From: Candidatus Poribacteria bacterium | GTDB taxonomy: Bacteria; Poribacteria; WGA-4E; WGA-3G | Direction of reading: 5' to 3' | NCBI GenBank assembly: GCA_022824265.1 | Contig: JAJEAG010000055.1 | Location: 124,001-188,000 of the forward strand | Length of the DNA: 64,000 bases | In this document: positions 1-64,000 of the stretch, one piece after another | Position numbering within the stretch: the first letter of the stretch is position 1 | Layout: each line of letters begins with the position of its first letter | Notes under the pieces: model-generated | Databases searched by the model: none | What the model was told of the DNA's origin: nothing | The model's input: the letters and a program-made list of their open reading frames with translations, nothing else | Made by a program: the position numbers and the translations under genes

Positions 1-279
1 TTCCAACTTGTTGGATTGAGTAAATGCTTCTTTAGGTAATGTACCAGATTGTGCATGTCCCTTCCGAAATTCCTCAGAATCAACCCAGTTCTCAAAATCC
101 TTTCGAGATTCCCAAAGTGTAAATACAATATATGGATCACCATCGTTAACAGGTCGCAAAACCTGATTAGAGACAAAACCCGGCATTCCATCCACAAGAC
201 GCGCTCTATTTCGAAACCGCTTCTCAAATTCCTCACTATATTCTGGTGAAACGAAAATCCTATTTGCAACAGTAATCAT
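1..279 (-). CDS. Antibiotic biosynthesis monooxygenase (ABM)-domain protein, partial
   Basis: The reading frame starts at the ATG complementary to 277-279 and runs off the left edge, so the C-terminus is missing. The 93 visible codons begin MITVANRIFVSPEYSEEFEK and continue through GMPGFVSNQVLRP, PYIVFTLWES and FENWVDSEEF. This is the pattern of the small ferredoxin-like ABM/HmoA (IsdG-like) family, in which members act as haem-degrading or quinol-type monooxygenases, or have no known substrate. An AAGGA ribosome binding site precedes the ATG. Identification rests on the W-E-S and F-R-N-R type positions. The exact substrate cannot be told, and haem degradation is only a family possibility. 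Confidence 0.7.
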   Translation of the reverse strand, partial: MITVANRIFVSPEYSEEFEKRFRNRARLVDGMPGFVSNQVLRPVNDGDPYIVFTLWESRKDFENWVDSEEFRKGHAQSGTLPKEAFTQSNKLE

Positions 280-344
280 GAATCAATCCTTATTAAATTG
301 TTCGTTTGATTAACACATAACACTACATCATAACTTCTTCGATT

Positions 345-383
345 GGAACATCCGAGGGTTATGGTAATTTGCTCGGATGTTCC
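345..383. repeat. Perfect 12-bp inverted repeat (hairpin)
   Basis: GGAACATCCGAG at 345-356 is exactly complementary to CTCGGATGTTCC at 372-383, with a 15-nt spacer. It lies in the gap between the divergently oriented ABM gene and rpmH. There is no T-tract on either side, so it is not a typical intrinsic terminator. It could be an operator or a small palindromic repeat unit. Confidence 0.6.
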
Positions 384-561
384 GTTGCGATATTATACCT
401 AAGGAGGAAGTTGTCAGATAAATAATATTTGAAAATGAATCTCATTATCAAATAAAAATGCTTAACAACATCTTTGCTGACACTAATTCTAATACCACAT
501 CTACATTATACTATACCTGTTAAACAATGTCAAATTTTAATTTTGATTCCTACAGAAAAAC

Positions 562-590
562 TTGACAATTTGAGAAAAATCGGGTATCCT
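562..590 (+). promoter_or_regulatory. Sigma70-type promoter for rpmH-ispH
   Basis: TTGACA at 562-567 and TATCCT at 585-590 are separated by 17 bp. The predicted start of transcription is about 60 nt upstream of the rpmH ATG. The match to the bacterial housekeeping consensus is good and the position is sensible. Confidence 0.65.
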
Positions 591-652
591 TATTAGTTAA
601 GAAAACAGATTAAAACGAGTATTTAAAGGTAAGAAACAGAAAGGATACTGTA

Positions 653-787
653 ATGAAACGCACCTATCAGCCACATAGACGGAAACGAAAAAACAAACTC
701 GGATTTAGAAAACGGATGTCTACCCGTCATGGCAGAAAAACCATTGCGCGCCGCAGAGCAAAAGGTAGAAAAGTTCTCAGCGCATAA
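653..787 (+). CDS. rpmH: 50S ribosomal protein L34
   Basis: This 44-codon gene encodes a small, very basic protein beginning [18 protein letters not shown], followed by [20 protein letters not shown]. This is the almost invariant L34 sequence. L34 is a late-assembling protein of the large ribosomal subunit. A GGA-containing stretch (AAAGGATACTGTA) precedes the ATG. In most bacteria rnpA (RNase P protein) follows directly, but here the next gene, 23 nt downstream, is ispH. The promoter at 562-590 probably drives both genes. Confidence 0.97.
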
Positions 788-810
788 AGTTGACAAGGTA
801 CAATCTAAAG

Positions 811-2046
811 ATGCCTCGCACTTTTAACTTGCCCCGCTTTTATGAAAGTCCTATTATTTCTGCCGTTAAGGCATCGCGGCGGAACATGGATACCCGCAAA
901 CGGGACTTATCCCCCTCCATTTTAGACTTTGGACCTGTTCGTTTTAAGATAGCACGCCATTTCGGATTCTGTTACGGTGTTGAAAATGCTGTTGAGATTG
1001 CGTATCGTGCCCTTGAAGAGAATCCAGATAAACGTATTTTCCTGCTATCAGAAATTATCCATAATCCACGCGTCAACGACAATTTGAGACAAAACGGAGT
1101 GCAATTCCTTTCTGATACTGAAGGCAATCCGTTGCTGCCATTTGATGTCTTGGTACCCAATGATGTCGTCATTGTTCCAGCCTTTGGTACAACGTTAGAA
1201 GTTGAGCAGGAACTCAACGATCGCGGTGTTACACTTTCATCCTATAATACTACCTGTCCGTTTGTAGAAAAAGTATGGAAGCGAAGCCAGGAAATTGGCA
1301 AGCAAGATTATACCGTAGTTGTGCATGGCAAACGTTATCATGAGGAGACGCGCGCCACATTTTCTCATGCACAAGCGGAGGCACCAGTCGTTGTCGTGCG
1401 TGACCTTGTGGAAGCAGAAGACCTCGCAAAAGTGATACGCGGCGAAGAGAATGCTGAATTCTTCTTTGAAAAGTTTGCTGATCGATACTCCGAAGGGTTC
1501 CATCCAGATTTCAATCTAAAACGTATCGGTGTTGTCAACCAAACAACGATGCTCGCAACAGAAACACAAGCGATTGCGGATTTATTGCGACAGGCTATCA
1601 TCACAAGATACGACAAAGAGAATCTCTCTGAACATTTTGCTGATACCAAAGATACCCTCTGCTATGCAACAAAAGAGAACCAAGACGCAACGCTCGCGCT
1701 TATCGCTGAAGGTGGTGATGTCGCAGTTGTTGTGGGTGGATATAATTCCTCCAACACAAGCCATCTCGTAGAACTTTGCGAACACGAACTGTCGACATAC
1801 TTTGTCCGAGACGCTGAAGAGTTGCTTAGTCCGAAACAGATTCGGCATTTATCACTTGAGACAAAACAGGTACAGATGACTGAGAATTGGTTACCAACTG
1901 AACATCCTGATGGTAGCCCGGTTGACATCGTTTTGACTGCGGGAGCATCCTGTCCAGATATTCTACTTGATGAGGTATTGCGGAAGATTGTTGGATGGTT
2001 TCCTAATACACGTCCGGTTGATGATGTCCTTGCACCGTATCAGTAG
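811..2046 (+). CDS. ispH: 4-hydroxy-3-methylbut-2-enyl diphosphate reductase (IspH/LytB)
   Basis: IspH is the last enzyme of the MEP isoprenoid pathway, an iron-sulfur reductase converting HMBPP to IPP and DMAPP. The three cluster cysteines are visible: C54 in FGFCYGVENA, C149 in NTTCPFVEKVW and C381 in AGASCPDILLDEV. HNPRVNDNLR and VHGKRYHEE are further family motifs. At 411 residues it is of the long cyanobacterial/plant type rather than the roughly 310-residue E. coli type. The frame is open from a TTG at 790, but I chose the ATG at 811 because AAGG lies upstream of it and the TTG has no ribosome binding site. The gene is probably co-transcribed with rpmH and ends 2 nt from the convergent permease gene. 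Confidence 0.93.
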   Translation: MPRTFNLPRFYESPIISAVKASRRNMDTRKRDLSPSILDFGPVRFKIARHFGFCYGVENAVEIAYRALEENPDKRIFLLSEIIHNPRVNDNLRQNGVQFLSDTEGNPLLPFDVLVPNDVVIVPAFGTTLEVEQELNDRGVTLSSYNTTCPFVEKVWKRSQEIGKQDYTVVVHGKRYHEETRATFSHAQAEAPVVVVRDLVEAEDLAKVIRGEENAEFFFEKFADRYSEGFHPDFNLKRIGVVNQTTMLATETQAIADLLRQAIITRYDKENLSEHFADTKDTLCYATKENQDATLALIAEGGDVAVVVGGYNSSNTSHLVELCEHELSTYFVRDAEELLSPKQIRHLSLETKQVQMTENWLPTEHPDGSPVDIVLTAGASCPDILLDEVLRKIVGWFPNTRPVDDVLAPYQ

Positions 2047-2048
2047 AC

Positions 2049-3290
2049 TTAATCGTGCCGCAAGGCTTCAGTTGGCGTAAGATTTGCAGCTTTGTTTGCT
2101 GGATAGATACCGAAAAATATTCCAATACACGCTGAGACACAGAATGCAATCACAGCAGCCTGCACCGACACAATTGCGGGCCATGCGGCATCTTTAATCA
2201 GAAACTTTGAAATAACCCAACCCGATCCGGTGGCAAGTCCGCTACCAATAAAGATGCCAATCAGTCCGCCACAGATACTTAAAACAATCGATTCAATCAG
2301 AAATTGGATTAGGATGTCAGTTCGCTTCGCGCCAATAGATTTCCGTAAACCGATTTCTCGGGTTCTTTCTGTAACGGATACTAACATGATATTCATGATA
2401 CCGATACCACCGACAAACAGGGCAATGCTTGCCACGGCTCCAAGCAGCACTTGAACAATCCGACTGACGTTTCCTACCTGTTTTATCATCTCCTTAGCAG
2501 TAAAAAAGTCAAAGTATTTTTCATCACCGTGTAATTGCCGAAAAGCGATTTTTATTTCTGCGACTGCTTGCTCAACTTTCTCATAACTTTCCGCTTGACC
2601 AAACAGGACAATCCAGCCTTTCTGTTTCCCAATAAAACGCGTGCTAAACGTCAAAATCGGTATGATCACACGGTTATCCCAACCTTCAGTCGCCATCATA
2701 TTGCCCTTTTCTTCCATAACACCGATGACTGTGAACCTTTCTCTACCTATCTTCAGTTCTTTACCAATTGGATCATCCATCTGAAATAGGTCTTTATGCA
2801 CTTCAGAACCTATCAGGCATACAGGTTCTCGTCTATCCATATCATCAGTTGAAAAGAATCTTCCTGTTTGAACGTACCAGTTATTCACGTCTTGAAATGA
2901 TGGAGTAACACCATGAACTTGAAGGGATTGATTCACATGTCTATGTGAAACTGGGAGCGGCATTCCTGCTTGTGCTGTTGCCGTTTTTAGCGATGGACAG
3001 TTTTCAAGTATAAACGCAAGGTCATTATACTCTATATATTCCGGATGCTTATTTTCTCTATAGGAACCGTCCTCCCTTCGAATATGTTCCTTCCGAAAGC
3101 AGACGATCATCCCAGCTCCACCGATACGTTCCATTTCTATCAAGATGAGGTGTTCCGCACCACCACCGACAGAAACGACTGCTACAACAGCAGCAATCCC
3201 GATGATTATACCCAATGTTGTAAGCACAGAACGTAACTTGTTACGTCTCAGTGCTGCTAAACCGACACTTACACCTTGCGTTATCTGCAT
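2049..3290 (-). CDS. MacB/FtsX-type ABC transporter permease
   Basis: This 413-residue protein has the MacB permease plan. An N-terminal LRRNKLRSVLTTLGIIIGIAAV segment with the first membrane helix is followed by a large periplasmic MacB_PCD-like domain (about residues 45-265). Three C-terminal helices follow, including the diagnostic GGIGIMNIMLVSVTERTREIG-type FtsX segment (about 290-315) and GIYPANKAANLTPTEALRHD at the end. Such permeases pair with an ATPase and work as mechanotransmission exporters of lipoproteins, peptides or antibiotics. No ATPase or membrane-fusion gene lies beside it in the window, so the partner and substrate are unknown. It sits 27 nt downstream of the oxidoreductase gene on the same strand and may share its transcript. 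Confidence 0.9.
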   Translation of the reverse strand: MQITQGVSVGLAALRRNKLRSVLTTLGIIIGIAAVVAVVSVGGGAEHLILIEMERIGGAGMIVCFRKEHIRREDGSYRENKHPEYIEYNDLAFILENCPSLKTATAQAGMPLPVSHRHVNQSLQVHGVTPSFQDVNNWYVQTGRFFSTDDMDRREPVCLIGSEVHKDLFQMDDPIGKELKIGRERFTVIGVMEEKGNMMATEGWDNRVIIPILTFSTRFIGKQKGWIVLFGQAESYEKVEQAVAEIKIAFRQLHGDEKYFDFFTAKEMIKQVGNVSRIVQVLLGAVASIALFVGGIGIMNIMLVSVTERTREIGLRKSIGAKRTDILIQFLIESIVLSICGGLIGIFIGSGLATGSGWVISKFLIKDAAWPAIVSVQAAVIAFCVSACIGIFFGIYPANKAANLTPTEALRHD

Positions 3291-3317
3291 GGTTTTCTAA
3301 ATTCCAATTTGGACTTG

Positions 3318-4388
3318 TTATGACTGAGGTTTCATGGCTTCACCGTGTAACAAGAACGCACGGATATCGTACCGTCCAGGTCGTTCAACAGGCAAATCAC
3401 CATTTTCAATCATCAAATCGAGTGGGTTTGCATGTGTCCTCAGTGGTAATTGAACAACTTCGTGCATACGTGCTGATTCATAAATCGCCATGATGATTTC
3501 AATAGCAGCACGACCATGTTTTGCCTCACCACGATGCTCTGAACCACCATCAAGCCATTCAACCAGTTCTTGTGCTTGTGCGACGTGCTGGTTTGTTCCA
3601 TCTGAAGGACGTTCTTCCCAATCGGTGGCTTTGTTATTCAGCAACCGAACGCGTCCCTCTGTCACATCTACAATCCCATCTGAGCCGTAGACAATGCCAC
3701 CTTGATAGTTCGGTCTACCAATCTCCTGCATGAGTGTGCCAATACAACCGTTTGAAAATCCGACAATTCCCGCACTCCGATCCTCTATCTGAATATCACG
3801 TTCGTACCGCTCCGTTTTGCGTTCGACGTTACCGATCACCCATTGGGGCGCAGGATCACTGAGCACATATCGCATCATATCAAAGAGGTGTGAGCAGTCA
3901 TTCAATAATCCCTGTCCACCATGACAGATAATCTGTCGCGGTTCACCGATGGCTCCTTCAGCGATGAGATTACGGGCATCTGTCCAAGCCGAATTAAACC
4001 GACGTTGATGTCCAATAACGATTTTGACACTGTTCCTGTTCGCAGCAATTAACATATCATCACATTCACCAAGACTAACTCCCATCGGTTTTTCACAAAG
4101 AACAGCCTTCGGGGCTCTGGCGCACGCTGCGATTGTCATCGGTGCGTGAAGTTTATGCCACGTGGCAACACTCACAATATCAAGATCTTCTTTATCTAAC
4201 ATTTCACGCGGATCCGTATAACAGTTTTCTTGTGGCACATCATAGCTGTTTGCAAACTTATCAAGTGCTGCCTGAACGGGATCAGCAAGCGCAACAATTT
4301 CCGTTTGCTCAACACCTTGATAACCACGCGCATGCGCGTTGGCTATCCCACCACATCCGATAATTCCAACCCGATATTTTGATGCCAT
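3318..4388 (-). CDS. Gfo/Idh/MocA family NAD(P)-dependent oxidoreductase
   Basis: The protein begins MASKYRVGIIGCGGIANAH, giving the GxGxxA dinucleotide-binding motif of the N-terminal Rossmann fold. LCEKPMGVSLGEC supplies the family's EKP motif with its catalytic lysine. HQRRFNSAW and HGGQGLLNDCSHLFDMMRYV mark the C-terminal alpha/beta domain. Members oxidise or reduce sugars, inositols and related polyols; the substrate here is unknown. An ATG exists four codons earlier (4400), but its own sequence ATGGAGAAG looks like the ribosome binding site for the ATG at 4388, so I chose the shorter 356-residue form. Such genes are abundant in sponge-symbiont and planctomycete-like genomes. Confidence 0.9.
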   Translation of the reverse strand: MASKYRVGIIGCGGIANAHARGYQGVEQTEIVALADPVQAALDKFANSYDVPQENCYTDPREMLDKEDLDIVSVATWHKLHAPMTIAACARAPKAVLCEKPMGVSLGECDDMLIAANRNSVKIVIGHQRRFNSAWTDARNLIAEGAIGEPRQIICHGGQGLLNDCSHLFDMMRYVLSDPAPQWVIGNVERKTERYERDIQIEDRSAGIVGFSNGCIGTLMQEIGRPNYQGGIVYGSDGIVDVTEGRVRLLNNKATDWEERPSDGTNQHVAQAQELVEWLDGGSEHRGEAKHGRAAIEIIMAIYESARMHEVVQLPLRTHANPLDLMIENGDLPVERPGRYDIRAFLLHGEAMKPQS

Positions 4389-4453
4389 ATTCTTCTCCAT
4401 AAGGTATGGGCACGCTATAAAAGCGCACCCATCGGATTATCATTAAATTCCAA

Positions 4454-7400
4454 CTACTGGTTTGCTTGGACTATTTCCGCTGACGTTTTGCCAACATAGT
4501 TAGCAACTGCAACCAGATCCAAGATATTCACCTTGCTGTCCATATTTACATCACCAGAAAGTCCATCACCTGTTTCACCAATTTGGTTCGCTACAAGAAC
4601 CAAATCCAAGATATTCACCTTGCCATCAGCATTGAGATCCCACGGAACAGGTTCAATCGTAGTTGTGGTAGTGATGTCGGCAGACTTAGTCGTATCTCCC
4701 TGAGATGTTGCAGTAACAGTGATTTCATACTCACCCAGTTTTGTGAAGAAATCACCTGCAGCAGTAAACAGTACTTCTGCTGATTCATCCGCATCAAGTG
4801 TAATTTCCAACTGACTTGTGGCAACTGTAGTGTTAGACAACCTGAAAAAACCAAGCACACTACCTTCAATCCCTACTTCCGCTGAAGAACCCAGAACTAT
4901 TGTATCCTCAGTGTTACCTGTGTTAGTTACGGTAAGGGTATATGTAACGCCTTTAAGGAAATCCCACGTTGCTCCTGTGAGATCACCTACACCTTCTAAC
5001 TTTACACCATATTCCGGTGGAATAGCGGTAATCGTAGTTGTAGTCGTAAGTGAAGCAGCTTTTGTGCTATCCCTTTGTGAAGTTGCGGTTACTATAATTT
5101 CATACTCACCCGGTTGTGTCAGGAGATCCCCTGCAGCAGTAAACATCACTTTTGCTGACGCACCAGGGGCAAGCATTATCTCCAACTGACTTGTTGGTGG
5201 TTCTTGGTCATCTGGTCTGCTAAATGAACCGAGAACAGCACCGCCAATCCCTACCTCAGCAGACGAACCGAGAATAATGGTATCGTCAGTATTACCGACG
5301 TTTGTCACTATAAGGGTATAAGTAACACCTTCCACCATGTCCATCGTAGCACCTGTGAGTGCACCTTCACTTTGTAAGGTGACACCGTAAACCGGCAGAA
5401 TAGTCGTTGTAGTTGTAACTTCAGCGGTTTGTGTGCCATCTCCTTGAGAAGTCGCAGAAACCTTGACTTCATAAGAACCAACAGTCGCAAGAACATCACC
5501 AGAAATAGACAACATCACTTCGGCAGAACCACCAGCACCAAGTGAAACAGAGGTTTGGCTCAAAGTTGCCGCAGTGCCTGATGTCGTTAAATCAATCACA
5601 TCATCCGTATTTCCGTTGTTTGTGATTTTCAACGTATAACTGACTCCCTCACTTGCATCTGTCGTTTCAGTCGTCAACGCTCCTACACCTTCAAACGTAA
5701 TTCCGTAGACAGCAAGAACCGTCGTAGTCGTTGTAACCTCAGCAGTTTGTGTGCTGTCGCCTTGCGAAATCGCAGAAACCTTGACTTCATAAGAACCAGC
5801 AGTCGCAAGATTATCACCAGAAATAGACAACATCACTTCGGCAGAACCACCCATTTCAAGCGAAACAGAGGTTTGACTCAAAGTCGCAGTAGTGCCTGAT
5901 GTTGCTAAGTCAATCACGTCATCCGTATTTCCGTTGTTTGTGATTTTCAGTGTATAACTGACTCCTTCACTTGCATCCGATGTTTCAGTCGTCAACGCGC
6001 CTACACCTTCAAACGTAATTCCGTAGACAGGAAGAACCGTCGTCGTAGTAGAAACCTCAGCAGTTTGTGCGCTGTTTCCCTGCGAAGTCGCTGTAACCTT
6101 GACTTCGTAAGAACCAGCAGTGGCAAGTTCATCACCAGAAATAGACAACACGACTTCAGTAGAACCACCCATTTCAAGCGAAACAGAGGTTTGACTCAAA
6201 GTCGCAGTAGTGCCTGATGTTGCTAAGTCAATCACATCACCCGTATTTCCGTTGTTTGTGATTCTGAGCGTATAACTGACACCTTCACTTGCATCTGTCG
6301 TTTCAGTCATCAACGCACCAACACCTGCTAAAGTAATGTCATAAACGGGAGAAATAGTTGTCGTAGTCGTAATTTCAGCAGTTTTTGAACTATCCCTTTG
6401 CGAAGTCGCAGTGACTTTCACGTCATAATCACCCGCGCTTGCAAGTGCATCACCGGTAACCCGCAACGTTACTGTACCCGAAGCCCCCTGGTTGAGGGAA
6501 ATAGAACTTGGGCTTACTGTCCCAGTGGCATCACCGGAAGCAGTCAAACGTATTGTATCATTCGTATTGCCTGTATTTGTTACACGGATAGTATAACTCG
6601 CACCTGTACTCGCATCAGTTGTTTTCTTTAGGTTGCCTACACCTACTAAACTAACACCGTAAACAGGAGAAATAGTTGTCGTAGTCGTGATTTCAGCAGT
6701 TTCTGAACTATCCTTTTGCGAAGTCGCAGTGACCTTGACTTTGTATTCCCCAGCTGTTGTAAGTTCCGCACCAGAAACTGTCAATGTGACATTTGTAGAA
6801 GCACCTGCACCAAGCGAGACAGAGGATCGATTCAATGATCCCGAAACATCCCCTGAAGTCGTCAATCGTATTGTGTCAGTTGTATTACCTGTATTTGTTA
6901 CACGGATGGTATAAGGAACTCCCGAACTTGCATCTGTCGTTTCCTTTGCTGAATTACCAACCACTGCTAAAGAAACTCCATAAGTAGCAGCTTCTGATGT
7001 TGATCTGTTAGTATAGATGTAATCTCCCAATTGCCCATTAGCATTATTGGCAGCATTTCCTGCAGCATAGAACGTAATTGGTCCTACATCAATAGATGGT
7101 GCAGTCCATTTAAACATCCACTGGTTGCTGTTCCTTTTCCCTTGCGCAGTACCAGCAGATGTATGCTTAATATATTGTTTACTGTCCTCATTTGATAACT
7201 GTGTATTCCCATCTACCGTAGCAAAAGTTCCAGCACGTACGTTGTTTTCATTCAACGCAGTCATCTCAAAGCCCCACCGACTTTGTCCGTTACGTGATAA
7301 ATTGACAATAATATCATATACCTCACCAGGGGAATAGGTTTGAGGTACTGTTAACATCAACGAACCGTCTGGGTCGTTCAGACTGTTGCCCATGTGGCAT

Positions 7401-7543
7401 TGTGTGCAGTTACCTTCCTCAGGGGCACCAGTTAATTCATTGGGTGGACCATCACCAAATGAAAAAGCAAAAACACTACTACTGCCTACAACAACAAACA
7501 GAAGCATCACCGAAATAGCAACAATGTTTTTTAAGTTAATCAA
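4454..7543 (-). CDS. Secreted multi-repeat protein with CxxCH reeler-like domain, seven NEW3-like repeats and C-terminal dockerin
   Basis: A signal peptide (about residues 1-26) precedes a domain with a CTQCH motif (residues 46-50) and WGFEMTAL, the choice-of-anchor-V/reeler-like type that may bind haem c. Seven similar repeats of about 105-115 residues follow (about 188-965). Each opens like YGVSLxGVGxLxxxTxDAS and contains YTLxITNxGNTxD and a TSQxxSxxAEITTTTT end, giving NEW3/CARDB-like beta-sandwich units. The last 62 residues form a two-motif type I dockerin (DLNADGKVNILDLV and DVNMDSKVNILDLV). The strong GGAGGAG site is correctly spaced for a TTG at 7543, so I used that start rather than the GTG at 7558, which overlaps the site. 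There is almost no room for a promoter between the upstream terminator and this start. Confidence 0.85.
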   Translation of the reverse strand: MINLKNIVAISVMLLFVVVGSSSVFAFSFGDGPPNELTGAPEEGNCTQCHMGNSLNDPDGSLMLTVPQTYSPGEVYDIIVNLSRNGQSRWGFEMTALNENNVRAGTFATVDGNTQLSNEDSKQYIKHTSAGTAQGKRNSNQWMFKWTAPSIDVGPITFYAAGNAANNANGQLGDYIYTNRSTSEAATYGVSLAVVGNSAKETTDASSGVPYTIRVTNTGNTTDTIRLTTSGDVSGSLNRSSVSLGAGASTNVTLTVSGAELTTAGEYKVKVTATSQKDSSETAEITTTTTISPVYGVSLVGVGNLKKTTDASTGASYTIRVTNTGNTNDTIRLTASGDATGTVSPSSISLNQGASGTVTLRVTGDALASAGDYDVKVTATSQRDSSKTAEITTTTTISPVYDITLAGVGALMTETTDASEGVSYTLRITNNGNTGDVIDLATSGTTATLSQTSVSLEMGGSTEVVLSISGDELATAGSYEVKVTATSQGNSAQTAEVSTTTTVLPVYGITFEGVGALTTETSDASEGVSYTLKITNNGNTDDVIDLATSGTTATLSQTSVSLEMGGSAEVMLSISGDNLATAGSYEVKVSAISQGDSTQTAEVTTTTTVLAVYGITFEGVGALTTETTDASEGVSYTLKITNNGNTDDVIDLTTSGTAATLSQTSVSLGAGGSAEVMLSISGDVLATVGSYEVKVSATSQGDGTQTAEVTTTTTILPVYGVTLQSEGALTGATMDMVEGVTYTLIVTNVGNTDDTIILGSSAEVGIGGAVLGSFSRPDDQEPPTSQLEIMLAPGASAKVMFTAAGDLLTQPGEYEIIVTATSQRDSTKAASLTTTTTITAIPPEYGVKLEGVGDLTGATWDFLKGVTYTLTVTNTGNTEDTIVLGSSAEVGIEGSVLGFFRLSNTTVATSQLEITLDADESAEVLFTAAGDFFTKLGEYEITVTATSQGDTTKSADITTTTTIEPVPWDLNADGKVNILDLVLVANQIGETGDGLSGDVNMDSKVNILDLVAVANYVGKTSAEIVQANQ

Positions 7544-7567
7544 TAGTCTCTCCTCCACATATACGCG

Positions 7568-7639
7568 AAAAAACGCCCCACCGCCGACGCTAATCTAAAG
7601 TGATTTTGGGTCGGAAAACCGGCAGTCGGGGCGTTTTTT
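7568..7639 (-). terminator. Strong intrinsic terminator/attenuator between cohesin and dockerin genes
   Basis: AAAAAACGCCCC at 7568-7579 pairs perfectly with GGGGCGTTTTTT at 7628-7639. Read on the minus strand, it ends in a GC stem followed by six T residues, the form of a rho-independent terminator, just after the cohesin-protein stop codon. Its T-tract ends about 10 nt before the GGAGGAG ribosome binding site of the dockerin gene, so expression of that gene may depend on read-through. Confidence 0.8.
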
Positions 7640-7666
7640 GTTGTTTAAACGTTTAAGTTACGAAAC

Positions 7667-9871
7667 TTACTTGAGAATTACCATCTTACGGGTCGTTGAG
7701 AAATCGTCTGTTTTCAGTGTGTAGAAATAGATTCCACTCGCAACTGATTCACCCGCACTGTTTTTACCATCCCAGTAAGCCGCACTTGATGGTGTCATGT
7801 AGGCACCAATTGACTTATGACCTAATTCCAACGTCCGAACCAAACTACCAGAGGCACCATGTATATCAATCGTCACGTTGGAATCGCGACTGAGTTGATA
7901 TGGTATCCAAGTTTCTGGGTTGAACGGATTTGGGAAGTTCTGTCCAAGAATGGTATCTTTTGGACGTACATCGCCAACACGCATATTCACACTCAAGAAT
8001 GCGCTGTTAATATCCGATGTTTGAACTGTGCGTTCGAACGGACCAGACACGACAGTGCCATTTTCGTCAACAAGTGAAATTTCAACTTTATCACCTGCTT
8101 CAACGACACTCTTACGGCTTAGGTCTGCCCATACACCAGTGACACGTCCGTTGTCTTCAGTAACTTTCTCGGTTGTTATAACACCGGTGCGGAGGTTTTT
8201 CGCAACCATCGTGTAGGATGCGCCGCTTTCTTGACCTTGCAGGTCACTTGTAATCACAAATGCCCAAGCACTTTGAGCGGTGTTAATCTTAGGTGCAGCT
8301 GCGGCTTCTTCAGATTCCATTTCTGCTGGTTCGTTAGACCACGCATTACCACTGAATGTTACAGTGCCACCTTCAGGTGTGTTGACAATATAGCCTTTTC
8401 CACCTTCAATTGCGAAATCGTAACCACCTTCTGCGCCCGCAACATAACCTACAAAAGTCTGTGAATAGGCATCTAACTTGATGACAACCGTTGAACCTAA
8501 CATATCAGCAAGCGATTGTGCTGTGTAGGGTTCTGTTGGCATAAGCGGAACAGAGATCATGTTCAGTCCAGAAGCAAGTTTGACATCATAAGTCGGTAAA
8601 ACTGGTTCGGGTTCTGGATCAGGTTCTGGCACATAAGGTTCGACAGTCAGCATTGCTGTGGGTTCTGTCCATTGAAATGCTGCAGTTACATCACCAACAA
8701 GCATAATACCTGGGTGTGGTGTTATTACGCCACCTTCTGTGGGAACACGTGCATTACTACCCATCGGGTCTTCTTCAGGAGGTAGTCCGACTGGACCAGG
8801 AATGTCAGTTCCGCGCTCGGTATTCTGTTCGCTACCTGCGTCGTAAGACATTAAATTACGCGTTACTGTAACCGGCATACCTGCTTCATCATAGAGTGCT
8901 AAGTCAGTAACCCCGATAAATGCATCATTTGTTGATACTAACATTGTAGCAAGAGAGAGTGACGAGTTCATGGCATCAGCTGTTATCATAATCGAGACGG
9001 AAGCACCAGGCAATACCATGCCTTCTCCGACAACACTATTTGCGCCTGCAGCGGCTGCAAGTGCTGCGAGTCCTGACACATCTCCACCTTCAGCAAGTGC
9101 GACAAGTGCTTCATTGGCAGGTTGTCCAACTTCATAAATTTTCACACCACCGAGGTGCGTAGCGAAGATTGGAGGTGAGAAGATTTGTCCACCCATTCCC
9201 GGTTCACCTTCAGTAAGGTTGGTCAAGGTAATCTTGAACACTTGCGGTTCTGGAACAACGGGGTCAGGTGTTGGTTCCGGGTCAGGTGTTGGTTCTGGAT
9301 CTGGCGTTGGTTCCGGGTCTGGATCTGGCTCGGGTTCTGGATCCGGCTCAGGTTCTGGGTCAGGTTCTGGTGCTGGAACAGTAATTGCGCCATCTGCACT
9401 TGTGACTTCTAACGCATTGGCAGCAGCATCAGCAAGAGTAACATCTGAAAGCGTAATAGAAGATGCCTTTACCTCAACGACCTCAAAGGTAAGTGTAGCA
9501 AGTGTGCCATCTCCCTCTCCAGTTCCTGCGTTAATTGCCGTGCCACCAATTACGACATGGGAATCACCCTGTTGGAACACTGGAAAAAAAGTACCGGCAG
9601 CAGGATCACCAGGAATATAATCTCCTTTTGCAACGGAAACATAACTAATAGCCGTACTATCATAGTTAACTTGTGCTTGGAAACCGCCTACACCTTTGCC
9701 ACCTGCAATATTAATATTCACGGTGAATTGTTCCCCAACCTCAGGGGAATCCATCGTTGCGGGATCAACAGATACGGTGGCTGCACCGTAACTCATCCCA
9801 ACAAATCCAAAACACATAACAACAGCCATCAAGGAAAATAAAAAATTCCTTTTAAAAAGCTGATTATTCAT
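7667..9871 (-). CDS. Secreted cohesin-domain protein with spondin-like domain and FlgD-like/T9SS-type C-terminal sorting domain
   Basis: This is a 734-residue protein. It has a signal peptide (residues 1-30, cut near SYGA), then a cohesin-like domain (31-165) with VNINIAGGKGVGGFQAQVNYD and LATLTFEVVE. A linker of repeated PDPEPEP/PTPDPEP (166-209) follows. Next is a spondin_N-like domain (210-415) containing FKITLTNLTEG, FSPPIFATHL, LPGASVSIMI and GGVITPHPGI. A Ca-independent beta domain beginning LASGLNMISVPLMP comes next, then a C-terminal FlgD-Ig-like/T9SS type A sorting domain starting FPNPFNPETWIPYQL and ending TTRKMVILK. It probably lies outside the cell or on its surface. AAGGAG precedes the ATG. 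The neighbouring dockerin protein is an obvious candidate partner for the cohesin. Confidence 0.85.
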   Translation of the reverse strand: MNNQLFKRNFLFSLMAVVMCFGFVGMSYGAATVSVDPATMDSPEVGEQFTVNINIAGGKGVGGFQAQVNYDSTAISYVSVAKGDYIPGDPAAGTFFPVFQQGDSHVVIGGTAINAGTGEGDGTLATLTFEVVEVKASSITLSDVTLADAAANALEVTSADGAITVPAPEPDPEPEPDPEPEPDPDPEPTPDPEPTPDPEPTPDPVVPEPQVFKITLTNLTEGEPGMGGQIFSPPIFATHLGGVKIYEVGQPANEALVALAEGGDVSGLAALAAAAGANSVVGEGMVLPGASVSIMITADAMNSSLSLATMLVSTNDAFIGVTDLALYDEAGMPVTVTRNLMSYDAGSEQNTERGTDIPGPVGLPPEEDPMGSNARVPTEGGVITPHPGIMLVGDVTAAFQWTEPTAMLTVEPYVPEPDPEPEPVLPTYDVKLASGLNMISVPLMPTEPYTAQSLADMLGSTVVIKLDAYSQTFVGYVAGAEGGYDFAIEGGKGYIVNTPEGGTVTFSGNAWSNEPAEMESEEAAAAPKINTAQSAWAFVITSDLQGQESGASYTMVAKNLRTGVITTEKVTEDNGRVTGVWADLSRKSVVEAGDKVEISLVDENGTVVSGPFERTVQTSDINSAFLSVNMRVGDVRPKDTILGQNFPNPFNPETWIPYQLSRDSNVTIDIHGASGSLVRTLELGHKSIGAYMTPSSAAYWDGKNSAGESVASGIYFYTLKTDDFSTTRKMVILK

Positions 9872-10048
9872 ATAACACTCCTTAAAACTAAATTTATTTA
9901 CATTGTAACGTTTTCTCTACCTTTCGGTAGCAAGTCAAATTTCTTGTTTGAGGAACGGATTTATCAGATACCTTCGGGTACAATTCGCATCAACGCGCCA
10001 CCACTATAATACACAAAAGCGAACACTCAAACGTAACATCGTATTTAA
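9872..10048 (-). promoter_or_regulatory. Structured 5' leader of the cohesin gene
   Basis: Between the predicted transcription start and the ATG lie about 177 nt with two compact hairpins. On the minus strand one is CTACC-GAAA-GGTAG (9917-9930), a GNRA-capped stem, and the other is TACC-CGAA-GGTA (9969-9980). A third possible stem, CGC-GTTGAT-GCG, lies just upstream. A leader this long and structured may carry post-transcriptional control. I cannot assign it to a known riboswitch class. Confidence 0.35.
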
Positions 10049-10054
10049 TAGATA

Positions 10055-10083
10055 AGTTTATACTAACATAAAAACGTTGTCAA
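10055..10083 (-). promoter_or_regulatory. Sigma70-type promoter for the cohesin/dockerin genes
   Basis: On the minus strand, TTGACA (complement of 10078-10083) is followed after 17 bp by TAAACT (complement of 10055-10060). It is the best promoter I see upstream of the cohesin gene and is probably the only one for the two-gene unit. Confidence 0.5.
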
Positions 10084-10304
10084 GTCAAATTAGATTCAGA
10101 TTAGAACAATTTCTGTTAATATAGCAAAACTTTGGTTTAATTATACAATAAATAGCAGAATTTAAGCAAATAAAAAACTGATATGAATGCTTGCGCGACT
10201 TGTTTGTGCTTTTCTTGTAAATACATCAGTTTTTGCTCCTTCTAAAAACGCACAAAAAACGGGTGTTTTTCGCACATTGGTGCGTTTTGATTTTTAGGGT
10301 TATA

Positions 10305-10319
10305 CCAGTCTAAGACTGG
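10305..10319. repeat. Small inverted repeat in an AT-rich gap
   Basis: CCAGTC-TAA-GACTGG forms a 6-bp hairpin. The surrounding 10084-10480 is AT-rich, contains several scattered GTGCGTTTT/AAAACGCAC words, and holds no convincing gene. Confidence 0.4.
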
Positions 10320-10481
10320 GTTTATAGGGGTTTTTGAAAATTCTGAGTTTTTCATTTTTGGTGCGTTTTTTATTTGCTTGGTTATGGTCGGTTTTTGTGT
10401 GGATATTTTTTGGGGAACGGGTGTCGGTTTTTGTTGAGAATGTGAGTTGTGTGTAGTTTTCGTTTTTCATAGTGGTAGTAT

Positions 10482-10610
10482 TATAACAGATGTTAAGAGA
10501 AGATGGAAGGGGTTGTGGGGTTTGGAACAATATGTTTCATGTATGTTTCGGATTTTTGGTTTGTCTGAACCAGGATTCACAGGATTTCAGGATTTTCAGG
10601 ATAAGAGAAG
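10482..10610 (+). repeat. Dispersed repeat, partial copy B
   Basis: The right part, from 10561, starts TTGTCTGAACCAGGATT and continues with CAGGATTT-type tandem words, matching one terminus of the element at 12213-12375. The preceding about 80 bp (TATAACAGATGTT onward, then TTTCATGTATGTTT) is also similar to the reverse complement of 12376-12458. The copy therefore matches copy A in opposite orientation over about 100 bp. No opposite end is seen here. Confidence 0.6.
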
Positions 10611-10627
10611 AGGTTTCCCCTTCGTAG

Positions 10628-10646
10628 GGGCGGGGTCTCCCCGCCC
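10628..10646. repeat. GC-rich perfect palindrome
   Basis: GGGCGGGG-TCT-CCCCGCCC is an 8-bp perfect GC stem in otherwise AT-rich DNA, directly after repeat copy B. This looks like a mobile hairpin repeat of the REP kind. It lacks a T-tract and no gene ends just before it. Confidence 0.5.
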
Positions 10647-10827
10647 ACCATTTGCGGATACCATGAAGACAGGCGAGGCGATGTCAGAATCGTTTTTTGT
10701 CTGCAATTCGCTGAAGGCTATGGTTGAAATAAAGATACGTTTATTGTATAATTGGGTATTCAATACAAATATAACACACAAGAATATTCTGTGGAACACG
10801 CATTCACAGTAATGTAGGAGAACAACA

Positions 10828-11457
10828 ATGGCAATAAAAAAGTTCATCAACCCATATATCGGTATATCACTAATATGTGTTATCCTATGCATTGCCGGAT
10901 TTTTTATTTATGCCCAATATCAGCAGAACAATCTACAAACACCTACAAAAGTATATAAAGAACTAACTGAAGCGGAAGAAGCAATCGTGAAGGAAAATAT
11001 AAAAGCTCTTGCACAACAACATAAACAAAAAGAACAAAAGAAAGAGAATACACAACAATCCCCTGTTGATGATACGCCAAGGCAATATGGTAACCTTGAC
11101 AATCCTCCTGAATTTACTCCTCCAGAAAAAATGGTTATAAATACAAAAACGGATGTCCCGGATATAGAGAAACTCATACAGAAAGATCCGAAAATGAGAA
11201 TAATGAAATCAGGTCCTGAATCATCAATTGATCCCAAAACTATATTTAGCCAATTGCCTCATCCTGTAGGAGCCCTGGGAAATGGTGAAGGCACAACTAT
11301 ACAGATTAATTCAAGGGAAGATCTGGAAAGGATCATTTCACAATTGGAAGCCAGCGATGATTCAAGTCACAGGGCAATTGCACAAACGTTAAGAAACAGC
11401 AATATACCAGAAAATGCAAGGATGACAGTGCGTACAACTGTTCCGTTGGATCAGTAG
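10828..11457 (+). CDS. Hypothetical membrane-anchored protein
   Basis: This 209-residue protein has one N-terminal membrane segment (about residues 9-28, YIGISLICVILCIAGFFIYA). A hydrophilic, lysine- and glutamine-rich stretch follows (AQQHKQKEQKKENTQQ, about 63-80), then a soluble region without a motif I recognise. The topology suggests a cytoplasmic stub with a periplasmic domain, or the reverse. AGGAG lies 7 nt before the ATG, and the stretch is AT-rich with no frame disruption, so it is probably a real gene. Its last seven bases overlap the end of the convergent cupin gene. I do not recognise the family. Confidence 0.65.
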   Translation: MAIKKFINPYIGISLICVILCIAGFFIYAQYQQNNLQTPTKVYKELTEAEEAIVKENIKALAQQHKQKEQKKENTQQSPVDDTPRQYGNLDNPPEFTPPEKMVINTKTDVPDIEKLIQKDPKMRIMKSGPESSIDPKTIFSQLPHPVGALGNGEGTTIQINSREDLERIISQLEASDDSSHRAIAQTLRNSNIPENARMTVRTTVPLDQ

Positions 11458-12083
11458 GTCGCACGAGGTGCAAGTTCATTCCAAACATCACCTAATTCTG
11501 CAATCGCTTTATAGACCGGATAAATTGCATCCCACATCGCTTGTCGGGCAGCAATCGCACCTGCTTCATCACCCTCAGCAACAGCAGATTTGAGTTGTTC
11601 TCCCATCTCCTCTTGAATAGCAGCACATTTCTGTGTCAGTTCCGCAAGTTGTTGTGCCGTTTCTATCTGTCGTGCAACAAGTTCCGATACAGATACCTCC
11701 ATATCAGGTTCCACATCATAAGCACTGGGTGGTGCGAAATTGTGAGGCAACCTTTCCCCATCTGCTGTTCGTGGCGTATGTGTCGGGTGTATATGTGGGG
11801 TAACAGACAGATACATCGTCATCGGTTCGTCACCGAGTACACGCACTTTATGCGGTTGGTCTACCAAAGCAACACACATCTGTCCGGGTCCTAATTCCTC
11901 CGTCTCACCATCAATTTCAAATTCAACGCGTCCTTCCAGAATGAGAAAAATCTCATGTCCAAGGTCATGACTATGAAGTTGAGCACTCTGACCAGGTTCC
12001 ATTCTTAAAAAACGCGAGCGAATCTGTGGCGTTACTAACACATTACGCACATCTGTACGATAGTCGTATACAGGAAATCCCAT
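11451..12083 (-). CDS. Cupin-domain protein
   Basis: The N-terminal half (about residues 20-95) is a single cupin barrel. The metal-ligand pattern is HSHDLGHEIFLILEGRVEF (histidines and the glutamate of motif 1), and motif 2 lies around LVDQPHKVRVLGD. The C-terminal half (about 120-205) is predicted helical and has no domain I recognise, so the function could be a metal-dependent enzyme or a sensor. A GGAGAAGG ribosome binding site stands before the ATG. The stop codon overlaps the convergent membrane-protein gene by 7 bp. Confidence 0.8.
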   Translation of the reverse strand: MGFPVYDYRTDVRNVLVTPQIRSRFLRMEPGQSAQLHSHDLGHEIFLILEGRVEFEIDGETEELGPGQMCVALVDQPHKVRVLGDEPMTMYLSVTPHIHPTHTPRTADGERLPHNFAPPSAYDVEPDMEVSVSELVARQIETAQQLAELTQKCAAIQEEMGEQLKSAVAEGDEAGAIAARQAMWDAIYPVYKAIAELGDVWNELAPRATY

Positions 12084-12212
12084 TAGCCTTCTCCGATTTT
12101 GCTTTTAATCTTAGTTTGTCATCTAACCTGAAAAATGTCAAGAATAATGAAACATATCGCAGGGTTATTTAGTTTTAACGTGAGTTTGATAATAGATATT
12201 CTGAATTGTTTG

Positions 12213-12375
12213 TTGTCTGAGCCAGGATTTTCAGGATTACAGGATTTCCAGAATTAGGAGTTGGTACGATAGATGCCATTGTAAAGGATGAAGGACTAAC
12301 TTTTGCTAAGGAACATTGGAATATAAATCTCTTATCCTGCAAATCCTGAAATCTTGCAAATCCTGGTTCAGACAA
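12213..12375. repeat. MITE-like dispersed repeat, copy A (163 bp)
   Basis: The ends TTGTCTGAGCCAGGATT (12213-12229) and AATCCTGGTTCAGACAA (12359-12375) form a 17-bp terminal inverted repeat with one mismatch. Inside are several CAGGATTT/AAATCCTG words and a core starting TTGTAAAGGATGAAGGACTA that recurs almost unchanged at 55020-55073. The short open frame running through it on the minus strand is a by-product of the repeat, not a gene. Confidence 0.75.
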
Positions 12376-12511
12376 AACTGAAAACTACCCCAAACATACA
12401 TGAAACTTATGGTTCCAATCTTCCCAAACACTTTCCTCAACCTTAAACACCTGTTATACTATATCATCAAACTCAAATTCAAAAAAAATTACAAATAATA
12501 TATATTTTAAC

Positions 12512-12541
12512 TTGACACTCGTTATTTACTTATGTTATAAT
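12512..12541 (+). promoter_or_regulatory. Consensus promoter with no gene directly downstream
   Basis: TTGACA at 12512-12517 and TATAAT at 12536-12541, 18 bp apart, are both perfect consensus hexamers. The next supported gene starts almost 700 bp further on and has its own promoter. Transcription from here would produce an RNA of the 12550-13170 region. An ATG-initiated 52-codon frame (12582-12740) lacks a ribosome binding site. Confidence 0.5.
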
Positions 12542-13170
12542 ACATAACACATAAAGTCTTTGATTGTGAGTAATCCAAATTATGTTAACATTTTACCATA
12601 CCAACATTCTTATGAATTTAGAAAAAATATACGAAATGGCAGTCAAAAAACTGGTATTTTTCCAGAGGATGCAAAAGATACCAAAATTTAATTTTTTTCT
12701 CATGAAAAAACCGATGCAAATAACCAATAAAACCAGATAGAGACTATACTCAGACCGATCACACCAAAAGATACCGTTATGTAAAAAAAGGATACCGTAC
12801 GGTAACCTTTTAAAGGCAGAAAATCCGCTAAAATTTATAAGAAAAACTGTTCGGCAAAAAGTAGATTACACACATAAACAGAATCATCACCTTCAATTTT
12901 CCATACAGGAAGGTAACACGAAAAAAACAGTCATACATACAAAACCCAAACCGTCCCAAAAATGCCAAATAAAAAAATTCAAAAACCTACATAAAAACCC
13001 CGGTAAACCCAGACAGGGACTGGGATAACACCACCGTACCAAAACCGTACCAAAAAACGAAAACTGGTACGGTTTGAAGGAAACAAAATTCAGAGAATTT
13101 GAAGAAAAAACGAGGTATATATCAATATCTTACAGTGACAATTGAATGCCTCTGGACTGAAAAAAAATTG
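12542..13170. other. Gene-free AT-rich region with TACCGTAC palindromes
   Basis: No supported gene lies here. It contains a perfect 12-bp palindrome TACCGTACGGTA (12793-12804). At 13042-13075 an 11-bp hairpin pairs AAACCGTACCA with TGGTACGGTTT, and there is an extra direct copy ACCGTACC at 13033-13040. The same TACCGT/ACGGTA word is thus used several times within about 280 bp. Candidate explanations are a structured non-coding RNA or a protein-binding array. Confidence 0.45.
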
Positions 13171-13199
13171 TTGACAAGAAATTACACAATCAATAACAT
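13171..13199 (+). promoter_or_regulatory. Promoter for the aldo/keto reductase gene
   Basis: TTGACA at 13171-13176 and TAACAT at 13194-13199 with 17-bp spacing lie about 30 bp before the ATG at 13229, leaving a short leader. Confidence 0.5.
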
Positions 13200-13228
13200 A
13201 TAACCCAAGTCCACGCGGGAGAAAAACA

Positions 13229-14167
13229 ATGCGACAGCGCAAATTTGGTAAATCAGGACTGACCGTCTCCGAAATCGGCATGGGAACATGGGAACTCGGA
13301 GGACGCGAATGGGGAGATATAGGTGAAAAGGAAGCCGTGGATCTGCTGCGATACGCTTTTGAAAAAGGGGTTACTTATTACGATACTGCTGACCAATACG
13401 GTGGTGGTCGCGCTGAACGGCTCTTAGGAGAAGCTTTCTCTGTACTCGGTTCAAGGGTGATCATTGCCACAAAACTTGGATATGAACTGGACTCCGATGG
13501 ATGGATTAGCCAAGGAGGTAAAGTCCCCGAATTTAACGCATCACGAGACTATATACGAAAAGCAGTTGAAGGGAGCCTCACCCGAATGAAAAGGGAGGTA
13601 ATAGACATCTATCAATTTCACGCGCCGCCACCCGCAGAAATATGGGATGAAGCATTCGGTGCTATGGAAGAACTCAAATCCGAAGGAAAAATACGCTTTT
13701 ATGGGTTATGCCTTGGAAATGAAACATATGCACTTAAGGCAATAGAAGAAACTGGTATCACATCCCTGATGCTCACATACAATATCCTCAATCAAGACAT
13801 GGCAAAACCTGTGATGGAAACTGCTGCTGAGAAAGGAATTGCCGTTGTAGTCCGTCAACCTTTGTCATCGGGGTTGCTTTCTGGGAAACTCAATGCAGAC
13901 ACTGTATTCGCAGAAAACGATTATCGAAAAACTTGGTCCCGTGAGAAATTCCTTGCAGACTTAGAGAGGGTTGAACAAATAAAATCAGTCGTTAAAGGGA
14001 AAGCGAAAAGCCTTCCACAAGCCGCACTGAAGTTTATTTTAGCAAACCCAGCAGTCTGTAGCGTCACACCTGGAATGATGACACCCGCACAGATTGATGA
14101 CGGTGTTGCAACCTCAGGGACATCTCCGCTTCCATCTGCCATCTTGAAAAAACTCCGTGACAATTAA
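13229..14167 (+). CDS. Aldo/keto reductase
   Basis: The 312-residue protein begins MRQRKFGKSGLTVSEIGMG and has the four catalytic positions of the family. These are Asp in YYDTADQYGGG, Tyr in the same motif, Lys in IIATKLGYE and His in YQFHAPPPAE. It should fold as a TIM barrel and reduce carbonyls with NADPH; the substrate is not predictable. A GGGAG ribosome binding site precedes the ATG. The stop codon is immediately followed by a 122-bp MITE that separates it from the thiamine-binding gene, so the two genes may once have been directly adjacent in an operon. Confidence 0.93.
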   Translation: MRQRKFGKSGLTVSEIGMGTWELGGREWGDIGEKEAVDLLRYAFEKGVTYYDTADQYGGGRAERLLGEAFSVLGSRVIIATKLGYELDSDGWISQGGKVPEFNASRDYIRKAVEGSLTRMKREVIDIYQFHAPPPAEIWDEAFGAMEELKSEGKIRFYGLCLGNETYALKAIEETGITSLMLTYNILNQDMAKPVMETAAEKGIAVVVRQPLSSGLLSGKLNADTVFAENDYRKTWSREKFLADLERVEQIKSVVKGKAKSLPQAALKFILANPAVCSVTPGMMTPAQIDDGVATSGTSPLPSAILKKLRDN

Positions 14168-14172
14168 GGTGA

Positions 14173-14294
14173 CAGGACTTACGCATAAACGGTAGGCGCG
14201 CTTTGTAAGCGCGCAAAATACCCACTATTCTGCTGAAAATTGAACCATTTTGTTCATAATTATTGGATAAATCATGGAAAATGCGTAAGTCCTA
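14173..14294. mobile_element. 122-bp MITE with 13-bp terminal inverted repeats
   Basis: AGGACTTACGCAT (14174-14186) and ATGCGTAAGTCCT (14281-14293) are perfect inverted repeats, a terminal sequence often seen in insertion sequences. No transposase is encoded. Both sides carry AAGGTGA (14166-14172 and 14295-14301), a likely 7-bp target duplication. Inside is GGCGCGC...GCGCGC pairing (14195-14214). The left copy of the target overlaps the aldo/keto reductase stop codon and the right copy acts as the next gene's ribosome binding site. Confidence 0.75.
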
Positions 14295-14306
14295 AAGGTG
14301 AAATAA

Positions 14307-14612
14307 GTGAAAGTAATCGCAGACCTGTGTGTTGTACCGATGGGTGTCGGTGTATCTGTCTCAAAATATGTAACTGCGTGTGAAAAAGTACTTAAAGAAG
14401 CAGGATTAAAGACGAAACTGCACGCCTACGGCACTAACATTGAAGGTGAGTGGGAATCCGTGTTTGATGCAATTAAACGTTGCCATGAAATAGTGCATGA
14501 GATGGGAGCACCACGCATTACAACTACACTAAAGTTCGGCACTCGGATTGATAGATCTCAAACGATGGAAGATAAGGTAAATAGTGTCCAAAATCAATTA
14601 CCTGTAGAATAA
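14307..14612 (+). CDS. MTH1187/YqgV-type thiamine-binding protein
   Basis: This 101-residue protein belongs to the small ferredoxin-fold DUF77 family. Landmarks are IADLCVVPMGVGVSVSKYV at the N-terminus, LKTKLHAYGTNIEGEW in the middle and GAPRITTTLKFGTRID near the end. Structural work on the family found thiamine binding; the cellular role (transport accessory or storage) is uncertain. It starts with GTG, preceded by AAAGGTG at good spacing. That site lies in the target duplication created by the MITE just upstream. No TPP riboswitch is visible. Confidence 0.88.
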   Translation: MKVIADLCVVPMGVGVSVSKYVTACEKVLKEAGLKTKLHAYGTNIEGEWESVFDAIKRCHEIVHEMGAPRITTTLKFGTRIDRSQTMEDKVNSVQNQLPVE

Positions 14613-14634
14613 CTGAACTTTTTTAGAATAATGC

Positions 14635-14662
14635 TTGACTCTTTTTGACATTTTGCTATAAT
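14635..14662 (+). promoter_or_regulatory. Promoter for the first jelly-roll gene
   Basis: TTGACT at 14635-14640 and TATAAT at 14657-14662 are 16 bp apart. A second TTGACA at 14645-14650 is too close to serve as the -35 box. The leader to the ATG at 14738 is about 70 nt. Confidence 0.55.
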
Positions 14663-14737
14663 AGCATGTAGATTTTATTTTCCTATATTAATATAAAAGA
14701 CAACAGAACACTGAATAACTTATGGAGGTTTTAATTA

Positions 14738-15424
14738 ATGTTTAGAAGATTATTTGTCATAGGATTGGTTTGTCTGATGAGCCTTTCCATTATGACACTT
14801 ACTACTGATGCCCAGACACCTGTTAATGGACCGTATCTTTGGATGATAGCGCATACCGTCCCTAATCAGGGAGGACAAGCGTCCACAGATATTGATTCAC
14901 TTGATGTAGCCAGTGATGGAGAAGTGACTGAAGAGAAAGTTGCCAAAAATGGAGCAAGAGAAGGAGATGTAGTCGGTGATTATGAATGGACAACCGCGAC
15001 TCTTCCAGGTGATGGTAACATAAATGCAATGCTCGTTAATGTTGGTATGGTACAAAACGGTGATTTAAACGATATTACTTCTTATGCGCTAATCGTACTA
15101 AAAGCAAATAAAGCACAAGGGAATGTAGATATGGGTGTTAGTAGTGATGACTCTATCAAAGTCTGGGCTAACGGTGAAGTTGTACATAAAAATGCTGTTA
15201 ATCGCGGACGAGGGGCTGCTGGTGCTTACCAAGATCGGTTTAAGATTAACCTAAAAAAAGGGAATAATCTCTTAATGATTAAGGTGAGTGAACGCGGTGG
15301 CGGATGGGGTATGTTCGTTGGTGTCGCAGGTGATTATGAAGTAGTTGGTATTGATGCTGTTTTGCCCGTTGAACCTGCTGATAAATTAACAACACAATGG
15401 GCAAAAATGAAAAATATTAGATAA
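14738..15424 (+). CDS. Secreted single jelly-roll (sugar-binding-like) protein
   Basis: A signal peptide (about residues 1-25, ending TTDAQ) is followed by one beta-rich domain of about 190 residues. Hallmarks are GVSSDDSIKVWANGEVVHKNAVNRG-like text (split here as SSDDSIKVWANGEVV and HKNAVNRGRGAAG) and KGNNLLMIKVSERGGGWGMF. The pattern is that of the PA14/GH2-type carbohydrate-binding jelly roll, in which a bound polypeptide loop or sugar caps the barrel. GGAGG precedes the ATG. It is a paralogue of the two-domain protein immediately downstream and probably shares a role in binding extracellular glycans; the ligand is unknown. Confidence 0.75.
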   Translation: MFRRLFVIGLVCLMSLSIMTLTTDAQTPVNGPYLWMIAHTVPNQGGQASTDIDSLDVASDGEVTEEKVAKNGAREGDVVGDYEWTTATLPGDGNINAMLVNVGMVQNGDLNDITSYALIVLKANKAQGNVDMGVSSDDSIKVWANGEVVHKNAVNRGRGAAGAYQDRFKINLKKGNNLLMIKVSERGGGWGMFVGVAGDYEVVGIDAVLPVEPADKLTTQWAKMKNIR

Positions 15425-15482
15425 GTGTATTTGATTAAATTGTGGTTTTTTGTTAAACTAATTAAGAAATAATCGTTTATCC

Positions 15483-15500
15483 TTATGATATATATCATAA
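15483..15500. promoter_or_regulatory. Perfect 18-bp palindrome upstream of the two-domain jelly-roll gene
   Basis: TTATGATATATATCATAA is completely self-complementary and lies 71 bp before the ATG at 15571. Its form suits an operator for a dimeric regulator. AT-rich DNA makes chance palindromes less surprising, so confidence is modest. Confidence 0.35.
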
Positions 15501-15570
15501 TTAATATTAATGGATGAATGATAGAATATGAGTTATAGACATATTGATAAAAAACTAATGGAGGTTTTTA

Positions 15571-16815
15571 ATGTATAGGAAATTATGTGTAATAGGATTA
15601 GCATTTTTGATGGTGTTGTCGGTCTTACCGCACATTGCTGATGCTCAAGAGACAATAACCGGTGAATGGCTCTGGATGATCGCTCCAACCGAAGAAAACC
15701 AAGGTGGACAAGCTTCTACCGATATTGATTCCCTTGCAGTGGCAAGTGACGATGCTGTTACTGAAGGAATGGTGGCTGCACTCGGTGCCACAGAAGGTGA
15801 TACAGTCGGAGATTATGAATGGATCCTTGCTGAACTCCCCGCTGATGGTAATATTAACGCTATGCTTGTTGAAGCAGGTGTAACAGAAAATGGCGATATA
15901 AATGATATTACTTCTTATGCACTCATTACACTCGTTTCTGCAGAAGCACAGAGCGATGTGACCTTGGGTGTTAGCAGTGATGATTCAATCAAAGTTTGGC
16001 TCAACGGCGCAGTCGTTCATACCAATGCTGTAAACCGTGGACGTGGTGCTGCTGGTAGCTTCCAAGATACCGTTCAAGTAAATCTTAGAGCAGGGAACAA
16101 CCTGTTAATGATTAAAGTCAGTGAACGTGGCGGCGGATGGGGTATGTTTGCAGGTATTGATGCAGATGTAGAAACCGCATATAGACCCGCTGTCAGACAT
16201 ATCACAGGCGAATGGCTCTGGGTAATCGCTCCAACCGAAGCAAACCAAGGTGGTGCTAATTCTACAGACATTGACTCCCTCGCAGTTGCAAGTAATGATG
16301 AAGTTACCGAAGCAATGGTGGCTGAAAATGGCGCAACCGAAGGCGATAGTGTCGGTGATTACGATTGGGTCCTTGCCGAACTCCCAGCAGATGGTAATAT
16401 TAACACAATGCTTGTTGAAGCAGGGGTGACAGATAACGCTGATTTCAACGACGTTTCATCTTATGCAGTCACAACACTCGTCTCTGATGAAGCGGTGGAT
16501 AATGTAACGCTTGGTGTTAGTAGTGATGACTCCATCAAAGTCTGGCTCAACGGTGAAGTCGTACATACTAACGCTGTAAACCGCGGACGTGGCGGTGCTG
16601 GTTCCTTCCAAGATATCGTCACTGTTGACCTCAAAAAAGGTGACAACTTGTTGATGATCAAAGTTAGTGAACGTGGCGGCGGATGGGGTATGTTTGCAGG
16701 TATTGGTGCCGATGTAGAAACCGCATACAGACCCGCTGAATCTGATGTTGGCACAGCTGTTGAAGCTGCTGGAAAACTCGTCACAACTTGGGGCAAGTTA
16801 AAAGGTGCTAAGTAA
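15571..16815 (+). CDS. Secreted protein with two tandem jelly-roll domains
   Basis: This 414-residue protein has a signal peptide (about residues 1-26, cut near IADAQ) and two near-identical domains (about 27-205 and 210-388). Each starts ITGEWLWxIAPTExNQGG and contains SSDDSIKVWLNGxVVHTN and LLMIKVSERGGGWGMFAG. The repeats are close even at DNA level around the last motif, indicating recent internal duplication of the unit also found in the neighbour at 14738. GGAGG precedes the ATG. A 17-bp terminator palindrome follows. The probable role is extracellular glycan or ligand binding, by analogy with PA14/GH2 jelly rolls. Confidence 0.75.
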   Translation: MYRKLCVIGLAFLMVLSVLPHIADAQETITGEWLWMIAPTEENQGGQASTDIDSLAVASDDAVTEGMVAALGATEGDTVGDYEWILAELPADGNINAMLVEAGVTENGDINDITSYALITLVSAEAQSDVTLGVSSDDSIKVWLNGAVVHTNAVNRGRGAAGSFQDTVQVNLRAGNNLLMIKVSERGGGWGMFAGIDADVETAYRPAVRHITGEWLWVIAPTEANQGGANSTDIDSLAVASNDEVTEAMVAENGATEGDSVGDYDWVLAELPADGNINTMLVEAGVTDNADFNDVSSYAVTTLVSDEAVDNVTLGVSSDDSIKVWLNGEVVHTNAVNRGRGGAGSFQDIVTVDLKKGDNLLMIKVSERGGGWGMFAGIGADVETAYRPAESDVGTAVEAAGKLVTTWGKLKGAK

Positions 16816-16837
16816 CACCATAGATTTGTATCAATTA

Positions 16838-16871
16838 AATAAAGGACAGTGTTATAACACTGTCCTTTATT
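16838..16871. terminator. Bidirectional terminator palindrome
   Basis: AATAAAGGACAGTGTTA and TAACACTGTCCTTTATT make a perfect 34-bp palindrome between two convergent genes. A-rich and T-rich flanks occur on the respective sides, so it can terminate both transcripts. Confidence 0.75.
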
Positions 16872-16919
16872 ATTTAATTACTTTACAAATAATTTCTTCT
16901 ACAATTATTAGAAATAGCA

Positions 16920-19700
16920 TTATAATGATCGCGATCTTCTTTTAGCAGCCAACAACCTCGTCATTGCCCCTTCAACAGGTTGTGTTATTTCGGAAACTTC
17001 CTCAATTCTAACGTCTTCACGTGATGATACATTTTCCAACTGTGAATAGATTTTTGGATTAGACATCGTGACTGCGCCACCTTTTTTCTCTGTAAGACGA
17101 GTTAGGGTTGGGGAAATAACTGCTTCAGATTCTCTTTGAAATTGTGCGCGCAGTTCAGCCAAATACCCACTTGCAATGCTAAACCGACGCAGAATCATCT
17201 CCAATACAAACAGCGCAACAGCAATAATTAACAACGTATGAGAAAGTGATTTTCTATGCTCAACTGGGACACCTGCAGCGTTAACTATCTGAGATGGTGT
17301 TGGTTCATAAATACCGCCAGTAGATTCAGAAAGCATCTTTAGCAAGTCGTTGTTAACATCAAAATTTGCATACTCAGCAGGATAAGAAAGTGAAAGCGTC
17401 TCTGTCCGTTTTTGCACATCACCATCCTTTTTCGCAGTGACAATATATGAACCGCTATCGTCCATCTTGAATGTTCCAGCATACCGTGTTGCACTTTCCT
17501 GCTGCATCTCAACAGATAGACTGTTACCATTCGGAGCTGCAACTTGTACCGTATAGGTTGTCGGCGAGGTAAGTTGAGTATCAATGACAATATGTCCACT
17601 GCCATTACGAGATGAAACAATTAGATCAAAATCAGCACCTGTTCCTTCAGTCGGCAAAGTCCAATTGACAACTTGTCCCCAAAACTTACCAAAATTTGAC
17701 CAAGAAATCCATTCTTTGCTCCATGCAGGTTTGACATCCGATGTCCATGCCACAGATTTTCCCAAACCGTAATTCCAACCCACAAGAACTGGTTCATCTT
17801 TATGCGATGAGATGAATACTTGTGCTGCCGTTTTCTCTGCCGTTGCAACATATCCGTAAAGGGTAGGCAACGTATCAATACCTTCTAAAATTGGTGTTGT
17901 TTGGTTAGCAATCTCTGGTAGAAACTGTTCCTGAACAATATAATTCTGTGTTTCTCGGACAGCATCCATCAATACCTTTGGTAGTTCTTGAACATTCTTT
18001 ACATGCACCGATCGTCCTATTCCAACGTCTTCAATTTCCTGTAGCAATTTTGTGTCTACATCCCCAATACCAATTACAGTAATACCGATGCGTGCATCAG
18101 TAACTTCTTTTGCTATCTCAATAAATCCAGAACGGTCCTCACCAGATTTTACGTCCGATAATAGAATAATATGTTTCCGTTTCGCATCGGCAGTTTTGAG
18201 TATCTCTGCCGCCATTTCAATCGCCGATCCCATCGCCATCGTCCCACCAGTCGGTCTAAGTCTTCCAACAGCGTCAATCAGTTTATCATGGTCTGAAGTG
18301 AAAGGAGAAATTTCTCGTTTATTAACATCAAAACCCAATACAGCCGCCTGATCTTCATCCTCCATATTTCTAATACCCGCGCGTATAGACTCAATCGCCA
18401 GTTCAATCTTTTTCTGTGGACCAGCGTAATTTGCCATGCTTCCCGATGTATCAATAACAAACACAAGGGCAACAGTTTCTTGTCTTTCACGTGGTGTCAT
18501 ATCAACAGGTAGAATCCGTTCCAATGCAGTATCTGAATAACCTCCAGGACCAAATGCTTGGTCACCACCGATAACCACTAACCCGTGTCCTACGTCACGA
18601 ATATATGCTTCAATCATATCCAACTGTTCAGACGATAGTGTGTCAACGGAAATATTACTAAGGATCATTACATTATGATGTTGTAGCGCAACCAGATTTG
18701 TCGGTATCTCTGTAGCAGGAATCACATTTACGACAAATCCATTTTCCTCAAGCACATCTTTTAGACTATCCGCATGCTCCAAGTCATCTTCCACATATAG
18801 AACGTTCGGTTTGTCCTGAGTTTGCACCACACCATAAGCTTGATTATTTTCAAGGATTTGGTCATTGATATTTAACTTTAACTGATATGTATGGGGAAGG
18901 TCTTCAAAGACCTGCTGTGTAGGTAATGTTAACACATTTTTACCTTCTTCCACGTCGAATTCAAGATCGGTGATTGGAACATCGTTATGATAAAACGTGG
19001 CTGACACAGTTGATATACTGCTGTCTGTTTCAACGATTGCCTGAATTGCAAAGGGCTGTCCTTTTCTAACCTTGTTAGGTAGTTGCAGTTCCTCGACCTG
19101 AATCGTATCTTTCACAGTATTTAATGGAATAGTCAAGATTTCAACGTTACTCGCTGCAAACAGCGGCAAATAATCTACTAAATTACCTGTATTGTGGATT
19201 CCATCGCTAAGCAGCACAATCCGTTGTTGGTAATTGTCCGGTAGTAGTTCAAGTGCTCGCTTGAGGGGAGTGAGAATATCAGTACCATCACCTGCAGCGG
19301 TTGCCTCCAACAAGCTTGAAGTTAATGTCGGTTGATCGCTTACCAACCCCATTTCAATAAAGACTGATGTATCCTGTGCAAAACCCATCACTCCAAATTG
19401 GTCAGTCGGTTTCAATTTTGCTATAGCAGAATTAATCTGATTGATTGCAATTTCCTGTTGAGACGGGGCAATACTATCGGATGTATCAAGTAGAAATGCA
19501 ACCGCAAGACGTTGTTCTCGATGAGTTCGCTGTAGATTTGCCAAGGCAAGAATAACACATAATAGTGCAGCACATCTGAGAAGGAAGGTAGTACGTCTTC
19601 GCCATTTCGCAGCAATGACAGTTGTACGTAACTGAATTAGGTAAAAAATGGGGATTATCGCAAGCAGGAGTAAGAAAAGAGGTGATTGAAAATCAAACAT
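16920..19700 (-). CDS. Membrane protein with two VWA domains and a glutamine-amidotransferase-like domain
   Basis: This is a 926-residue protein. Two N-terminal membrane helices (about 6-25 and 37-56) precede a first VWA domain with MIDAS sequence DTSDS (72-76). A beta-sandwich linker follows (about 200-290), then a class-I glutamine-amidotransferase-like region without the catalytic triad (about 298-400, VLYVEDD, GHGLVVIGG). A second VWA domain has DTSGSM (417-422), and there is a final membrane helix near residue 840. The layout matches BatA/BatB-like and YfbK-type proteins that bind ligands at a metal site in the periplasm, often near MoxR ATPases. No MoxR gene is visible here. The ATG has no clear ribosome binding site. 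Confidence 0.85.
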   Translation of the reverse strand: MFDFQSPLFLLLLAIIPIFYLIQLRTTVIAAKWRRRTTFLLRCAALLCVILALANLQRTHREQRLAVAFLLDTSDSIAPSQQEIAINQINSAIAKLKPTDQFGVMGFAQDTSVFIEMGLVSDQPTLTSSLLEATAAGDGTDILTPLKRALELLPDNYQQRIVLLSDGIHNTGNLVDYLPLFAASNVEILTIPLNTVKDTIQVEELQLPNKVRKGQPFAIQAIVETDSSISTVSATFYHNDVPITDLEFDVEEGKNVLTLPTQQVFEDLPHTYQLKLNINDQILENNQAYGVVQTQDKPNVLYVEDDLEHADSLKDVLEENGFVVNVIPATEIPTNLVALQHHNVMILSNISVDTLSSEQLDMIEAYIRDVGHGLVVIGGDQAFGPGGYSDTALERILPVDMTPRERQETVALVFVIDTSGSMANYAGPQKKIELAIESIRAGIRNMEDEDQAAVLGFDVNKREISPFTSDHDKLIDAVGRLRPTGGTMAMGSAIEMAAEILKTADAKRKHIILLSDVKSGEDRSGFIEIAKEVTDARIGITVIGIGDVDTKLLQEIEDVGIGRSVHVKNVQELPKVLMDAVRETQNYIVQEQFLPEIANQTTPILEGIDTLPTLYGYVATAEKTAAQVFISSHKDEPVLVGWNYGLGKSVAWTSDVKPAWSKEWISWSNFGKFWGQVVNWTLPTEGTGADFDLIVSSRNGSGHIVIDTQLTSPTTYTVQVAAPNGNSLSVEMQQESATRYAGTFKMDDSGSYIVTAKKDGDVQKRTETLSLSYPAEYANFDVNNDLLKMLSESTGGIYEPTPSQIVNAAGVPVEHRKSLSHTLLIIAVALFVLEMILRRFSIASGYLAELRAQFQRESEAVISPTLTRLTEKKGGAVTMSNPKIYSQLENVSSREDVRIEEVSEITQPVEGAMTRLLAAKRRSRSL

Positions 19701-19869
19701 CTGTTAATTCTATTGATGACCTTCGGAACACTTACGCACTATTAAGAAACCAAATACAGGTTTGCTTATCATCCATTGCTTACTGATTGATTTAAGAAAC
19801 AGAATCAAGATAGGAAAGATGTGAAATAGGATTCCATAACAAATGCAACAACACCGGATTTCAATTATT

Positions 19870-20532
19870 TTATTCTGCTTGAAGGCGTTCAAGTTTCGAT
19901 AAAGCCTCGGCAAGTGCCGCTTCAGCATTTTCGGCGCGTATTTCGGCAGTTTCAGCGCGCTCAGAAGGTGTTTGCAACCACTGGGAAGTATTTGGATCAT
20001 ATAACCGTAATACATCTTCATGTTCCCCCAACTCCAAACCTAAGACAGTTGAGGGCAGCCGCTCATTTACAAAACTGATCTCTTGATATACGCCATCAAT
20101 CAGTCGAAATCCGATAAAACTCGGCACAATCTGTCCCATCGGATCGTAGATAAAGTATTCCTTCACCGAAAGTACAGAAGCGTAAAGATCTTTTTTCTTA
20201 CCTATATCGTTAGTAAAAGTACTCGGACTGGCAACTTCCAGCACAAAATCAGGCGTGTTTGCTTCTTCCCATATCAGATAGGTATCCCGAAGTTTTTTAG
20301 CGACACCAAAAACCACAAACACATCAGGGGATATAGACTTTCTGGGGTTACCTTCCTCGTAATACATAAGCAGATTTCCCGATACATAAACATCGTCAGC
20401 ATGTTGGAAATGGTGTTTTAGCATCTGAATATAATCTATCATCTGGTCTCGGTGTCTATCAGTTTCTGCCATAGGTTTACCGTCCGATTCCGGATAGACT
20501 ATTGTCGGCGCAGACTGTATCTTTTTCTGCAT
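19870..20532 (-). CDS. Uma2-family endonuclease (DUF820)
   Basis: This 220-residue protein has a PD-(D/E)XK-type restriction fold. The conserved acidic positions are SPDVFVV (Asp) and DFVLEVASPST (Glu), followed by KKDLYA with the lysine. A C-terminal AETAEIRAENAEAALAEAL heptad region predicts a coiled coil. The family is expanded in cyanobacteria and sponge symbionts and its biological role is unknown. I chose the ATG at 20532, which has GGGAG 8 nt upstream, over a TTG at 20553 that precedes the site. Confidence 0.87.
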   Translation of the reverse strand: MQKKIQSAPTIVYPESDGKPMAETDRHRDQMIDYIQMLKHHFQHADDVYVSGNLLMYYEEGNPRKSISPDVFVVFGVAKKLRDTYLIWEEANTPDFVLEVASPSTFTNDIGKKKDLYASVLSVKEYFIYDPMGQIVPSFIGFRLIDGVYQEISFVNERLPSTVLGLELGEHEDVLRLYDPNTSQWLQTPSERAETAEIRAENAEAALAEALSKLERLQAE

Positions 20533-20645
20533 CGTTTCATCTCCCAGTATCAAGTAATATTAATTTAGCGTTGTGTTCTTAAAGTATATTACAAAATAGG
20601 ATTGATGTCAAGATTATGATTGTCGAGATAGCAGGGACCTGACTT

Positions 20646-22349
20646 CTATTGCTTATGCAGTTCCTCAAAATATGCTTCAGCAACTTGGTGTTCGGCTGTG
20701 TGCGTCAACCCATACCGTTTGCACAACGCGATGTATTCAGCGATCAAGTTACGCCGCCGAGTTGGTGCAATTTCACCACCAGCCACCAGCATCGCTTTAT
20801 AGACAGGAATAGACGCTTTTTCCACGCGGGCTTTTACCTCAGAATTATCTGCAAGTGCTAACGCTTCTTGGAAATAGTCAAACACACGTTGTGAACTCTC
20901 AGCATCTAAACCAACATCCTCTGGAGATGGGAAACAACGGGGGTGTAGGTTTCGTTCCTCAACGTTATCGTGGAGAAAAGTGATATATTCCATAATCGCA
21001 GGTGCAGCCGCACTGTAATGCAAATGGACAAACTCAGTTAAGACTTCCTGATCATCAAGATGTGGATTCCAGATAAGGTGCGAAATTAGGTAATTTCTAA
21101 GATCAGAGAATTCACCCGTTAACCCGTTGCCATTCGCCTGCATGAAAACACCTTTTGCATTATTCTGTAAAAAGTAACGGACGTTTGGTCCAATACTCCG
21201 TAAATTCGGAAACGGCAAATCGTAGAATCGGAAATTGGTATTGTAATTCCAAATCCAGATGTCATTACAGATTTTCCCCCACGCGTTCGTATCCGCACAA
21301 AATGCTTGATTTTGTTCACAGTCTAGGTTGTCAATGGCATGGAGTGTACAGCATTCAATACTACATAATTGAATCTGCACATTATGACGAGGTTTAACTG
21401 TCTTGGGAGGTTTGCGAGTATACCAATAGGCAAGCGTTCCGATTTTGACATCGGGATATGCTTTTTCAATACGTTCCGCAACTGTATTAACGAAAGTCAA
21501 CTGTGAACCCATCGGTGTGCCTTCTGCCTCATTTAGTTCCTCACACTGTTCACATCGGCAGTAGGCAGCAGTATCTGCTTGGCTAACGCTAATATTTGCA
21601 ACATTGGGATTATCGGCAAGTCGTTGAATTGCTGTCTCAGAAGCCACCTCAATCACTTCAGGATTGGTGACACATAGTTGTGGACCACCACCGTGCGTAT
21701 TTGTATCACGTTTTCCATCAACTAATGCGTAATATTCTGGATGACTTTCACCGTACGTGCCATACGGGACAAGCACATGGAACGAATGGTTGATAAGTTG
21801 TTGGCGAGTTTTCCCACCAAGTTTCTCAGCATCCGTGACAGTATTCACTTTACGTTTTGCAGCAAATTCTGGTTCGTTTGAATTTTCGCGGTAGTAACTC
21901 CATCGAAATGAAAACGGGGGTTTGTATGAATAACTACCGCAAGGGATCGTCAACTCTGCAACTATTGGAATATAGGTATGGTCAGTGGTTAAAAACCGAA
22001 TGCCGACCAATTCCTCAAGGAACTGATATACAGCATAAAGTACACCGCGTGTTGCACCACCACTGATATGTATCCGTTCCTTTTCAACAGTGATACGGAT
22101 TTCTTCATCGTCCACCGTATCAGACACGCTGATAGATACCTGTCCATCATTGTTGGCTGTGTTTTCGTCTGATGTTCCAAGCGGTAACGCTAATAAAGCG
22201 GCTTGATTAAACCATTTTTGAAATTCTTCGGAGGCATATCTTTCTGTTTCTGTAGCATCATCAGAGACGACAATACGCCAATTCCGCATCGTTGAGACCA
22301 GCAAATCCCCGCCAGATAATTGAAACTTGAGTGTCTTGATAGCTGACAT
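20646..22349 (-). CDS. DUF4838 domain-containing protein (glycosidase-like)
   Basis: The 567-residue protein has an N-terminal alpha/beta segment (about 20-110) like that preceding alpha-glucuronidase/hexosaminidase barrels (WRIVVSDDATETERYASEEFQ, then GATRGVLYAVYQFLEE). A DUF4838 core follows (CRCEQCEELNEAEG, GTLAYWYTRKPPK, then NDIWIWNYNTNF). It has no signal peptide and is likely cytoplasmic. Its neighbours on the same strand are an MFS transporter (36 nt upstream) and a cysteine hydrolase, so uptake and degradation of a sugar-containing compound is plausible. AAGGAG precedes the ATG. Catalytic activity of DUF4838 proteins is unproven. Confidence 0.82.
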   Translation of the reverse strand: MSAIKTLKFQLSGGDLLVSTMRNWRIVVSDDATETERYASEEFQKWFNQAALLALPLGTSDENTANNDGQVSISVSDTVDDEEIRITVEKERIHISGGATRGVLYAVYQFLEELVGIRFLTTDHTYIPIVAELTIPCGSYSYKPPFSFRWSYYRENSNEPEFAAKRKVNTVTDAEKLGGKTRQQLINHSFHVLVPYGTYGESHPEYYALVDGKRDTNTHGGGPQLCVTNPEVIEVASETAIQRLADNPNVANISVSQADTAAYCRCEQCEELNEAEGTPMGSQLTFVNTVAERIEKAYPDVKIGTLAYWYTRKPPKTVKPRHNVQIQLCSIECCTLHAIDNLDCEQNQAFCADTNAWGKICNDIWIWNYNTNFRFYDLPFPNLRSIGPNVRYFLQNNAKGVFMQANGNGLTGEFSDLRNYLISHLIWNPHLDDQEVLTEFVHLHYSAAAPAIMEYITFLHDNVEERNLHPRCFPSPEDVGLDAESSQRVFDYFQEALALADNSEVKARVEKASIPVYKAMLVAGGEIAPTRRRNLIAEYIALCKRYGLTHTAEHQVAEAYFEELHKQ

Positions 22350-22385
22350 AATTCTCTCCTTGATTCTGTCTGGTAACTTGTCTTA

Positions 22386-23627
22386 TTACTCAGAATCCAC
22401 ATCCTCTTGATATTTCCGTTCATTAAACAATATAAAGAAAACTATCGCTGCAACAACTGTTAAGACGATAGGCACCATAAAGATTTTCGACCAAGCGTGT
22501 CCACCATCTGGGTATGCGAAGTAATCATGCAAGCGTCCACTTACAATATGTCCAACAAGCATACCGAGTCCGTTGGTGAAAAAGAGGAGTAATGCCTGTG
22601 AACTTGCGCGGATATCCTTCGGACTAAGTCGTTCAATTGCAATCATCCCTCCAACGAAAAAGAAGGAATAACATATACCGTGTAATGTCTGCGAACCTAC
22701 AACCAACCATACCGGTTCACCTATTGCGAAGATAGCGTAACGCACTGGCCACGCGAGAATACCTAAAAAGATTGTGACCCGCATCCCAAAACGGCGTAGA
22801 CATGGAAATAGCAACAGCATGAGTACGACTTCTGCAACCTGTCCAAGACTCATAGCGAAATTCGCACTACTCGGTGCTAACCCGACTCCGTGCTCTGCCT
22901 CAGTCAAAAACAGATAGGTCAAATTATAATAGAACGGTAATTCAATAGCAACAAGGAATGAGATAAACAGAAGCACGGCAAAATTCCGATTTGAGGTAAG
23001 GGAAAATGCCTCGAGAAACGCATAAGGATTTTTTGCCTCTTTGCTTGGTGGTGTGTTCGGTAAGGTTAGACAATAAATACCCATTATGAAAGAAATGATA
23101 GCTCCAAAAAGCAGACAATCCCCAACGTGAGGTAGTGTCGAATCTTGTATTTCCCAATATCTGAGATACCAACTCAATCCCCAATTGATAGCAATCCATC
23201 CGACCGTTCCGAAAACACGTATATTCCCGAATTTGTCTGAATGTCCCATGTTGTGAAAGGCTATTGAGTTGGTTAGGGCAATAGTGGGCATATAAAGGAT
23301 GGCGTGCAAGAAGATCATCAACCACATCATCTGAAATGTTGTCTGTTTCCATGCAACGAGAAGACAGACACCGCTAAGTATATGTGAAATCGCAGCGAAG
23401 ATTTGGGCAGGCATCAACCGATCAGCAACCCATCCAGCAATGATAGGTGATATAATTGAACCAATAGCAGTCGTTCCAAAGACATAACTTATCTGTTTGC
23501 CTGTGAACTCAAGGTTTGCCATATGTCCTGCAATGAGAACTGCCCATGCACCCCATATCGCGAATTGCAAAAACATCATCCCAGATAGACGGAAAAAGGT
23601 AAGTGCGTCTGAAGGTCTTTTTGCCAT
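22386..23627 (-). CDS. MFS transporter, nucleoside:H+ symporter-like (NupG type)
   Basis: This protein of about 413 residues has 12 predicted membrane segments. It begins MAKRPSDALTFFRLSGMMF with LQFAIWGAWAVLIAGHM in helix 1. MLMLLLFPCLRRFGMRVTIF and FFFVGGMIAIERL are further helices typical of the nucleoside/sugar:H+ symporter branch of the major facilitator superfamily. An upstream ATG (23639) lies within the sequence ATGGAGAG, which looks like the ribosome binding site for the ATG at 23627, so I used the latter. It sits between the DUF4838 gene and the hydrolase on the same strand and is probably co-transcribed with them. Confidence 0.85.
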   Translation of the reverse strand: MAKRPSDALTFFRLSGMMFLQFAIWGAWAVLIAGHMANLEFTGKQISYVFGTTAIGSIISPIIAGWVADRLMPAQIFAAISHILSGVCLLVAWKQTTFQMMWLMIFLHAILYMPTIALTNSIAFHNMGHSDKFGNIRVFGTVGWIAINWGLSWYLRYWEIQDSTLPHVGDCLLFGAIISFIMGIYCLTLPNTPPSKEAKNPYAFLEAFSLTSNRNFAVLLFISFLVAIELPFYYNLTYLFLTEAEHGVGLAPSSANFAMSLGQVAEVVLMLLLFPCLRRFGMRVTIFLGILAWPVRYAIFAIGEPVWLVVGSQTLHGICYSFFFVGGMIAIERLSPKDIRASSQALLLFFTNGLGMLVGHIVSGRLHDYFAYPDGGHAWSKIFMVPIVLTVVAAIVFFILFNERKYQEDVDSE

Positions 23628-23689
23628 AATACTCTCCATATCAATCCACAGTGAGTTGATACTACTATGTAGTTCTGTCTTACATACAC

Positions 23690-24736
23690 CTATATCCAGT
23701 TTTCCATCGGTTCAGTTGACTGTACGATATGTGCACCTGCTTCAGCAAATTGCAAAAAAGCTGATTCAGCTGATTCTGTATAGTCCACTACATCAGGCAC
23801 AACAACTGGAGATGTTAAGTCATCCATCAGATAGATTTTCTCTGCCAGGGTTGCATCAGTTCCCTGAATCTCCTCAAGTAGATCGCTCACAGTCCACGCA
23901 ACACAATGGCTTTTTGCCTGTCCTGCGATGATAACACGATCATACGATAACAACATTTGCAGAAAGTCCTTATTCTTTCTATCAATCGGTTTGCCTTCTG
24001 CATCGTTAAGCACTTCTGGTCGCAGGACAGAGTAATTCTCTGTCAACGGATTCTGTCCCTTGGTTTCATAATGTGTTTGACTATTACGAGCAATTGCGTG
24101 AAAAAATATCGCTTCGTCAACAGCAGAAACAACCGCATGTCCAATACCGCCGAGCATAGCATGGTAGGGCCATATCGTTAGCGGATACTTTCCATCAGCG
24201 GTAAGAGTTTTGACATAATGCTCACCATATTCTTTAAGCCACGCATATTGATTAACATTGTCCATCACACTGTCAACGACGGCAGGATTGACGCGCCATT
24301 TACCTATTTCAATATCCTCTTGCGTGATAAGGGTCTGTAGTGGAATGGGGTTCTCACCTGCATCATTAATCCAGAATATCTCATGGAATATCTGCATTGC
24401 AGTATGTGTATCCAATGTACAAGCAATTTTACTGATATGGGGTAGGTTGCGATATATAAACTGACATAAACGAATGTTATCTTCAACAGCACCGTTACCC
24501 GATCTACCACCTACGAATAGTTCAAATTCCGGTATACAGAATGTATTTTGCACATCAACAAGCAGCAAGCACGTCCGAATAGAATCCTCAGATGCGGGGG
24601 TGATGTTGTATTGTTGTGCCCATGCACGCGCCTCATGCAGCCGTTCTTGATAAGGTACACGCCATACTTGTTCTACTTGTTCTTGATTAAAATGCTCAGG
24701 AATCGGAATATGTGATGTTGACAGTGTGTCACTCAT
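23690..24736 (-). CDS. Isochorismatase-like cysteine hydrolase
   Basis: The 348-residue protein has the nicotinamidase/isochorismatase fold. LLLVDVQNTFC carries the catalytic Asp, and AGQAKSHCVAWTVSDL the nucleophilic Cys followed by the conserved segment. FEIFWINDAG and similar inserts and a long N-terminus make it larger than the about 200-residue nicotinamidases. Family members hydrolyse amides such as nicotinamide; the substrate here is unknown. An AAGGAT-type ribosome binding site is present. It is upstream of the MFS and DUF4838 genes and probably the first gene of that operon. Confidence 0.85.
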   Translation of the reverse strand: MSDTLSTSHIPIPEHFNQEQVEQVWRVPYQERLHEARAWAQQYNITPASEDSIRTCLLLVDVQNTFCIPEFELFVGGRSGNGAVEDNIRLCQFIYRNLPHISKIACTLDTHTAMQIFHEIFWINDAGENPIPLQTLITQEDIEIGKWRVNPAVVDSVMDNVNQYAWLKEYGEHYVKTLTADGKYPLTIWPYHAMLGGIGHAVVSAVDEAIFFHAIARNSQTHYETKGQNPLTENYSVLRPEVLNDAEGKPIDRKNKDFLQMLLSYDRVIIAGQAKSHCVAWTVSDLLEEIQGTDATLAEKIYLMDDLTSPVVVPDVVDYTESAESAFLQFAEAGAHIVQSTEPMENWI

Positions 24737-25120
24737 TTTACATCCTTTTCAGTCTAAATGCGTCTAATGTACAATCATACAATGAAATAATGATTTTTTT
24801 CTATCTTTTTTACTACGAATTAGTCTAATATGTAACTCAGACTGTGTTCCCGAAAATGGATATAGGTGGGCACTGTTGTCAGTAATCATAGAATTGTTGT
24901 TATTTTATAGCACCGCAATATTTTTTACAACAAAAAATGGGGTCAAATTGTCTATAGAATAGTAACAAAATAAAGTTAATTACCACTTTTTGAAAATTAA
25001 TGAATTCTTTTTGAGAATCTATCGTTATAAAAGTGTTGGGATTCGTACATTTGAAGGGATTTTTGATACTCACCCTTGAAATTGCGTAACCTACGTACCA
25101 ATGAGGTAAACAGTAATAGT
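24737..25120. other. Intergenic AT-rich gap
   Basis: No gene, terminator or strong hairpin is seen between the hydrolase and the divergently transcribed regulator. The few open frames have no ribosome binding site. Both flanking genes start here, so it should hold two promoters, but I could not pick a convincing one. Confidence 0.4.
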
Positions 25121-25735
25121 ATGCGTAGATCAAAAAAGCGACGTCCGGAAATGGAAGAGAAACTTGCCCAAGTTAACAGGCAAGTGCGTGAGGCACGCGG
25201 ACGTTTGGGTTGGCAAGTTCGGCAAGCACTCGTACCTCTGAATATTCAAGAGAATAGAGGTTTCTCTAAGTTGCAAGGACAAGTGCTCATCATTTCATAT
25301 CATGAGCCTTTACGAGAGAGAATTAAAGGTGTGCTTGAATCAGAAAATTATCGGTGTGATGTTGCCCAAGGTAGTTCATGGGCAGTCGGTATGCTTAAGT
25401 TGATGAAATATCAACTGATAATTGTTGATTTCACGCGATACCGACGGTCCAACATCTTTACTTATGTCAAAAGGTATCAACCTGGTGTCAAAATCATCTC
25501 AATAGTCCCTGATGAAAGCAGGGCACGTGAATTGATGCGGTTAGGAAGTTATAGTTTCTTAGTCGGACGCAGTTTTGATACAGAACAACTACGTACCTGT
25601 CTGACAAGTTCATTGAGATTGGGACATAGTGTGTGTTCTTTGCAGTCACAAGGTGAACGATGCAATCGTTCCTGTGTTAACAACTATCAAACTGAAGATG
25701 ATTTTTTGGATTTCGATGATATCTCCGAATATTGA
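25121..25735 (+). CDS. Receiver-like domain protein
   Basis: This protein of about 204 residues has an N-terminal basic coiled segment (RRSKKRRPEMEEKLAQVNRQ). A CheY-like domain follows (GQVLIISYHEPLRERIKGVL, QLIIVDFTRYRRSNIF, GVKIISIVPDESRARE), with a C-terminal tail rich in Asp and Cys. The phospho-acceptor position corresponds to the Asp in IIVDF, but the acidic pair after the first strand is replaced by SYHE, so phosphorylation may be lost. I chose the ATG at 25121; an upstream TTG at 25076 has no ribosome binding site and the site before 25121 (GAGGT) is weak. It heads an operon with a CYTH protein and a small ORF. Confidence 0.65.
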   Translation: MRRSKKRRPEMEEKLAQVNRQVREARGRLGWQVRQALVPLNIQENRGFSKLQGQVLIISYHEPLRERIKGVLESENYRCDVAQGSSWAVGMLKLMKYQLIIVDFTRYRRSNIFTYVKRYQPGVKIISIVPDESRARELMRLGSYSFLVGRSFDTEQLRTCLTSSLRLGHSVCSLQSQGERCNRSCVNNYQTEDDFLDFDDISEY

Positions 25736-25778
25736 TCACATTCCAGATTAGAAGTCCAAAGGACATTAATATCATACA

Positions 25779-26312
25779 ATGGCAAAAAACTTAGAGTTTA
25801 AGGTGCGGTCCGTGTCTCTTGAATCTCTTCTGCCAAAGTTGGCAGATTTGAAGGCGACGCACCGTGATACAATTCATCAAGTGGACACCTATTTCCAGAA
25901 TCCGAAAGGCAGGTTGAAATTACGCGAAACAGATGGATCAGATGAAGGGTGGCTCATTTATTATGAACGTCCGAATAGGTTGGAATCTCGTTATAGCATA
26001 TATCAACTCAGCAAAATTGATAAACCAACAGAATTAAAAGAACTGTTGACTGCGGCATTAGGTGTAAAGACAATCATAAAAAAACAGAGATCGTTGTGGA
26101 TGTTCAACAATACCAGAATACACTTAGATACCGTTGATGAGTTAGGTGAATTCGTTGAATTAGAAACGGTATTTCAAGGACAAAGCGAAACCGATGCAAT
26201 TGAAGAACATCATCTCGTTAAAACAATACTTGACTTAGACACTGCAGAACCAATTGCAGTTTCATATAGTGAACTGCCTAAACAACAAGTAAATCTAATA
26301 GACACAAATTGA
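25779..26312 (+). CDS. CYTH-domain protein (class IV adenylate cyclase-like)
   Basis: The 177-residue protein has the CYTH tunnel fold of CyaB and thiamine triphosphatase. An N-terminal ExExK-like segment appears as LEFKV, followed by QVDTYF, GRLKLRE, GWLIYYERP and LDTVDELGEFVELE, which carry the basic and acidic tunnel residues. Family members hydrolyse triphosphates or make cyclic AMP; which applies here cannot be decided. It follows the receiver-like gene by 43 nt and precedes a 75-residue ORF by 31 nt, so all three are likely co-transcribed. Confidence 0.8.
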   Translation: MAKNLEFKVRSVSLESLLPKLADLKATHRDTIHQVDTYFQNPKGRLKLRETDGSDEGWLIYYERPNRLESRYSIYQLSKIDKPTELKELLTAALGVKTIIKKQRSLWMFNNTRIHLDTVDELGEFVELETVFQGQSETDAIEEHHLVKTILDLDTAEPIAVSYSELPKQQVNLIDTN

Positions 26313-26343
26313 ACGGTGCTAACTTTGATCGGAGACTTATATT

Positions 26344-26571
26344 ATGGACTATTCGCGATATCGTAAAATCATAGAATCTGAAAATGAGATGGGTAGCGAT
26401 GAACGAAAAGAGTTGTTAAGTATCTATCTGAGAACACCATCCTTACCTCAGTTACAGGCTGCCCGTGCCCTGTTATTTGAGATCAAAGCAAAATTAAGTC
26501 GCTGTGAGGCTTCAAAAAAGAAGTGTTTAAAAGCGATTCGGCACATGCTATATAAGAAACGGTCTATATAG
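26344..26571 (+). CDS. Small hypothetical helical protein
   Basis: This 75-residue, basic, predominantly helical protein has GGAGA upstream of its ATG. Sequence landmarks are NEMGSDERKELLSIYLRT and ALLFEIKAKLSRCEASKKK. I recognise no family. It is supported by the ribosome binding site and its position 31 nt after the CYTH gene. Confidence 0.5.
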   Translation: MDYSRYRKIIESENEMGSDERKELLSIYLRTPSLPQLQAARALLFEIKAKLSRCEASKKKCLKAIRHMLYKKRSI

Positions 26572-26680
26572 AAGTTTTGTGAACCATTCAAGTGATGATA
26601 TATAATTCCTTGTCCTATTCCCTTTCCAATCTAAACACATAAAGTTTGTCAATATTCTTTATATGTTTAGATATTTCCAA

Positions 26681-27634
26681 TTACAGTGATATTTGCGAGA
26701 GAATTGTTAGTGCCAAGAGCGGAATCATCAACTCATGATGTCCCGTGAAAGAATAACCTTTGCCTCCCATTTCTGTTGGTCGTTTTACGACATTTTCTGC
26801 AGGACGATATTGCTGGATCATATCAAAATCAGCAGCGGTAAAGTGAGACACGGTGTGCCCTAAATTCCGTGCAATCGTCAATGCCTTCAGAAATACCTCT
26901 GGTAAAATCACCGCTGATCCGAAATTCAGTACAACACCTCCATCTTCTAACTCCGTTACAAGTTGTGTCAATAATTGAAAGTCCGTAAAACTCGCCTTAC
27001 CAATGGCTGCACCGTTTGCGGATGGATGCTGATGTATAATATCCGTTCCAATGGCAACATGCACAGTTATCGGAATGTCAAGTCGGATTCCTGTGGCAAG
27101 AAGACTATACGCGTTATATGGTGCGTCTATGTCAATCAACTTTTTACCTAATGCTTCACCCATTCCGATTCCAGTATCAGCTGCATCCTGAATCGCTTCA
27201 TTCATCAGTTTTCCTGTCTCTTCCCACATTCCAAATTTACCTGTCTGTAGGTATGCAGATACATCTTCTGAAGTCTCTCCGATTAGTGCAAGCTCAAAGT
27301 CGTGAATACTGCTCGCTCCATTAAAAGCGAAACCGGTTATAACACCTCGTTCCGCGAGTTCAATCAACAACGGAGATAAACCGCACTTGACGACATGTCC
27401 ACCCATCATCGCTATTACAGCCTTTTCTCGTTGATATGCAGTTACAATCTTATCTGTGAGTTCTATAAAGTCTGTTCCTTTGAGAATCTTAGGTAGGGTG
27501 TCTATAAATTGCGATAAATCTACCTTTGTGTCTGGCAGTGTGGCAAAATCTTTGACAGAAACTTTGTTGATCCGATCTTGAAGTGGGTATGTCTTCACCG
27601 AGGACATGTCAATCGGTTTTATGTCTTTTTTCAT
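26681..27634 (-). CDS. Deoxyhypusine-synthase-like protein
   Basis: The 317-residue protein has the NAD-dependent deoxyhypusine-synthase fold. Landmarks are VIAMMGGHVVKCGLSPLLI, FAFNGASSIHDFELALIG, GIGMGEALGKKL and VVLNFGSAVILPEVF. In eukaryotes and archaea DHS transfers aminobutyl from spermidine to eIF5A. Bacteria lack eIF5A, and bacterial relatives make homospermidine or have unknown roles; I cannot see a clear catalytic lysine. Its start overlaps the 3' end of the O-antigen ligase gene by 26 bp, so translation is coupled. Confidence 0.8.
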   Translation of the reverse strand: MKKDIKPIDMSSVKTYPLQDRINKVSVKDFATLPDTKVDLSQFIDTLPKILKGTDFIELTDKIVTAYQREKAVIAMMGGHVVKCGLSPLLIELAERGVITGFAFNGASSIHDFELALIGETSEDVSAYLQTGKFGMWEETGKLMNEAIQDAADTGIGMGEALGKKLIDIDAPYNAYSLLATGIRLDIPITVHVAIGTDIIHQHPSANGAAIGKASFTDFQLLTQLVTELEDGGVVLNFGSAVILPEVFLKALTIARNLGHTVSHFTAADFDMIQQYRPAENVVKRPTEMGGKGYSFTGHHELMIPLLALTILSQISL

Positions 27635-29099
27635 CTAATTCGTCCTTATCTATTTGGATATTATATATTATGCCGATGATAAACCAGAAAAGCAAGAGAG
27701 AACGGTGATGAAAGATGTAATCTGCTAATCCGTAGACAAGCACAGAGATAAGAAAACCGCTGTCACCGATAAATACACCAATTCCCCAAAAATCCGTTTC
27801 ATTATTCATTGACCAGATTCGTTTCCAAATCATTATTATCATCCACAAAAACAGTAAGAGAGAAGGAATACCTTGTTCAACAGCGATATGAAGATAGATG
27901 TTATGCGCATGAAAAGGAATATCATGCAAATCAGGTGGTGCATTTAATGTCGCTTCATGACGAAACCTACCCATGCCGATGCCAGTTATAGGATATTTCT
28001 TGATAAGTTCAAACGAGGCACCCCACCACTGTGGTCGTTCCCCCATAAAACCCATAGGTCTCTCTATCATCGTGTTGAAACGGGTCTTAATATGCCGTGG
28101 CATCAGAAATATAGCCCCTGCAATAATTGCTATTATTATCGTTGCCCCTATCAATACACGTTTCAAAGAACCATCGGAAGATTTGATTTCTATGAACTTG
28201 CAAGCCACCAAGTAGCAGCAGATACATAAAGTCGCGAAAGCAACGCCTATCCACGCACCCCGCGTGAGCGTCAACAGCAGATTCGCGGTCATCAGGATAA
28301 CAACAGTACCAAGCACAGTAATTACCCATAACCCATGTTTCTTTATGCGTAGAGTTTGCCAACCTGCAACAAAATACCCTATTACAAAAGGAAGAGCAAG
28401 TGCAAGGTATGCGCCAAGGTAATTCGGTGCCTTGAAAGTGCCAGCGAGACGTTGTTCTATCATATATACCGAGAGAGCCGTTTCTTGCTTACGGACTAAG
28501 TACCGTCTGTTTCTCGCCAAGTCGTCTATTCGCCATTCATCAGTTTTTTTTGTCTCTAAGATTGACGCACTCTCGGTGAGTGGGATATTGATTTGACGCA
28601 ATTCAGCACGTAATTCGTCAGAAAAGCCCTCCCTTGCCGTAAGTTCTCCTTGATATTCTAACCCGACTCGTCCCATCAAACTGAGGGCTAATCCCATATC
28701 GTTGATGTATAACCATAGTCCGAGGAATGATGAAATACCTGCTGCAGCAAAAAATGTTATAAGAACATGTCTCCACCGAATTCCCAATCGGTTATGGATA
28801 ACGGCATAAAAAAGCAATGTTGCCCGAAGTAACTTCCAAAAATAACCGAGACTACTTGTAGCAGGATTAGGTGCTAATACTGATGCAACCAATGCTAAAG
28901 TTAAAAACAATGCAATCGGGATGTCAAGCGATGTCCGCTTCCAATTGAGTTTGCGCTGATAGATAATGCGTCCCATCCAACCTATTAGGACAAGCGACAT
29001 TCCTACATTTAGGAACAGTGATGTATAGTCAAAAGGTAGTGATAGAACAAATATTATAAATCCGATGTAAATCGCTTTCTCGGATAGGTTGAATTTCAT
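27609..29099 (-). CDS. O-antigen ligase/polymerase family membrane protein
   Basis: The 496-residue protein has 10-12 predicted membrane segments, a large loop (about residues 150-210) with charged residues, and the Wzy_C landmark TRGAWIGV plus HNIYLHIAVEQGIPSLLLF near the C-terminus. Such proteins ligate or polymerise lipid-linked polysaccharide on the periplasmic face. No polysaccharide cluster is present in the window. Its transcript continues into the DHS-like gene. An AAGGAAC site stands before the ATG. Confidence 0.85.
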   Translation of the reverse strand: MKFNLSEKAIYIGFIIFVLSLPFDYTSLFLNVGMSLVLIGWMGRIIYQRKLNWKRTSLDIPIALFLTLALVASVLAPNPATSSLGYFWKLLRATLLFYAVIHNRLGIRWRHVLITFFAAAGISSFLGLWLYINDMGLALSLMGRVGLEYQGELTAREGFSDELRAELRQINIPLTESASILETKKTDEWRIDDLARNRRYLVRKQETALSVYMIEQRLAGTFKAPNYLGAYLALALPFVIGYFVAGWQTLRIKKHGLWVITVLGTVVILMTANLLLTLTRGAWIGVAFATLCICCYLVACKFIEIKSSDGSLKRVLIGATIIIAIIAGAIFLMPRHIKTRFNTMIERPMGFMGERPQWWGASFELIKKYPITGIGMGRFRHEATLNAPPDLHDIPFHAHNIYLHIAVEQGIPSLLLFLWMIIMIWKRIWSMNNETDFWGIGVFIGDSGFLISVLVYGLADYIFHHRSLLLFWFIIGIIYNIQIDKDELDEKRHKTD

Positions 29100-29344
29100 C
29101 GGATTATGTTCCTTTATAAAGTTACCAAACAGCGACTAAATTTTGCATCACGGTAACTATTGGTGTATTTGGTCTGAGTATAGCGGTTGTGACATGTTCA
29201 CATAATTAATTCGTCCACAAACCAAAATCTTCAATGATATATAGCTTTCGATAATTCTACCACATTTTATCACAAGCATGAATGTTAACTAATGAGAATC
29301 GTAGATCGGAGTGATCAAAGGGAACTCTGACATAAGATTTCATT

Positions 29345-29624
29345 GGAATTCAGTTGTCGGAGTGTTGTCGTTGTATACCCAGTTTTCGTTGCCAGTATGA
29401 TATGGAGGAGGGTCAATTTAGATGCATTTGATTATACTGGTGTATTTCGGGAAGAGTGCTTTTAAGGCATGAAGGTTGTCACAGTGAACAACAAGGTTTT
29501 CATCAAGTGGCAGTGGTTTTTCGCTGTATAGGATTTTTCTGCGTTTATTTCCGGTTTGCGAAAGGAGTCGGAGAGAATGGTGGACGTATATGAATTGTTT
29601 GCCTTTGAAGTCAGGTGTTGGCAT
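29345..29624 (-). pseudogene. Fragment of a type III/adenine-specific DNA methyltransferase (Mod)
   Basis: The frame read from 29624 gives MPTPDFKGKQFIYVHH, then ENLVVHCDNLHALKALFP and SIIKCI, the N-terminus of a Mod-like N6-adenine methyltransferase. A TAA (29418-29420) then stands where the tyrosine of the CIYIDPPYNTGNE motif should be. Read through, the frame continues IDPPPYHTGNENWVYNDN before diverging and stopping near 29345. The S-adenosylmethionine/DPPY site is therefore present only as a dead remnant. This is direct evidence of decay and loss of a restriction-modification locus beside the two TIR-like genes. Confidence 0.8.
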
Positions 29625-29651
29625 GGGTGTTTCTTTTGGGTTTATATTCTC

Positions 29652-30515
29652 TTAAAGTATTTTGTTCATGTCAACAGGGAAACCTACAGACTGCATTTCT
29701 CTTCCTAATTTTAGCATCCAACCACCAGCATTATCCAAAGGTATATAAATTATTCCGTGAATATCTGAAGGTAACTCAACACCTTTTTCATGTAGCACAC
29801 GAACACGCTCACGACCTAAGCCATGTAAAAAATAACCAAGTTCCAAAATCACGTTTTGACGTGCCCTTGGTTGTAGATTGTCATTTTGATCTTTTGGTAC
29901 TCCTACATCATCAGTTGTCAACAAGACAATTGCAAAACCTGCTTCGTCTGCATGTTCTTCAAACTTATCAATGATTGTCTGTCCCTTGCTTGGTTGTTCG
30001 TCAAGGATTGTTGCTATCAAACCTAAATCATCAATGAACCTTGCAATCTTGTGTTTAGCTCCTTCATCATGTCCGTGGACAATAAAAATCTTATCACCGA
30101 AGATACGCTCCGGAGGATCTGATTCTTCATACAATTCAAGTCGGTTCTGGATTCCCGCCAAACTATTAACGCTGTCTGTCATATTCTCTCTATATTCGTC
30201 AATTTTATAACTGAGATAGTCAGTGTAGTGTCCTATATATCCATCAGAAAGAAGAAAGTCCAATTCATCACGATCACGTTCGTGATAAATGAAATTATCA
30301 TACTCTTCTGCTATAGTATTATTATTGAATAATTTCATTAAGAGATCTGTATTGTATTTTGACCAATTAGCGGATTCCGCGCCTGCTTTGTCTAATCCTT
30401 CTTCTGTATTAATTGTTTGTTTACTTAGTTTTTTACCTTTTTCAATTTGTGACTCTATTTGTTCATACGCCTCTTTTTTACTTGTAATCAATTTTGGTAA
30501 GGTTTTTTCTCCCAT
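29652..30515 (-). CDS. TIR-like nucleotide-binding protein (PF10137 type), conserved active-site version
   Basis: This 287-residue protein has an N-terminal helical region (about 1-140; no family I recognise) and a C-terminal TIR-like domain (142-287). Motifs are FIVHGHDE (144-151), DEQPSKGQTIIDKFEEH (172-188), LLTTDDVG (198-205), RARQNVILELGYF (217-229, with E225) and PSDIHG (249-254). PF10137 domains act as NAD-cleaving effectors in some anti-phage (CBASS/Pycsar-like) systems. E225 is the residue I align with the likely catalytic glutamate. No nucleotide cyclase is adjacent. A sequence like AAAAGGAAA precedes the ATG, just after a 10-bp hairpin. Confidence 0.85.
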   Translation of the reverse strand: MGEKTLPKLITSKKEAYEQIESQIEKGKKLSKQTINTEEGLDKAGAESANWSKYNTDLLMKLFNNNTIAEEYDNFIYHERDRDELDFLLSDGYIGHYTDYLSYKIDEYRENMTDSVNSLAGIQNRLELYEESDPPERIFGDKIFIVHGHDEGAKHKIARFIDDLGLIATILDEQPSKGQTIIDKFEEHADEAGFAIVLLTTDDVGVPKDQNDNLQPRARQNVILELGYFLHGLGRERVRVLHEKGVELPSDIHGIIYIPLDNAGGWMLKLGREMQSVGFPVDMNKIL

Positions 30516-30529
30516 TATTTTCCTTTTAT

Positions 30530-30561
30530 CTTAACACCGCAACAGCAACGACGGTGTTAAG
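30530..30561 (-). promoter_or_regulatory. Perfect 10-bp hairpin between the two TIR-like genes
   Basis: CTTAACACCG (30530-30539) pairs with CGGTGTTAAG (30552-30561) across a 12-nt loop. It lies in the 95-bp gap, close upstream of the ribosome binding site of the downstream TIR-like gene, with no T-tract. It could be an attenuator, a processing site or an operator. Confidence 0.55.
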
Positions 30562-30610
30562 TTGAATTTTGTATCATGTTCTAACAAAGATATGGTTTAG
30601 GTTTTGTAAC

Positions 30611-31699
30611 TTATATGAGCTTATTTTGATCAATTGTTAGTCCTGCATACTTCATTTCTCTTGCTAAATATAGTTGCCATCCTCCATTCCCATCCATAGA
30701 TTCATGAATCCAACCATCAATGTCAGAAGGCAATTCTATATCACCTTTACGAAGAATACATATTCTGTCACGTCCTAGCGCACCCCAAAGATAACCAAGT
30801 CTTGAGATAACATTTTGACACGCTCTAGGATTGAGTTGACCAAGTTTATGTTTGGATGCCCCAATATCATCGGGTGTAAGTAAGACTGTTACAAAGTCTA
30901 TGTCTGCGTATGCTTCAAGTTTTTCAACAGAAGTCCATCCACCGTTAGGTTGTTCATCAAAAACAATCAGTTGTAAGCCAAGCTTTCTTATAATTCTAGC
31001 GACAGCGTTGTAAGAACCGTCGGAACTACCTCCAACAATAAGCACTCTTTGGGAAATCTTCAAAGGGGTCGGTTGCGGTGATGGTGCGTGGTCTTCTTCT
31101 AAAGGAACACTTCTTTCATGCACTTCATCGGTAGTTATCCTAGGAAACGGGTTCGGTAATGGTGAGTAGAATTCGTCAGGAGCAACCAAAGGAGGAATAA
31201 TCGGAGATCTACTAATAGAAATAGAACGATATAACTGAATACTCGATGTAGTAGCGAGAAGGGATTTGGTTGGTATATCACGAGCATGAATGGGGATCTT
31301 ACCGAATCCTGCTATTCTCCTAAATTTCTTATCCAAATCTACTAACGGCGAATTTATTATATAGTTAATTTTAGAATCATTTATACACTGATAGTTTGTA
31401 GGAGGGAACTCTGATTCCCGACTATCAGTGTTCTTATTCACGAATCGGAGATCGCTCCTACATAAAAGTGTAAACTTATTTTCATGTTTCACTATAATTT
31501 CAGAAGGTTTGAAGATACTGTCATTAATATTCTTTGATACACCCGCTAACTTATATTTTTTTAACACACCTGCTAATCCCTTTAATGAGGAATTTGAAAC
31601 GATTTCAGTAAACTTACAGGCATTTGTCAATTGATTTTGAAAACTCAGAAACGAACTTTTTATATCCGCCAACGGATCTGCAATGCCTTTCTTACCCAT
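30611..31699 (-). CDS. TIR-like domain protein (PF10137 type), degenerate active site
   Basis: The 362-residue protein has a C-terminal domain (217-362) homologous to that of the downstream gene. It contains VLIVGGSSDG (219-228), FDEQPNGGWTSVEKLEAY (247-264), LLTPDDIG (273-280) and LPSDIDGW (323-330). The key segment reads PRACQNVISRLGY, so the aligned glutamate is replaced by arginine (R300), and the FIVHGHD-type start is altered to LIVGGSSD. It should fold as a TIR-like domain but is unlikely to cut NAD. The first about 200 residues are unrelated to the other protein and have a Pro-rich stretch (170-215). A GGAG site precedes the ATG. Both proteins end with a similar segment (DMNKIL and DQNKLI), which supports gene duplication. 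Confidence 0.8.
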   Translation of the reverse strand: MGKKGIADPLADIKSSFLSFQNQLTNACKFTEIVSNSSLKGLAGVLKKYKLAGVSKNINDSIFKPSEIIVKHENKFTLLCRSDLRFVNKNTDSRESEFPPTNYQCINDSKINYIINSPLVDLDKKFRRIAGFGKIPIHARDIPTKSLLATTSSIQLYRSISISRSPIIPPLVAPDEFYSPLPNPFPRITTDEVHERSVPLEEDHAPSPQPTPLKISQRVLIVGGSSDGSYNAVARIIRKLGLQLIVFDEQPNGGWTSVEKLEAYADIDFVTVLLTPDDIGASKHKLGQLNPRACQNVISRLGYLWGALGRDRICILRKGDIELPSDIDGWIHESMDGNGGWQLYLAREMKYAGLTIDQNKLI

Positions 31700-32038
31700 A
31701 ACTTTTCTCCATTTTCATACTGCCAGATAAAAGTCAAATTTCATTCAACGATTCTACTTTTGGTTACATTGTTGACAACTATATTGTAAAATTATTTTGG
31801 AGGTTTTTCAAGTTAAAATAAATTATGTCATGTGAAGTTTGGATTAACCTCGTCTTTTCTTTCCTAGTAAACTGATGCATCGTATACCCAAAATCTACTT
31901 AATCCGTAATGCTGACAAAGCAAGTGGTGCAATAAATTGCGCGACTACAAACGTGCTTATTGTTAAATCAGGTAGAAAAACACTCCTACAAGATTAGTAT
32001 ATGAAAACTGAATAGTTCCGTTGAAAATGACATAATTG
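31700..32038. other. Intergenic gap upstream of both the TIR-like pair and the secreted protein
   Basis: This AT-rich sequence has no convincing gene. A minus-strand promoter for the TIR-like genes should lie here but I found no clean pair of hexamers. The plus-strand promoter for the next gene starts at 32039. Confidence 0.4.
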
Positions 32039-32067
32039 TTGTCAATTTGAATATTCTATGATATGAT
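32039..32067 (+). promoter_or_regulatory. Promoter for the secreted protein gene
   Basis: TTGTCA at 32039-32044 and TATGAT at 32062-32067 are spaced 17 bp. The leader to the ATG is about 35 nt. Confidence 0.5.
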
Positions 32068-32106
32068 TTTAGATATAATCCATTACCTAACAGCGGAGGC
32101 TATCTC

Positions 32107-33333
32107 ATGCGTTTGACACGTGCACTTTCAACATTGATTTTTTCCCTATTTCTTATCGGTTTCTTTGCTCCATCATCTTCGTTTGGCTTCATTGAACGGG
32201 AGTATACAATTCGCGAGGTTATTGATGCCTGTACAAATATTGTTTTCGGTGAAGTCGAATCTGTCAATGTTCGAAGACTACAGGCTGTCATTAAAGTCAA
32301 AGAAGACGTAAAGGGTAAAAGTCATCTAAAAGAAATAAAAATGAATTTTGCCACAGGGCAATATAAACAAAACACTTCTCCGCAAAAGATGGTTCGCCTG
32401 CTAAAAGAAGGTATGCCAATTATTGTGTTCTATCGCCAGCAATATGGTATTGATAGTATGTGCTTCATTGATAACACTTGGTTTCAAATGCGGTCTTATT
32501 CAGGTAGACGCAATCGTTTTAACAGTGGCGGCGATTCATGGTGGAGTTTCACACACATCGACCCGATGATGACACGTACTTTTGATGGAAAAACAGTAAC
32601 GTTTCAAAAAGTTGTTCGCGATATAATAGATGGTAAAATGTGGGTTCTCGCATCAAAGAATGCAGTTAAGGTCCTTGTTCTAACCGGAAATAGCACAGAT
32701 GCAACTTGGAGCCAAACATACGTCCATACTAACTCAATGACCTACGAATACCAAGCATTACGTAAAATAAAAAAGGTTGGTAAACGTCCAGTGGCTTATG
32801 AATCTACCAAATCACGGGCTTTGCCAAATTTAAAAGAGGCAGATATTTTATGGATCGGATATGAAGAAATATCAAACTTTGGTCGAAATCTATTTACCAA
32901 CGTCACTGAGAATAAAATCAAAGAATTCGTCAAAAATGGCGGCATCGTCGTCGTTTCCGGTCAAGACAGCACTCCGACAAAACCTTGTGAGGTTGGTTGG
33001 TTGCAAGGCAATTTGAAAGGTGTTGAAAGTCCTCCCGATAGATATTTTAAAATTACTGATAATTCTGAATCTCTTTTTTCTACACCTAATAAAATTCAAT
33101 CTGGTACTATCTTTGTTGACGATGCTTGGGTGGAATGGGAGGAAACTGATGAGATATTTGCAACGACTAAAGAACGCAATGAACTTGTTATAGGTGCAAG
33201 AAAATATGGAAAAGGACTTTACATTATTACCAGTCTTCGCAACGATAGCCAATACGGGGTAAACCAAAATAAATTACTGATGGAAAACATTATCCATTAT
33301 GCTGTCAATAAGTTGCAACAAAAAAAGGGTTGA
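32107..33333 (+). CDS. Secreted protein of unknown function with amidotransferase-like C-terminus
   Basis: This 408-residue protein has a signal peptide (about residues 1-28, APSSSFGF). The N-terminal part (about 30-185) is beta-rich; the C-terminal part (about 185-405) shows the alternating strands of a DUF4350/amidotransferase-like fold (AVKVLVLTGNSTDATW, ADILWIGYEE, FVKNGGIVVVSGQDS, GKGLYIITSLRND). No catalytic residues are evident. GGAGG precedes the ATG. Exported, probably periplasmic or outer-surface; no closer identity can be given. Confidence 0.65.
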   Translation: MRLTRALSTLIFSLFLIGFFAPSSSFGFIEREYTIREVIDACTNIVFGEVESVNVRRLQAVIKVKEDVKGKSHLKEIKMNFATGQYKQNTSPQKMVRLLKEGMPIIVFYRQQYGIDSMCFIDNTWFQMRSYSGRRNRFNSGGDSWWSFTHIDPMMTRTFDGKTVTFQKVVRDIIDGKMWVLASKNAVKVLVLTGNSTDATWSQTYVHTNSMTYEYQALRKIKKVGKRPVAYESTKSRALPNLKEADILWIGYEEISNFGRNLFTNVTENKIKEFVKNGGIVVVSGQDSTPTKPCEVGWLQGNLKGVESPPDRYFKITDNSESLFSTPNKIQSGTIFVDDAWVEWEETDEIFATTKERNELVIGARKYGKGLYIITSLRNDSQYGVNQNKLLMENIIHYAVNKLQQKKG

Positions 33334-33351
33334 TTCTACAAGCTAACCCTT
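33320..33351 (-). terminator. Intrinsic terminator for the minus-strand phosphatase gene
   Basis: On the minus strand, AAGGGTT (complement of 33345-33351) pairs with AACCCTT (complement of 33325-33331) and is followed by a run of T residues (complement of 33320-33326). It lies inside the final codons of the convergent secreted-protein gene, so it serves the phosphatase transcript. Confidence 0.6.
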
Positions 33352-33357
33352 AACACC

Positions 33358-34539
33358 CTAAAGAAATTTTGCCACTACCAAAGTAATATCATCATGTATG
33401 CTTTCACCCTGTTGATACGTCTCAAGGTCAGAGAGAATTGCCTTCCGAATTTCAATAGGGGACAAGTGTCGTTTTTCATACAATAGTTTTTTGAATCTTT
33501 CGAGTCCATACATCTCAGCATTTGCATTAAAGGTCTCTGTGATACCATCCGAATAAAGCACAAGCAGGTCTCCGGCTTCCCATGTCGTTTCAGTACTATG
33601 GTAGTGTGTTACTGGATTTTGATCAGGTAACGCGATACCAACTGGTGCAAATTGCGATTCCAATTCAATAAATTCCCTTTTACTCGAACGGTAATGAAGC
33701 ATTGCCGGATGTCCCGCGTTTGCAAACTCAATCCGATTGTCTTGATGGATAATCACATAACAGCACGTCATATAGATAAAAGTTTGAGCGTCCTCTTCGG
33801 TAACACGTTTGACTGCCTTCATTACTTCTGGTACTGATGCATCAAACCTTATTTGTGTCTGGATACCACTTTTCGTCATTGCTGCGAGCATTGCGGAATG
33901 AACCCCATGTCCCATCACATCTCCAATGAAAATCCCAACCTGTTTATTCGGCAGATATAGGTAATCGTAATAATCCCCACCTACACTGTTTGTTGGTTGA
34001 CAATATCCTGCAGAGGATATACACGGATGCGTAATCTCTTCATTCGGTAAGATTGATTGCTGGACTTCGGCGGCAAGCCGCATAGACTCCTCTTGTGCTA
34101 CCTCTTTACGTATAGCACTCATCTGAACTTCAAGATCATGTCGTATTTTATTATTTAGGACTCGAAACATTCCTCTACCGATCAAAGGTTCGCGCGCCAA
34201 TGCGCGGTAGAATTCGTTCCGAGTTATACGTAGGAGACGTGTCGGTGTAACAGTCTTAATTGTCGCACTTCTCGGTTTATCGTCAATCAGGGCAACTTCA
34301 CCGAAACAGTAGCCCTTCTCATTGAATGATAGCACCTCTGTATCGGCTTTTATAATGCTAATTTCACCATCAACAAGCAAGTATAGTGAATCCCCCTCCG
34401 CACCCTCCTCAAAAATGGTATGATCCGCGGAGAAAACCACCTCGTGTGCAATATCGCTAATAGATTCTAAATCTGCTTTTGAGAGTTCTGCAAAAAGTTC
34501 AGTTTTTTGTAGAAACTGTAATTTTTCTTCTGCTATCAT
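33358..34539 (-). CDS. Cyclic-nucleotide-binding SpoIIE-type serine phosphatase
   Basis: This 393-residue protein has an N-terminal cNMP-binding domain (about 14-130; EEGAEGDSLYLLVDGEISI, FGEVALIDDKPRSATI, with the Arg and Glu of the phosphate-binding cassette). A helical linker (about 130-165) is followed by a SpoIIE/PP2C domain with the metal-binding signatures GGDYYDY, IGDVMGHG, YSDGITE and DDITLVV (about 195-393). All catalytic aspartates are present. It is probably a cytoplasmic switch that dephosphorylates an anti-sigma-factor antagonist in response to a cyclic nucleotide. No anti-anti-sigma gene is nearby. A terminator lies just past its stop. Confidence 0.9.
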   Translation of the reverse strand: MIAEEKLQFLQKTELFAELSKADLESISDIAHEVVFSADHTIFEEGAEGDSLYLLVDGEISIIKADTEVLSFNEKGYCFGEVALIDDKPRSATIKTVTPTRLLRITRNEFYRALAREPLIGRGMFRVLNNKIRHDLEVQMSAIRKEVAQEESMRLAAEVQQSILPNEEITHPCISSAGYCQPTNSVGGDYYDYLYLPNKQVGIFIGDVMGHGVHSAMLAAMTKSGIQTQIRFDASVPEVMKAVKRVTEEDAQTFIYMTCCYVIIHQDNRIEFANAGHPAMLHYRSSKREFIELESQFAPVGIALPDQNPVTHYHSTETTWEAGDLLVLYSDGITETFNANAEMYGLERFKKLLYEKRHLSPIEIRKAILSDLETYQQGESIHDDITLVVAKFL

Positions 34540-34852
34540 TAACCTTTATGTTCCTGAGTATAAATATTACAAGTGTTTAGGAATCTTAAATTAGATGTAT
34601 TTTGGATAATATCGTGCTATTATACTTTGCAACGGAAGATATGTCAAATGTCTTTTATGACAACTTATCTTTTTACTTGATAAATCGTAGATAATGGTAT
34701 TATGCAAATTGCGACTTCAAGTCCTATACCTTGATATAACTTTCCGTAAGAAATATAGTATAAAGCAAATCCCACAATTTCTCATATCTGAGTTACCACT
34801 AACGCAATTTCAGCGAATAACATACACCACTTATTGAAGGAAGGACAACAAT
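34540..34852. other. Intergenic gap between phosphatase and phospholipid genes
   Basis: An AT-rich, 313-bp divergent region with no gene. TTGATA (34677-34682) and TATTAT (34698-34703) could be a weak plus-strand promoter with only 15-bp spacing. Confidence 0.3.
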
Positions 34853-35458
34853 ATGATTTCATTTTATAAGATAAAACCAAAGTTTCAGCAATTAGTGAAA
34901 CCACTACTAAATATGTTTTATAAAGCAGGTTTTACTGCGAACGGTATTACATGGATGGCGATATTACTGTCTTTCACGATTGGTATTCTGTTCTGGTATT
35001 TTCCCAATGGTCACATGCTTTGGATTTTCCCTATTGCACTATTACTAAGAATGACATTGAATGCTCTTGATGGTATGATGGCAAAAACCTATAATATGAC
35101 AAGTAAAGCAGGAGAAATACTGAATGAACTTGGGGACGTTGTTTCGGATGCAGTCCTATATTTGCCATTAGTAAAACTGGCAGGTGTGAATTTTCGGTGG
35201 GTGCTGTTGTTTATTTTCCTTTCAATGCTCAATGAATATATAGGGGTATTAACAAAAGCTGCAACTGGGACAAGAAGATACGATGGACCAATGGGGAAAA
35301 GTGATAGAGCATTCGTTTTGGGATTAACCTGTTTACTGTTTTACTTTTTCCCCACGATATATGCAGCCTTTGATTATATTTTTCTGGGGATGAGTGTTCT
35401 GCTGCTGTTGAGTTCTGCAATACGAATCAAAAATGGTTTGACCCAAGCGGAGAGTTGA
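34853..35458 (+). CDS. CDP-alcohol phosphatidyltransferase family protein with altered active site
   Basis: The 201-residue protein has six predicted membrane segments. Its CDP-alcohol phosphotransferase motif lies at residues 70-95 (NALDGMMAK, then GEILNELGD). Against DxxDGxxAR-x8-GxxxDxxxD it has Asn at two aspartate positions (N70, N91) and Lys at the Arg position (K78), while D73 and D95 remain. Typical members join CDP-diacylglycerol to an alcohol such as glycerol-phosphate or inositol-phosphate. The replaced ligands suggest altered chemistry. AGGAAGGA lies upstream, and a CdsA-like gene starts 2 nt after the stop. This pairing resembles E. coli ynbA-ynbB. Confidence 0.8.
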   Translation: MISFYKIKPKFQQLVKPLLNMFYKAGFTANGITWMAILLSFTIGILFWYFPNGHMLWIFPIALLLRMTLNALDGMMAKTYNMTSKAGEILNELGDVVSDAVLYLPLVKLAGVNFRWVLLFIFLSMLNEYIGVLTKAATGTRRYDGPMGKSDRAFVLGLTCLLFYFFPTIYAAFDYIFLGMSVLLLLSSAIRIKNGLTQAES

Positions 35459-35460
35459 AA

Positions 35461-36417
35461 ATGAATATACTTGATTTACTTATAGTACAACAAAAAGAGA
35501 TAGCCTTAGTCATCGGTCTGATATTCGGTATCCTGGTTTTTGCGAGTATTCTGTTTTGGATTATAAGTAAAGTTAAACCAAAAGCCAATCTTTCGGAATT
35601 AGTCATGCGAACAAAGTCTTGGTGGGTAATGGCGACTATCTTTGTTTTAGCAGTTGTCTTACATCCTGTCATCACTTTTATTTCATTGGGGTTACTTTCG
35701 TTTCTGGCATTACGGGAATTATCATCAATCAGCAAAAATGTCCGAGAGGCAGATCGTAAAGTATTGATATGGTGTTTTTTGAGCATTCCCTTTCAATATT
35801 ATTTTGCATACATCGGTCAGTATAGTTTGTTTATCATCTTCATCCCGGTGTTTATGTATCTATGGATCGCATTTATGTTGGTGATAATTGGTGAAACAGA
35901 GGATATTAGTCGTTCAATGAGCGTCCTGCCTGCTCAATTGATGTTAACGGTATTTGGTATTAGTCATTTAGCTTTTCTAATCTCATTGCCAGAAATTGAA
36001 GGATTTAATGCTGGTGGAAGGGCACTCTTGTTGTTTATTGTATTCATAACGGAAATGAACGATGTCTTCCAATTTACATGGGGAAAGTTTCTTGGTAGAT
36101 TTAAGGTTATTCCGAAGGTGAGTCCGGGTAAAACTTGGGAAGGACTTATAGGTGGTGTGATTACTTCAGTGGTAGTTGGATACTTTTTACGTTTCTTGAC
36201 ACCGTTTTCAGAGATTGAAATACTCATCACTTGTGGTGTAATTGCTATCACTGGATTCATCGGGGATGTAGTTGTGTCTGCGATTAAAAGGGATATTGGA
36301 CTTAAGGATACAGGGGATACAATTCCTGGACATGGTGGCATTTTAGATAGAATCGATTCCCTTGCGGTTACGGGTCCGGTGTTTTTTCATATCGTATATA
36401 TCATGTATTATGTGTAA
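35461..36417 (+). CDS. CdsA-like phosphatidate cytidylyltransferase
   Basis: The 318-residue protein has about eight membrane segments. Near its end it has the CdsA signature, with SAIKRDIGLKDTGDTIPGHG followed by GILDRID, matching the family pattern. It should make a CDP-activated lipid from CTP and a phosphatidic-acid-like lipid for the phosphatidyltransferase encoded just upstream. I chose the ATG at 35461 with GGAGAG upstream. A TTG two codons earlier would overlap the preceding gene. Confidence 0.88.
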   Translation: MNILDLLIVQQKEIALVIGLIFGILVFASILFWIISKVKPKANLSELVMRTKSWWVMATIFVLAVVLHPVITFISLGLLSFLALRELSSISKNVREADRKVLIWCFLSIPFQYYFAYIGQYSLFIIFIPVFMYLWIAFMLVIIGETEDISRSMSVLPAQLMLTVFGISHLAFLISLPEIEGFNAGGRALLLFIVFITEMNDVFQFTWGKFLGRFKVIPKVSPGKTWEGLIGGVITSVVVGYFLRFLTPFSEIEILITCGVIAITGFIGDVVVSAIKRDIGLKDTGDTIPGHGGILDRIDSLAVTGPVFFHIVYIMYYV

Positions 36418-36567
36418 TATCATATTAACACATGGGTTTAAAATAAGATAATAATATAGTCTTTTGTGAGTTAATAGGTAATATCGGATTACATTGAAGG
36501 ATTATTTTCTCATGAAAAATACATTGACTATCATTTTAGCGGTACCCTAACATTTGGAGACTATACA

Positions 36568-38712
36568 ATGGTAAAATTCCTTTATGCCAAGCGACTCATC
36601 ATTGGCATGTTAACAGGAGTTATTCTTATAATTATAGGTGGAGTATTTTTTCTCAAACACCTTGATGATGAGAGGATACTTGAAAAAGAACGCAACATAC
36701 GGCTTGACTATAAGCAGTGGCATTTACCTGAAGGGGCAAGTGCACGTATTGGATCAGGGACTGTCAATGCGATGCAGTATTCGCCAGATGGCAATTTGTT
36801 AGCTGTTGTAAGTGATATTGGTGTATGGATTCTTAGTACCCAGACAGCAGAAGCACAACATTTTCTTGCAGCAAATACCGGGGTTATCAATAGTATCTCA
36901 TTTAGTGCTGATGGTAGTACCCTTGCTGTAGGAACTGAAAATGGTGAAGTGCAGCTCTGGAATACTTCTACGGGTGAACACCAGAAAACCTTTACAAGAC
37001 GAAAGTATCGTTATGGTGTTGATAATGTCTTTTTTATGCCTAATGGTCACACACTGGTAGTTGTCTATTCCTCTATGGTTGACTTGTGGGATGTCCCCAA
37101 AGGACAGCGCAAAAACACACTATCTGCAGTTGAAAATGGGACGGACGATAACGTTAACAACATACCAAACATGTATATGAGCTTAGGCGGACACAACAAT
37201 TCATTCAGTTCAGATGGGAAAACAATCGCAAGTGCCAGTAGCAATGATACTTTTCGTTTCTGGGATATTGCGACACGAAAAGAAGTGCACACACTTATTG
37301 CTGAACATTCGAACAGGTTCGAAAATTTGGCATCCTTTAGTTCAGATTTACGAACACTTGCAATTGCAGATCAAAGTTATAAAAGGCAAAGGTTCAATCG
37401 GGTTTGGGAGATCAATCTTTGGGATGTCAACACTGGAACGCGGAGGAAAATATTCGAAACAGATAGTTTTGGGATTTCGTTTTTAGTTTTCAGTCAAGAT
37501 GGAAACTTCCTTGCCAGTTTAGATAATCTTGCAATTCATATATGGGATGTCAACACTGGAAAAGTAAAGCAAAGATTTAAAGAATATAAAAGTGCTGTTA
37601 CGTCAGTCGCTTTCAGTCCAGATAACCAAACGCTTGTTAGTTCCAGTGTTGACAATACGTTACGTTTTTTTGATGTTGACACCGGTAAAATAAAGAAAAC
37701 AGTAACAGGATATGGAGCATTATTTAGAGATGTATCGCTAAGTGCTGATACACACACGCTTATGAGTTTGTGTTATGGCAGCAACATCCTTCGTCTATGG
37801 GATTCAAACACAAGTCAGCATAAAAATAACTTCATAGCAGATAAGAAATATGTTACGGACGCTGTTCTAAGTCCAGATGGAAGATGGCTTGCGGGTAGTT
37901 CAATTCTTCATAATACTATCCATCTTTGGGATGTCAATACCCATAAACTTATAAAACTTAAGGGACCAAGGAGAATTACCGGTATCGCATTTAGCCGTGA
38001 TGGAGAAGTGCTTACGAGTTGGGGAATAGCGGGTAACCGCAAATCTATTATCCAGTTCTATGACGTTGACACCGGAAGGATAGAGCGAACCTTGCAGCTA
38101 AATGATCAAGAAAGCTTAAGCATTCATGAGGACATATATTTTGACAAGAAAATGTTGGCGGGTATCGGAAAATACTTTGACCCGAATCTTTTCGTATGGA
38201 ATTTAGATACAGGAGATTACAAATTCACAGACGTAGGAGTCAAGGAAGTTATTGTGGCAAGGTTTAGTCCGGATGGACGAATGCTTGCAATTGTAGGCAA
38301 AACGCTGCCTCAACAGGTACCAAAAACAGAAAGAAATATCGTACTTTGGAATGTAGAGACAGGAAACTATATTCGTCCCCTCTCAGGACATACTGATGAT
38401 GTTAAGAGTATTACTTTCAGTACGGATAGTCGAACACTCGCCAGTGGAAGTCAAGACGAAACAATCCGTTTATGGGATATAGAAACAGGCAGCAGCAAAG
38501 TTCTCACGGATCCAAACTGGAAAGATGGTTACCAAAGATATGAAGTCAGAGTCACCTCTACATTAGCTTTCAGTCCAGATGGACAGACACTCGCAAGTGG
38601 AATGATGCTGGGTGATATTCACCTCTGGAAAACTGGGACTGGTACGAAAAAGAAAACACTTCGCGGACATAGCCAAAGGGTGTCACATCTTTTCTTTAGT
38701 CCCGATGGTTAA
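36568..38712 (+). CDS. WD40-repeat protein with N-terminal membrane anchor, cut short by an in-frame TAA
   Basis: The 714-residue product has one membrane segment (about 10-30) and WD40 blades with FSPDGxxLAxxSxDxxIRLWDxxTG-type sequence throughout. These proteins act as scaffolds. The last codon before the stop is in FSPDG, and the TAA (38710-38712) stands where a Gln is usual (SPDGQTL). In the same frame the sequence continues TLISVSNDGTVLIWDLTHP and then stops at 38770-38772. A single C-to-T change has removed the final blade strand. GGAG precedes the ATG. The 38785-39279 region belongs to another gene. Confidence 0.82.
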   Translation: MVKFLYAKRLIIGMLTGVILIIIGGVFFLKHLDDERILEKERNIRLDYKQWHLPEGASARIGSGTVNAMQYSPDGNLLAVVSDIGVWILSTQTAEAQHFLAANTGVINSISFSADGSTLAVGTENGEVQLWNTSTGEHQKTFTRRKYRYGVDNVFFMPNGHTLVVVYSSMVDLWDVPKGQRKNTLSAVENGTDDNVNNIPNMYMSLGGHNNSFSSDGKTIASASSNDTFRFWDIATRKEVHTLIAEHSNRFENLASFSSDLRTLAIADQSYKRQRFNRVWEINLWDVNTGTRRKIFETDSFGISFLVFSQDGNFLASLDNLAIHIWDVNTGKVKQRFKEYKSAVTSVAFSPDNQTLVSSSVDNTLRFFDVDTGKIKKTVTGYGALFRDVSLSADTHTLMSLCYGSNILRLWDSNTSQHKNNFIADKKYVTDAVLSPDGRWLAGSSILHNTIHLWDVNTHKLIKLKGPRRITGIAFSRDGEVLTSWGIAGNRKSIIQFYDVDTGRIERTLQLNDQESLSIHEDIYFDKKMLAGIGKYFDPNLFVWNLDTGDYKFTDVGVKEVIVARFSPDGRMLAIVGKTLPQQVPKTERNIVLWNVETGNYIRPLSGHTDDVKSITFSTDSRTLASGSQDETIRLWDIETGSSKVLTDPNWKDGYQRYEVRVTSTLAFSPDGQTLASGMMLGDIHLWKTGTGTKKKTLRGHSQRVSHLFFSPDG

Positions 38713-38814
38713 ACGCTCATCAGCGTCAGCAATGATGGAACTGTGTTAATATGGGACCTTACACACCCATAATCCGACACCCATTTGTTCGGTTTCATAA
38801 CTTTCCAGACCTAT

Positions 38815-39279
38815 ATGAAAATCACTACAACACATCTTGCCATTTTCACCCAACCATTTCTCAACCTTCTATTAGATGGACATAAAACCATTGAAACACG
38901 CATGAGCAAAATCAAACTCCCGCCGTATAAAGTTGTCTCAGTTGGAGACCATGTTATCATGAAACAGAGTGGAGGTCCCATCAAAGGTGCGTTTGAAGTC
39001 GCTGAAGTTGATACTTTCCACGCAGAATCATGTCTTGGTAAGCAACTGTATGAGTCTATTTGTGATGTGGACGGTCTAAGAATCTTTGGTCACCGAGATG
39101 TTATGAATATATATCGCGATGTATTCGAAAAGAAGTGGTGTGCGTCTAAGTATGCGACGTTTATGCAGGTGAAAAATGTCCAACGTTACAATCCCGTTAT
39201 TTCGATAAAGAAAACGAACCGACAGGCGTGGGTTGTGTTAGGGGATGGCACGGCTGAGGAGTGGTTGTGTCAATTATGA
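38815..39279 (+). CDS. ASCH-domain protein
   Basis: About 154 residues. The segment KITTTHLAIFTQPFLNLLLD, GHKTIETRMSKIKLPPYKV and GDHVIMKQSGGPIKGAFEVAEV is the PUA-like ASCH fold, a possible RNA-binding or nucleic-acid-modification domain. The rest has WVVLGDGTAEEW at the C-terminus. The start is uncertain: a TTG at 38785 and the ATG at 38815 both lack a strong ribosome binding site. I used the ATG. Confidence 0.68.
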   Translation: MKITTTHLAIFTQPFLNLLLDGHKTIETRMSKIKLPPYKVVSVGDHVIMKQSGGPIKGAFEVAEVDTFHAESCLGKQLYESICDVDGLRIFGHRDVMNIYRDVFEKKWCASKYATFMQVKNVQRYNPVISIKKTNRQAWVVLGDGTAEEWLCQL

Positions 39280-39398
39280 CAGAAAATATGAGATTTGTAG
39301 ATTGGAACAAACAAGTTACAATTTGAGGAATGTAGAAACAAATTAGGTAACGGGTTGATAGGATTCGACGAAATACTGCTGCTGAATGAGGTAAATGA

Positions 39399-42300
39399 TC
39401 AGTCTGTTTCGTAAGTTACAGCAAAGGCACCCACACGGCAAACCCGTTTGTAAGCACAGTAGGAACAAGGTTTAGTTGGGTCGTTAGGAGGTTCAGGCTT
39501 ATCACCTTCTTCCGCTGAGTCTTGAAATGTATCTACATGTATAATGAGAGGGAAGAACCCGTCAGATATATTAGCAACAAAGTATTCAACATAACATTGG
39601 ACGCGAGTAAGAATTTCATCAAATTCCCCATCCTTTAACAACTGCTGATTGTTTGTACCAAAAGAATTCCACCTTTCACCGTTGAAATTTCTAAACGAGG
39701 TGCCATTTTGTGATTCTTCTCCAATACCAAGTTCAACGTCGAATTCGTTCAATCTGATTTTGTGGTAGAGTCCCGCTGCAGGTTCTAAACCCGTTATCCC
39801 TTTCTCATCTAACAATTTCTGTGCGATTTGTAAGTAGATCGGTAGTTGTATACTTCGTCCTTCAAGGATGTCTCGCTTTCCTATTTTTGAACTTCCTGTT
39901 TTATAATCAATGACATTATAGCTGCTGTCACCTAAGTCTATTCGGTCAATTCTACCCATCATATTTACATTGCCAATTTGAATTGGCTCTAAGCAGCTGA
40001 GTTCAGGATCGCCAGGCTGATTCGTCGGTCCGAAACTAACCTCAAAGTAATGTGGGTTAATATTTAGATTGTATACGTGCTCCGCAATAAGCCATTTATG
40101 TAGAGCGGTACGCTGTTTTTCTATCTCAATTTTCCAAAAGAGATTATCCTCGTTGACATTTGAACGCTCATTTCGTCTGGTTTCAGATTTGGCATGTAAA
40201 ATTTCATCTAATTGCTGTTTTGCTTGCTCAAAGATATCATCTGAGCATTGTCCGATAGGTGAGTCTTCACTATCACGCCGTTTCAAATAGAATTCGCAGA
40301 GAACATCATGAATCAACGATCCTTTTTCAAGACTTGATGGTTCGTCTTCTTCGTCCTCTTCTTTTTTTATAGGATTCAGAACTTTATGAACAAAATATTG
40401 AAACGGACAATTAGCATAAGTTTCCAATTCTGTGACGGAATATGTCCTTTCACTCAATTTTTGTAACGCATCAAGACTTTCTTCAGAAAGGTTTTCTTCT
40501 TTTAATACACCCTCGTAAGCCGAATGTTCATGTGTTTCTTCTCGACTCTTTTCAACTAAAACAACATGGTCAATTAAAGGACGCATGTCTTCAATTTCAT
40601 GTGGAAATATGTCTTTGGATGGGTTCTCTACTGTCCCTACATGATTACCATACGTGCTAAGGAAACCGGGAATACTACCTAATGAGGAATTGGCTACCTC
40701 TTCTGAACCGATTTTAGCGACTGCCTGTAATTGTGTTAAGAATAGGGATGGAATTAATTCCGATACATTCTCGCGTTGTGGAACAAGGAGATATAGTCGC
40801 TCCCGAAAGGATTTCAAAACACGATAGAATAGAAACCTATTATCGTGCAGCAACTCCTCTTCAGTACGATACGGTCTGTCTGGAAGCATCGGATCAGGAC
40901 GATAATTTGGCGGGAATCCACCGTCCACAAAATCACCTAAAAAGACGGTATGATACTCTAAACTTCTGAGTTCACCGAGCGTGACAATCTTTACAGTTTC
41001 GCCTTTTGAAGGTGTCCGATTTTGATAATGTGTATGCTTTGCAATGTGGCGGAGTTTTTTAATGTAATCATCAAGCAGGTATGTCTGATTCCCTTCTTTT
41101 GTTAGCACAGTACAAAGTTCTTGTACGATCTTAATGAATTGATGATATGCGTTCACTTCACCTTCAACTATTTCTCTGTTTTTTTCTAACATTGATCTTA
41201 GGATGTTGTGGAGTACTTTACCTGCCTGCAGTAATTCTTCCACATATTCCTGAAATTTGGCTGGATGTATCCTACCGGAAGGTGGTTTGACTATATCCTC
41301 AGAGAAATAGGCATTTCCTACAGGTTCTTGTTGTGAAAGCAACCGAGAAAAGATGGCTTTGACGACCTCTGACTTCATCAACGGTACACTTTCCGTAAGT
41401 GTATAAGGAATACCGAATGCGGGAAAAGTTTCTGCAATACGTTGCTGATATTGACCTAAATTGTAAAATGCAACACAGATTTCACTTAGTCTACATTCCT
41501 CATTTGACATCTGTTGTTTGATGAGATAGGCAATCTGTTCTACCTCTTCGTTTCGGTCAGCAGGTTTCAAGACTTTAATTTCATCTGTTAGGTCACGTTT
41601 ATTGTCTATGGCAGTATTGGATCGGAATAGGTTTTCAGAGTAATTTTGATGCCTATCATGATCACGGTCATAGATGGTATCAATGTGAACATCTGCATCT
41701 CTGAAATGTGAGACAAGGTCAATTATATTTCTATATAGGTCAACATTATCTTCAACACAGTCAGTACGAAACCACATATCAATATCAGGTATTTCAGCAA
41801 TCTTTGTAAGAATCTTGATATCTGATTTAGAAAGAACTGAAAATCCCTCAATAGTAACAAGGTCAACACGAGAAAATGACTTTTTGAAGAAGTCGTGCTG
41901 GAAATGTTTGGCAAGATATAGGTGTTTTCCCTTATCATCTATCCAGTTATCCTGAAGTCTTGTCTCATAATTACTATAAAACTGAGATAGATCAGTCTCG
42001 GTAGGTATATTGTCCGCAGTATCTCCTTGATCTTTTAGGTTATTTATTGTGTTCGCTATAAGGGAGAGTGTGCTGTCTGGAATAGGTCTATTTTGGATTG
42101 GTCTAAATGTAGGATATGTGTCGGTATCATCTCCTGCTATTTCGTTGAGTAATAGGTTTTGAAGTCCTGGTGAGATGTGCTGCATTGATGGACAAGCTTG
42201 GTTGTATAGTCTATACACGAGATGTTCAATGGTATAAACCTGTAAATTGGCTACTGCACGGTTTGGGTGATACGCAATCAATTGACGTTGTCGCTTCAAA

Positions 42301-42452
42301 CGCGCATCATCATTTGGCACAATGACAACAAAGGTTGAGGCATCGTCATTCTTAATTCTTGTTTTGAGGGTTTCTTCTATGTATTGCATTTTTTGGAAAG
42401 TTACGGCATACGGAGTACGCCTACTACCGTACTTGTGTTCCAAGTGGCACAT
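39399..42452 (-). CDS. AddB-like PD-(D/E)XK nuclease with iron-sulfur cysteines
   Basis: The 1017-residue protein has a helicase-like N-terminal part without a visible Walker A motif. Its C-terminal nuclease has ERTYSVTELETYANCPFQYF (first cluster Cys), GSLIHDVL, GRIDRIDLGD, VIDYKTG and the triplet CSYCAYKRVC at the end. The pattern is that of AddB, the partner of AddA in recombination-repair nucleases. AddA is not in the window, and orphan relatives act with other helicases. The start overlaps the metG 3' end by 29 bp. The exact start is uncertain; MQYIEE about 21 codons in is an alternative. Confidence 0.82.
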   Translation of the reverse strand: MCHLEHKYGSRRTPYAVTFQKMQYIEETLKTRIKNDDASTFVVIVPNDDARLKRQRQLIAYHPNRAVANLQVYTIEHLVYRLYNQACPSMQHISPGLQNLLLNEIAGDDTDTYPTFRPIQNRPIPDSTLSLIANTINNLKDQGDTADNIPTETDLSQFYSNYETRLQDNWIDDKGKHLYLAKHFQHDFFKKSFSRVDLVTIEGFSVLSKSDIKILTKIAEIPDIDMWFRTDCVEDNVDLYRNIIDLVSHFRDADVHIDTIYDRDHDRHQNYSENLFRSNTAIDNKRDLTDEIKVLKPADRNEEVEQIAYLIKQQMSNEECRLSEICVAFYNLGQYQQRIAETFPAFGIPYTLTESVPLMKSEVVKAIFSRLLSQQEPVGNAYFSEDIVKPPSGRIHPAKFQEYVEELLQAGKVLHNILRSMLEKNREIVEGEVNAYHQFIKIVQELCTVLTKEGNQTYLLDDYIKKLRHIAKHTHYQNRTPSKGETVKIVTLGELRSLEYHTVFLGDFVDGGFPPNYRPDPMLPDRPYRTEEELLHDNRFLFYRVLKSFRERLYLLVPQRENVSELIPSLFLTQLQAVAKIGSEEVANSSLGSIPGFLSTYGNHVGTVENPSKDIFPHEIEDMRPLIDHVVLVEKSREETHEHSAYEGVLKEENLSEESLDALQKLSERTYSVTELETYANCPFQYFVHKVLNPIKKEEDEEDEPSSLEKGSLIHDVLCEFYLKRRDSEDSPIGQCSDDIFEQAKQQLDEILHAKSETRRNERSNVNEDNLFWKIEIEKQRTALHKWLIAEHVYNLNINPHYFEVSFGPTNQPGDPELSCLEPIQIGNVNMMGRIDRIDLGDSSYNVIDYKTGSSKIGKRDILEGRSIQLPIYLQIAQKLLDEKGITGLEPAAGLYHKIRLNEFDVELGIGEESQNGTSFRNFNGERWNSFGTNNQQLLKDGEFDEILTRVQCYVEYFVANISDGFFPLIIHVDTFQDSAEEGDKPEPPNDPTKPCSYCAYKRVCRVGAFAVTYETD

Positions 42453-44319
42453 CTGTTTCAGGACTTGCTAACACAATAGAATCACCGCTTGCAGCGAGAA
42501 TCATGCCGTGTGATTCAACATTGCGAATCGTCGCGGGTTCCAAATTCACAACTACAATAACCTGTTTTCCGATCAAGGTATCAGGTTTATAATGTTCCGC
42601 AATTCCTGCAACTACCTGCCGTTTTTCTGTACCGAGGTCTACTTGCAATTTGAGGAGACGGTCTGCCCCTTCAATCAGTTCAGCAGATATAACGTTCGCA
42701 ACCCGTAAATCCATCTTTTGAAAATCAGCAAAGGAGATTAGATCGGTTTTCTTTTCGGATTCTTTCTTTTTTGGTTTAGCCGTTTCTTTTTTCTGTTGTG
42801 GCTTTTCCTTTTTGAGATCAACACGCGGGAAGATAGGTTCACCTTTACTAACTTTTAGGTCTGTCGGTAAACGTCCCCAATCTGCAACAGAATCGAATTC
42901 TGATAACCCGATCTGTTTCTGTATTTTCTCAGCGGTATCTGGAATAAAAGGTGAAATCAAGACTGATACGAATCGTAGTGCTTCTAAACTGTTGTAAAGG
43001 ATAGTTCCCATTCTCGGTTTTGTCTCTGGTTTGGTGAGTGTCCACACTTCAGTTTGTTGCACATAACGGTTGACACGTCGCACAAATTCCCAGATCGTTT
43101 CCAAAGCACTATCAAAAGCGAATGTATTCATCTGTGCGTCCAAGGTTTCCGAAGTCTTTTGCGCCATCTGCTTAATTTCTTCGTCAAATTCTCCGGGTGT
43201 TGTCGGTTCTGGGATCCCATCAAAGTTTTTGTTCACTAACCCAAGGACACGATTTAGCAGATTACCCAAATCGTTTGCCAGATCAGCGTTGTAACGTTGA
43301 TGTAAGCGTGTAGGACGGTAATCTCCATCGTTTCCAAAACTAAACTCGCGTAGCAGATAATATCGGAACGCATCTACACCATAAGTGTCAATGTTTCCAT
43401 CCATATCAATGAAGATTCCCCGCGTTTTGCTCAGTGCTTCGCCATCTTTAGTCAACCAACCGTGTGCGACAATCTGCTTTGGAAGGGGTAGGTTCGCTGC
43501 CATCAACATTGCGGGCCAAAGCAGCGCGTGAAAACGAGCAATATCCTTACCCATTATGTGGACATCGGCGGGCCAAAAAGTCTGGTATTCTTCGTTTTCT
43601 GTCTCATAACCGAGGGCAGTAATATAGTTACTCAAAGCCTCTATCCAGATATAGATGATATGCTTTGGATCAAATGGGAATGGAATCCCCCAAGGTAGGG
43701 ATGCACGTGAAATACTCACATCTTGTAGGCCAGATTCCAGAAAGTTTAACAACTCGTTGCGACGAGTTTCAGGATAGACAAAATCAGGATTCTCGTGAAA
43801 ATGCGTGAGTAAACGCTCTTGATACTTTGAGAGTCTAAAGAAATAGTTCTCTTCTTCCAGCCATTGCAGCGGCAATTTATGAGTGGGACAGACTTTATCA
43901 TCTGTAAGTTCTTTCTCTGAAAAGAACTCCTCACATGAGACGCAGTAATAGCCTTCGTACTTCCCTTTATAAACATCACCGTTGTCATAGAGTACATTAA
44001 GGAATTTTTGCGCGCCACGCTTGTGTAAATCGCTGGTTGTACGGAAAAAGATGTCATGTGAGATGTTCAGTCGTTCCCATAGTTTAACGAACGTAGGTGC
44101 GATCTTATCACAGTAAGCTTGCGGTGAAAGCCCTTCCTCTTTAGCAGCGTTATACACATTCGCAGCATGCTCGTCGACACCAGTAAGATAGCAGACATCC
44201 TTACCTTTAAGACGGTGATATCGCGCTAAGACATCTGCGGCAATAGTGGTATAAGCATTTCCTGCGTGCGGTTCTGCATTGGGATAGTAAATAGGCGTGG
44301 TGATGTAATAAGCACTCAT
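42424..44319 (-). CDS. metG: Methionyl-tRNA synthetase with C-terminal EMAP tRNA-binding domain
   Basis: The 631-residue enzyme has the class I HIGH motif (as PHAGNAY, about residues 17-23) and a KMSKS-like site as GEALSKTRG. Zinc cysteines lie in the CVSCEEFF-VCPTH insert. A final domain (KMDLRVANVISAELIEGADR, LLKLQVDLGTEKRQVVAGI) matches the EMAP-II/Arc1p tRNA-binding fold found in metG of many bacteria. It charges initiator and elongator tRNA-Met. The ATG at 44319 is chosen over a TTG at 44352, though its ribosome binding site is weak. The downstream nuclease gene overlaps its end. Confidence 0.93.
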   Translation of the reverse strand: MSAYYITTPIYYPNAEPHAGNAYTTIAADVLARYHRLKGKDVCYLTGVDEHAANVYNAAKEEGLSPQAYCDKIAPTFVKLWERLNISHDIFFRTTSDLHKRGAQKFLNVLYDNGDVYKGKYEGYYCVSCEEFFSEKELTDDKVCPTHKLPLQWLEEENYFFRLSKYQERLLTHFHENPDFVYPETRRNELLNFLESGLQDVSISRASLPWGIPFPFDPKHIIYIWIEALSNYITALGYETENEEYQTFWPADVHIMGKDIARFHALLWPAMLMAANLPLPKQIVAHGWLTKDGEALSKTRGIFIDMDGNIDTYGVDAFRYYLLREFSFGNDGDYRPTRLHQRYNADLANDLGNLLNRVLGLVNKNFDGIPEPTTPGEFDEEIKQMAQKTSETLDAQMNTFAFDSALETIWEFVRRVNRYVQQTEVWTLTKPETKPRMGTILYNSLEALRFVSVLISPFIPDTAEKIQKQIGLSEFDSVADWGRLPTDLKVSKGEPIFPRVDLKKEKPQQKKETAKPKKKESEKKTDLISFADFQKMDLRVANVISAELIEGADRLLKLQVDLGTEKRQVVAGIAEHYKPDTLIGKQVIVVVNLEPATIRNVESHGMILAASGDSIVLASPETDVPLGTQVR

Positions 44320-44534
44320 ATATTTCTTAATAAGACTCCCCGTTAGATCCAAGTCATTGTTAGACGATAATGGTAATAAAGCAATTCTTATTTTATCCTA
44401 ATGGGGTGGGTATGTCAAGTGCATTTGAGTGATGTGGACGTAAGTTGGGTTAACCAAAAATGTTTGTACATATCAATCTAAGGATTGATATTGTGAATGT
44501 AAACTGATGGTAGTACAATTGCCCCAGATTTCTT

Positions 44535-44750
44535 TTATTGTGGTGGTTCCTCAGAAGCCCAATCCGCTGTAGCTTCAGCAAACTCCTTAGAGAGATCTTC
44601 AGAAATTGTCTGTTCAAGCAATTCAATAAGGTCTTCTCGGAATTTCATCCAATCATCACCACGACGAGTAAATCTATGCAGATCAGCAATTTCAACAAAC
44701 ATTGTGTCCTGTGGTTCAGACATTGATTCTAAATAGCGTTTGACTTGCAT
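44535..44750 (-). CDS. Small hypothetical protein (71 residues)
   Basis: A short acidic protein with GAGGAG ideally placed before its ATG. Landmarks are MFVEIADLHRFTRRGDDWMK and DWASEEPPQ. No family recognised. It lies 34 nt downstream of the HAD phosphatase on the same strand, so it may be part of that operon. Confidence 0.55.
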   Translation of the reverse strand: MQVKRYLESMSEPQDTMFVEIADLHRFTRRGDDWMKFREDLIELLEQTISEDLSKEFAEATADWASEEPPQ

Positions 44751-44784
44751 TTTTTCTCCTCATTTACAAATATATTCTCTATAC

Positions 44785-45477
44785 TTATGATGCTTTCATC
44801 CATTCGTGGATTTCCCATCCTGATTCAAGGGCATGGTCTCGTAGTCCTTTGGACGGATTTACTGCAATGGGATTTCCAACACTTTCCAACATTTCCAGAT
44901 CGGATTTGCTATCACTGTAGGCATAGCAGATGTCAAGTGGTATATCTTCTTGTTCGGCAAACTTTTTCATTGCAATCGCCTTCTGTTCGCCAATAAGCGG
45001 TTCAGTCGTTAGTCTACCTGTAAAGATACCGTCTTGTTCTTTCAATTCAGGTGCTATAACCGAATCTGCTCCGAGGAATTCAGCGATCGGTTGAACAATA
45101 AAGTTAAGAGATCCCGTTAACAGAACAACTTGATCACCTTGTGCTTTATGTTCCTCTATTTGCGAAATAGCTTCAGGGAATATCTTCTGGCGGAGATAAC
45201 TTGCGAACATATCTACTGCTAATGCTTTTAATGCTGTTGCATCCTTACCACGATAATTCCGGTAGAACACCCGATTAAACTGTGGTCTGCTAATCCGATC
45301 AAGAATTAAATAAAATACGACCTTCGGTAGAAAACCGATGAACCAGAAAAATCTGATAATGCGAGGCAACGATGAAGTCTGTAACCAGATGTACGCATGC
45401 ACAATGGTCGTACTTACTAATGTGCCATCCACATCAAAGAACGCAATAGGTTTTTTCTGTAGCGATTCCAATTTCAA
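44785..45477 (-). CDS. HAD-IB family phosphatase
   Basis: This 230-residue protein has DxDGT (FFDVDGTLVSTT, residues about 14-25) and LLTGSLNFIVQPIAE. YSDSKSDLEML and the lysine in GEQKAIAMKK complete the HAD-IB subfamily pattern related to phosphoserine phosphatase and CicA/SerB-like enzymes. It starts at TTG only 2 nt after the giant fusion gene ends, so translation is probably coupled. Such HAD enzymes can dephosphorylate phosphatidic or acylglycerol-phosphate intermediates. That suits a lipid pathway, but this is inference. Confidence 0.82.
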   Translation of the reverse strand: MKLESLQKKPIAFFDVDGTLVSTTIVHAYIWLQTSSLPRIIRFFWFIGFLPKVVFYLILDRISRPQFNRVFYRNYRGKDATALKALAVDMFASYLRQKIFPEAISQIEEHKAQGDQVVLLTGSLNFIVQPIAEFLGADSVIAPELKEQDGIFTGRLTTEPLIGEQKAIAMKKFAEQEDIPLDICYAYSDSKSDLEMLESVGNPIAVNPSKGLRDHALESGWEIHEWMKAS

Positions 45478-45479
45478 TC

Positions 45480-48400
45480 CTAACTCAATGTCTCAGCGAG
45501 TTCTGCAACACGGTTTTCAAGTTCAGTCAAAAATTTCTGGTATATCTCTGTATTTTCCGTAATGTCCTCTGGGTTTTGTGAACCTTCAAAAAGAAGCGGT
45601 TCCCCAAAAACGATCTGAATCGGATGTTTTTTTGGTAAGTTTTGCCCTTTAGGAAGAACCTGAAATGTGCCTTTAATATATGTCGGTATAATGGGGACCT
45701 GCTGTCCATAAATCAGAAGGCTGAGAATACCTTGTTTGAATGGCTGCAATTTTCCATCAAGTGAACGTGTGCCTTCTGGAAAAATGAGCAATCCATTGTT
45801 CTGTTCCATTACCTCGTTAGCCATGCGTAAATCCTGTAGAAACTGACCGAAATTTCCGTCGCGTTCAATCGGTAGTGCATTCAAACAATTGTGTGCGAAC
45901 CATCCCTGCAGCCGATTGCCGAACCAGTAATCTCGTGCGGCGAGTGTCCACAGTTGATGTGAATTCTGTCCAAGTGCTGTAATCACTGTAAGCGTATCTA
46001 AATGGCTTGTGTGATTCGGTGTAATAATGAAAGGTTTCCCTTGTGGTATGTTTTCAAGACCAAAACACTCAAAGGAGAAACGAGATTTATATATACTTCG
46101 GATACTGGCACGAAACGCTCGCGCATACCAATACGGTTTTTGGCGTAACTTCACAGATTTTGATGGTGTATCTGTTGTTTGTATAGTATCTGTTTTGTCA
46201 AAAGTCTGCGTTAATTCCACAACATCGTTGACTGTCTGCAAATTCGCAACCATAGCCTCAGGAATAGTATTACCGAGTCGTGATTCGAGGAGCATAAGTA
46301 GGTCAAGTCTCGTGAGTGAATCCAGTCCGAGATCTGTATCCAAACGACTTTCGCCGCCGATCTTATTCGCTGGCATCCGCGCTAATTTGGCAAGGGGTGC
46401 CAGAATCTCTTCAGGAATGTTGTCGGATTGATTGCTTTGTTCTTGATCGGTTTCATCTATAGCTGCAGCTTGCTCGTTTGCTAGATGTTGTTCTAACAGT
46501 GCCTTTACACGTTCCCTATCAATTGCCCCATTTTCTGTTTTTGGTAATGCGTCCTGAAATAAATGCGATTTGTGGAATTGCTGGTAACTTGGGAGTTGTT
46601 TTGCCGTTTGCTGTAGATGATTGTATATATCCGCTTTTGTTCCCTCTCTGTTATCAGTTGGTACAATCACTGCGTGGACACCTGTGTCCGATCCATCTTC
46701 GTAGGGTAGACCAACAACACATATTTCAGAGATAATTGAAGGTGCCTGATAAAGTGCCTCCAATTCCACAGGGTAAATGTTCTTACCAGATGCAGGAACG
46801 ATAATGTCTTTACAATGTCCAGCAATATATAGATAGCCATCATCATCAATATACCCGAGATCCCCCGTGTAAAGCCATCCGTCACGTATAGCATTCTCGG
46901 TTGCACTTTGATTCTGATAATACGCTTTCATATTACTGGGACCTTTTGCTATGATCTCACCGATACCTTCGCTATTGGGATTGTCAATCTTAAATTCAAC
47001 GCCTTCAACAGCAGGACCGACAGATCCACACTTGCTATTTAGATAGGGATTGACACTAAGAACAGGTGCGGTTTCGGTCATGCCATATCCTTGATAAATT
47101 GTCAAACCGAGTTTTTGGAAACCATCATAAATTGCATCGGTAAGGGAAGCACCACCACTAACAAGAACGCGAATGTGTCCTCCCATAACAGCTTGTGCCT
47201 TTTCGGCTAAGGTTTCTCCGGGTGTGTCCTCCCGCGATGCTTGACGTTCAATCGTGGTTTGAAGCATCTGATAAAGTCGCGGCACACTGATAAAAGCTGT
47301 GGTCTTATCCTCACGCATCGTTTTTAGAAGTGTCGTTGGTCGAAACGCATTGACATAAGTTGCGGTGGTCCCACTGTAAAGTGCCATCAGCAGACTACAT
47401 GAAAAACTCAGGGCATGGTAAAGCGGCAGTGCTGACAAAATCCGTTCCTCATCTGTCGGTGGCAATGCCTTTGCAACTGCCTTAACGTTTGAGATAAAAC
47501 CTCCATGTGTTAGCATCGCGCCTTTCGCATCTACTGTAGTCCCCATAGTAAATATAATGGAAGCGACTGTATCGGGTGTAACCTCTACGTCCGGAAAATT
47601 TGTTGGAATGTCTTCATCCGTATTCACTATTTCGTTGAAATGATTGATGTTCTGAATGAGTATATTTTGTTCAGTCAACTGTGCGCTTGAATTGGCTAAA
47701 ACTGCATCGGATGCTAAGATTGCTTTAGCAGTAGTGAACTCAGTAATGGCTAATATTTCTCGTATAGGCGTTTGTGCATCAAGTGGGACAACTGCACAAC
47801 CGATTTGTGATGCGGCAAGGTATGCGATGCACCATTCAGGTTGGTTTTCTGAGACCAATACAATTCTATCGTCTTTTCGTAGACCACTTTTCCACAATTG
47901 GTACGCGATTCGTCGCGAATGTGTGTAGGTTTCAGCATAAGTATAACGTTCCCATTCATTGTCGTTTACCATCTGAAGTGCAATTTTATCAGGAATACGT
48001 TTTGCTTGTATCTCTATTAAATCTACGATTGTTCGTGGTGAGATATTATCAATAGGGTTTGGGGCAGGCGCAGGTAATTCATCAGCTTCATCTTGTGAAG
48101 ATGTTTTATCTTCCTTTGATGAGTCTGAAGTATCATCTTCCAGTTTAAGCACATGTCGCTTGATACCAGGAATGTGTATTTCTTGAAAATACTGCTTCCA
48201 AGATATTAGCGAAACATCGAAATTAAAGTTCTGTTGTTCTTCGGATGAGAGTGCATTGTAAAGTTCCTGCAACTTGTTAGTTTCAAATTCAAAGTTAGTG
48301 CGGGTATAAGGCGCGTAAATCTGAATGTAATGCAAAGCTGCCTTAATGCTGCTCTGTTTTATAAATAGTCTGCGACGTTTTCGTTTCGCTGATTTGAACG

Positions 48401-49736
48401 GTAGTAGTGTAAGTGCTTTAATTGCGGTATCAAGCAAACGCATCTTGCCATCTAACTTCTTTTTGAATTCCTCTAAACTCGGATATGTCCAAACTGGAAC
48501 AGAGATCGGTTTTCCGTTTTCCATCATCGGATTTTCAACAAAATAACCGTAGGTTGCTTCAACAATACCACGGAAGTAAAGAGGATTATGTGTTCCTGTT
48601 GCAACGTGATACACCTCTATTCCACCGCGTTTTGCAATTGCCTCTGCGGCTGCTAACATTGCATTCACAACAAAATCCACTGGAATAATATCCAAAATAA
48701 TGTCTGGGTCAGCAGGAAAATCTGGGAGTCGTCCTTTCGCAAAACCAACGATCAACGGTTCAGACATCCTATACTTTCCGAGCCATCCTGGATGCGGTTC
48801 AGCAATACTGCTTTCAATAATTGACGGACGAACAATCGCAGTAGGAAGGTCACCGCGCAGTTCCATAATTACTTGTTCAGCAAGGAACTTCATATAGGTG
48901 TAAGTATCGTTCCATCCGCGTACGCGTGCGTGTTCAAGTCCTGCTTCAACAAGCTGTTCTTCAAGCCAATCTGTTTTTGCTTGTTCAACAAGGGTCTCTA
49001 TGTTTTTACGACTACCACGTTTGTCTGCTTTTATTTGTTTCTGTGCTATCTCTTGGAAATGTGCGATCTGTTCGGGAGTTTCAGCTTCATCTCGGATAGA
49101 CTGGTTCAGCGTAAGCAGATAATCAATCTCTTCTGATAACGTTGAAGGTATTTTCGTTTCGCTTTTCTCGTTTTGTTGTTGTGCGTATTGTTCGTAAGGC
49201 GGATGAAGTTCTTCTGGTACAGTTCCCGGATTATCACCGCAGACATAAGCCGTTGAGACATGAAGAAAGATAGCATTGGAGCATCCCTTAGCGAACGTGA
49301 CAACATGTTTCGCGGCGAGAGCGTTACCCTTCAGAGAAGCGTCAAAGGGAGGATCAAACTGAACGAGACCCGCTATATTAATGAATACGTCTACTTCACT
49401 TTGTAGACGTTGATAGTCTTCATCATTGAAGCCGAGTCGTTCATCCGTCAATTCTCCTTCAACAGGTGCGACTTTTTCCTTAACCCACACTTCAAACTGT
49501 TCACCGTGTATCTGTCGTAACGCATCAAAGACATCGGAGGTTAGCAGTTCTTTTTCAAAACGTTCTTGTGCAGAGGTGACTTTTCCATTTGATTCAACCC
49601 GACTTCTAATAAGGAGATATATTTTTTGGACATCCGGGAGAGTGGTTAAAATCTTAGCAACCATCGGTTGTCCGAGGAAGGCAGTACCGCCAGTAATAAG
49701 TAAAACCTTCCCGTGAAAAAAATCGGTTATTGACAT
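45480..49736 (-). CDS. Four-domain fusion: fatty acyl reductase - AMP-dependent acyl ligase - acyl carrier protein - PlsC acyltransferase
   Basis: This is a 1418-residue multidomain protein. Residues 1-510 form an NAD(P)-binding fatty acyl-CoA/thioester reductase (TGGTAFLG 15-22; YTYMK 279-283). Residues about 565-1090 are an adenylate-forming ligase: the P-loop-like TMGTTVDAKG at 730-739, GYGMTETAP at 883-891, YTGDLGYIDDDG at 956-967 and K1066 in PKTENG. Residues about 1108-1180 are an acyl carrier protein with the phosphopantetheine serine S1140 in LGLDSL. Residues about 1205-1418 are a PlsC-type acyltransferase (NHTSHLD 1241-1247, FPEGTRS 1319-1325). The set resembles the multifunctional ElbD protein of myxobacterial ether-lipid synthesis. 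The HAD phosphatase next door completes a plausible lipid-assembly unit. Confidence 0.85.
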   Translation of the reverse strand: MSITDFFHGKVLLITGGTAFLGQPMVAKILTTLPDVQKIYLLIRSRVESNGKVTSAQERFEKELLTSDVFDALRQIHGEQFEVWVKEKVAPVEGELTDERLGFNDEDYQRLQSEVDVFINIAGLVQFDPPFDASLKGNALAAKHVVTFAKGCSNAIFLHVSTAYVCGDNPGTVPEELHPPYEQYAQQQNEKSETKIPSTLSEEIDYLLTLNQSIRDEAETPEQIAHFQEIAQKQIKADKRGSRKNIETLVEQAKTDWLEEQLVEAGLEHARVRGWNDTYTYMKFLAEQVIMELRGDLPTAIVRPSIIESSIAEPHPGWLGKYRMSEPLIVGFAKGRLPDFPADPDIILDIIPVDFVVNAMLAAAEAIAKRGGIEVYHVATGTHNPLYFRGIVEATYGYFVENPMMENGKPISVPVWTYPSLEEFKKKLDGKMRLLDTAIKALTLLPFKSAKRKRRRLFIKQSSIKAALHYIQIYAPYTRTNFEFETNKLQELYNALSSEEQQNFNFDVSLISWKQYFQEIHIPGIKRHVLKLEDDTSDSSKEDKTSSQDEADELPAPAPNPIDNISPRTIVDLIEIQAKRIPDKIALQMVNDNEWERYTYAETYTHSRRIAYQLWKSGLRKDDRIVLVSENQPEWCIAYLAASQIGCAVVPLDAQTPIREILAITEFTTAKAILASDAVLANSSAQLTEQNILIQNINHFNEIVNTDEDIPTNFPDVEVTPDTVASIIFTMGTTVDAKGAMLTHGGFISNVKAVAKALPPTDEERILSALPLYHALSFSCSLLMALYSGTTATYVNAFRPTTLLKTMREDKTTAFISVPRLYQMLQTTIERQASREDTPGETLAEKAQAVMGGHIRVLVSGGASLTDAIYDGFQKLGLTIYQGYGMTETAPVLSVNPYLNSKCGSVGPAVEGVEFKIDNPNSEGIGEIIAKGPSNMKAYYQNQSATENAIRDGWLYTGDLGYIDDDGYLYIAGHCKDIIVPASGKNIYPVELEALYQAPSIISEICVVGLPYEDGSDTGVHAVIVPTDNREGTKADIYNHLQQTAKQLPSYQQFHKSHLFQDALPKTENGAIDRERVKALLEQHLANEQAAAIDETDQEQSNQSDNIPEEILAPLAKLARMPANKIGGESRLDTDLGLDSLTRLDLLMLLESRLGNTIPEAMVANLQTVNDVVELTQTFDKTDTIQTTDTPSKSVKLRQKPYWYARAFRASIRSIYKSRFSFECFGLENIPQGKPFIITPNHTSHLDTLTVITALGQNSHQLWTLAARDYWFGNRLQGWFAHNCLNALPIERDGNFGQFLQDLRMANEVMEQNNGLLIFPEGTRSLDGKLQPFKQGILSLLIYGQQVPIIPTYIKGTFQVLPKGQNLPKKHPIQIVFGEPLLFEGSQNPEDITENTEIYQKFLTELENRVAELAETLS

Positions 49737-49925
49737 AATTCCCTTTTGTTTATTGTATTATTGTTCTCACTGACAAGAACGCAAGCAACGAGCCTGCCGG
49801 ATATATATTAGTCTTGGTTAATCACATATATTTTGTGATATATAGGATTCATTCAGGTAGATATACATTACCACATTTTAAGGTTTAAAGTCAAGTGTAA
49901 TATAAGTATCATTCTTCCAAAAAAC

Positions 49926-49954
49926 TTGCATACTTTGTCCAATTCTGCTATACT
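49926..49954 (+). promoter_or_regulatory. Extended -10 promoter for sodA
   Basis: TTGCAT at 49926-49931 and TATACT at 49949-49954 are 17 bp apart, with TGC just before the -10 box. It lies about 38 bp before the ATG. Confidence 0.6.
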
Positions 49955-49991
49955 TGCTTAAACAATTAACTTATTAGGAGGCTATTATTAA

Positions 49992-50600
49992 ATGGCACAC
50001 ACATTACCAGCACTCTCTTATGCACACAACGCTTTGGAACCTCATATTGATGCACAAACGATGGAAATCCATCACGGTAAACACCATCAAGGTTACGTAA
50101 ACAACCTAAATGCAGCATTAGAAGGTCATGACGACCTCGCTAAATTAAGTGTTGAAGAACTTCTCAGTAACATTGATCAAGTACCGGAAGACATCCGTCA
50201 AGCTGTCATTAACAACGGTGGTGGTCATGCAAACCATTCACTTTTCTGGTCAATTATGGCTCCCGGTGGTGGAGACCCCAGTAGTGGTGAAGTCGGAGAA
50301 GCGATAAAATCTGCCTTCGGTTCTCTTGAAGCTGCGGATGAAGAATTTTCTACTGCTGCCGCCAAACGTTTCGGTTCTGGTTGGGCATGGCTTGTTATCG
50401 GTGATAACGGGTTGGAGATTTATTCCACAGCAAATCAGGATAGTCCAATTATGCAGGGACATACACCTATTCTCGGTATTGATGTCTGGGAACATGCATA
50501 CTATCTGAATTATCAGAACCGTCGTCCGGATTACGTTGCCGCGTGGAAAAATGTCATCAACTGGAAAAAGGTCAACGAACTTTATCTGGCAAATGCCTAA
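49992..50600 (+). CDS. sodA: Manganese/iron superoxide dismutase
   Basis: The 202-residue enzyme has all four metal ligands: H27 in EIHHGKHH, H82 in HANHSLFW, D164 and H168 in [17 protein letters not shown] and NQDSP favour the manganese or cambialistic type. It converts superoxide to H2O2 and O2 in the cytoplasm. AGGAGG precedes the ATG. A terminator hairpin follows the stop. Confidence 0.95.
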
Positions 50601-50617
50601 AACTTATATTGACAATT

Positions 50618-50655
50618 AAAAGGTAGGACACTTGGAAGTGCGCCTACCTTTTTTG
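50618..50655. terminator. Bidirectional terminator after sodA
   Basis: AAAAGGTAGG (50618-50627) pairs with CCTACCTTTT (50643-50652), with a small inner CACT-AGTG stem and T residues to 50655. It stands between sodA and the convergent TPR gene. Confidence 0.75.
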
Positions 50656-50699
50656 TTTGTAGAATATTGTAAATACTGAATTGATAACTAAAACTATTC

Positions 50700-52031
50700 C
50701 TATTCTTCCTCCATATCTCCTGACTTTAGTTTCTGGACATAATTCTCAGTTATCTGCCGCGATTCATGCTCTGGGTGTTTATGGGGTTCAGGAAAATCTG
50801 CAAGGAATTTTTCGTAAGCAACGACTGCTTGTTCTATATCTCCAATTTCTTCATAGACCTTCCCAATTCTATATTGTGCTTGGAGTCGGGAGTCGTAATC
50901 ATGTGAAGGATCATCAGCAAAATTCTGATACACCTCAACCGCGCGTGCAAAATCCTCATTAGCCTGTGCCAGTTGACCGATATAGAATTTCGCAGTAGTA
51001 GTGTTTTCGTTATCCGGATAGTTCTCTATTGCATACTCAAGACGTGAAATTGCTTCGTCATATTCCTTAGTTTTCTCGTATGCCCAACCGATATAGAAAC
51101 GTGCGTCTTGCCCGGACGTTGTATCAGAATAATCATCAATTACTTTTTGGTATCCAGTAATAGCTTGGTTATATTTTGCTTCTGCTTCTTTAAACATCGC
51201 TTCTGCTTCATCGGTTTGACCTTTTATTTTTAAATAATTTGCATCAGTTTCTTTAACTTGTCCTTCGGCAAAGTAGACTTGTGCCAAATTAAAACTTGCA
51301 GGAGGGGCGTACACAGGGTCTCCAGAATCTGTCACATTTAAAAATTCAATTTGGGCATTCTCATAGTCTTGTTGCTGAAAGTAGATGTTTCCAAGCGCAT
51401 ATAAAATCCTATATCTAATCGGATGCTCGCGGAGTTCCATTTTGAGGTTTATAAGTTCGCTAAGGGCAATACTTACATCACCTCTTCCGAAGTAGCACAT
51501 CGCTGCATTCAGTTGTGCTTCTTCTTGTAGAACACTCCCCGGATATGTACTGATTAATTGATTGAATAAAGCAAGTGCCCTGTCATAGTAGGCTGTAGGG
51601 GATTCAAGAGTTCCTGATTTTCGAAATTCCTCTGCTATTTCATAAGTTGCATAGGCAACAGCATACATTGAATCATCAGCATACTCACTATCTGGATAAT
51701 CACGTATTAAGCGGCGGAAAAGCGCGAATCCTTCCTCATCGGATCGTGGAAGTCGTGATGCCAACTGGTAAATGGCATCGTCTGCCCAATGACTGTCAGG
51801 ATAATTGTCAAAAACTGCCCGGTAAGCTGCACGCACTTTGCGTAAGCGATTTTTGTCAGGTTCATCAAACGATATTGGTGGGTTATCCATCTGTCGAACA
51901 TTTGTCCAAGCTTTATCGGCATTTTCGTAATAATGTGCATAATCATTAAATGGACTTGTAATTCTGCCGATCCAAAATCCAACTGCGATAGCAACGACAA
52001 CGCAGATTTCCACTATTATGAACTTTTTCAT
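50700..52031 (-). CDS. Membrane-anchored TPR protein (BamD/YbgF-like)
   Basis: The 443-residue protein has an N-terminal signal anchor (about 5-24) and a series of TPR-like repeats rich in YPDSxxADDAxYxLA and AQANEDFARAVEVYQ. These hold helical-hairpin scaffolds that bind partner peptides, commonly at the envelope. The C-terminus is short and charged. No lipobox cysteine is seen. A ribosome binding site (AAGGAG) is present upstream. Partner unknown. Confidence 0.8.
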   Translation of the reverse strand: MKKFIIVEICVVVAIAVGFWIGRITSPFNDYAHYYENADKAWTNVRQMDNPPISFDEPDKNRLRKVRAAYRAVFDNYPDSHWADDAIYQLASRLPRSDEEGFALFRRLIRDYPDSEYADDSMYAVAYATYEIAEEFRKSGTLESPTAYYDRALALFNQLISTYPGSVLQEEAQLNAAMCYFGRGDVSIALSELINLKMELREHPIRYRILYALGNIYFQQQDYENAQIEFLNVTDSGDPVYAPPASFNLAQVYFAEGQVKETDANYLKIKGQTDEAEAMFKEAEAKYNQAITGYQKVIDDYSDTTSGQDARFYIGWAYEKTKEYDEAISRLEYAIENYPDNENTTTAKFYIGQLAQANEDFARAVEVYQNFADDPSHDYDSRLQAQYRIGKVYEEIGDIEQAVVAYEKFLADFPEPHKHPEHESRQITENYVQKLKSGDMEEE

Positions 52032-52227
52032 ATAATATCTCCTTACGCGATGAGTACAGTCTATCTATCAGAATTCTAACAGTGCTGTGAAAACATGTCA
52101 AGAAAGTTTAATTGAATGTAGAGTTATTCAAGATTCTTCAGAGTTTACCATGTTATAGAATAAGCAATTTATATGCCAACTCAAAACTATCAGTATAACG
52201 AATTGACGAGGTTTAAAATCGACCTGT

Positions 52228-52273
52228 TGCACAGAATTGTGCATCTTCAAATCTGATTGCACAATATGGTGCA
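52228..52273. promoter_or_regulatory. Two operator-like palindromes TGCAC-N6-GTGCA
   Basis: TGCACAGAATTGTGCA (52228-52243) and TGCACAATATGGTGCA (52258-52273) share the same palindromic half-sites with 30 bp between their centres, about three helical turns. They sit upstream of the promoter at 52307-52335, so an activator or a looping regulator could bind both on one face of the helix. Confidence 0.55.
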
Positions 52274-52306
52274 TGCTTGTCTTACACACTGCCATCTTAA
52301 TTGTCC

Positions 52307-52335
52307 TTGATTCATCACTATGTATCTGATAAAAT
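52307..52335 (+). promoter_or_regulatory. Promoter for the Ldh-family/Nramp operon
   Basis: TTGATT at 52307-52312 and TAAAAT at 52330-52335 are 17 bp apart. Transcription would begin near 52341, which excludes the possible starts at 52301 and 52334 for the next gene. Confidence 0.5.
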
Positions 52336-52366
52336 GACGACTAATTCTGTCTTATCAGAGGTATGT

Positions 52367-53392
52367 ATGCAAGACATTGTTGTAGATGCGTCGAAGTTGC
52401 ATAACTTTGCACGTTTATTGTGTGAAAAGGCAGGTCTTCCAACTGAAGATGCTGAACAGATGGCAAAACTTCAGGTGCAAACTGACTTGCGCGGTGTCCA
52501 TTCCCACGGCACTCGGGCACTCCCCGGTTATCTGAATTTAGTACTTGATGGTAAGTTAAATCCAAGACCAAATCTCAGTATTGTTTCTGAGGGTCCAAGT
52601 TTTGCGGTGATAGATGGAGACAATGGGATGGGACACTTAGCAAGCACGTTGGCAATGGAAACCGCGATATCAAAGGCGAAAACAACAGGTATCGCTGCAG
52701 CAGGAGTGCACAATGCAGGACATTTTGGTGCAGCTGCTTGCTATTCAATTATGGCTACGTCGAATCGGATGATCGGATTTTCAACAACAAATACTGGTAA
52801 TCCATCTATCGTTCCACCTGGTGGAGCAGAAGCAGTCGTTGCAAACAACGCTATGAGTTATGCATTGCCAACAGGTGAAAGACATCCCATCGTGTTGGAT
52901 ATGGCGTGTGGTGTATCTTCATGGGGAAAAATCGCAACGTTAAGAATGTATGACGAACCGATCCCTGACGGGTGGTTAGTTGATGATAAAGGACAACCGA
53001 GTAACAATCCAAATCAAGGACGTTTAATGGCACCGGCTGGAGGAGCAAGAGGTTACGGTTTGGCACTCATTATGGGGATTTTGGCGGGTCCCCTGACAGG
53101 TGGTATGATGGCATGCAATAAAACAATAACAACATCCGAACACTTCTTTATTGCAATTAATATTGAGAATTTTACTGATTATGATACATATATTTCTGAT
53201 GTGAAACAGGGAATCCACAAGATACACAGTGCGAAAACTGCCGAAGGGTTTTCACAAGTCTATCTACCCGGAGAAATTGAGTGGAACAACTACGACAAAT
53301 GGATAGAGAACGGTATTCCACTCCATACAAATCATTTACAAAGCCTCGCAAACATTGCCGATAAATTAGACATTAAAACATTTTGGGAGTGA
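52367..53392 (+). CDS. Ldh-family (malate/L-sulfolactate-type) dehydrogenase
   Basis: The protein of about 341 residues shows the type II malate/lactate dehydrogenase family. LRGVHSHGTRALPGY, FAVIDGDNGMGHLAS, HNAGHFGAAACYS (catalytic His) and GLALIMGILAGPLTGG are its NAD-binding and active-site segments. Substrates in the family include malate, L-sulfolactate, ureidoglycolate and delta-1-piperideine-2-carboxylate; this one is not assigned. The ATG at 52367 follows AGAGGT and lies 26 nt after the predicted transcription start. It precedes an Nramp-like gene by 6 nt, so the two form an operon. Confidence 0.88.
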   Translation: MQDIVVDASKLHNFARLLCEKAGLPTEDAEQMAKLQVQTDLRGVHSHGTRALPGYLNLVLDGKLNPRPNLSIVSEGPSFAVIDGDNGMGHLASTLAMETAISKAKTTGIAAAGVHNAGHFGAAACYSIMATSNRMIGFSTTNTGNPSIVPPGGAEAVVANNAMSYALPTGERHPIVLDMACGVSSWGKIATLRMYDEPIPDGWLVDDKGQPSNNPNQGRLMAPAGGARGYGLALIMGILAGPLTGGMMACNKTITTSEHFFIAINIENFTDYDTYISDVKQGIHKIHSAKTAEGFSQVYLPGEIEWNNYDKWIENGIPLHTNHLQSLANIADKLDIKTFWE

Positions 53393-53398
53393 TAATCT

Positions 53399-54892
53399 AT
53401 GGAAGAAACGAATGAACGTGTTGATGGTGGCACACTACCCGATTGGGAGGTAGATGAACTACCTGCTCCACCACAATATCAATTTAGTAAAGCATTCCGA
53501 AGCATATTAGGTCCTGGGATTATTGCGTTAGGTGCATCAATCGGTAGTGGTGAGTGGTTATTAGGACCGGCTATTACTGCTCAATATGGAGGCACTTTAC
53601 TCTGGATTGCTACAATCGCAATTATTCTCCAATCAGTCTTAAACACTGAGTCGATTCGTTACACACTATACACCGGTGAACCGATGTTAAGTGGTTACAT
53701 GCGGTGTAAGCCAGGACCAAGGTTCTGGGCAATTTTCTATTCCAGTGTAGACTTTTTCAGTATTTGGCCCGGATGGGCAATGGCAGCAGCAACTGCACTT
53801 GCTGCTGCGTGGATAGGAAGAATGCCTATAGATGCCGATCAAAATACAGTACGCGTTTTCGCATATATAATCTTTTTTGCGTGCTTAGCAATTATAATGT
53901 TCGGTGGAAAAATATACAATGCCCTTGAAAAAGTATTGCTATTCATGGTCGTATGGATTATAGGATATTTGGTCATCGTAGATTTAGTTCTTGTCTCACC
54001 AAGTGTGTGGTGGACTGTTATTAAAGGATTCTTTAGTTTTGGAGCATTACCACCGGATGTCCAGAGTGGGAATTTTGATTGGTTGTTACTTGGTGCGTTT
54101 GCTGCTTATGCGGGAAGTGGAGGTTTAGGGAACATAACTATTTCGAACTATGTCCGAGATAAAGGATGGGGTATGAGTAGTTTAGTTGGTGCGATCCCGT
54201 CTATCATCGGTGGGCAAAAGATAACACTCTCTCACTTAGGAAAAGTGTTCAGAATCACTCCTGAGAATCTCACAAGGTTCAAGGAATGGTGGAAATATGT
54301 TAGATTTGAACAGTACTATATCTGGGTCGTTGGGTGTTTCATCGGTTTAGCATTACCCGCAATGTTGACACTTGAATATGTGCCTTTAGGACAAGAGATG
54401 GATCAGTGGGCAGCAGCAGGATTTCAGGCTGATGGATTAGCACAAAGGGGTGGAAGAGTAATGTGGTACCTAACCCTTTTATGTGGATTTTGGGTGCTAT
54501 TCTCAACACAACTTGGTGGCGTAGACGGTGTTCCGAGACGTTTTACCGACATCATTTGGACAGGTTTTAGAAGTGCAAGAAAATTGGATCAGCATAATGC
54601 AAAATGGATCTACTATCCGATTGTACTCGTTTATGTGCTATGGGGTGTCGTAGCAATGTATTTTGCGAAACCTTTATTGATGATTATTGTATCAGCAACA
54701 ATTGGTGGCTATCAACTGGTGATGTGTTCAATACATACACTATACGTCAACAGAAGATTCTTACCAAAGGAGATTCAACCACCGATATATAAACAGATAG
54801 GTCTTATACTGTGCGCTTTGTTCTATTCAATCTTTGGGACAATAACGGTTTATAAACAGGTAATTGTGAAGTATATTCTACCCATATTTTGA
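53399..54892 (+). CDS. Divergent Nramp-family transporter
   Basis: The 497-residue protein has 10-12 membrane segments and the Nramp-like start FRSILGPGIIALGASIGSGEWLLGPAITAQYGG. The metal-binding DPGN of canonical Nramp in helix 1 is replaced by a SIGSGEW-type sequence, and no helix-6 MPH motif is seen. It may carry a different substrate (Mg, Al or an organic compound). The start has GGAG 8-10 nt upstream in the end of the Ldh gene, with which it is likely co-expressed. Repeat copy C follows the stop. Confidence 0.82.
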   Translation: MEETNERVDGGTLPDWEVDELPAPPQYQFSKAFRSILGPGIIALGASIGSGEWLLGPAITAQYGGTLLWIATIAIILQSVLNTESIRYTLYTGEPMLSGYMRCKPGPRFWAIFYSSVDFFSIWPGWAMAAATALAAAWIGRMPIDADQNTVRVFAYIIFFACLAIIMFGGKIYNALEKVLLFMVVWIIGYLVIVDLVLVSPSVWWTVIKGFFSFGALPPDVQSGNFDWLLLGAFAAYAGSGGLGNITISNYVRDKGWGMSSLVGAIPSIIGGQKITLSHLGKVFRITPENLTRFKEWWKYVRFEQYYIWVVGCFIGLALPAMLTLEYVPLGQEMDQWAAAGFQADGLAQRGGRVMWYLTLLCGFWVLFSTQLGGVDGVPRRFTDIIWTGFRSARKLDQHNAKWIYYPIVLVYVLWGVVAMYFAKPLLMIIVSATIGGYQLVMCSIHTLYVNRRFLPKEIQPPIYKQIGLILCALFYSIFGTITVYKQVIVKYILPIF

Positions 54893-54917
54893 AAATATAC
54901 TGTGTTCATGCTAAGTT

Positions 54918-54932
54918 CGTAGATCGGAGTGA
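54918..54932. repeat. Short dispersed 15-mer CGTAGATCGGAGTGA
   Basis: The same 15 bases occur at 29300-29314. Both are in gene-poor DNA: this copy stands just before a MITE-like repeat, and the other near the methyltransferase fragment. Confidence 0.5.
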
Positions 54933-54952
54933 GCCGTGCAACACCCAGCATG

Positions 54953-55142
54953 CTGTCTGAACCATGATTTACAGGATTACAAGATTTACAGGATTGGGAG
55001 TTTGTGAGTATATATTCCCTTGTAAAGGATGAAGGACTACCTTTTGCAAGGAACATTGGAATACAAATCTCTGATCCTGAAAATCCCGGGGAATGCCTAA
55101 ATGGCATTCATACCGTTGATTTGAAAATCCTGGTTGAGACAA
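54953..55142. repeat. MITE-like dispersed repeat, copy C (190 bp)
   Basis: Ends CTGTCTGAACCATGATT (54953-54969) and AATCCTGGTTGAGACAA (55126-55142) match the element at 12213-12375. The core (55020-55073) is almost the same as in copy A. Inside is an extra segment with the palindrome GAATGCC-TAAAT-GGCATTC (55091-55109), absent from copy A. It lies between the Nramp and SUMF1 genes and its short frames are not genes. Confidence 0.7.
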
Positions 55143-55207
55143 CAAGCAATTCAGACAGACAAGAATCGCTAAATTGACGCTTATGGAGCGATTAGGAGTG
55201 TTATGTA

Positions 55208-57073
55208 ATGGACAGGTATATATACCGCTTTATTTTACTATTGATGTGGATCACAACGTTTCTATACGGTTGTAATCCATCTCACGATCCACTTGAAGAG
55301 ATGGCACTTATACCCGCGGGCGAGTTTCAGATGGGGACTCAAGATGCAGTTGCAGAAGAACGAGAATTTACAGATAATATTAAACATACCGGTGCTTGGT
55401 TTGATGAACAACCCGCGCACACCGTCCATGTTGATGCATTTTACATGGATATATATCCAGTCACAAATAAACAATATAGGGAATTTCTCCTTGTGAATCC
55501 AGTATGGCAAAAAGAAAACATAGATCCAAAATACCATGATGGGAATTATTTGCAAGACTGGAAAGGGAATAACTATCCGAGGTGGAAAGGCAATCATCCA
55601 GTTACTTCCATATCTTGGTATGCAGCGATGGCTTATGCAACTTGGTCGGGTAAGAGGCTACCCACCGAAGCAGAGTGGGAACGTGCAGCACGTGGTGGTT
55701 TAAAAAATAAGAGTTTCCCTTGGGGAGATACTATTGACAGTAGCAAAGCTAACTACGACAAGAATATTGGTAAAACAACACCTGTTGGAAAATACGCACC
55801 TAATCAATACGGATTATACGATATGGTAGGCAATGTAATGGAAATGGTTCTGGATGAATATGATGCTTTCTATTATTCCATTTCACCGAGTGTAAATCCA
55901 GTTTCAGGAGCAGATACTATTCAAGAAATAGTAGAAACCTACAAGAATATAAAGACACACCGCGGGGTACGGAGTGGTTCTTGGGCGAATTTCGCACCTT
56001 ACGTACGCGTCGCAGATCGCAACTATAGCAACCCTAAAAGCACAGCTACACTCGGAGGATTTCGTTGTGTGAAGGATGTGCCAGATATAGCAAGAAATAA
56101 TCAGGACATAATCAAGTTTGTTTCTGCAAATCCTCCCAACGGGAGTACTATTAAACCGAATGATATAATAACCCTAACCTATAACGGTACACCTGAAAAC
56201 ATTACCATAACCTCAAACACAACACCTCTCTCAAACAGTATAACTACCATTCCGAACAAGAAAACAGTTACCATCTTAGGTATCTTTACACCAGGTGAAC
56301 TTAATCTTCAATTAAATTGGAAACATGGTTCGGATAACTTAACATACAAAGTAGAAACACCTGTTCCTGATAACATGATGTTGATTCCTGCTGGAGAGTT
56401 TGAGATGGGGCACCTTAATGCAAAAGACAGGTTAGATAATAATGTCAATATTGATGCATTTTACATTGACAAGTATGAAGTTACCGTTGGCGAATATAAG
56501 CAGTTTGTTAATGAAACTGGACACCGTTCACCAGATTGGGAGAAAATTTCCCAATTCGCTCCTACCGATAAGCATCCTATGATTTTTGTAAATTGGTTTG
56601 ATGCAATGTTATACGCACGTTGGGTAGGCAAGCGGCTACCTACGGAAGCAGAATGGGAAAAGGCAGCGCGTGGCGGTTTGGTGGAAAAAAAATATCCATG
56701 GGGTGATACAGAACCAGACGGCGCGCAAGTTAATTTTGCTGGAACTACGGATGGCTATGAACACACTGCACCAATCGGTAGTTTCCTACCCAATGGTTAC
56801 GGTCTGTACGATATGGTGGGGAATGTACGTGAATGGTGTCTTGATAGCATCCACCTTGATACCAACTCAAATGGAGTATATAAAAACGAAGATTTTAATA
56901 AGAAAATAATAGATATAACAACAAATTTCTCAAAAATCAGATCAGCCCGCGGGGTACGTGGTGGATCCTGGTCCTCTGAATCTTATCAACTAAGCGGAAG
57001 CTATGGTGCCGATATTCCTGCGACAAACAATGCGTATTTGGGTTTCCGTTGTGTCCGACCAGTCGAACCGTGA
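55208..57073 (+). CDS. Lipoprotein with two SUMF1/formylglycine-generating-like domains
   Basis: This 621-residue protein has a lipoprotein signal (LYGC, cysteine 22) and two copies of the SUMF1 fold (about 30-296 and 391-621). These contain GEFQMGTQ, RLPTEAEWERAARGG, GLYDMVGNVMEM, RGVRSGSW and GFRCV in the first, and equivalent motifs in the second. The paired cysteines that make FGE active are not at the expected positions near SGSWANFAP, so true formylglycine synthesis is unlikely. An EgtB/PvdO-like or binding role is an alternative. AGGAG precedes the ATG. The stop abuts the convergent cobA-hemD stop. Confidence 0.82.
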   Translation: MDRYIYRFILLLMWITTFLYGCNPSHDPLEEMALIPAGEFQMGTQDAVAEEREFTDNIKHTGAWFDEQPAHTVHVDAFYMDIYPVTNKQYREFLLVNPVWQKENIDPKYHDGNYLQDWKGNNYPRWKGNHPVTSISWYAAMAYATWSGKRLPTEAEWERAARGGLKNKSFPWGDTIDSSKANYDKNIGKTTPVGKYAPNQYGLYDMVGNVMEMVLDEYDAFYYSISPSVNPVSGADTIQEIVETYKNIKTHRGVRSGSWANFAPYVRVADRNYSNPKSTATLGGFRCVKDVPDIARNNQDIIKFVSANPPNGSTIKPNDIITLTYNGTPENITITSNTTPLSNSITTIPNKKTVTILGIFTPGELNLQLNWKHGSDNLTYKVETPVPDNMMLIPAGEFEMGHLNAKDRLDNNVNIDAFYIDKYEVTVGEYKQFVNETGHRSPDWEKISQFAPTDKHPMIFVNWFDAMLYARWVGKRLPTEAEWEKAARGGLVEKKYPWGDTEPDGAQVNFAGTTDGYEHTAPIGSFLPNGYGLYDMVGNVREWCLDSIHLDTNSNGVYKNEDFNKKIIDITTNFSKIRSARGVRGGSWSSESYQLSGSYGADIPATNNAYLGFRCVRPVEP

Positions 57074-58588
57074 TTAATCCTGATATGTTGCGATTATTGC
57101 TTCTGTTAGGTTTTCTATTGTAGCATCCTTCGCAACAACATCAACGCGTACCTTGTGTTTCACCGCTGTTGCTTCTGTAGAAGGACCGATCACAGCAACC
57201 TTAACATTTGCCAACAAATCAGTAGCATTATGTTCTGGAAACATCTCAAGAAAGTTAGTTACAGTCGAGGAACTGGTAAAAGTAACGAAATCGATACTAC
57301 CATCTAATAGATCCTCAGCAATATCTTCGCTGCATTCGCTCTCAACTTTGACTGTATCGTAGATTGACACATCATCAACATGTGCACCTCTTTCTCGTAG
57401 AATCTGTGGAAGGTCTGGAGAACCAATTTTTGCTCGTGGAAGTAAGATCTTCTTTTCATCCACATCATCTATTTCTTCAGCAACAACGCTACCGCGAGAT
57501 TGTGAAGGAATAAAATCTGGATGAATACCGACCTTATTTAGTGCCTCAACTGTTTTCGGTCCAACTGCACAGATATTGCAACCACTGAATGCCCGCGTAT
57601 CCATTCCTTTCTCTTGAATATGCTGATAGTATATCTTAACAGCATTTACACTTGTGAAGATAACCCAATCATACTTTTCAGGAGAAGGGATATTGGCACT
57701 ATCAATTTCAAGAGGACATACTTCTATGGTTGGAAATTGGATGACTTCAGCACCATTATTCTCTAATATGTCAACAAATCCGCTTGCCTGTGCACGGGCA
57801 CGTGTTACAAGTATTCGTTTGCCAAAGAGAGGCTTAGTGTCAAACCACCGTAATTGCTGACGAAGTGTATTCACTTCTCCGACAACTATAATCGCTGGGC
57901 TTTTCAGTTGGACCGCTTCTACTTTTTCTACAATATCCGCAAGAGTTCCTTGCACAACAAATTGTTGGAAAGTCGTTCCGACGCGCACCAAACTCACAGG
58001 GGTTTGTGGGTTTCTGCCGTGCGTGATTAGACGTTCCACAATCTGAGAGAGATGTGCAACACCCATATAGACCACAAGAGTATCTACTGCTGTTGCGAGG
58101 GATCCCCAATTGATGTTTGAATCTGGGTGTAGTGCTGCAGAATGACCTGTGACGAATGCCACCGACGATGCATAATCTCGATGTGTAACTGGTATTCCAG
58201 CATAAGCAGAAGCAGCAATGGCTGAAGTGACTCCAGGAACTATTTCAAACGGAATACCCGCATCTGCAAGTGCCATCGCCTCTTCACCACCACGTCCGAA
58301 GATATACGGGTCACCACCTTTTAGACGAACAACAGTTTTTCCATCTTTCGCGTGCTGAACAAGCAAATGGTTGATTTCAGTTTGACGGGTTGCACGAATT
58401 CTGGGGTCAGGTGCTTCGATCTTCTCGGTGTGTGCGGGACAATGTTCCAGTAACGTGTCATTTAGCAACAGATCGTAAATAACTACGTCTGCTTGCTGTA
58501 GACACTCCACCCCCTTTAGTGTAATTAACTTCTTATCACCAGGACCTGCACCTACAATGTAAACGATTCCAGTATGTGTTGTACTCAT
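57074..58588 (-). CDS. cobA-hemD: Fused uroporphyrinogen-III C-methyltransferase and uroporphyrinogen-III synthase
   Basis: The 504-residue protein is a two-enzyme fusion. Residues about 1-245 are the SAM-dependent methyltransferase CobA (GIVYIVGAGPGDKKLITLKG, VRLKGGDPYIFGRGGEE, GVTSAIAASAYAGIPVTHRDY, VVVYMGV). Residues about 255-504 are the HemD uroporphyrinogen-III synthase (VTRARAQASGFVDILENNGA, DWVIFTSVNAVKIYYQH). Together they close hydroxymethylbilane into uroporphyrinogen III and methylate it to precorrin-2. The gene lies 18 nt after hemC and ends the operon. Confidence 0.93.
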   Translation of the reverse strand: MSTTHTGIVYIVGAGPGDKKLITLKGVECLQQADVVIYDLLLNDTLLEHCPAHTEKIEAPDPRIRATRQTEINHLLVQHAKDGKTVVRLKGGDPYIFGRGGEEAMALADAGIPFEIVPGVTSAIAASAYAGIPVTHRDYASSVAFVTGHSAALHPDSNINWGSLATAVDTLVVYMGVAHLSQIVERLITHGRNPQTPVSLVRVGTTFQQFVVQGTLADIVEKVEAVQLKSPAIIVVGEVNTLRQQLRWFDTKPLFGKRILVTRARAQASGFVDILENNGAEVIQFPTIEVCPLEIDSANIPSPEKYDWVIFTSVNAVKIYYQHIQEKGMDTRAFSGCNICAVGPKTVEALNKVGIHPDFIPSQSRGSVVAEEIDDVDEKKILLPRAKIGSPDLPQILRERGAHVDDVSIYDTVKVESECSEDIAEDLLDGSIDFVTFTSSSTVTNFLEMFPEHNATDLLANVKVAVIGPSTEATAVKHKVRVDVVAKDATIENLTEAIIATYQD

Positions 58589-58606
58589 AGATTCCTATAC
58601 AATAAC

Positions 58607-59524
58607 TTACTGTGTTTTCAAGAGTTCATTTGCGCCACTGTTACTGAGTTTATCGGCGACATTTCTTCCTAAGTGATCGGGTTTATCAATGTTTCCTACA
58701 GCCTTTTCCACAATCCGCAACTTCCCTTCAGGATGACACACAGTTCCGATGAGTGAAAGTTTCCCATCTTTAATGTGTTTGGCATAAGCACCAATAGGTA
58801 GTTGACACCCGCCGCCAAGGCACTCTAATAATGTTCTTTCAGCAGTTATTTCCGCTGCTGTCGTTTCATCATTCAGTGGAGCAAGCAGCTTTTCAACGAC
58901 ACTGTCACTATCCCGTGCTTCAATTGCCAAAGCACCCTGACCTACAGCTGGCACCATTTGGTCTGTATCAAAGTATTGTGTGATACAGTCCTCTTTCTGT
59001 AAACGTATGATCCCTGCAGCAGCAAGGATTATACCATCAAGGTCTGTTTCATGCAGTTTCCGTAACCGCGTATCAACATTACCACGAACATCAACGACTT
59101 GTAAATCTGGACGAATGTGGAGGAGTTGTGCTTTTCGTCTTGGACTTGTTGTGCCTATTATTGCGTCACTCCGTAAATCTTCTAAGGATGATCCAGTAGA
59201 TGTAATCAACACATCACGCGGATCCTCTCTCGGTGGGATAGCAGCGATGCAAAGTCCTTCTGGTAATTCGGTCGGTAGGTCTTTTAGGCTATGGACAGCG
59301 AGATCTATCTCTCCATTATAAAGTGCAACCTCTATCTCTTTGGTAAAAACACCCTTACCGAGTCCCACCAATGAACGGTCCAGGATAGCATCTCCAGTGG
59401 TCTTGATGATCTTTAGGTTAACTTCAACGTCAGGGGAATGGTGTGCTAATTGTTGCTTAACAAATTGTGCTTGCCAGAGGGCGAGTTGGCTGCCACGCGT
59501 GCCGATTGTTATTGAGCGGTTCAT
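58607..59524 (-). CDS. hemC: Porphobilinogen deaminase (hydroxymethylbilane synthase)
   Basis: The 305-residue enzyme joins four porphobilinogens to make hydroxymethylbilane. The dipyrromethane-carrying cysteine is C240 in LGGGCQLPIGAY. Other landmarks are TIGTRGSQLALWQAQFVK, AVHSLKDLPTELPEG and NVDTRLRKL. It starts at the ATGA overlap with the end of hemA, so translation is coupled, and cobA-hemD follows after 18 nt. Confidence 0.95.
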   Translation of the reverse strand: MNRSITIGTRGSQLALWQAQFVKQQLAHHSPDVEVNLKIIKTTGDAILDRSLVGLGKGVFTKEIEVALYNGEIDLAVHSLKDLPTELPEGLCIAAIPPREDPRDVLITSTGSSLEDLRSDAIIGTTSPRRKAQLLHIRPDLQVVDVRGNVDTRLRKLHETDLDGIILAAAGIIRLQKEDCITQYFDTDQMVPAVGQGALAIEARDSDSVVEKLLAPLNDETTAAEITAERTLLECLGGGCQLPIGAYAKHIKDGKLSLIGTVCHPEGKLRIVEKAVGNIDKPDHLGRNVADKLSNSGANELLKTQ

Positions 59525-60822
59525 TCCCGTTCCTTTTCATCAATTTCATTCAAAGCGAACAGTTCTTGAATTGCATGAATATACTGCACGTGGTCTGTAT
59601 TTCCATCGTTGACTGAGTGACGTAAATTGGTAACGGGATGGTGGAGGAGTTTTTTTACAATAGCTTGTGTCATAGATGCAACCGCTTCTTCCTGTGTATT
59701 TGTCAACCCGGTCTTATCAATACACGCCTGCAGCTCCGTTTCGGCGACTTCCTTAAACTGTTGATGAAGTGCTTTTATCGTTGGATTGACTTCAAGGATT
59801 TGTATCTGATCGTGAAACCGTCTCGCTTCCTCAGTCACGATTTGTTCTGCGCGAGTCGCCTCTTGTTGTCGTTCTTTGAGATTAGAGGCTACAACTGCTT
59901 CTAAATCATCAATATTATATAGAAAGGCATGGTTAATTTTGCTGACATCAGGTTCTATATCACGTGGCACAGCAATGTCAATGAGAAACATATACCTGTG
60001 CTTCCGTTTTCTCATGATTTCAGCGAGAGGTTGCCGTTCAATGAGATAGTGTGGTGCATCGGTGGAACTGATGACAATATCTGCATCAATAAGAAAATTT
60101 AGATCATCTTCGTAAGCGACAGGAATACCTTTAAACTTTTCTGCAATTTTGACTGCTCGTTCATAAGTGCGATTAGCAACGATCACCTTTGAAACACCAT
60201 TTGCCACGAGATGTTTTGCTGTCAGTTCACTCATTTCACCTGCACCAATTATTGCAACGGTTTTGTCTTCTAATGCATTGAAGATTTTTTTGGCAAGTTC
60301 AACTGCCGCATAACTGATTGAGACAGCACCAGTAGCAATGGTGGTTTCCGATCGGATACGTTTGCCAACACTGAATGCTTTTGGAAAAAGACGATTAAGT
60401 ATTGTACCAGCCCCACCAGCAGAACGTGATATGTCAAACGCTTCTTTAACTTGACTTAATATCTGAGACTCACCTACAACCATTGAATCAAGGCTTGATG
60501 TTACTCTGAAAAGATGTTGAATAGTACCAAGGTTGTGATGGCGATAACTCCATTTTTTGAGCGTTTCAACACCAATATGGTGAAAATGTGCTAAAAAGTC
60601 AATTAGTGTTTTTATTGGTGATTCTACTGTTTGGTGTGGATTTGCTACCGCATATACCTCAACGCGATTACATGTAGAGATAATGACTGCTTCGTGGACA
60701 TTATGTGACTCACGAAGGTGATGGAGGGATTCTATGAGTTGTTCATCAGAAAAAGCTAATTTTTCTCTGAACTCAACGGGGGCAACATGATGACTTGTTC
60801 CGATAGATACAATCTGGTTCAT
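59521..60822 (-). CDS. hemA: Glutamyl-tRNA reductase
   Basis: The 433-residue enzyme reduces Glu-tRNA to glutamate-1-semialdehyde, the first step of C5 tetrapyrrole synthesis. The catalytic cysteine is C51 in ISTCNRVEVYA. Other landmarks are SLDSMVVGESQILSQVK, TVAIIGAGEMSELTAKHLV and VISSTDAPH. It is followed directly by hemC with a 4-bp overlap. No hemL (glutamate semialdehyde aminotransferase) or hemB lies in the window. Confidence 0.95.
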   Translation of the reverse strand: MNQIVSIGTSHHVAPVEFREKLAFSDEQLIESLHHLRESHNVHEAVIISTCNRVEVYAVANPHQTVESPIKTLIDFLAHFHHIGVETLKKWSYRHHNLGTIQHLFRVTSSLDSMVVGESQILSQVKEAFDISRSAGGAGTILNRLFPKAFSVGKRIRSETTIATGAVSISYAAVELAKKIFNALEDKTVAIIGAGEMSELTAKHLVANGVSKVIVANRTYERAVKIAEKFKGIPVAYEDDLNFLIDADIVISSTDAPHYLIERQPLAEIMRKRKHRYMFLIDIAVPRDIEPDVSKINHAFLYNIDDLEAVVASNLKERQQEATRAEQIVTEEARRFHDQIQILEVNPTIKALHQQFKEVAETELQACIDKTGLTNTQEEAVASMTQAIVKKLLHHPVTNLRHSVNDGNTDHVQYIHAIQELFALNEIDEKERE

Positions 60823-60934
60823 GGTAAATACTCTACGGAATCATAATACTTTGAACAACCGTAAGTTTAAAAATTATATCACAGTTCAGTGTGAATGTCA
60901 AATATAGCAGTTATCATAGTCAAGTTTATACTGC

Positions 60935-61774
60935 CTATCGGAATGTATGCGCGCTATCTAAAAACAGGTTTACACCAATATATGTAAAGAGTACTGCAAT
61001 AAAACCTACAATCTCAGAATATGCTGCTTTTCTGCCACGCCAACCCCACAGTTGACGGATACCAATCTGCACAACATAGATAACCCACGTCACCACAGTT
61101 AAGAATACTTTTGCGTCCAACCATCTCCATGCTATTTCTTGGATGTACTGTGTCCACAATGCCCCTACAATCACACCAATTGTCAGTAAAATAACACCGA
61201 GGATTGTACATCTATATCCCAATTCATCTGAAGCACCAAGTGCCGGTAAAAGATTATGAAAGAGGGTGTGTGCTTTCTGTCGAATCTTCTTTTCAGCCAT
61301 CAGATAAAGCACGCCAAATCCAAACGCGGTAATAAACGCAGCATAAGCAAGAAGAATGAGTGTGACATGAGGCACTAACCAATAAGTCTTCAAATTTTCA
61401 GGTAATGTTGCTTCATTCCCAGAAAAACTATACGAAATCAGAATAGCAACGAAAGCTACTGGTATAACGAAACTACCTATAGCACGTAATTGCGTCAAAC
61501 GCACAACAATTATGTAGATTAATGTATTTGCCCACGCAAAAAAAGCAGTTGAGTCTGTCCAGTGCGTCATCGGGAAGTGTCCCTGTCGCGACCACCAAAG
61601 TATAATAAATAGTGATAGCAGGGCAAAACCAACACATGTTCCCCAAAATGCAATTAGAGCAATACGTGGACGTAGTGTTTGTGTCTCACTTCGTTCACCT
61701 ATCGTGAGATAGAGTGCCTGGAAAATACTGGCTGCTAAATAAACTAAGACTGTTACAAGAAATAGAAAATGCAT
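60935..61774 (-). CDS. ccsA: CcsA/HemX-type cytochrome c assembly protein
   Basis: The 279-residue protein has about eight membrane segments and conserved CcsA/HemX residues, including VPHVTLILLAYAAF with a haem-ligand His and ALWTQYIQEIAWRWLDAKVF. In the Ccs pathway it moves haem across the membrane for attachment to apocytochromes; HemX forms instead influence HemA levels. The gene lies between the siroheme synthase-like gene and hemA, which suits either role. The 112-nt gap to hemA is larger than elsewhere in this operon. Confidence 0.85.
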   Translation of the reverse strand: MHFLFLVTVLVYLAASIFQALYLTIGERSETQTLRPRIALIAFWGTCVGFALLSLFIILWWSRQGHFPMTHWTDSTAFFAWANTLIYIIVVRLTQLRAIGSFVIPVAFVAILISYSFSGNEATLPENLKTYWLVPHVTLILLAYAAFITAFGFGVLYLMAEKKIRQKAHTLFHNLLPALGASDELGYRCTILGVILLTIGVIVGALWTQYIQEIAWRWLDAKVFLTVVTWVIYVVQIGIRQLWGWRGRKAAYSEIVGFIAVLFTYIGVNLFLDSAHTFR

Positions 61775-61792
61775 TATTTTGCTGGAGTTATA

Positions 61793-62947
61793 CTATAACA
61801 AAGCACGTTGTTCGTCTAATAGATTGGAAATAAAGTTATTTGCTTGTTCAAATTTGCCGTGTCGCACCCAATTAAAAAGGCATTCAGCAGTACAATTTTG
61901 GTCTGTGAGACTTAGGCAACATGTCTTAGGAGTGTCTGCGACGTGTCCAATGATCATTTCAAAAAATTCAGCACGTAACTTTGAAGTCGGGAATGCTTCA
62001 AGAACTTCTGACCGTCGTGTTCCGAGTAGATTGATATATGCTCCAAAACCGTTATTTTCAAACTGATGTTTTAGCCTCTCATATAGATCTCTTGTTTGAA
62101 ATTCTTGATTCCCGTTTCTTGCTGACAAACTTATTATCAAGTTATTATCAATAATGAGATTTGGTGTGAAATACGATCCTGTACTTGGGTCGTCAAGCAA
62201 TTCATAGACGAATGGATTACCGTTCTCTAAGTATTCATCTATATAAGTTTTCTCTGTAGAGATGACAAGAAAGGCGTTTTCAAGTTCTTGAGATTTCACC
62301 TCATCAGGATGTAGGCATTTAACCTCGGCACCACATTGATGAAGCAATCCTATACGCCGTTGGACTTCAGGTGTTTTATGGTCACACAGGACAACGCACT
62401 TTCGATTATCCAACAGTAGATAAATCGGATAGGGCAGTCCAAGATTTTTAACAGGTACCGGTTTCCCATTTTCATAGCCGAGGGTATACAAAGACGATGC
62501 GTCCAACATCTCTTCAAAATGTTCTCTGATACGACGACTTGTCGCTGGACTTTTACCACTCGTAGAAATACTCAACATTACTTCGCCATCCGTTACAACA
62601 GAAGCAGCTGCGAAGGTGCATTGTGGTATCACATCAACGACATTGACTAATGGAATATTGTTTTTTTCATGTGCTTCTGTAAAGACTGCCGAGTTGGTTG
62701 TAGTAGAATCGGTTGCGGCACAAACAAGAAAATACCCATTTGTATCTCCATGTTTTAGGTCTCTATTGTGCAAGCGAATTGAGCCATTATCTGCAAGAAA
62801 CGTTAGCAATTCTGTTGCGCCAGGACTAACCACTGTCACATCCCCCCCACTTATGAGCATAGAGACAACTTTTCGCTCAGCAACATTTCCACCTCCGACA
62901 ACAAGGCATTTTCGGTTCTGAAGGTTTATATATGCGGGGTAAAACAT
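61793..62947 (-). CDS. Siroheme synthase-type (CysG-N/Met8) protein with a duplicated, degenerate second domain
   Basis: Residues about 1-150 are a precorrin-2 dehydrogenase/ferrochelatase domain (YPAYINLQNRKCLVVGGGNVA, VNVVDVIPQCTF with the conserved Asp, and ISTSGKSPA). Residues about 170-320 form a second copy (PYPIYLLLDNRKCVVL...). That copy lacks the GxGxxA binding sequence (VVLCDHKTPEVQ) and most active residues, indicating an internal duplication followed by decay. A short C-terminal tail contains LLGTRRSEVLEAFP. The first domain should make siroheme from precorrin-2. It follows the prenyl synthase by 41 nt. Confidence 0.87.
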   Translation of the reverse strand: MFYPAYINLQNRKCLVVGGGNVAERKVVSMLISGGDVTVVSPGATELLTFLADNGSIRLHNRDLKHGDTNGYFLVCAATDSTTTNSAVFTEAHEKNNIPLVNVVDVIPQCTFAAASVVTDGEVMLSISTSGKSPATSRRIREHFEEMLDASSLYTLGYENGKPVPVKNLGLPYPIYLLLDNRKCVVLCDHKTPEVQRRIGLLHQCGAEVKCLHPDEVKSQELENAFLVISTEKTYIDEYLENGNPFVYELLDDPSTGSYFTPNLIIDNNLIISLSARNGNQEFQTRDLYERLKHQFENNGFGAYINLLGTRRSEVLEAFPTSKLRAEFFEMIIGHVADTPKTCCLSLTDQNCTAECLFNWVRHGKFEQANNFISNLLDEQRALL

Positions 62948-62988
62948 TTTAGTTATGAAAAGTTAGTAAATGAGAGTTTGGGTATTAT

Positions 62989-63969
62989 TTATGAATCCCG
63001 GGAAACCACGTAATTCGCGAGGTTTTCAAGGGCAAGACGTGCATCTGATTGAGGTATTTTTGTCAACGCTGTTTTTGCTCTGTCTGCATAACCTTGTGCA
63101 GCCTTCAGACAATGCTGTTCAATATCATACTTTTGGAATAGGGATTCAACGAATGTAATTGCCTCGGTTTCATCACTGTCGGGATTAAGGACTTTTTCAA
63201 GCATCTTCTTTTCATTATCATTACTCTTTTTTCTGGCATATATAATGGGAAAAGTGAGTTTACCTTCTCGAAGATCACCGAATGCGTTTTTCCCTAACTT
63301 CTCAGGTGCTTCTACAAAATCAAGCAGGTCGTCTACTATTTGGAAGGCTGTCCCAACCTGTTGTCCATAGATAGTAAGGGCATCTATTATCTGTTGTTCC
63401 TTAGTTCCAAGGTGTGCTCCAAGCGTACAAGAGGCTGCAATTAATTTGCCAGTTTTGAAACTAATTATCTTGAGGTATTCCTCTTCTGAAATATCAAAAT
63501 CACCACTTTTATATGCGTGGATAACTTCACCTTCACACATCGCTTGTGTGGTGTCTGCAAGTATTGCCATCGCAGGATCATCTGACCGACGTGACACCAG
63601 CATTGAGAGCACACGTGCATGAAGATAATCACCAACAAGTACCGCTACCTTATTACCCCATTTTGTCTGTAATGTATCACGACCACGTCTGATTGTTGCT
63701 TCATCAAGAACATCATCGTGGACAAGCGATGCAACATGGATTAACTCAACAACCGCTGCAAGTGTGTGTGCATCGGCACCGACATACCCGCATGCCCTCG
63801 CAGAAAGCAAAACAAGAATTGGACGCAACCGTTTGCCTCCACCTTCTACCACATGTTGAACTGCCATATCTACAAAACTATATTCGCTGGCTGTATTTTC
63901 TGTTAGTTTTCCCTCAACAGCATTTAGGTCTTCAGAAATTAATCTGACAATCTGATCAAAACTTGACAT
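62989..63969 (-). CDS. Polyprenyl diphosphate synthase
   Basis: The 326-residue enzyme has the two aspartate-rich motifs DDVLD (85-89) and DDLLD (about 217-221), with GGGKRLRPILVLLSARA and HLGTKEQQ. It condenses IPP onto allylic diphosphates to make all-trans polyprenyl chains (C40 or similar), probably for quinones. AAAGGAAT stands before the ATG. It heads the minus-strand tetrapyrrole operon, linking isoprenoid and haem supply. The C-terminus is complete within the window. Confidence 0.93.
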   Translation of the reverse strand: MSSFDQIVRLISEDLNAVEGKLTENTASEYSFVDMAVQHVVEGGGKRLRPILVLLSARACGYVGADAHTLAAVVELIHVASLVHDDVLDEATIRRGRDTLQTKWGNKVAVLVGDYLHARVLSMLVSRRSDDPAMAILADTTQAMCEGEVIHAYKSGDFDISEEEYLKIISFKTGKLIAASCTLGAHLGTKEQQIIDALTIYGQQVGTAFQIVDDLLDFVEAPEKLGKNAFGDLREGKLTFPIIYARKKSNDNEKKMLEKVLNPDSDETEAITFVESLFQKYDIEQHCLKAAQGYADRAKTALTKIPQSDARLALENLANYVVSRDS

Positions 63970-64000
63970 TCAATTCCTTTACTATAGCTTAGAGATTACC

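Follow-up and report, generated by a model that had tools for sequence, protein, structure and literature searches.

A Poribacteria MITE with IS701_2-type ends at a stop-codon/ribosome-binding-site junction, with both neighbouring genes spared

Introduction

Repeat and MITE families of bacteria include Nezha, RUP, NEMIS and ERIC (excerpts of PMC3733652). Some bacterial MITEs are derived from insertion sequences (ISs), for example, MITEAba12 of Acinetobacter, which, in the excerpts of PMC6382973 used here, is short and non-coding and has terminal inverted repeats and target duplications. The Poribacteria MITE analyzed in this work shares these features, and likewise coexists with an IS that carries the same ends. 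It is unlike MITEAba12 in its IS group (IS701_2-type), in its host and in the possession of an inner GTAG palindrome; furthermore, whereas the MITEAba12 copies covered by these excerpts disrupted genes, the Poribacteria copy left both neighbours intact.

The IS701 family, as characterized in excerpts of PMC2266710, consists of elements of 1400-1550 bp with a 4-bp target duplication. The partner IS of the Poribacteria MITE encodes a transposase that resembles those of this family (same excerpts and a table in PMC6352166) and passes the NCBI IS701_2 model, but is instead 1090 bp long and mostly flanked by 5-bp duplications. Because it shows neither the duplication nor the length of IS701, we file it under the NCBI IS701_2 model only. 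GTAG-tagged palindromic repeats (REPs), as presented in excerpts of PMC3733652, resemble the inner hairpin of the MITE, which likewise starts with GTAG at the foot of the palindrome, and a gene for a Y1 REP-associated transposase is likewise present in the same genome; here, however, the palindrome sits within a MITE bounded by terminal inverted repeats.

A search of the open-access literature for bacterial MITEs in combination with translational coupling returned no case, from which we do not claim absence from print. Among the papers listed for Poribacteria with transposons, MITEs or insertion sequences, the titles and the opening parts of the abstracts contain nothing on this MITE family. 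Here we describe a locus where a MITE with IS701_2-type ends very probably moved in trans into the junction of a stop codon and a ribosome binding site, with a 7-bp target duplication that spared both adjacent genes.

Results

A MITE between two tightly packed genes

The window, that is, the whole stretch of DNA analyzed here, comprises 64,000 nucleotides of a Candidatus Poribacteria genome (denoted G000 below). The upstream gene of the pair encodes an aldo/keto reductase of 312 aa (ORF at 13229..14167, plus strand; PF00248, 3.8e-51) and ends with a TAA stop codon at 14165-14167. The downstream gene (ORF at 14307..14612, plus strand) starts with GTG and encodes a 101-aa thiamine-binding protein of the MTH1187 family (PF01910, 7.7e-35; TIGR00106, 1.3e-36); an in-frame TAA lies directly 5' of the GTG at 14307, and therefore, this gene has no possible start farther upstream. 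Beyond the pair, at 14738-16815, two adjacent ORFs of 228 and 414 aa contain, as judged by eye, three copies of one domain (LWMIA...GQASTDIDSL and variants); a Pfam search at E 0.001 yielded nothing for the first of these ORFs.

The region between the two genes contains a 122-bp element (14173..14294, not assigned to a strand), across which no ORF of at least 60 aa is listed and which we recognize as a MITE from its terminal arms and its copies in the genome. The left terminal inverted repeat (14173..14186, plus strand) reads C followed by AGGACTTACGCAT, and the right one (14281..14294), on the minus strand, T followed by AGGACTTACGCAT. The perfect 13-nt inverted arms thus occupy 14174-14186 and 14281-14293, with one extra unpaired base at each end (C on the left, A on the right). 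Within the element lies a GTAG-tagged palindrome (14192..14214, plus strand), with the GTAG at 14192-14195 followed by 8-bp arms at 14196-14203 and 14207-14214 that are separated by a 3-nt spacer.

The element is flanked by AAGGTGA on both sides. The left copy of this target-site duplication (14166..14172, plus strand) starts inside the stop codon and shares its second and third bases. The right copy (14295..14301, plus strand), the presumed ribosome binding site of the thiamine-binding gene, ends 5 nt before the GTG. The initial annotation had reported the 122-bp element, its 13-bp repeats and the placement of both AAGGTGA copies, all of which hold; its statement that the element splits two genes is correct only in that the MITE lies between them, as it interrupts neither.

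The combination of inverted arms and direct repeats is not fortuitous. The whole window was scanned for perfect inverted arms of at least 12 nt that span 80-300 bp and have direct repeats of at least 6 nt within 2 nt of the arms. This pattern occurs at the MITE locus only and in none of 50 control windows that were shuffled by permuting the letters in 200-bp blocks. A search of the window for further ends, allowing up to 2 mismatches, yielded 3 matches, including the two of the element itself, versus 1.15 expected; a match with 1 mismatch at 45823-45835 was dropped because it is within chance and has no second end nearby.

The empty site in relatives

The reductase protein was used to locate 50 loci, 47 of them in Poribacteria, with the best 97% identical; overlapping loci from another search were left out of the 47-locus set. 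By a motif-based criterion, the thiamine-binding gene adjoins the reductase gene in 34 of the 47 Poribacteria loci, one of which (L124) carries the MITE, whereas 33 contain no insert and have an intergenic gap of -4 to 16 nt. The other 13 loci did not score as adjacent, but the motif failed to detect at least two pairs (L144 and L146) that appear adjacent on visual inspection. Inspection by eye of the 33 element-free loci reveals a purine-rich run (TAAGG, TAGGG, TGAGG etc.) that starts within the stop codon in 29; in the remaining four, the genes overlap by 4 nt. One element-free locus, L132, carries the uninterrupted AAGGTGA junction, AATTAAGGTGAACGCATG. After subtraction of the MITE and one copy of the duplication, the gap in the window would be 10 nt, within the 9-11 nt range that 28 of the 33 relatives show.

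The uninterrupted arrangement that the initial annotation proposed to look for is therefore well represented. The empty sites, together with the same duplication in the sister genome (see below), support its view that the element entered the ribosome binding site, which was preserved by target duplication. Only the wording that the element donates a ribosome binding site needs correction: the insertion duplicated a site that already belonged to the host, and the right copy is the preserved original. In this arrangement, the two genes are likely to be co-transcribed, AAGGTGA presumably serves as the ribosome binding site, and expression of the second gene would be little altered by the MITE. 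The start codon of the thiamine-binding gene is ATG in the 33 element-free loci, GTG in the window and TTG in the sister genome, and translation may therefore have changed.

At locus L124 (contig C92) of the sister genome G009, the nearest relative, the same MITE occupies the same site between two AAGGTGA copies, and the loop of its GTAG hairpin is interrupted by an additional sequence of about 115 bp. The sister reductase gene shows a one-base frame difference before the junction and ends two codons later, at a TGA inside the left AAGGTGA copy, so that the duplication supplies the entire stop codon. Between the window and the sister, the thiamine-binding gene has a dN of 0.013 and a dS of 0.20 (16 nucleotide differences), and the corresponding values for the reductase gene are 0.014 and 0.20 (49 differences). 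Both flanking genes are under purifying selection between the two MITE carriers (dN/dS of about 0.07, from few differences).

Copies of the MITE and their target duplications

BLAST detected at least 44 matches to the MITE in its own genome (40 of 81 candidates scored), of which 17 are nearly full-length (at least 115 of the 122 positions), 11 are confined to the inner hairpin region and the rest are partial. Exact AGGACTTACGCA sites number 31 in this genome, compared to 2 for the reversed control pattern; the same terminal repeats, which the initial annotation had suggested searching for elsewhere, are thus abundant. With a simple ORF finder, none of the 18 own-genome copies checked was found within an ORF of at least 80 aa, with one overlapping the end of an ORF by one base; among copies with an ORF on both sides, 15 of 17 lie between ORFs of the same orientation. 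Matches of any kind are present in 29 of 59 related genomes; those listed beyond the genus of the window are short fragments, chiefly from the inner hairpin. A separate site, G000:C74:200741-200777, consists of two facing MITE ends 13 bp apart, a minimal end-pair nearly devoid of interior.

To count target duplications, we started from 62 MITE loci, of which 13 lacked a recognizable end pair and 9 with more than 3 end mismatches were left out; merging 4 orthologous copies left 36. An exact duplication of at least 5 bp flanks 19 of these 36 non-orthologous copies and is missing in the other 17, whereas random re-pairing of the flanks gives a mean of 0.86 and a maximum of 5 copies with such a duplication. 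The 122-bp element is a genuine MITE.

A partner insertion sequence and the identity of the mover

On contig C42 of the same genome, a pair of AGGACTTACGCA sites bounds a 1090-bp insertion sequence with MITE-like ends that encodes an intact 352-aa DDE transposase ORF. This protein passes the NCBI IS701_2 model NF049921 (357.6 bits, cut-off 250) and falls below the cut-off of the main IS701 model NF033540 (88.2 bits, cut-off 150). Full copies of the transposase gene were also found in G010 (about 20) and G003 (1). The IS copies that could be read with their ends, 19 in G010 and 1 in G003, along with the one on C42, are all 1090 bp long (21 of 21). The match between the right MITE end and the IS ends extends over up to 16 bp for the G010 copies, but over only 12-14 bp for the own-genome IS. 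The initial annotation had also suggested looking for a transposase that uses such ends; the IS on C42 provides a candidate, its intact transposase gene lying between termini shared with the MITE. The mover was presumably a transposase of the IS701_2 family.

The duplication lengths bear on whether this particular transposase was involved. The 21 IS copies have duplications of 5 bp (13 copies) or 6 bp (5 copies) or none (3 copies, including the only full copy in the MITE's own genome). Among MITE duplications of at least 5 bp, 11 of 13 in the own and sister genomes measure 6-7 bp, compared to 0 of 6 in other members of the genus (all six are 5 bp) and 5 of 18 IS copies with a duplication (all five 6 bp). 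This excess corresponds to Fisher p values of 0.001 against other genus members and 0.003 against the IS, for tests picked after the data were seen and on small numbers. Given that the 7-bp duplication of the MITE is longer than those of the IS, and that the match to the ends of the own-genome IS is short, the mover may be an unfound sibling transposase. A different enzyme, now lost or unsampled, that recognized the same ends and produced 6-7-bp duplications is a possible, albeit not the favoured, source of mobility. In the same direction, the sister genome has no match to the C42 IS transposase and contains two weak matches to the family model, both below the cut-off. The numbers are small, however, and AT-rich flanks lengthen apparent duplications; moreover, the other IS701_2-like gene found in the MITE's own genome, also below the cut-off, is not associated with such ends. 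That gene, on G000:C15, adjoins another MITE copy; it was discarded as a candidate mover because the sole good end pair in the 3.8 kb read belongs to that MITE copy.

Predicted RNA structure of the junction

An RNA copy of the MITE is predicted to form a single long hairpin (-44.7 kcal/mol, z -6.0). The strength of this fold, the position between co-oriented genes and the retention of the element in two genomes would suit a regulator or a fixed, non-mobile RNA structure between the cistrons, such as a processing hairpin, flanked by coincidental AAGGTGA repeats. Such an element should not be missing at the same site in 33 of 47 relatives while having at least 44 matches in the genome, nor share its ends with an IS or show target duplications far above chance, and a search of the whole window against Rfam produced no family at curated thresholds. 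We consider this explanation very improbable and retain that of a mobile MITE.

The fold could nevertheless matter for translation. The MITE ends form a 13-bp stem that lies 6 nt downstream of the stop codon and 1 nt upstream of AAGGTGA, so that the folded MITE might serve as a bridge, the end-to-end stem bringing the stop codon next to the ribosome binding site and translational coupling being kept. The right AAGGTGA copy is mostly unpaired in the predicted 149-nt fold (0.71-0.99 per base), in agreement with such a bridge. This is prediction only, however, and in a longer context, the predicted unpaired fraction drops to 0.45-1.0 for the site and to 0.09-0.32 for the start codon; when the flanks are joined without the element, the start region is predicted to fold as it does with the MITE. 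In addition, the GTG and TTG start codons would fit lowered rather than kept translation. The bridge model appears unlikely.

A second repeat nested in the GTAG hairpin

Among the matches listed in the MITE's own genome, six other exact copies of the 23-bp GTAG palindrome were identified, all inside copies of a second palindromic repeat. This repeat has the ends ATGAAGATTAA and TTAATCTTCAT, is about 100-119 bp long, carries a GTAG hairpin in many copies, and is represented by 47 BLAST matches, some partial, in this genome (copies L265-L294). In the sister genome, it occupies approximately positions 16855-16968 of G009:C92 (L124), in the loop of the hairpin of the same MITE. The second repeat is frequently located in hairpin loops. 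From 30 input loci, 7 of which had no end pair, we obtained 23 complete copies; 11 of these are flanked by a perfect stem of at least 6 bp, compared to 0.9% of 5000 random positions, and re-pairing of the flanks among copies gives a mean of 3.5 and a maximum of 9 copies with a stem. At least three copies (L274, L288 and L293) seem, by eye, to join halves of two different hairpins.

The own genome contains one gene of the Y1_Tnp (REP-associated) type, which is flanked by palindromes unlike that of the MITE. This gene (G000:C37:49704-49955, L204) has palindromes with a GCGCAATTCATTGCGC core on both sides.

A speculative extension is that the repeats are self-nesting: the terminal hairpin of the MITE, by keeping stop codon and ribosome binding site close to each other, would render insertion between coupled genes nearly neutral, and the GTAG loop would offer a landing pad for a second repeat, as in the sister genome, which itself bears a further GTAG hairpin. 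We give this idea little weight.

Discussion

The reading that we favour begins with a non-autonomous MITE, with the ends of an IS701_2-type IS of Poribacteria, that would have been mobilized in trans. Its target would have been the stop-codon/ribosome-binding-site junction of the tightly packed reductase/thiamine-binding gene pair, where a transposase, inferred to be of the IS701_2 type, would attach the MITE ends to the two target strands, cleaved with a seven-base stagger. Repair of the staggered cut would then duplicate seven host bases, and as a result, each gene would retain the copy it needs. The left AAGGTGA regenerates the stop codon, and the right one keeps the presumed ribosome binding site as far from the start codon as before; both genes therefore survived. 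Insertions with another outcome would probably have been lost.

Insertion of a MITE is an ordinary event; what is instructive here is the position, and only the family and the host are new. The locus provides a clean, bracketed case that includes the empty site, the filled site, a later nested insertion and a possible autonomous partner. Two further features should be taken as leads rather than results: the 6-7-bp duplications found in this lineage and the insertion of the nested repeat into a hairpin loop. Because the duplicated target included both the stop codon and the ribosome binding site, the MITE entered a translation signal at no visible cost, which shows how tightly packed gene pairs can be loosened by repeats.

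Follow-up and report, generated by a model that had tools for sequence, protein, structure and literature searches.

An ElbD-type multidomain enzyme and its adjoining HAD phosphatase as a candidate entry point to glycerolipid synthesis in Candidatus Poribacteria

Across Candidatus Poribacteria, the multidomain enzyme ElbD and the acylation enzymes PlsX and PlsY exclude each other, and this exclusion is the new observation reported here. A mutually exclusive distribution across the phylum points to a role for ElbD in core membrane-lipid synthesis. On comparative sequence evidence, ElbD and the HAD phosphatase encoded beside it probably form a unit (at a rough probability of 0.55) that serves as the entry point of poribacterial glycerolipid synthesis in place of PlsX/PlsY and also supplies fatty alcohol for ether lipids. 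The elbD-HAD locus analyzed lies in a 64,000-nucleotide stretch of DNA (the window) from a metagenome-assembled genome (MAG) of Candidatus Poribacteria, a sponge-symbiont bacterium. A literature search found no paper linking Poribacteria with PlsX, and a prior report is still possible.

The elbD gene (45480..49736, reverse strand) is an open reading frame of 1418 amino acids whose assignment as an ElbD-type multidomain enzyme rests on Pfam searches and an alignment of homologues. The reductase (48144..49697, reverse strand) combines NAD_binding_4 (residues 14-360, E = 2e-61) and Sterile (residues 464-531, E = 2e-14) domains, carries S161 and a Y279xxxK283 motif, and has as its best solved relative 7eoz, a "fatty acyl-CoA reductase" (E = 2e-82). 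An AMP-forming acyl ligase follows (46527..48014, reverse strand; residues 575-1070), made up of AMP-binding (575-940, E = 2e-72) and AMP-binding_C (991-1070) regions and matching both acyl-CoA and acyl-ACP synthetases. The acyl carrier domain (46215..46406, reverse strand; PP-binding, residues 1111-1174) holds a GLDS1140L motif, with the codon of the phosphopantetheine serine, Ser1140, at 46317-46319. The chain ends in an acyltransferase of the PlsC/GPAT fold (45672..46070, reverse strand; residues 1223-1355, E = 3e-22), recognizable by its HX4D motif (H1242TSHLD1247) and by FPEGTRS, the FPEGTR of which stands at residue 1319.

The phosphatase gene (44785..45477, reverse strand) encodes a HAD-IB protein of 230 amino acids from a TTG start. 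A two-base spacer (GA) separates the last base of the TAG stop codon of elbD, at 45480, from the TTG start at 45477. The phosphatase matches PF12710 (1e-37) and NCBIfam TIGR01490 (157 bits against a cut-off of 98), has weak similarity to TIGR01545 (phosphatidylglycerophosphatase C), and its predicted model adopts the fold of phosphoserine phosphatases. The preliminary description had read four catalytic or carrier modules with recognizable key motifs on one polypeptide, a phosphatase gene two bases downstream, and a likeness to ElbD; Pfam finds the modules in the order reductase, ligase, carrier, acyltransferase, and the four-domain enzyme with its HAD partner is confirmed in full. The two genes are surrounded in the window by metG, an exonuclease-like gene, sod, and a TPR gene. 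The superoxide dismutase-like gene (49992-50600) lies upstream of elbD, but in the related loci L009, L010, and L017-L019 it is found on the downstream side of the exonuclease-like gene. Scans for promoters and terminators produced matches no more often than in shuffled sequences.

Both genes are under evident constraint. In a conservation set of 76 homologues, the close ones being Candidatus Poribacteria MAGs, no core catalytic position of the reductase, carrier, or acyltransferase varies, and the motifs of the ligase vary rarely if at all (A3 threonines kept in 70-75 of 76, A10 lysine in 74 of 76). The HAD aspartates are retained in every alignable sequence. Values of dN/dS are close to 0.08 in ElbD and 0.13 in the phosphatase; such low values in both genes indicate strong purifying selection and argue against chance open reading frames. 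The coupling is conserved as well, since the HAD gene adjoins elbD in 73 of the 76 loci, the exceptions being two loci of family f3 and one that ends at a contig edge. Across the poribacterial families f1, f2, f4, and f5, the HAD gene is the sole neighbor retained.

The exclusion was counted over the 77 Poribacteria genomes, all MAGs, common to the ElbD, PlsX (PF02504), and PlsY (PF02660) searches. ElbD occurs in 68 of the 77, and neither PlsX nor PlsY occurs in any of these 68; the nine ElbD-free genomes divide into six with both PlsX and PlsY and three with neither (Fisher P = 3.5e-7, uncorrected for shared ancestry). PF02504 and PF02660 are both absent from the window's genome in a profile search that was positive in E. 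coli and seven other controls. The three genomes with neither system are 90% (G008), 88% (G069), and 61% (G081) complete. G008 was considered as an ElbD-free counterexample and set aside: its contig C6 starts 652 bases ahead of a gene whose counterpart in the related locus L019 adjoins the phosphatidyltransferase, CdsA, and elbD genes. The contig thus stops where elbD should come next, and a gap in the assembly is the most likely place for the gene. In five poribacterial families almost all genomes carry ElbD. Because it follows family boundaries, the 68 genomes are not 68 independent cases, and as few as one or two switches during evolution may account for the pattern.

Which enzyme performs the first acylation when PlsX and PlsY are absent can be narrowed by elimination. 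The window's genome encodes three PF01553 acyltransferases, namely ElbD, a 217-residue PlsC encoded after cmk, and a 405-residue protein (AT405), with no other PF01553-type candidate found there. ElbD genomes and a PlsXY genome, G082, both keep the cmk-plsC pair, which suggests that the two groups share the second-step enzyme and differ in the first step. AT405, which lies beside cupin-like and sugar-isomerase-like genes, is intact in the window's genome (contig C42 of G000; L165 826-2043) and in most of its relatives. Enzymes of the PlsC/GPAT-type fold are able to switch between acylation steps. A reading in which AT405 or the stand-alone PlsC performs the first acylation and ElbD serves an ether branch only would draw on this flexibility and on the distribution of AT405, which is found in most ElbD genomes and in none of the PlsXY genomes, and only in families without PlsX/PlsY. 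Against it, PlsC also occurs in PlsXY genomes, where it is necessarily the second-step enzyme, and AT405 is missing or truncated in several ElbD genomes. It was not found in five ElbD genomes of 90-95% completeness (G068, G070, G071, G072, and G079), in two of which, G072 and G079, PlsC and ElbD are the only PF01553 acyltransferases found. In G023 (L201), G026 (L203), and G041 (L202) it is cut down in its syntenic place with the catalytic region gone, and G028 (L204) keeps only a fragment, again with no catalytic region; all four remnant genomes belong to genus g2. These losses and truncations led us to reject AT405 as the sole first acyltransferase, and the reading as a whole is quite unlikely. 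With AT405 patchy and decayed, PlsC assigned to the second step, and PlsX/PlsY absent, ElbD is the most constant candidate for first acylation.

The acyltransferase domain itself gives a reason for caution, since by sequence and by fold it is closest to PlsC 5kym, an sn-2 enzyme, which counts against a first-step role. The sequence match is to Thermotoga PlsC, and the predicted fold ranks 5kym first, followed by human GPAT1 (8e4y) and plant GPAT (1iuq). This ranking of PlsC and then GPAT allows a first-step role for the predicted domain and does not prove it.

The principal competitor to an entry-point role is a specialized cluster, in which alkyl or vinyl ether lipids would be made as signals or in defense beside an ordinary phospholipid pathway with an unrecognized first enzyme. 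One report files sponge-symbiont clusters in this way (PMC9426513), and ElbD of Myxococcus xanthus is dispensable for growth and required for ether lipids (PMC9131029). A specialized cluster sits poorly with the distribution of ElbD in five families, which is not patchy, and with its exclusivity with PlsX/PlsY; moreover, the window's genome offers no PF01553-type protein beyond PlsC and AT405 to act as the unrecognized enzyme. The specialized cluster is unlikely, and less likely still is a pathway to neutral lipids or wax-like fatty-alcohol esters in which the phosphatase would yield diacylglycerol or alkyl-acylglycerol. The reductase belongs to a family that gives fatty alcohol and HAD-IB proteins include lipid phosphatases, with the weak TIGR01545 similarity in keeping, but neutral lipids would leave the loss of PlsX and PlsY unexplained and are very improbable. 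The preliminary description had suggested that the genes may make "an unusual ether or neutral lipid in this organism," a reading that stands in part. The enzyme is not an oddity of one organism, given the homologues reported earlier (PMC9426513) and its presence in nearly all close relatives, and the ElbD vs PlsX/PlsY exclusion makes "ether or neutral lipid" probably too narrow a product scope.

In the proposed entry-point role, the ligase would adenylate a fatty acid and load it onto the carrier in cis, as the literature reports for M. xanthus ElbD. By elimination, the acyltransferase would then use this chain to acylate glycerol-3-phosphate or DHAP, as PlsX/PlsY does elsewhere. The reductase may convert part of the carrier-bound acyl groups to fatty alcohol destined for an ether-linked chain. 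Stand-alone PlsC would then attach the second chain, with CdsA-type enzymes acting next. The phosphatase would dephosphorylate an intermediate of the lipid pathway, for instance lyso-PA, PGP, or PIP.

Possible partners for the later steps lie outside the elbD-HAD operon. A CDP-alcohol phosphatidyltransferase (34853..35458, forward strand) and a CdsA-like phosphatidate cytidylyltransferase (PF01148; 35455..36417, forward strand) form a pair about 8 kb from elbD-HAD in the window and close beside it in L019 and L023, a location in keeping with the entry-point role. The phosphatidyltransferase scores best, below cut-off, with archaetidylinositol and phosphatidylinositol phosphate synthases; this affinity makes an inositol lipid phosphate a possible substrate for the phosphatase.

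The ether-forming step was sought in the window's genome. Alkyldihydroxyacetonephosphate synthase (AGPS) was rejected as the partner because all four FAD-oxidase_C proteins are other enzymes: GlcD, a D-lactate dehydrogenase (473 bits for that assignment vs 105-114 for AGPS), a fused FAD/Fe-S dehydrogenase, and GlcE. PlsA/Ger (PF09989) has no match in this genome, with four controls positive. CarF/PEDS1 (PF10520) likewise has none, but it also has none in the control genomes.

The architecture of the unit varies among the families. Family f5, which belongs to the same class, has one gene for the reductase and another for the ligase-carrier-acyltransferase portion, and both share an apparent operon with the HAD gene. 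The two portions are fused in f1-f4, and in part of genus g2 they are split again at the linker. This renewed split between reductase and ligase is seen in L029, L034, L040, L048, L053, L055, L057, L059, and L061, where the two reading frames stand 3 to about 215 bases apart; L040 comes from a single-contig assembly. The ElbD tree tracks the family labels, and the fused or split state needs three changes on it; this was a quick tree with a midpoint root, and long branches were flagged. A zinc alcohol dehydrogenase (PF08240) and a LarA-like protein (PF09861) are encoded beside elbD-HAD in three f5 loci (L104 12072-14918, L105, and L106) and in G060 of family f4 (L114 416-3282), and a dehydrogenase related to the PF08240 protein lies about 8 kb from elbD in G010 (L213 10477-11703). 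This pair was rejected as a conserved elbD partner, being absent from the 64-kb window and from most loci.

A stronger version of the proposal holds that ElbD-HAD has displaced PlsX/PlsY in most Poribacteria and is their sole means of starting membrane glycerolipid synthesis. It would then be a third route in bacteria, next to PlsB and PlsX/PlsY, and the membranes of these symbionts would consist largely of alkyl-ether lipids made by an AGPS-free pathway. This version is tentative, and its odds fall somewhat short of even. Work on ElbD has so far treated it as an ether-lipid enzyme that is dispensable, and in sponges it has been listed among natural-product genes. As a gateway to membrane lipids it would add a route to lysophosphatidic acid or an alkyl analogue in a sponge-symbiont group, and its reductase and acyltransferase activities would become testable by complementation. 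A gateway role would also give a genetic basis for asking whether Poribacteria are the source of sponge ether lipids.

ElbD-like proteins have been met before in several settings. For Poribacteria, an elbD homologue is on record (Lorenzen 2014, as cited in PMC9426513), and ElbD is widespread in other phyla (PMC11868695). Sponge poribacterial and acidobacterial "VEPE-like" cluster families include, in Poribacteria MAGs, an elbD homologue with the same four domains and flanking hydrolase genes; they are filed there as specialized metabolism, and the portion of the text available does not contain the PlsX/PlsY exclusion, the cross-family HAD pairing, or the split relatives (PMC9426513). Aas, the acyl-ACP synthetase/2-acylglycerophosphoethanolamine acyltransferase, resembles ElbD in that a single polypeptide combines ligase and PlsC-type acyltransferase and the acyl group passes via a carrier protein. 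In the poribacterial ElbD, by contrast, the domain order is reversed, the carrier is built in, and a reductase is added; against the Aas model NF006386 it scores 185 bits, far below the cut-off of 1221. A plasmid collection yielded only partial-length relatives and no complete ElbD homologue. Among them, ligase-ACP-PlsC proteins of Ilyobacter, Fusobacterium, and Rubrobacter are 27-30% identical from ligase to acyltransferase; they lack the reductase domain, and no HAD gene is annotated beside the Ilyobacter and Rubrobacter copies.

The closest comparison is with ElbD of M. xanthus (Q1DC43/ABF88003.1), encoded in the elbA-E operon (Lorenzen et al. 2014; reviewed in PMC9131029). By domain set and order, judged against the published description, the poribacterial protein is of ElbD architecture: both run reductase, acyl-CoA synthetase, carrier, acyltransferase, and the M. 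xanthus operon likewise includes a HAD phosphohydrolase gene, elbB (PMC9131029). Ligase and carrier activity of M. xanthus ElbD was shown in vitro and ether lipids are strongly reduced in mutants, whereas acyltransferase activity and an alcohol product of the reductase were undetected with the purified enzyme (PMC9131029). These two negative results, like the viability of elbD mutants, weigh against the entry-point role. The NAD-dependent epimerase genes elbA/E lie beside elbD in M. xanthus and not beside elbD in the window; their adjacency is a feature of that operon and not of the ElbD protein family. M. xanthus also has an AGPS homologue and CarF, whereas the FAD-oxidase_C proteins of the window's genome are not AGPS. 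Its elbD mutants are viable (PMC9131029) and PlsX is annotated in the myxobacterium M. stipitatus (PMC8561891), so the absence of PlsX/PlsY from ElbD-bearing genomes sets Poribacteria apart.
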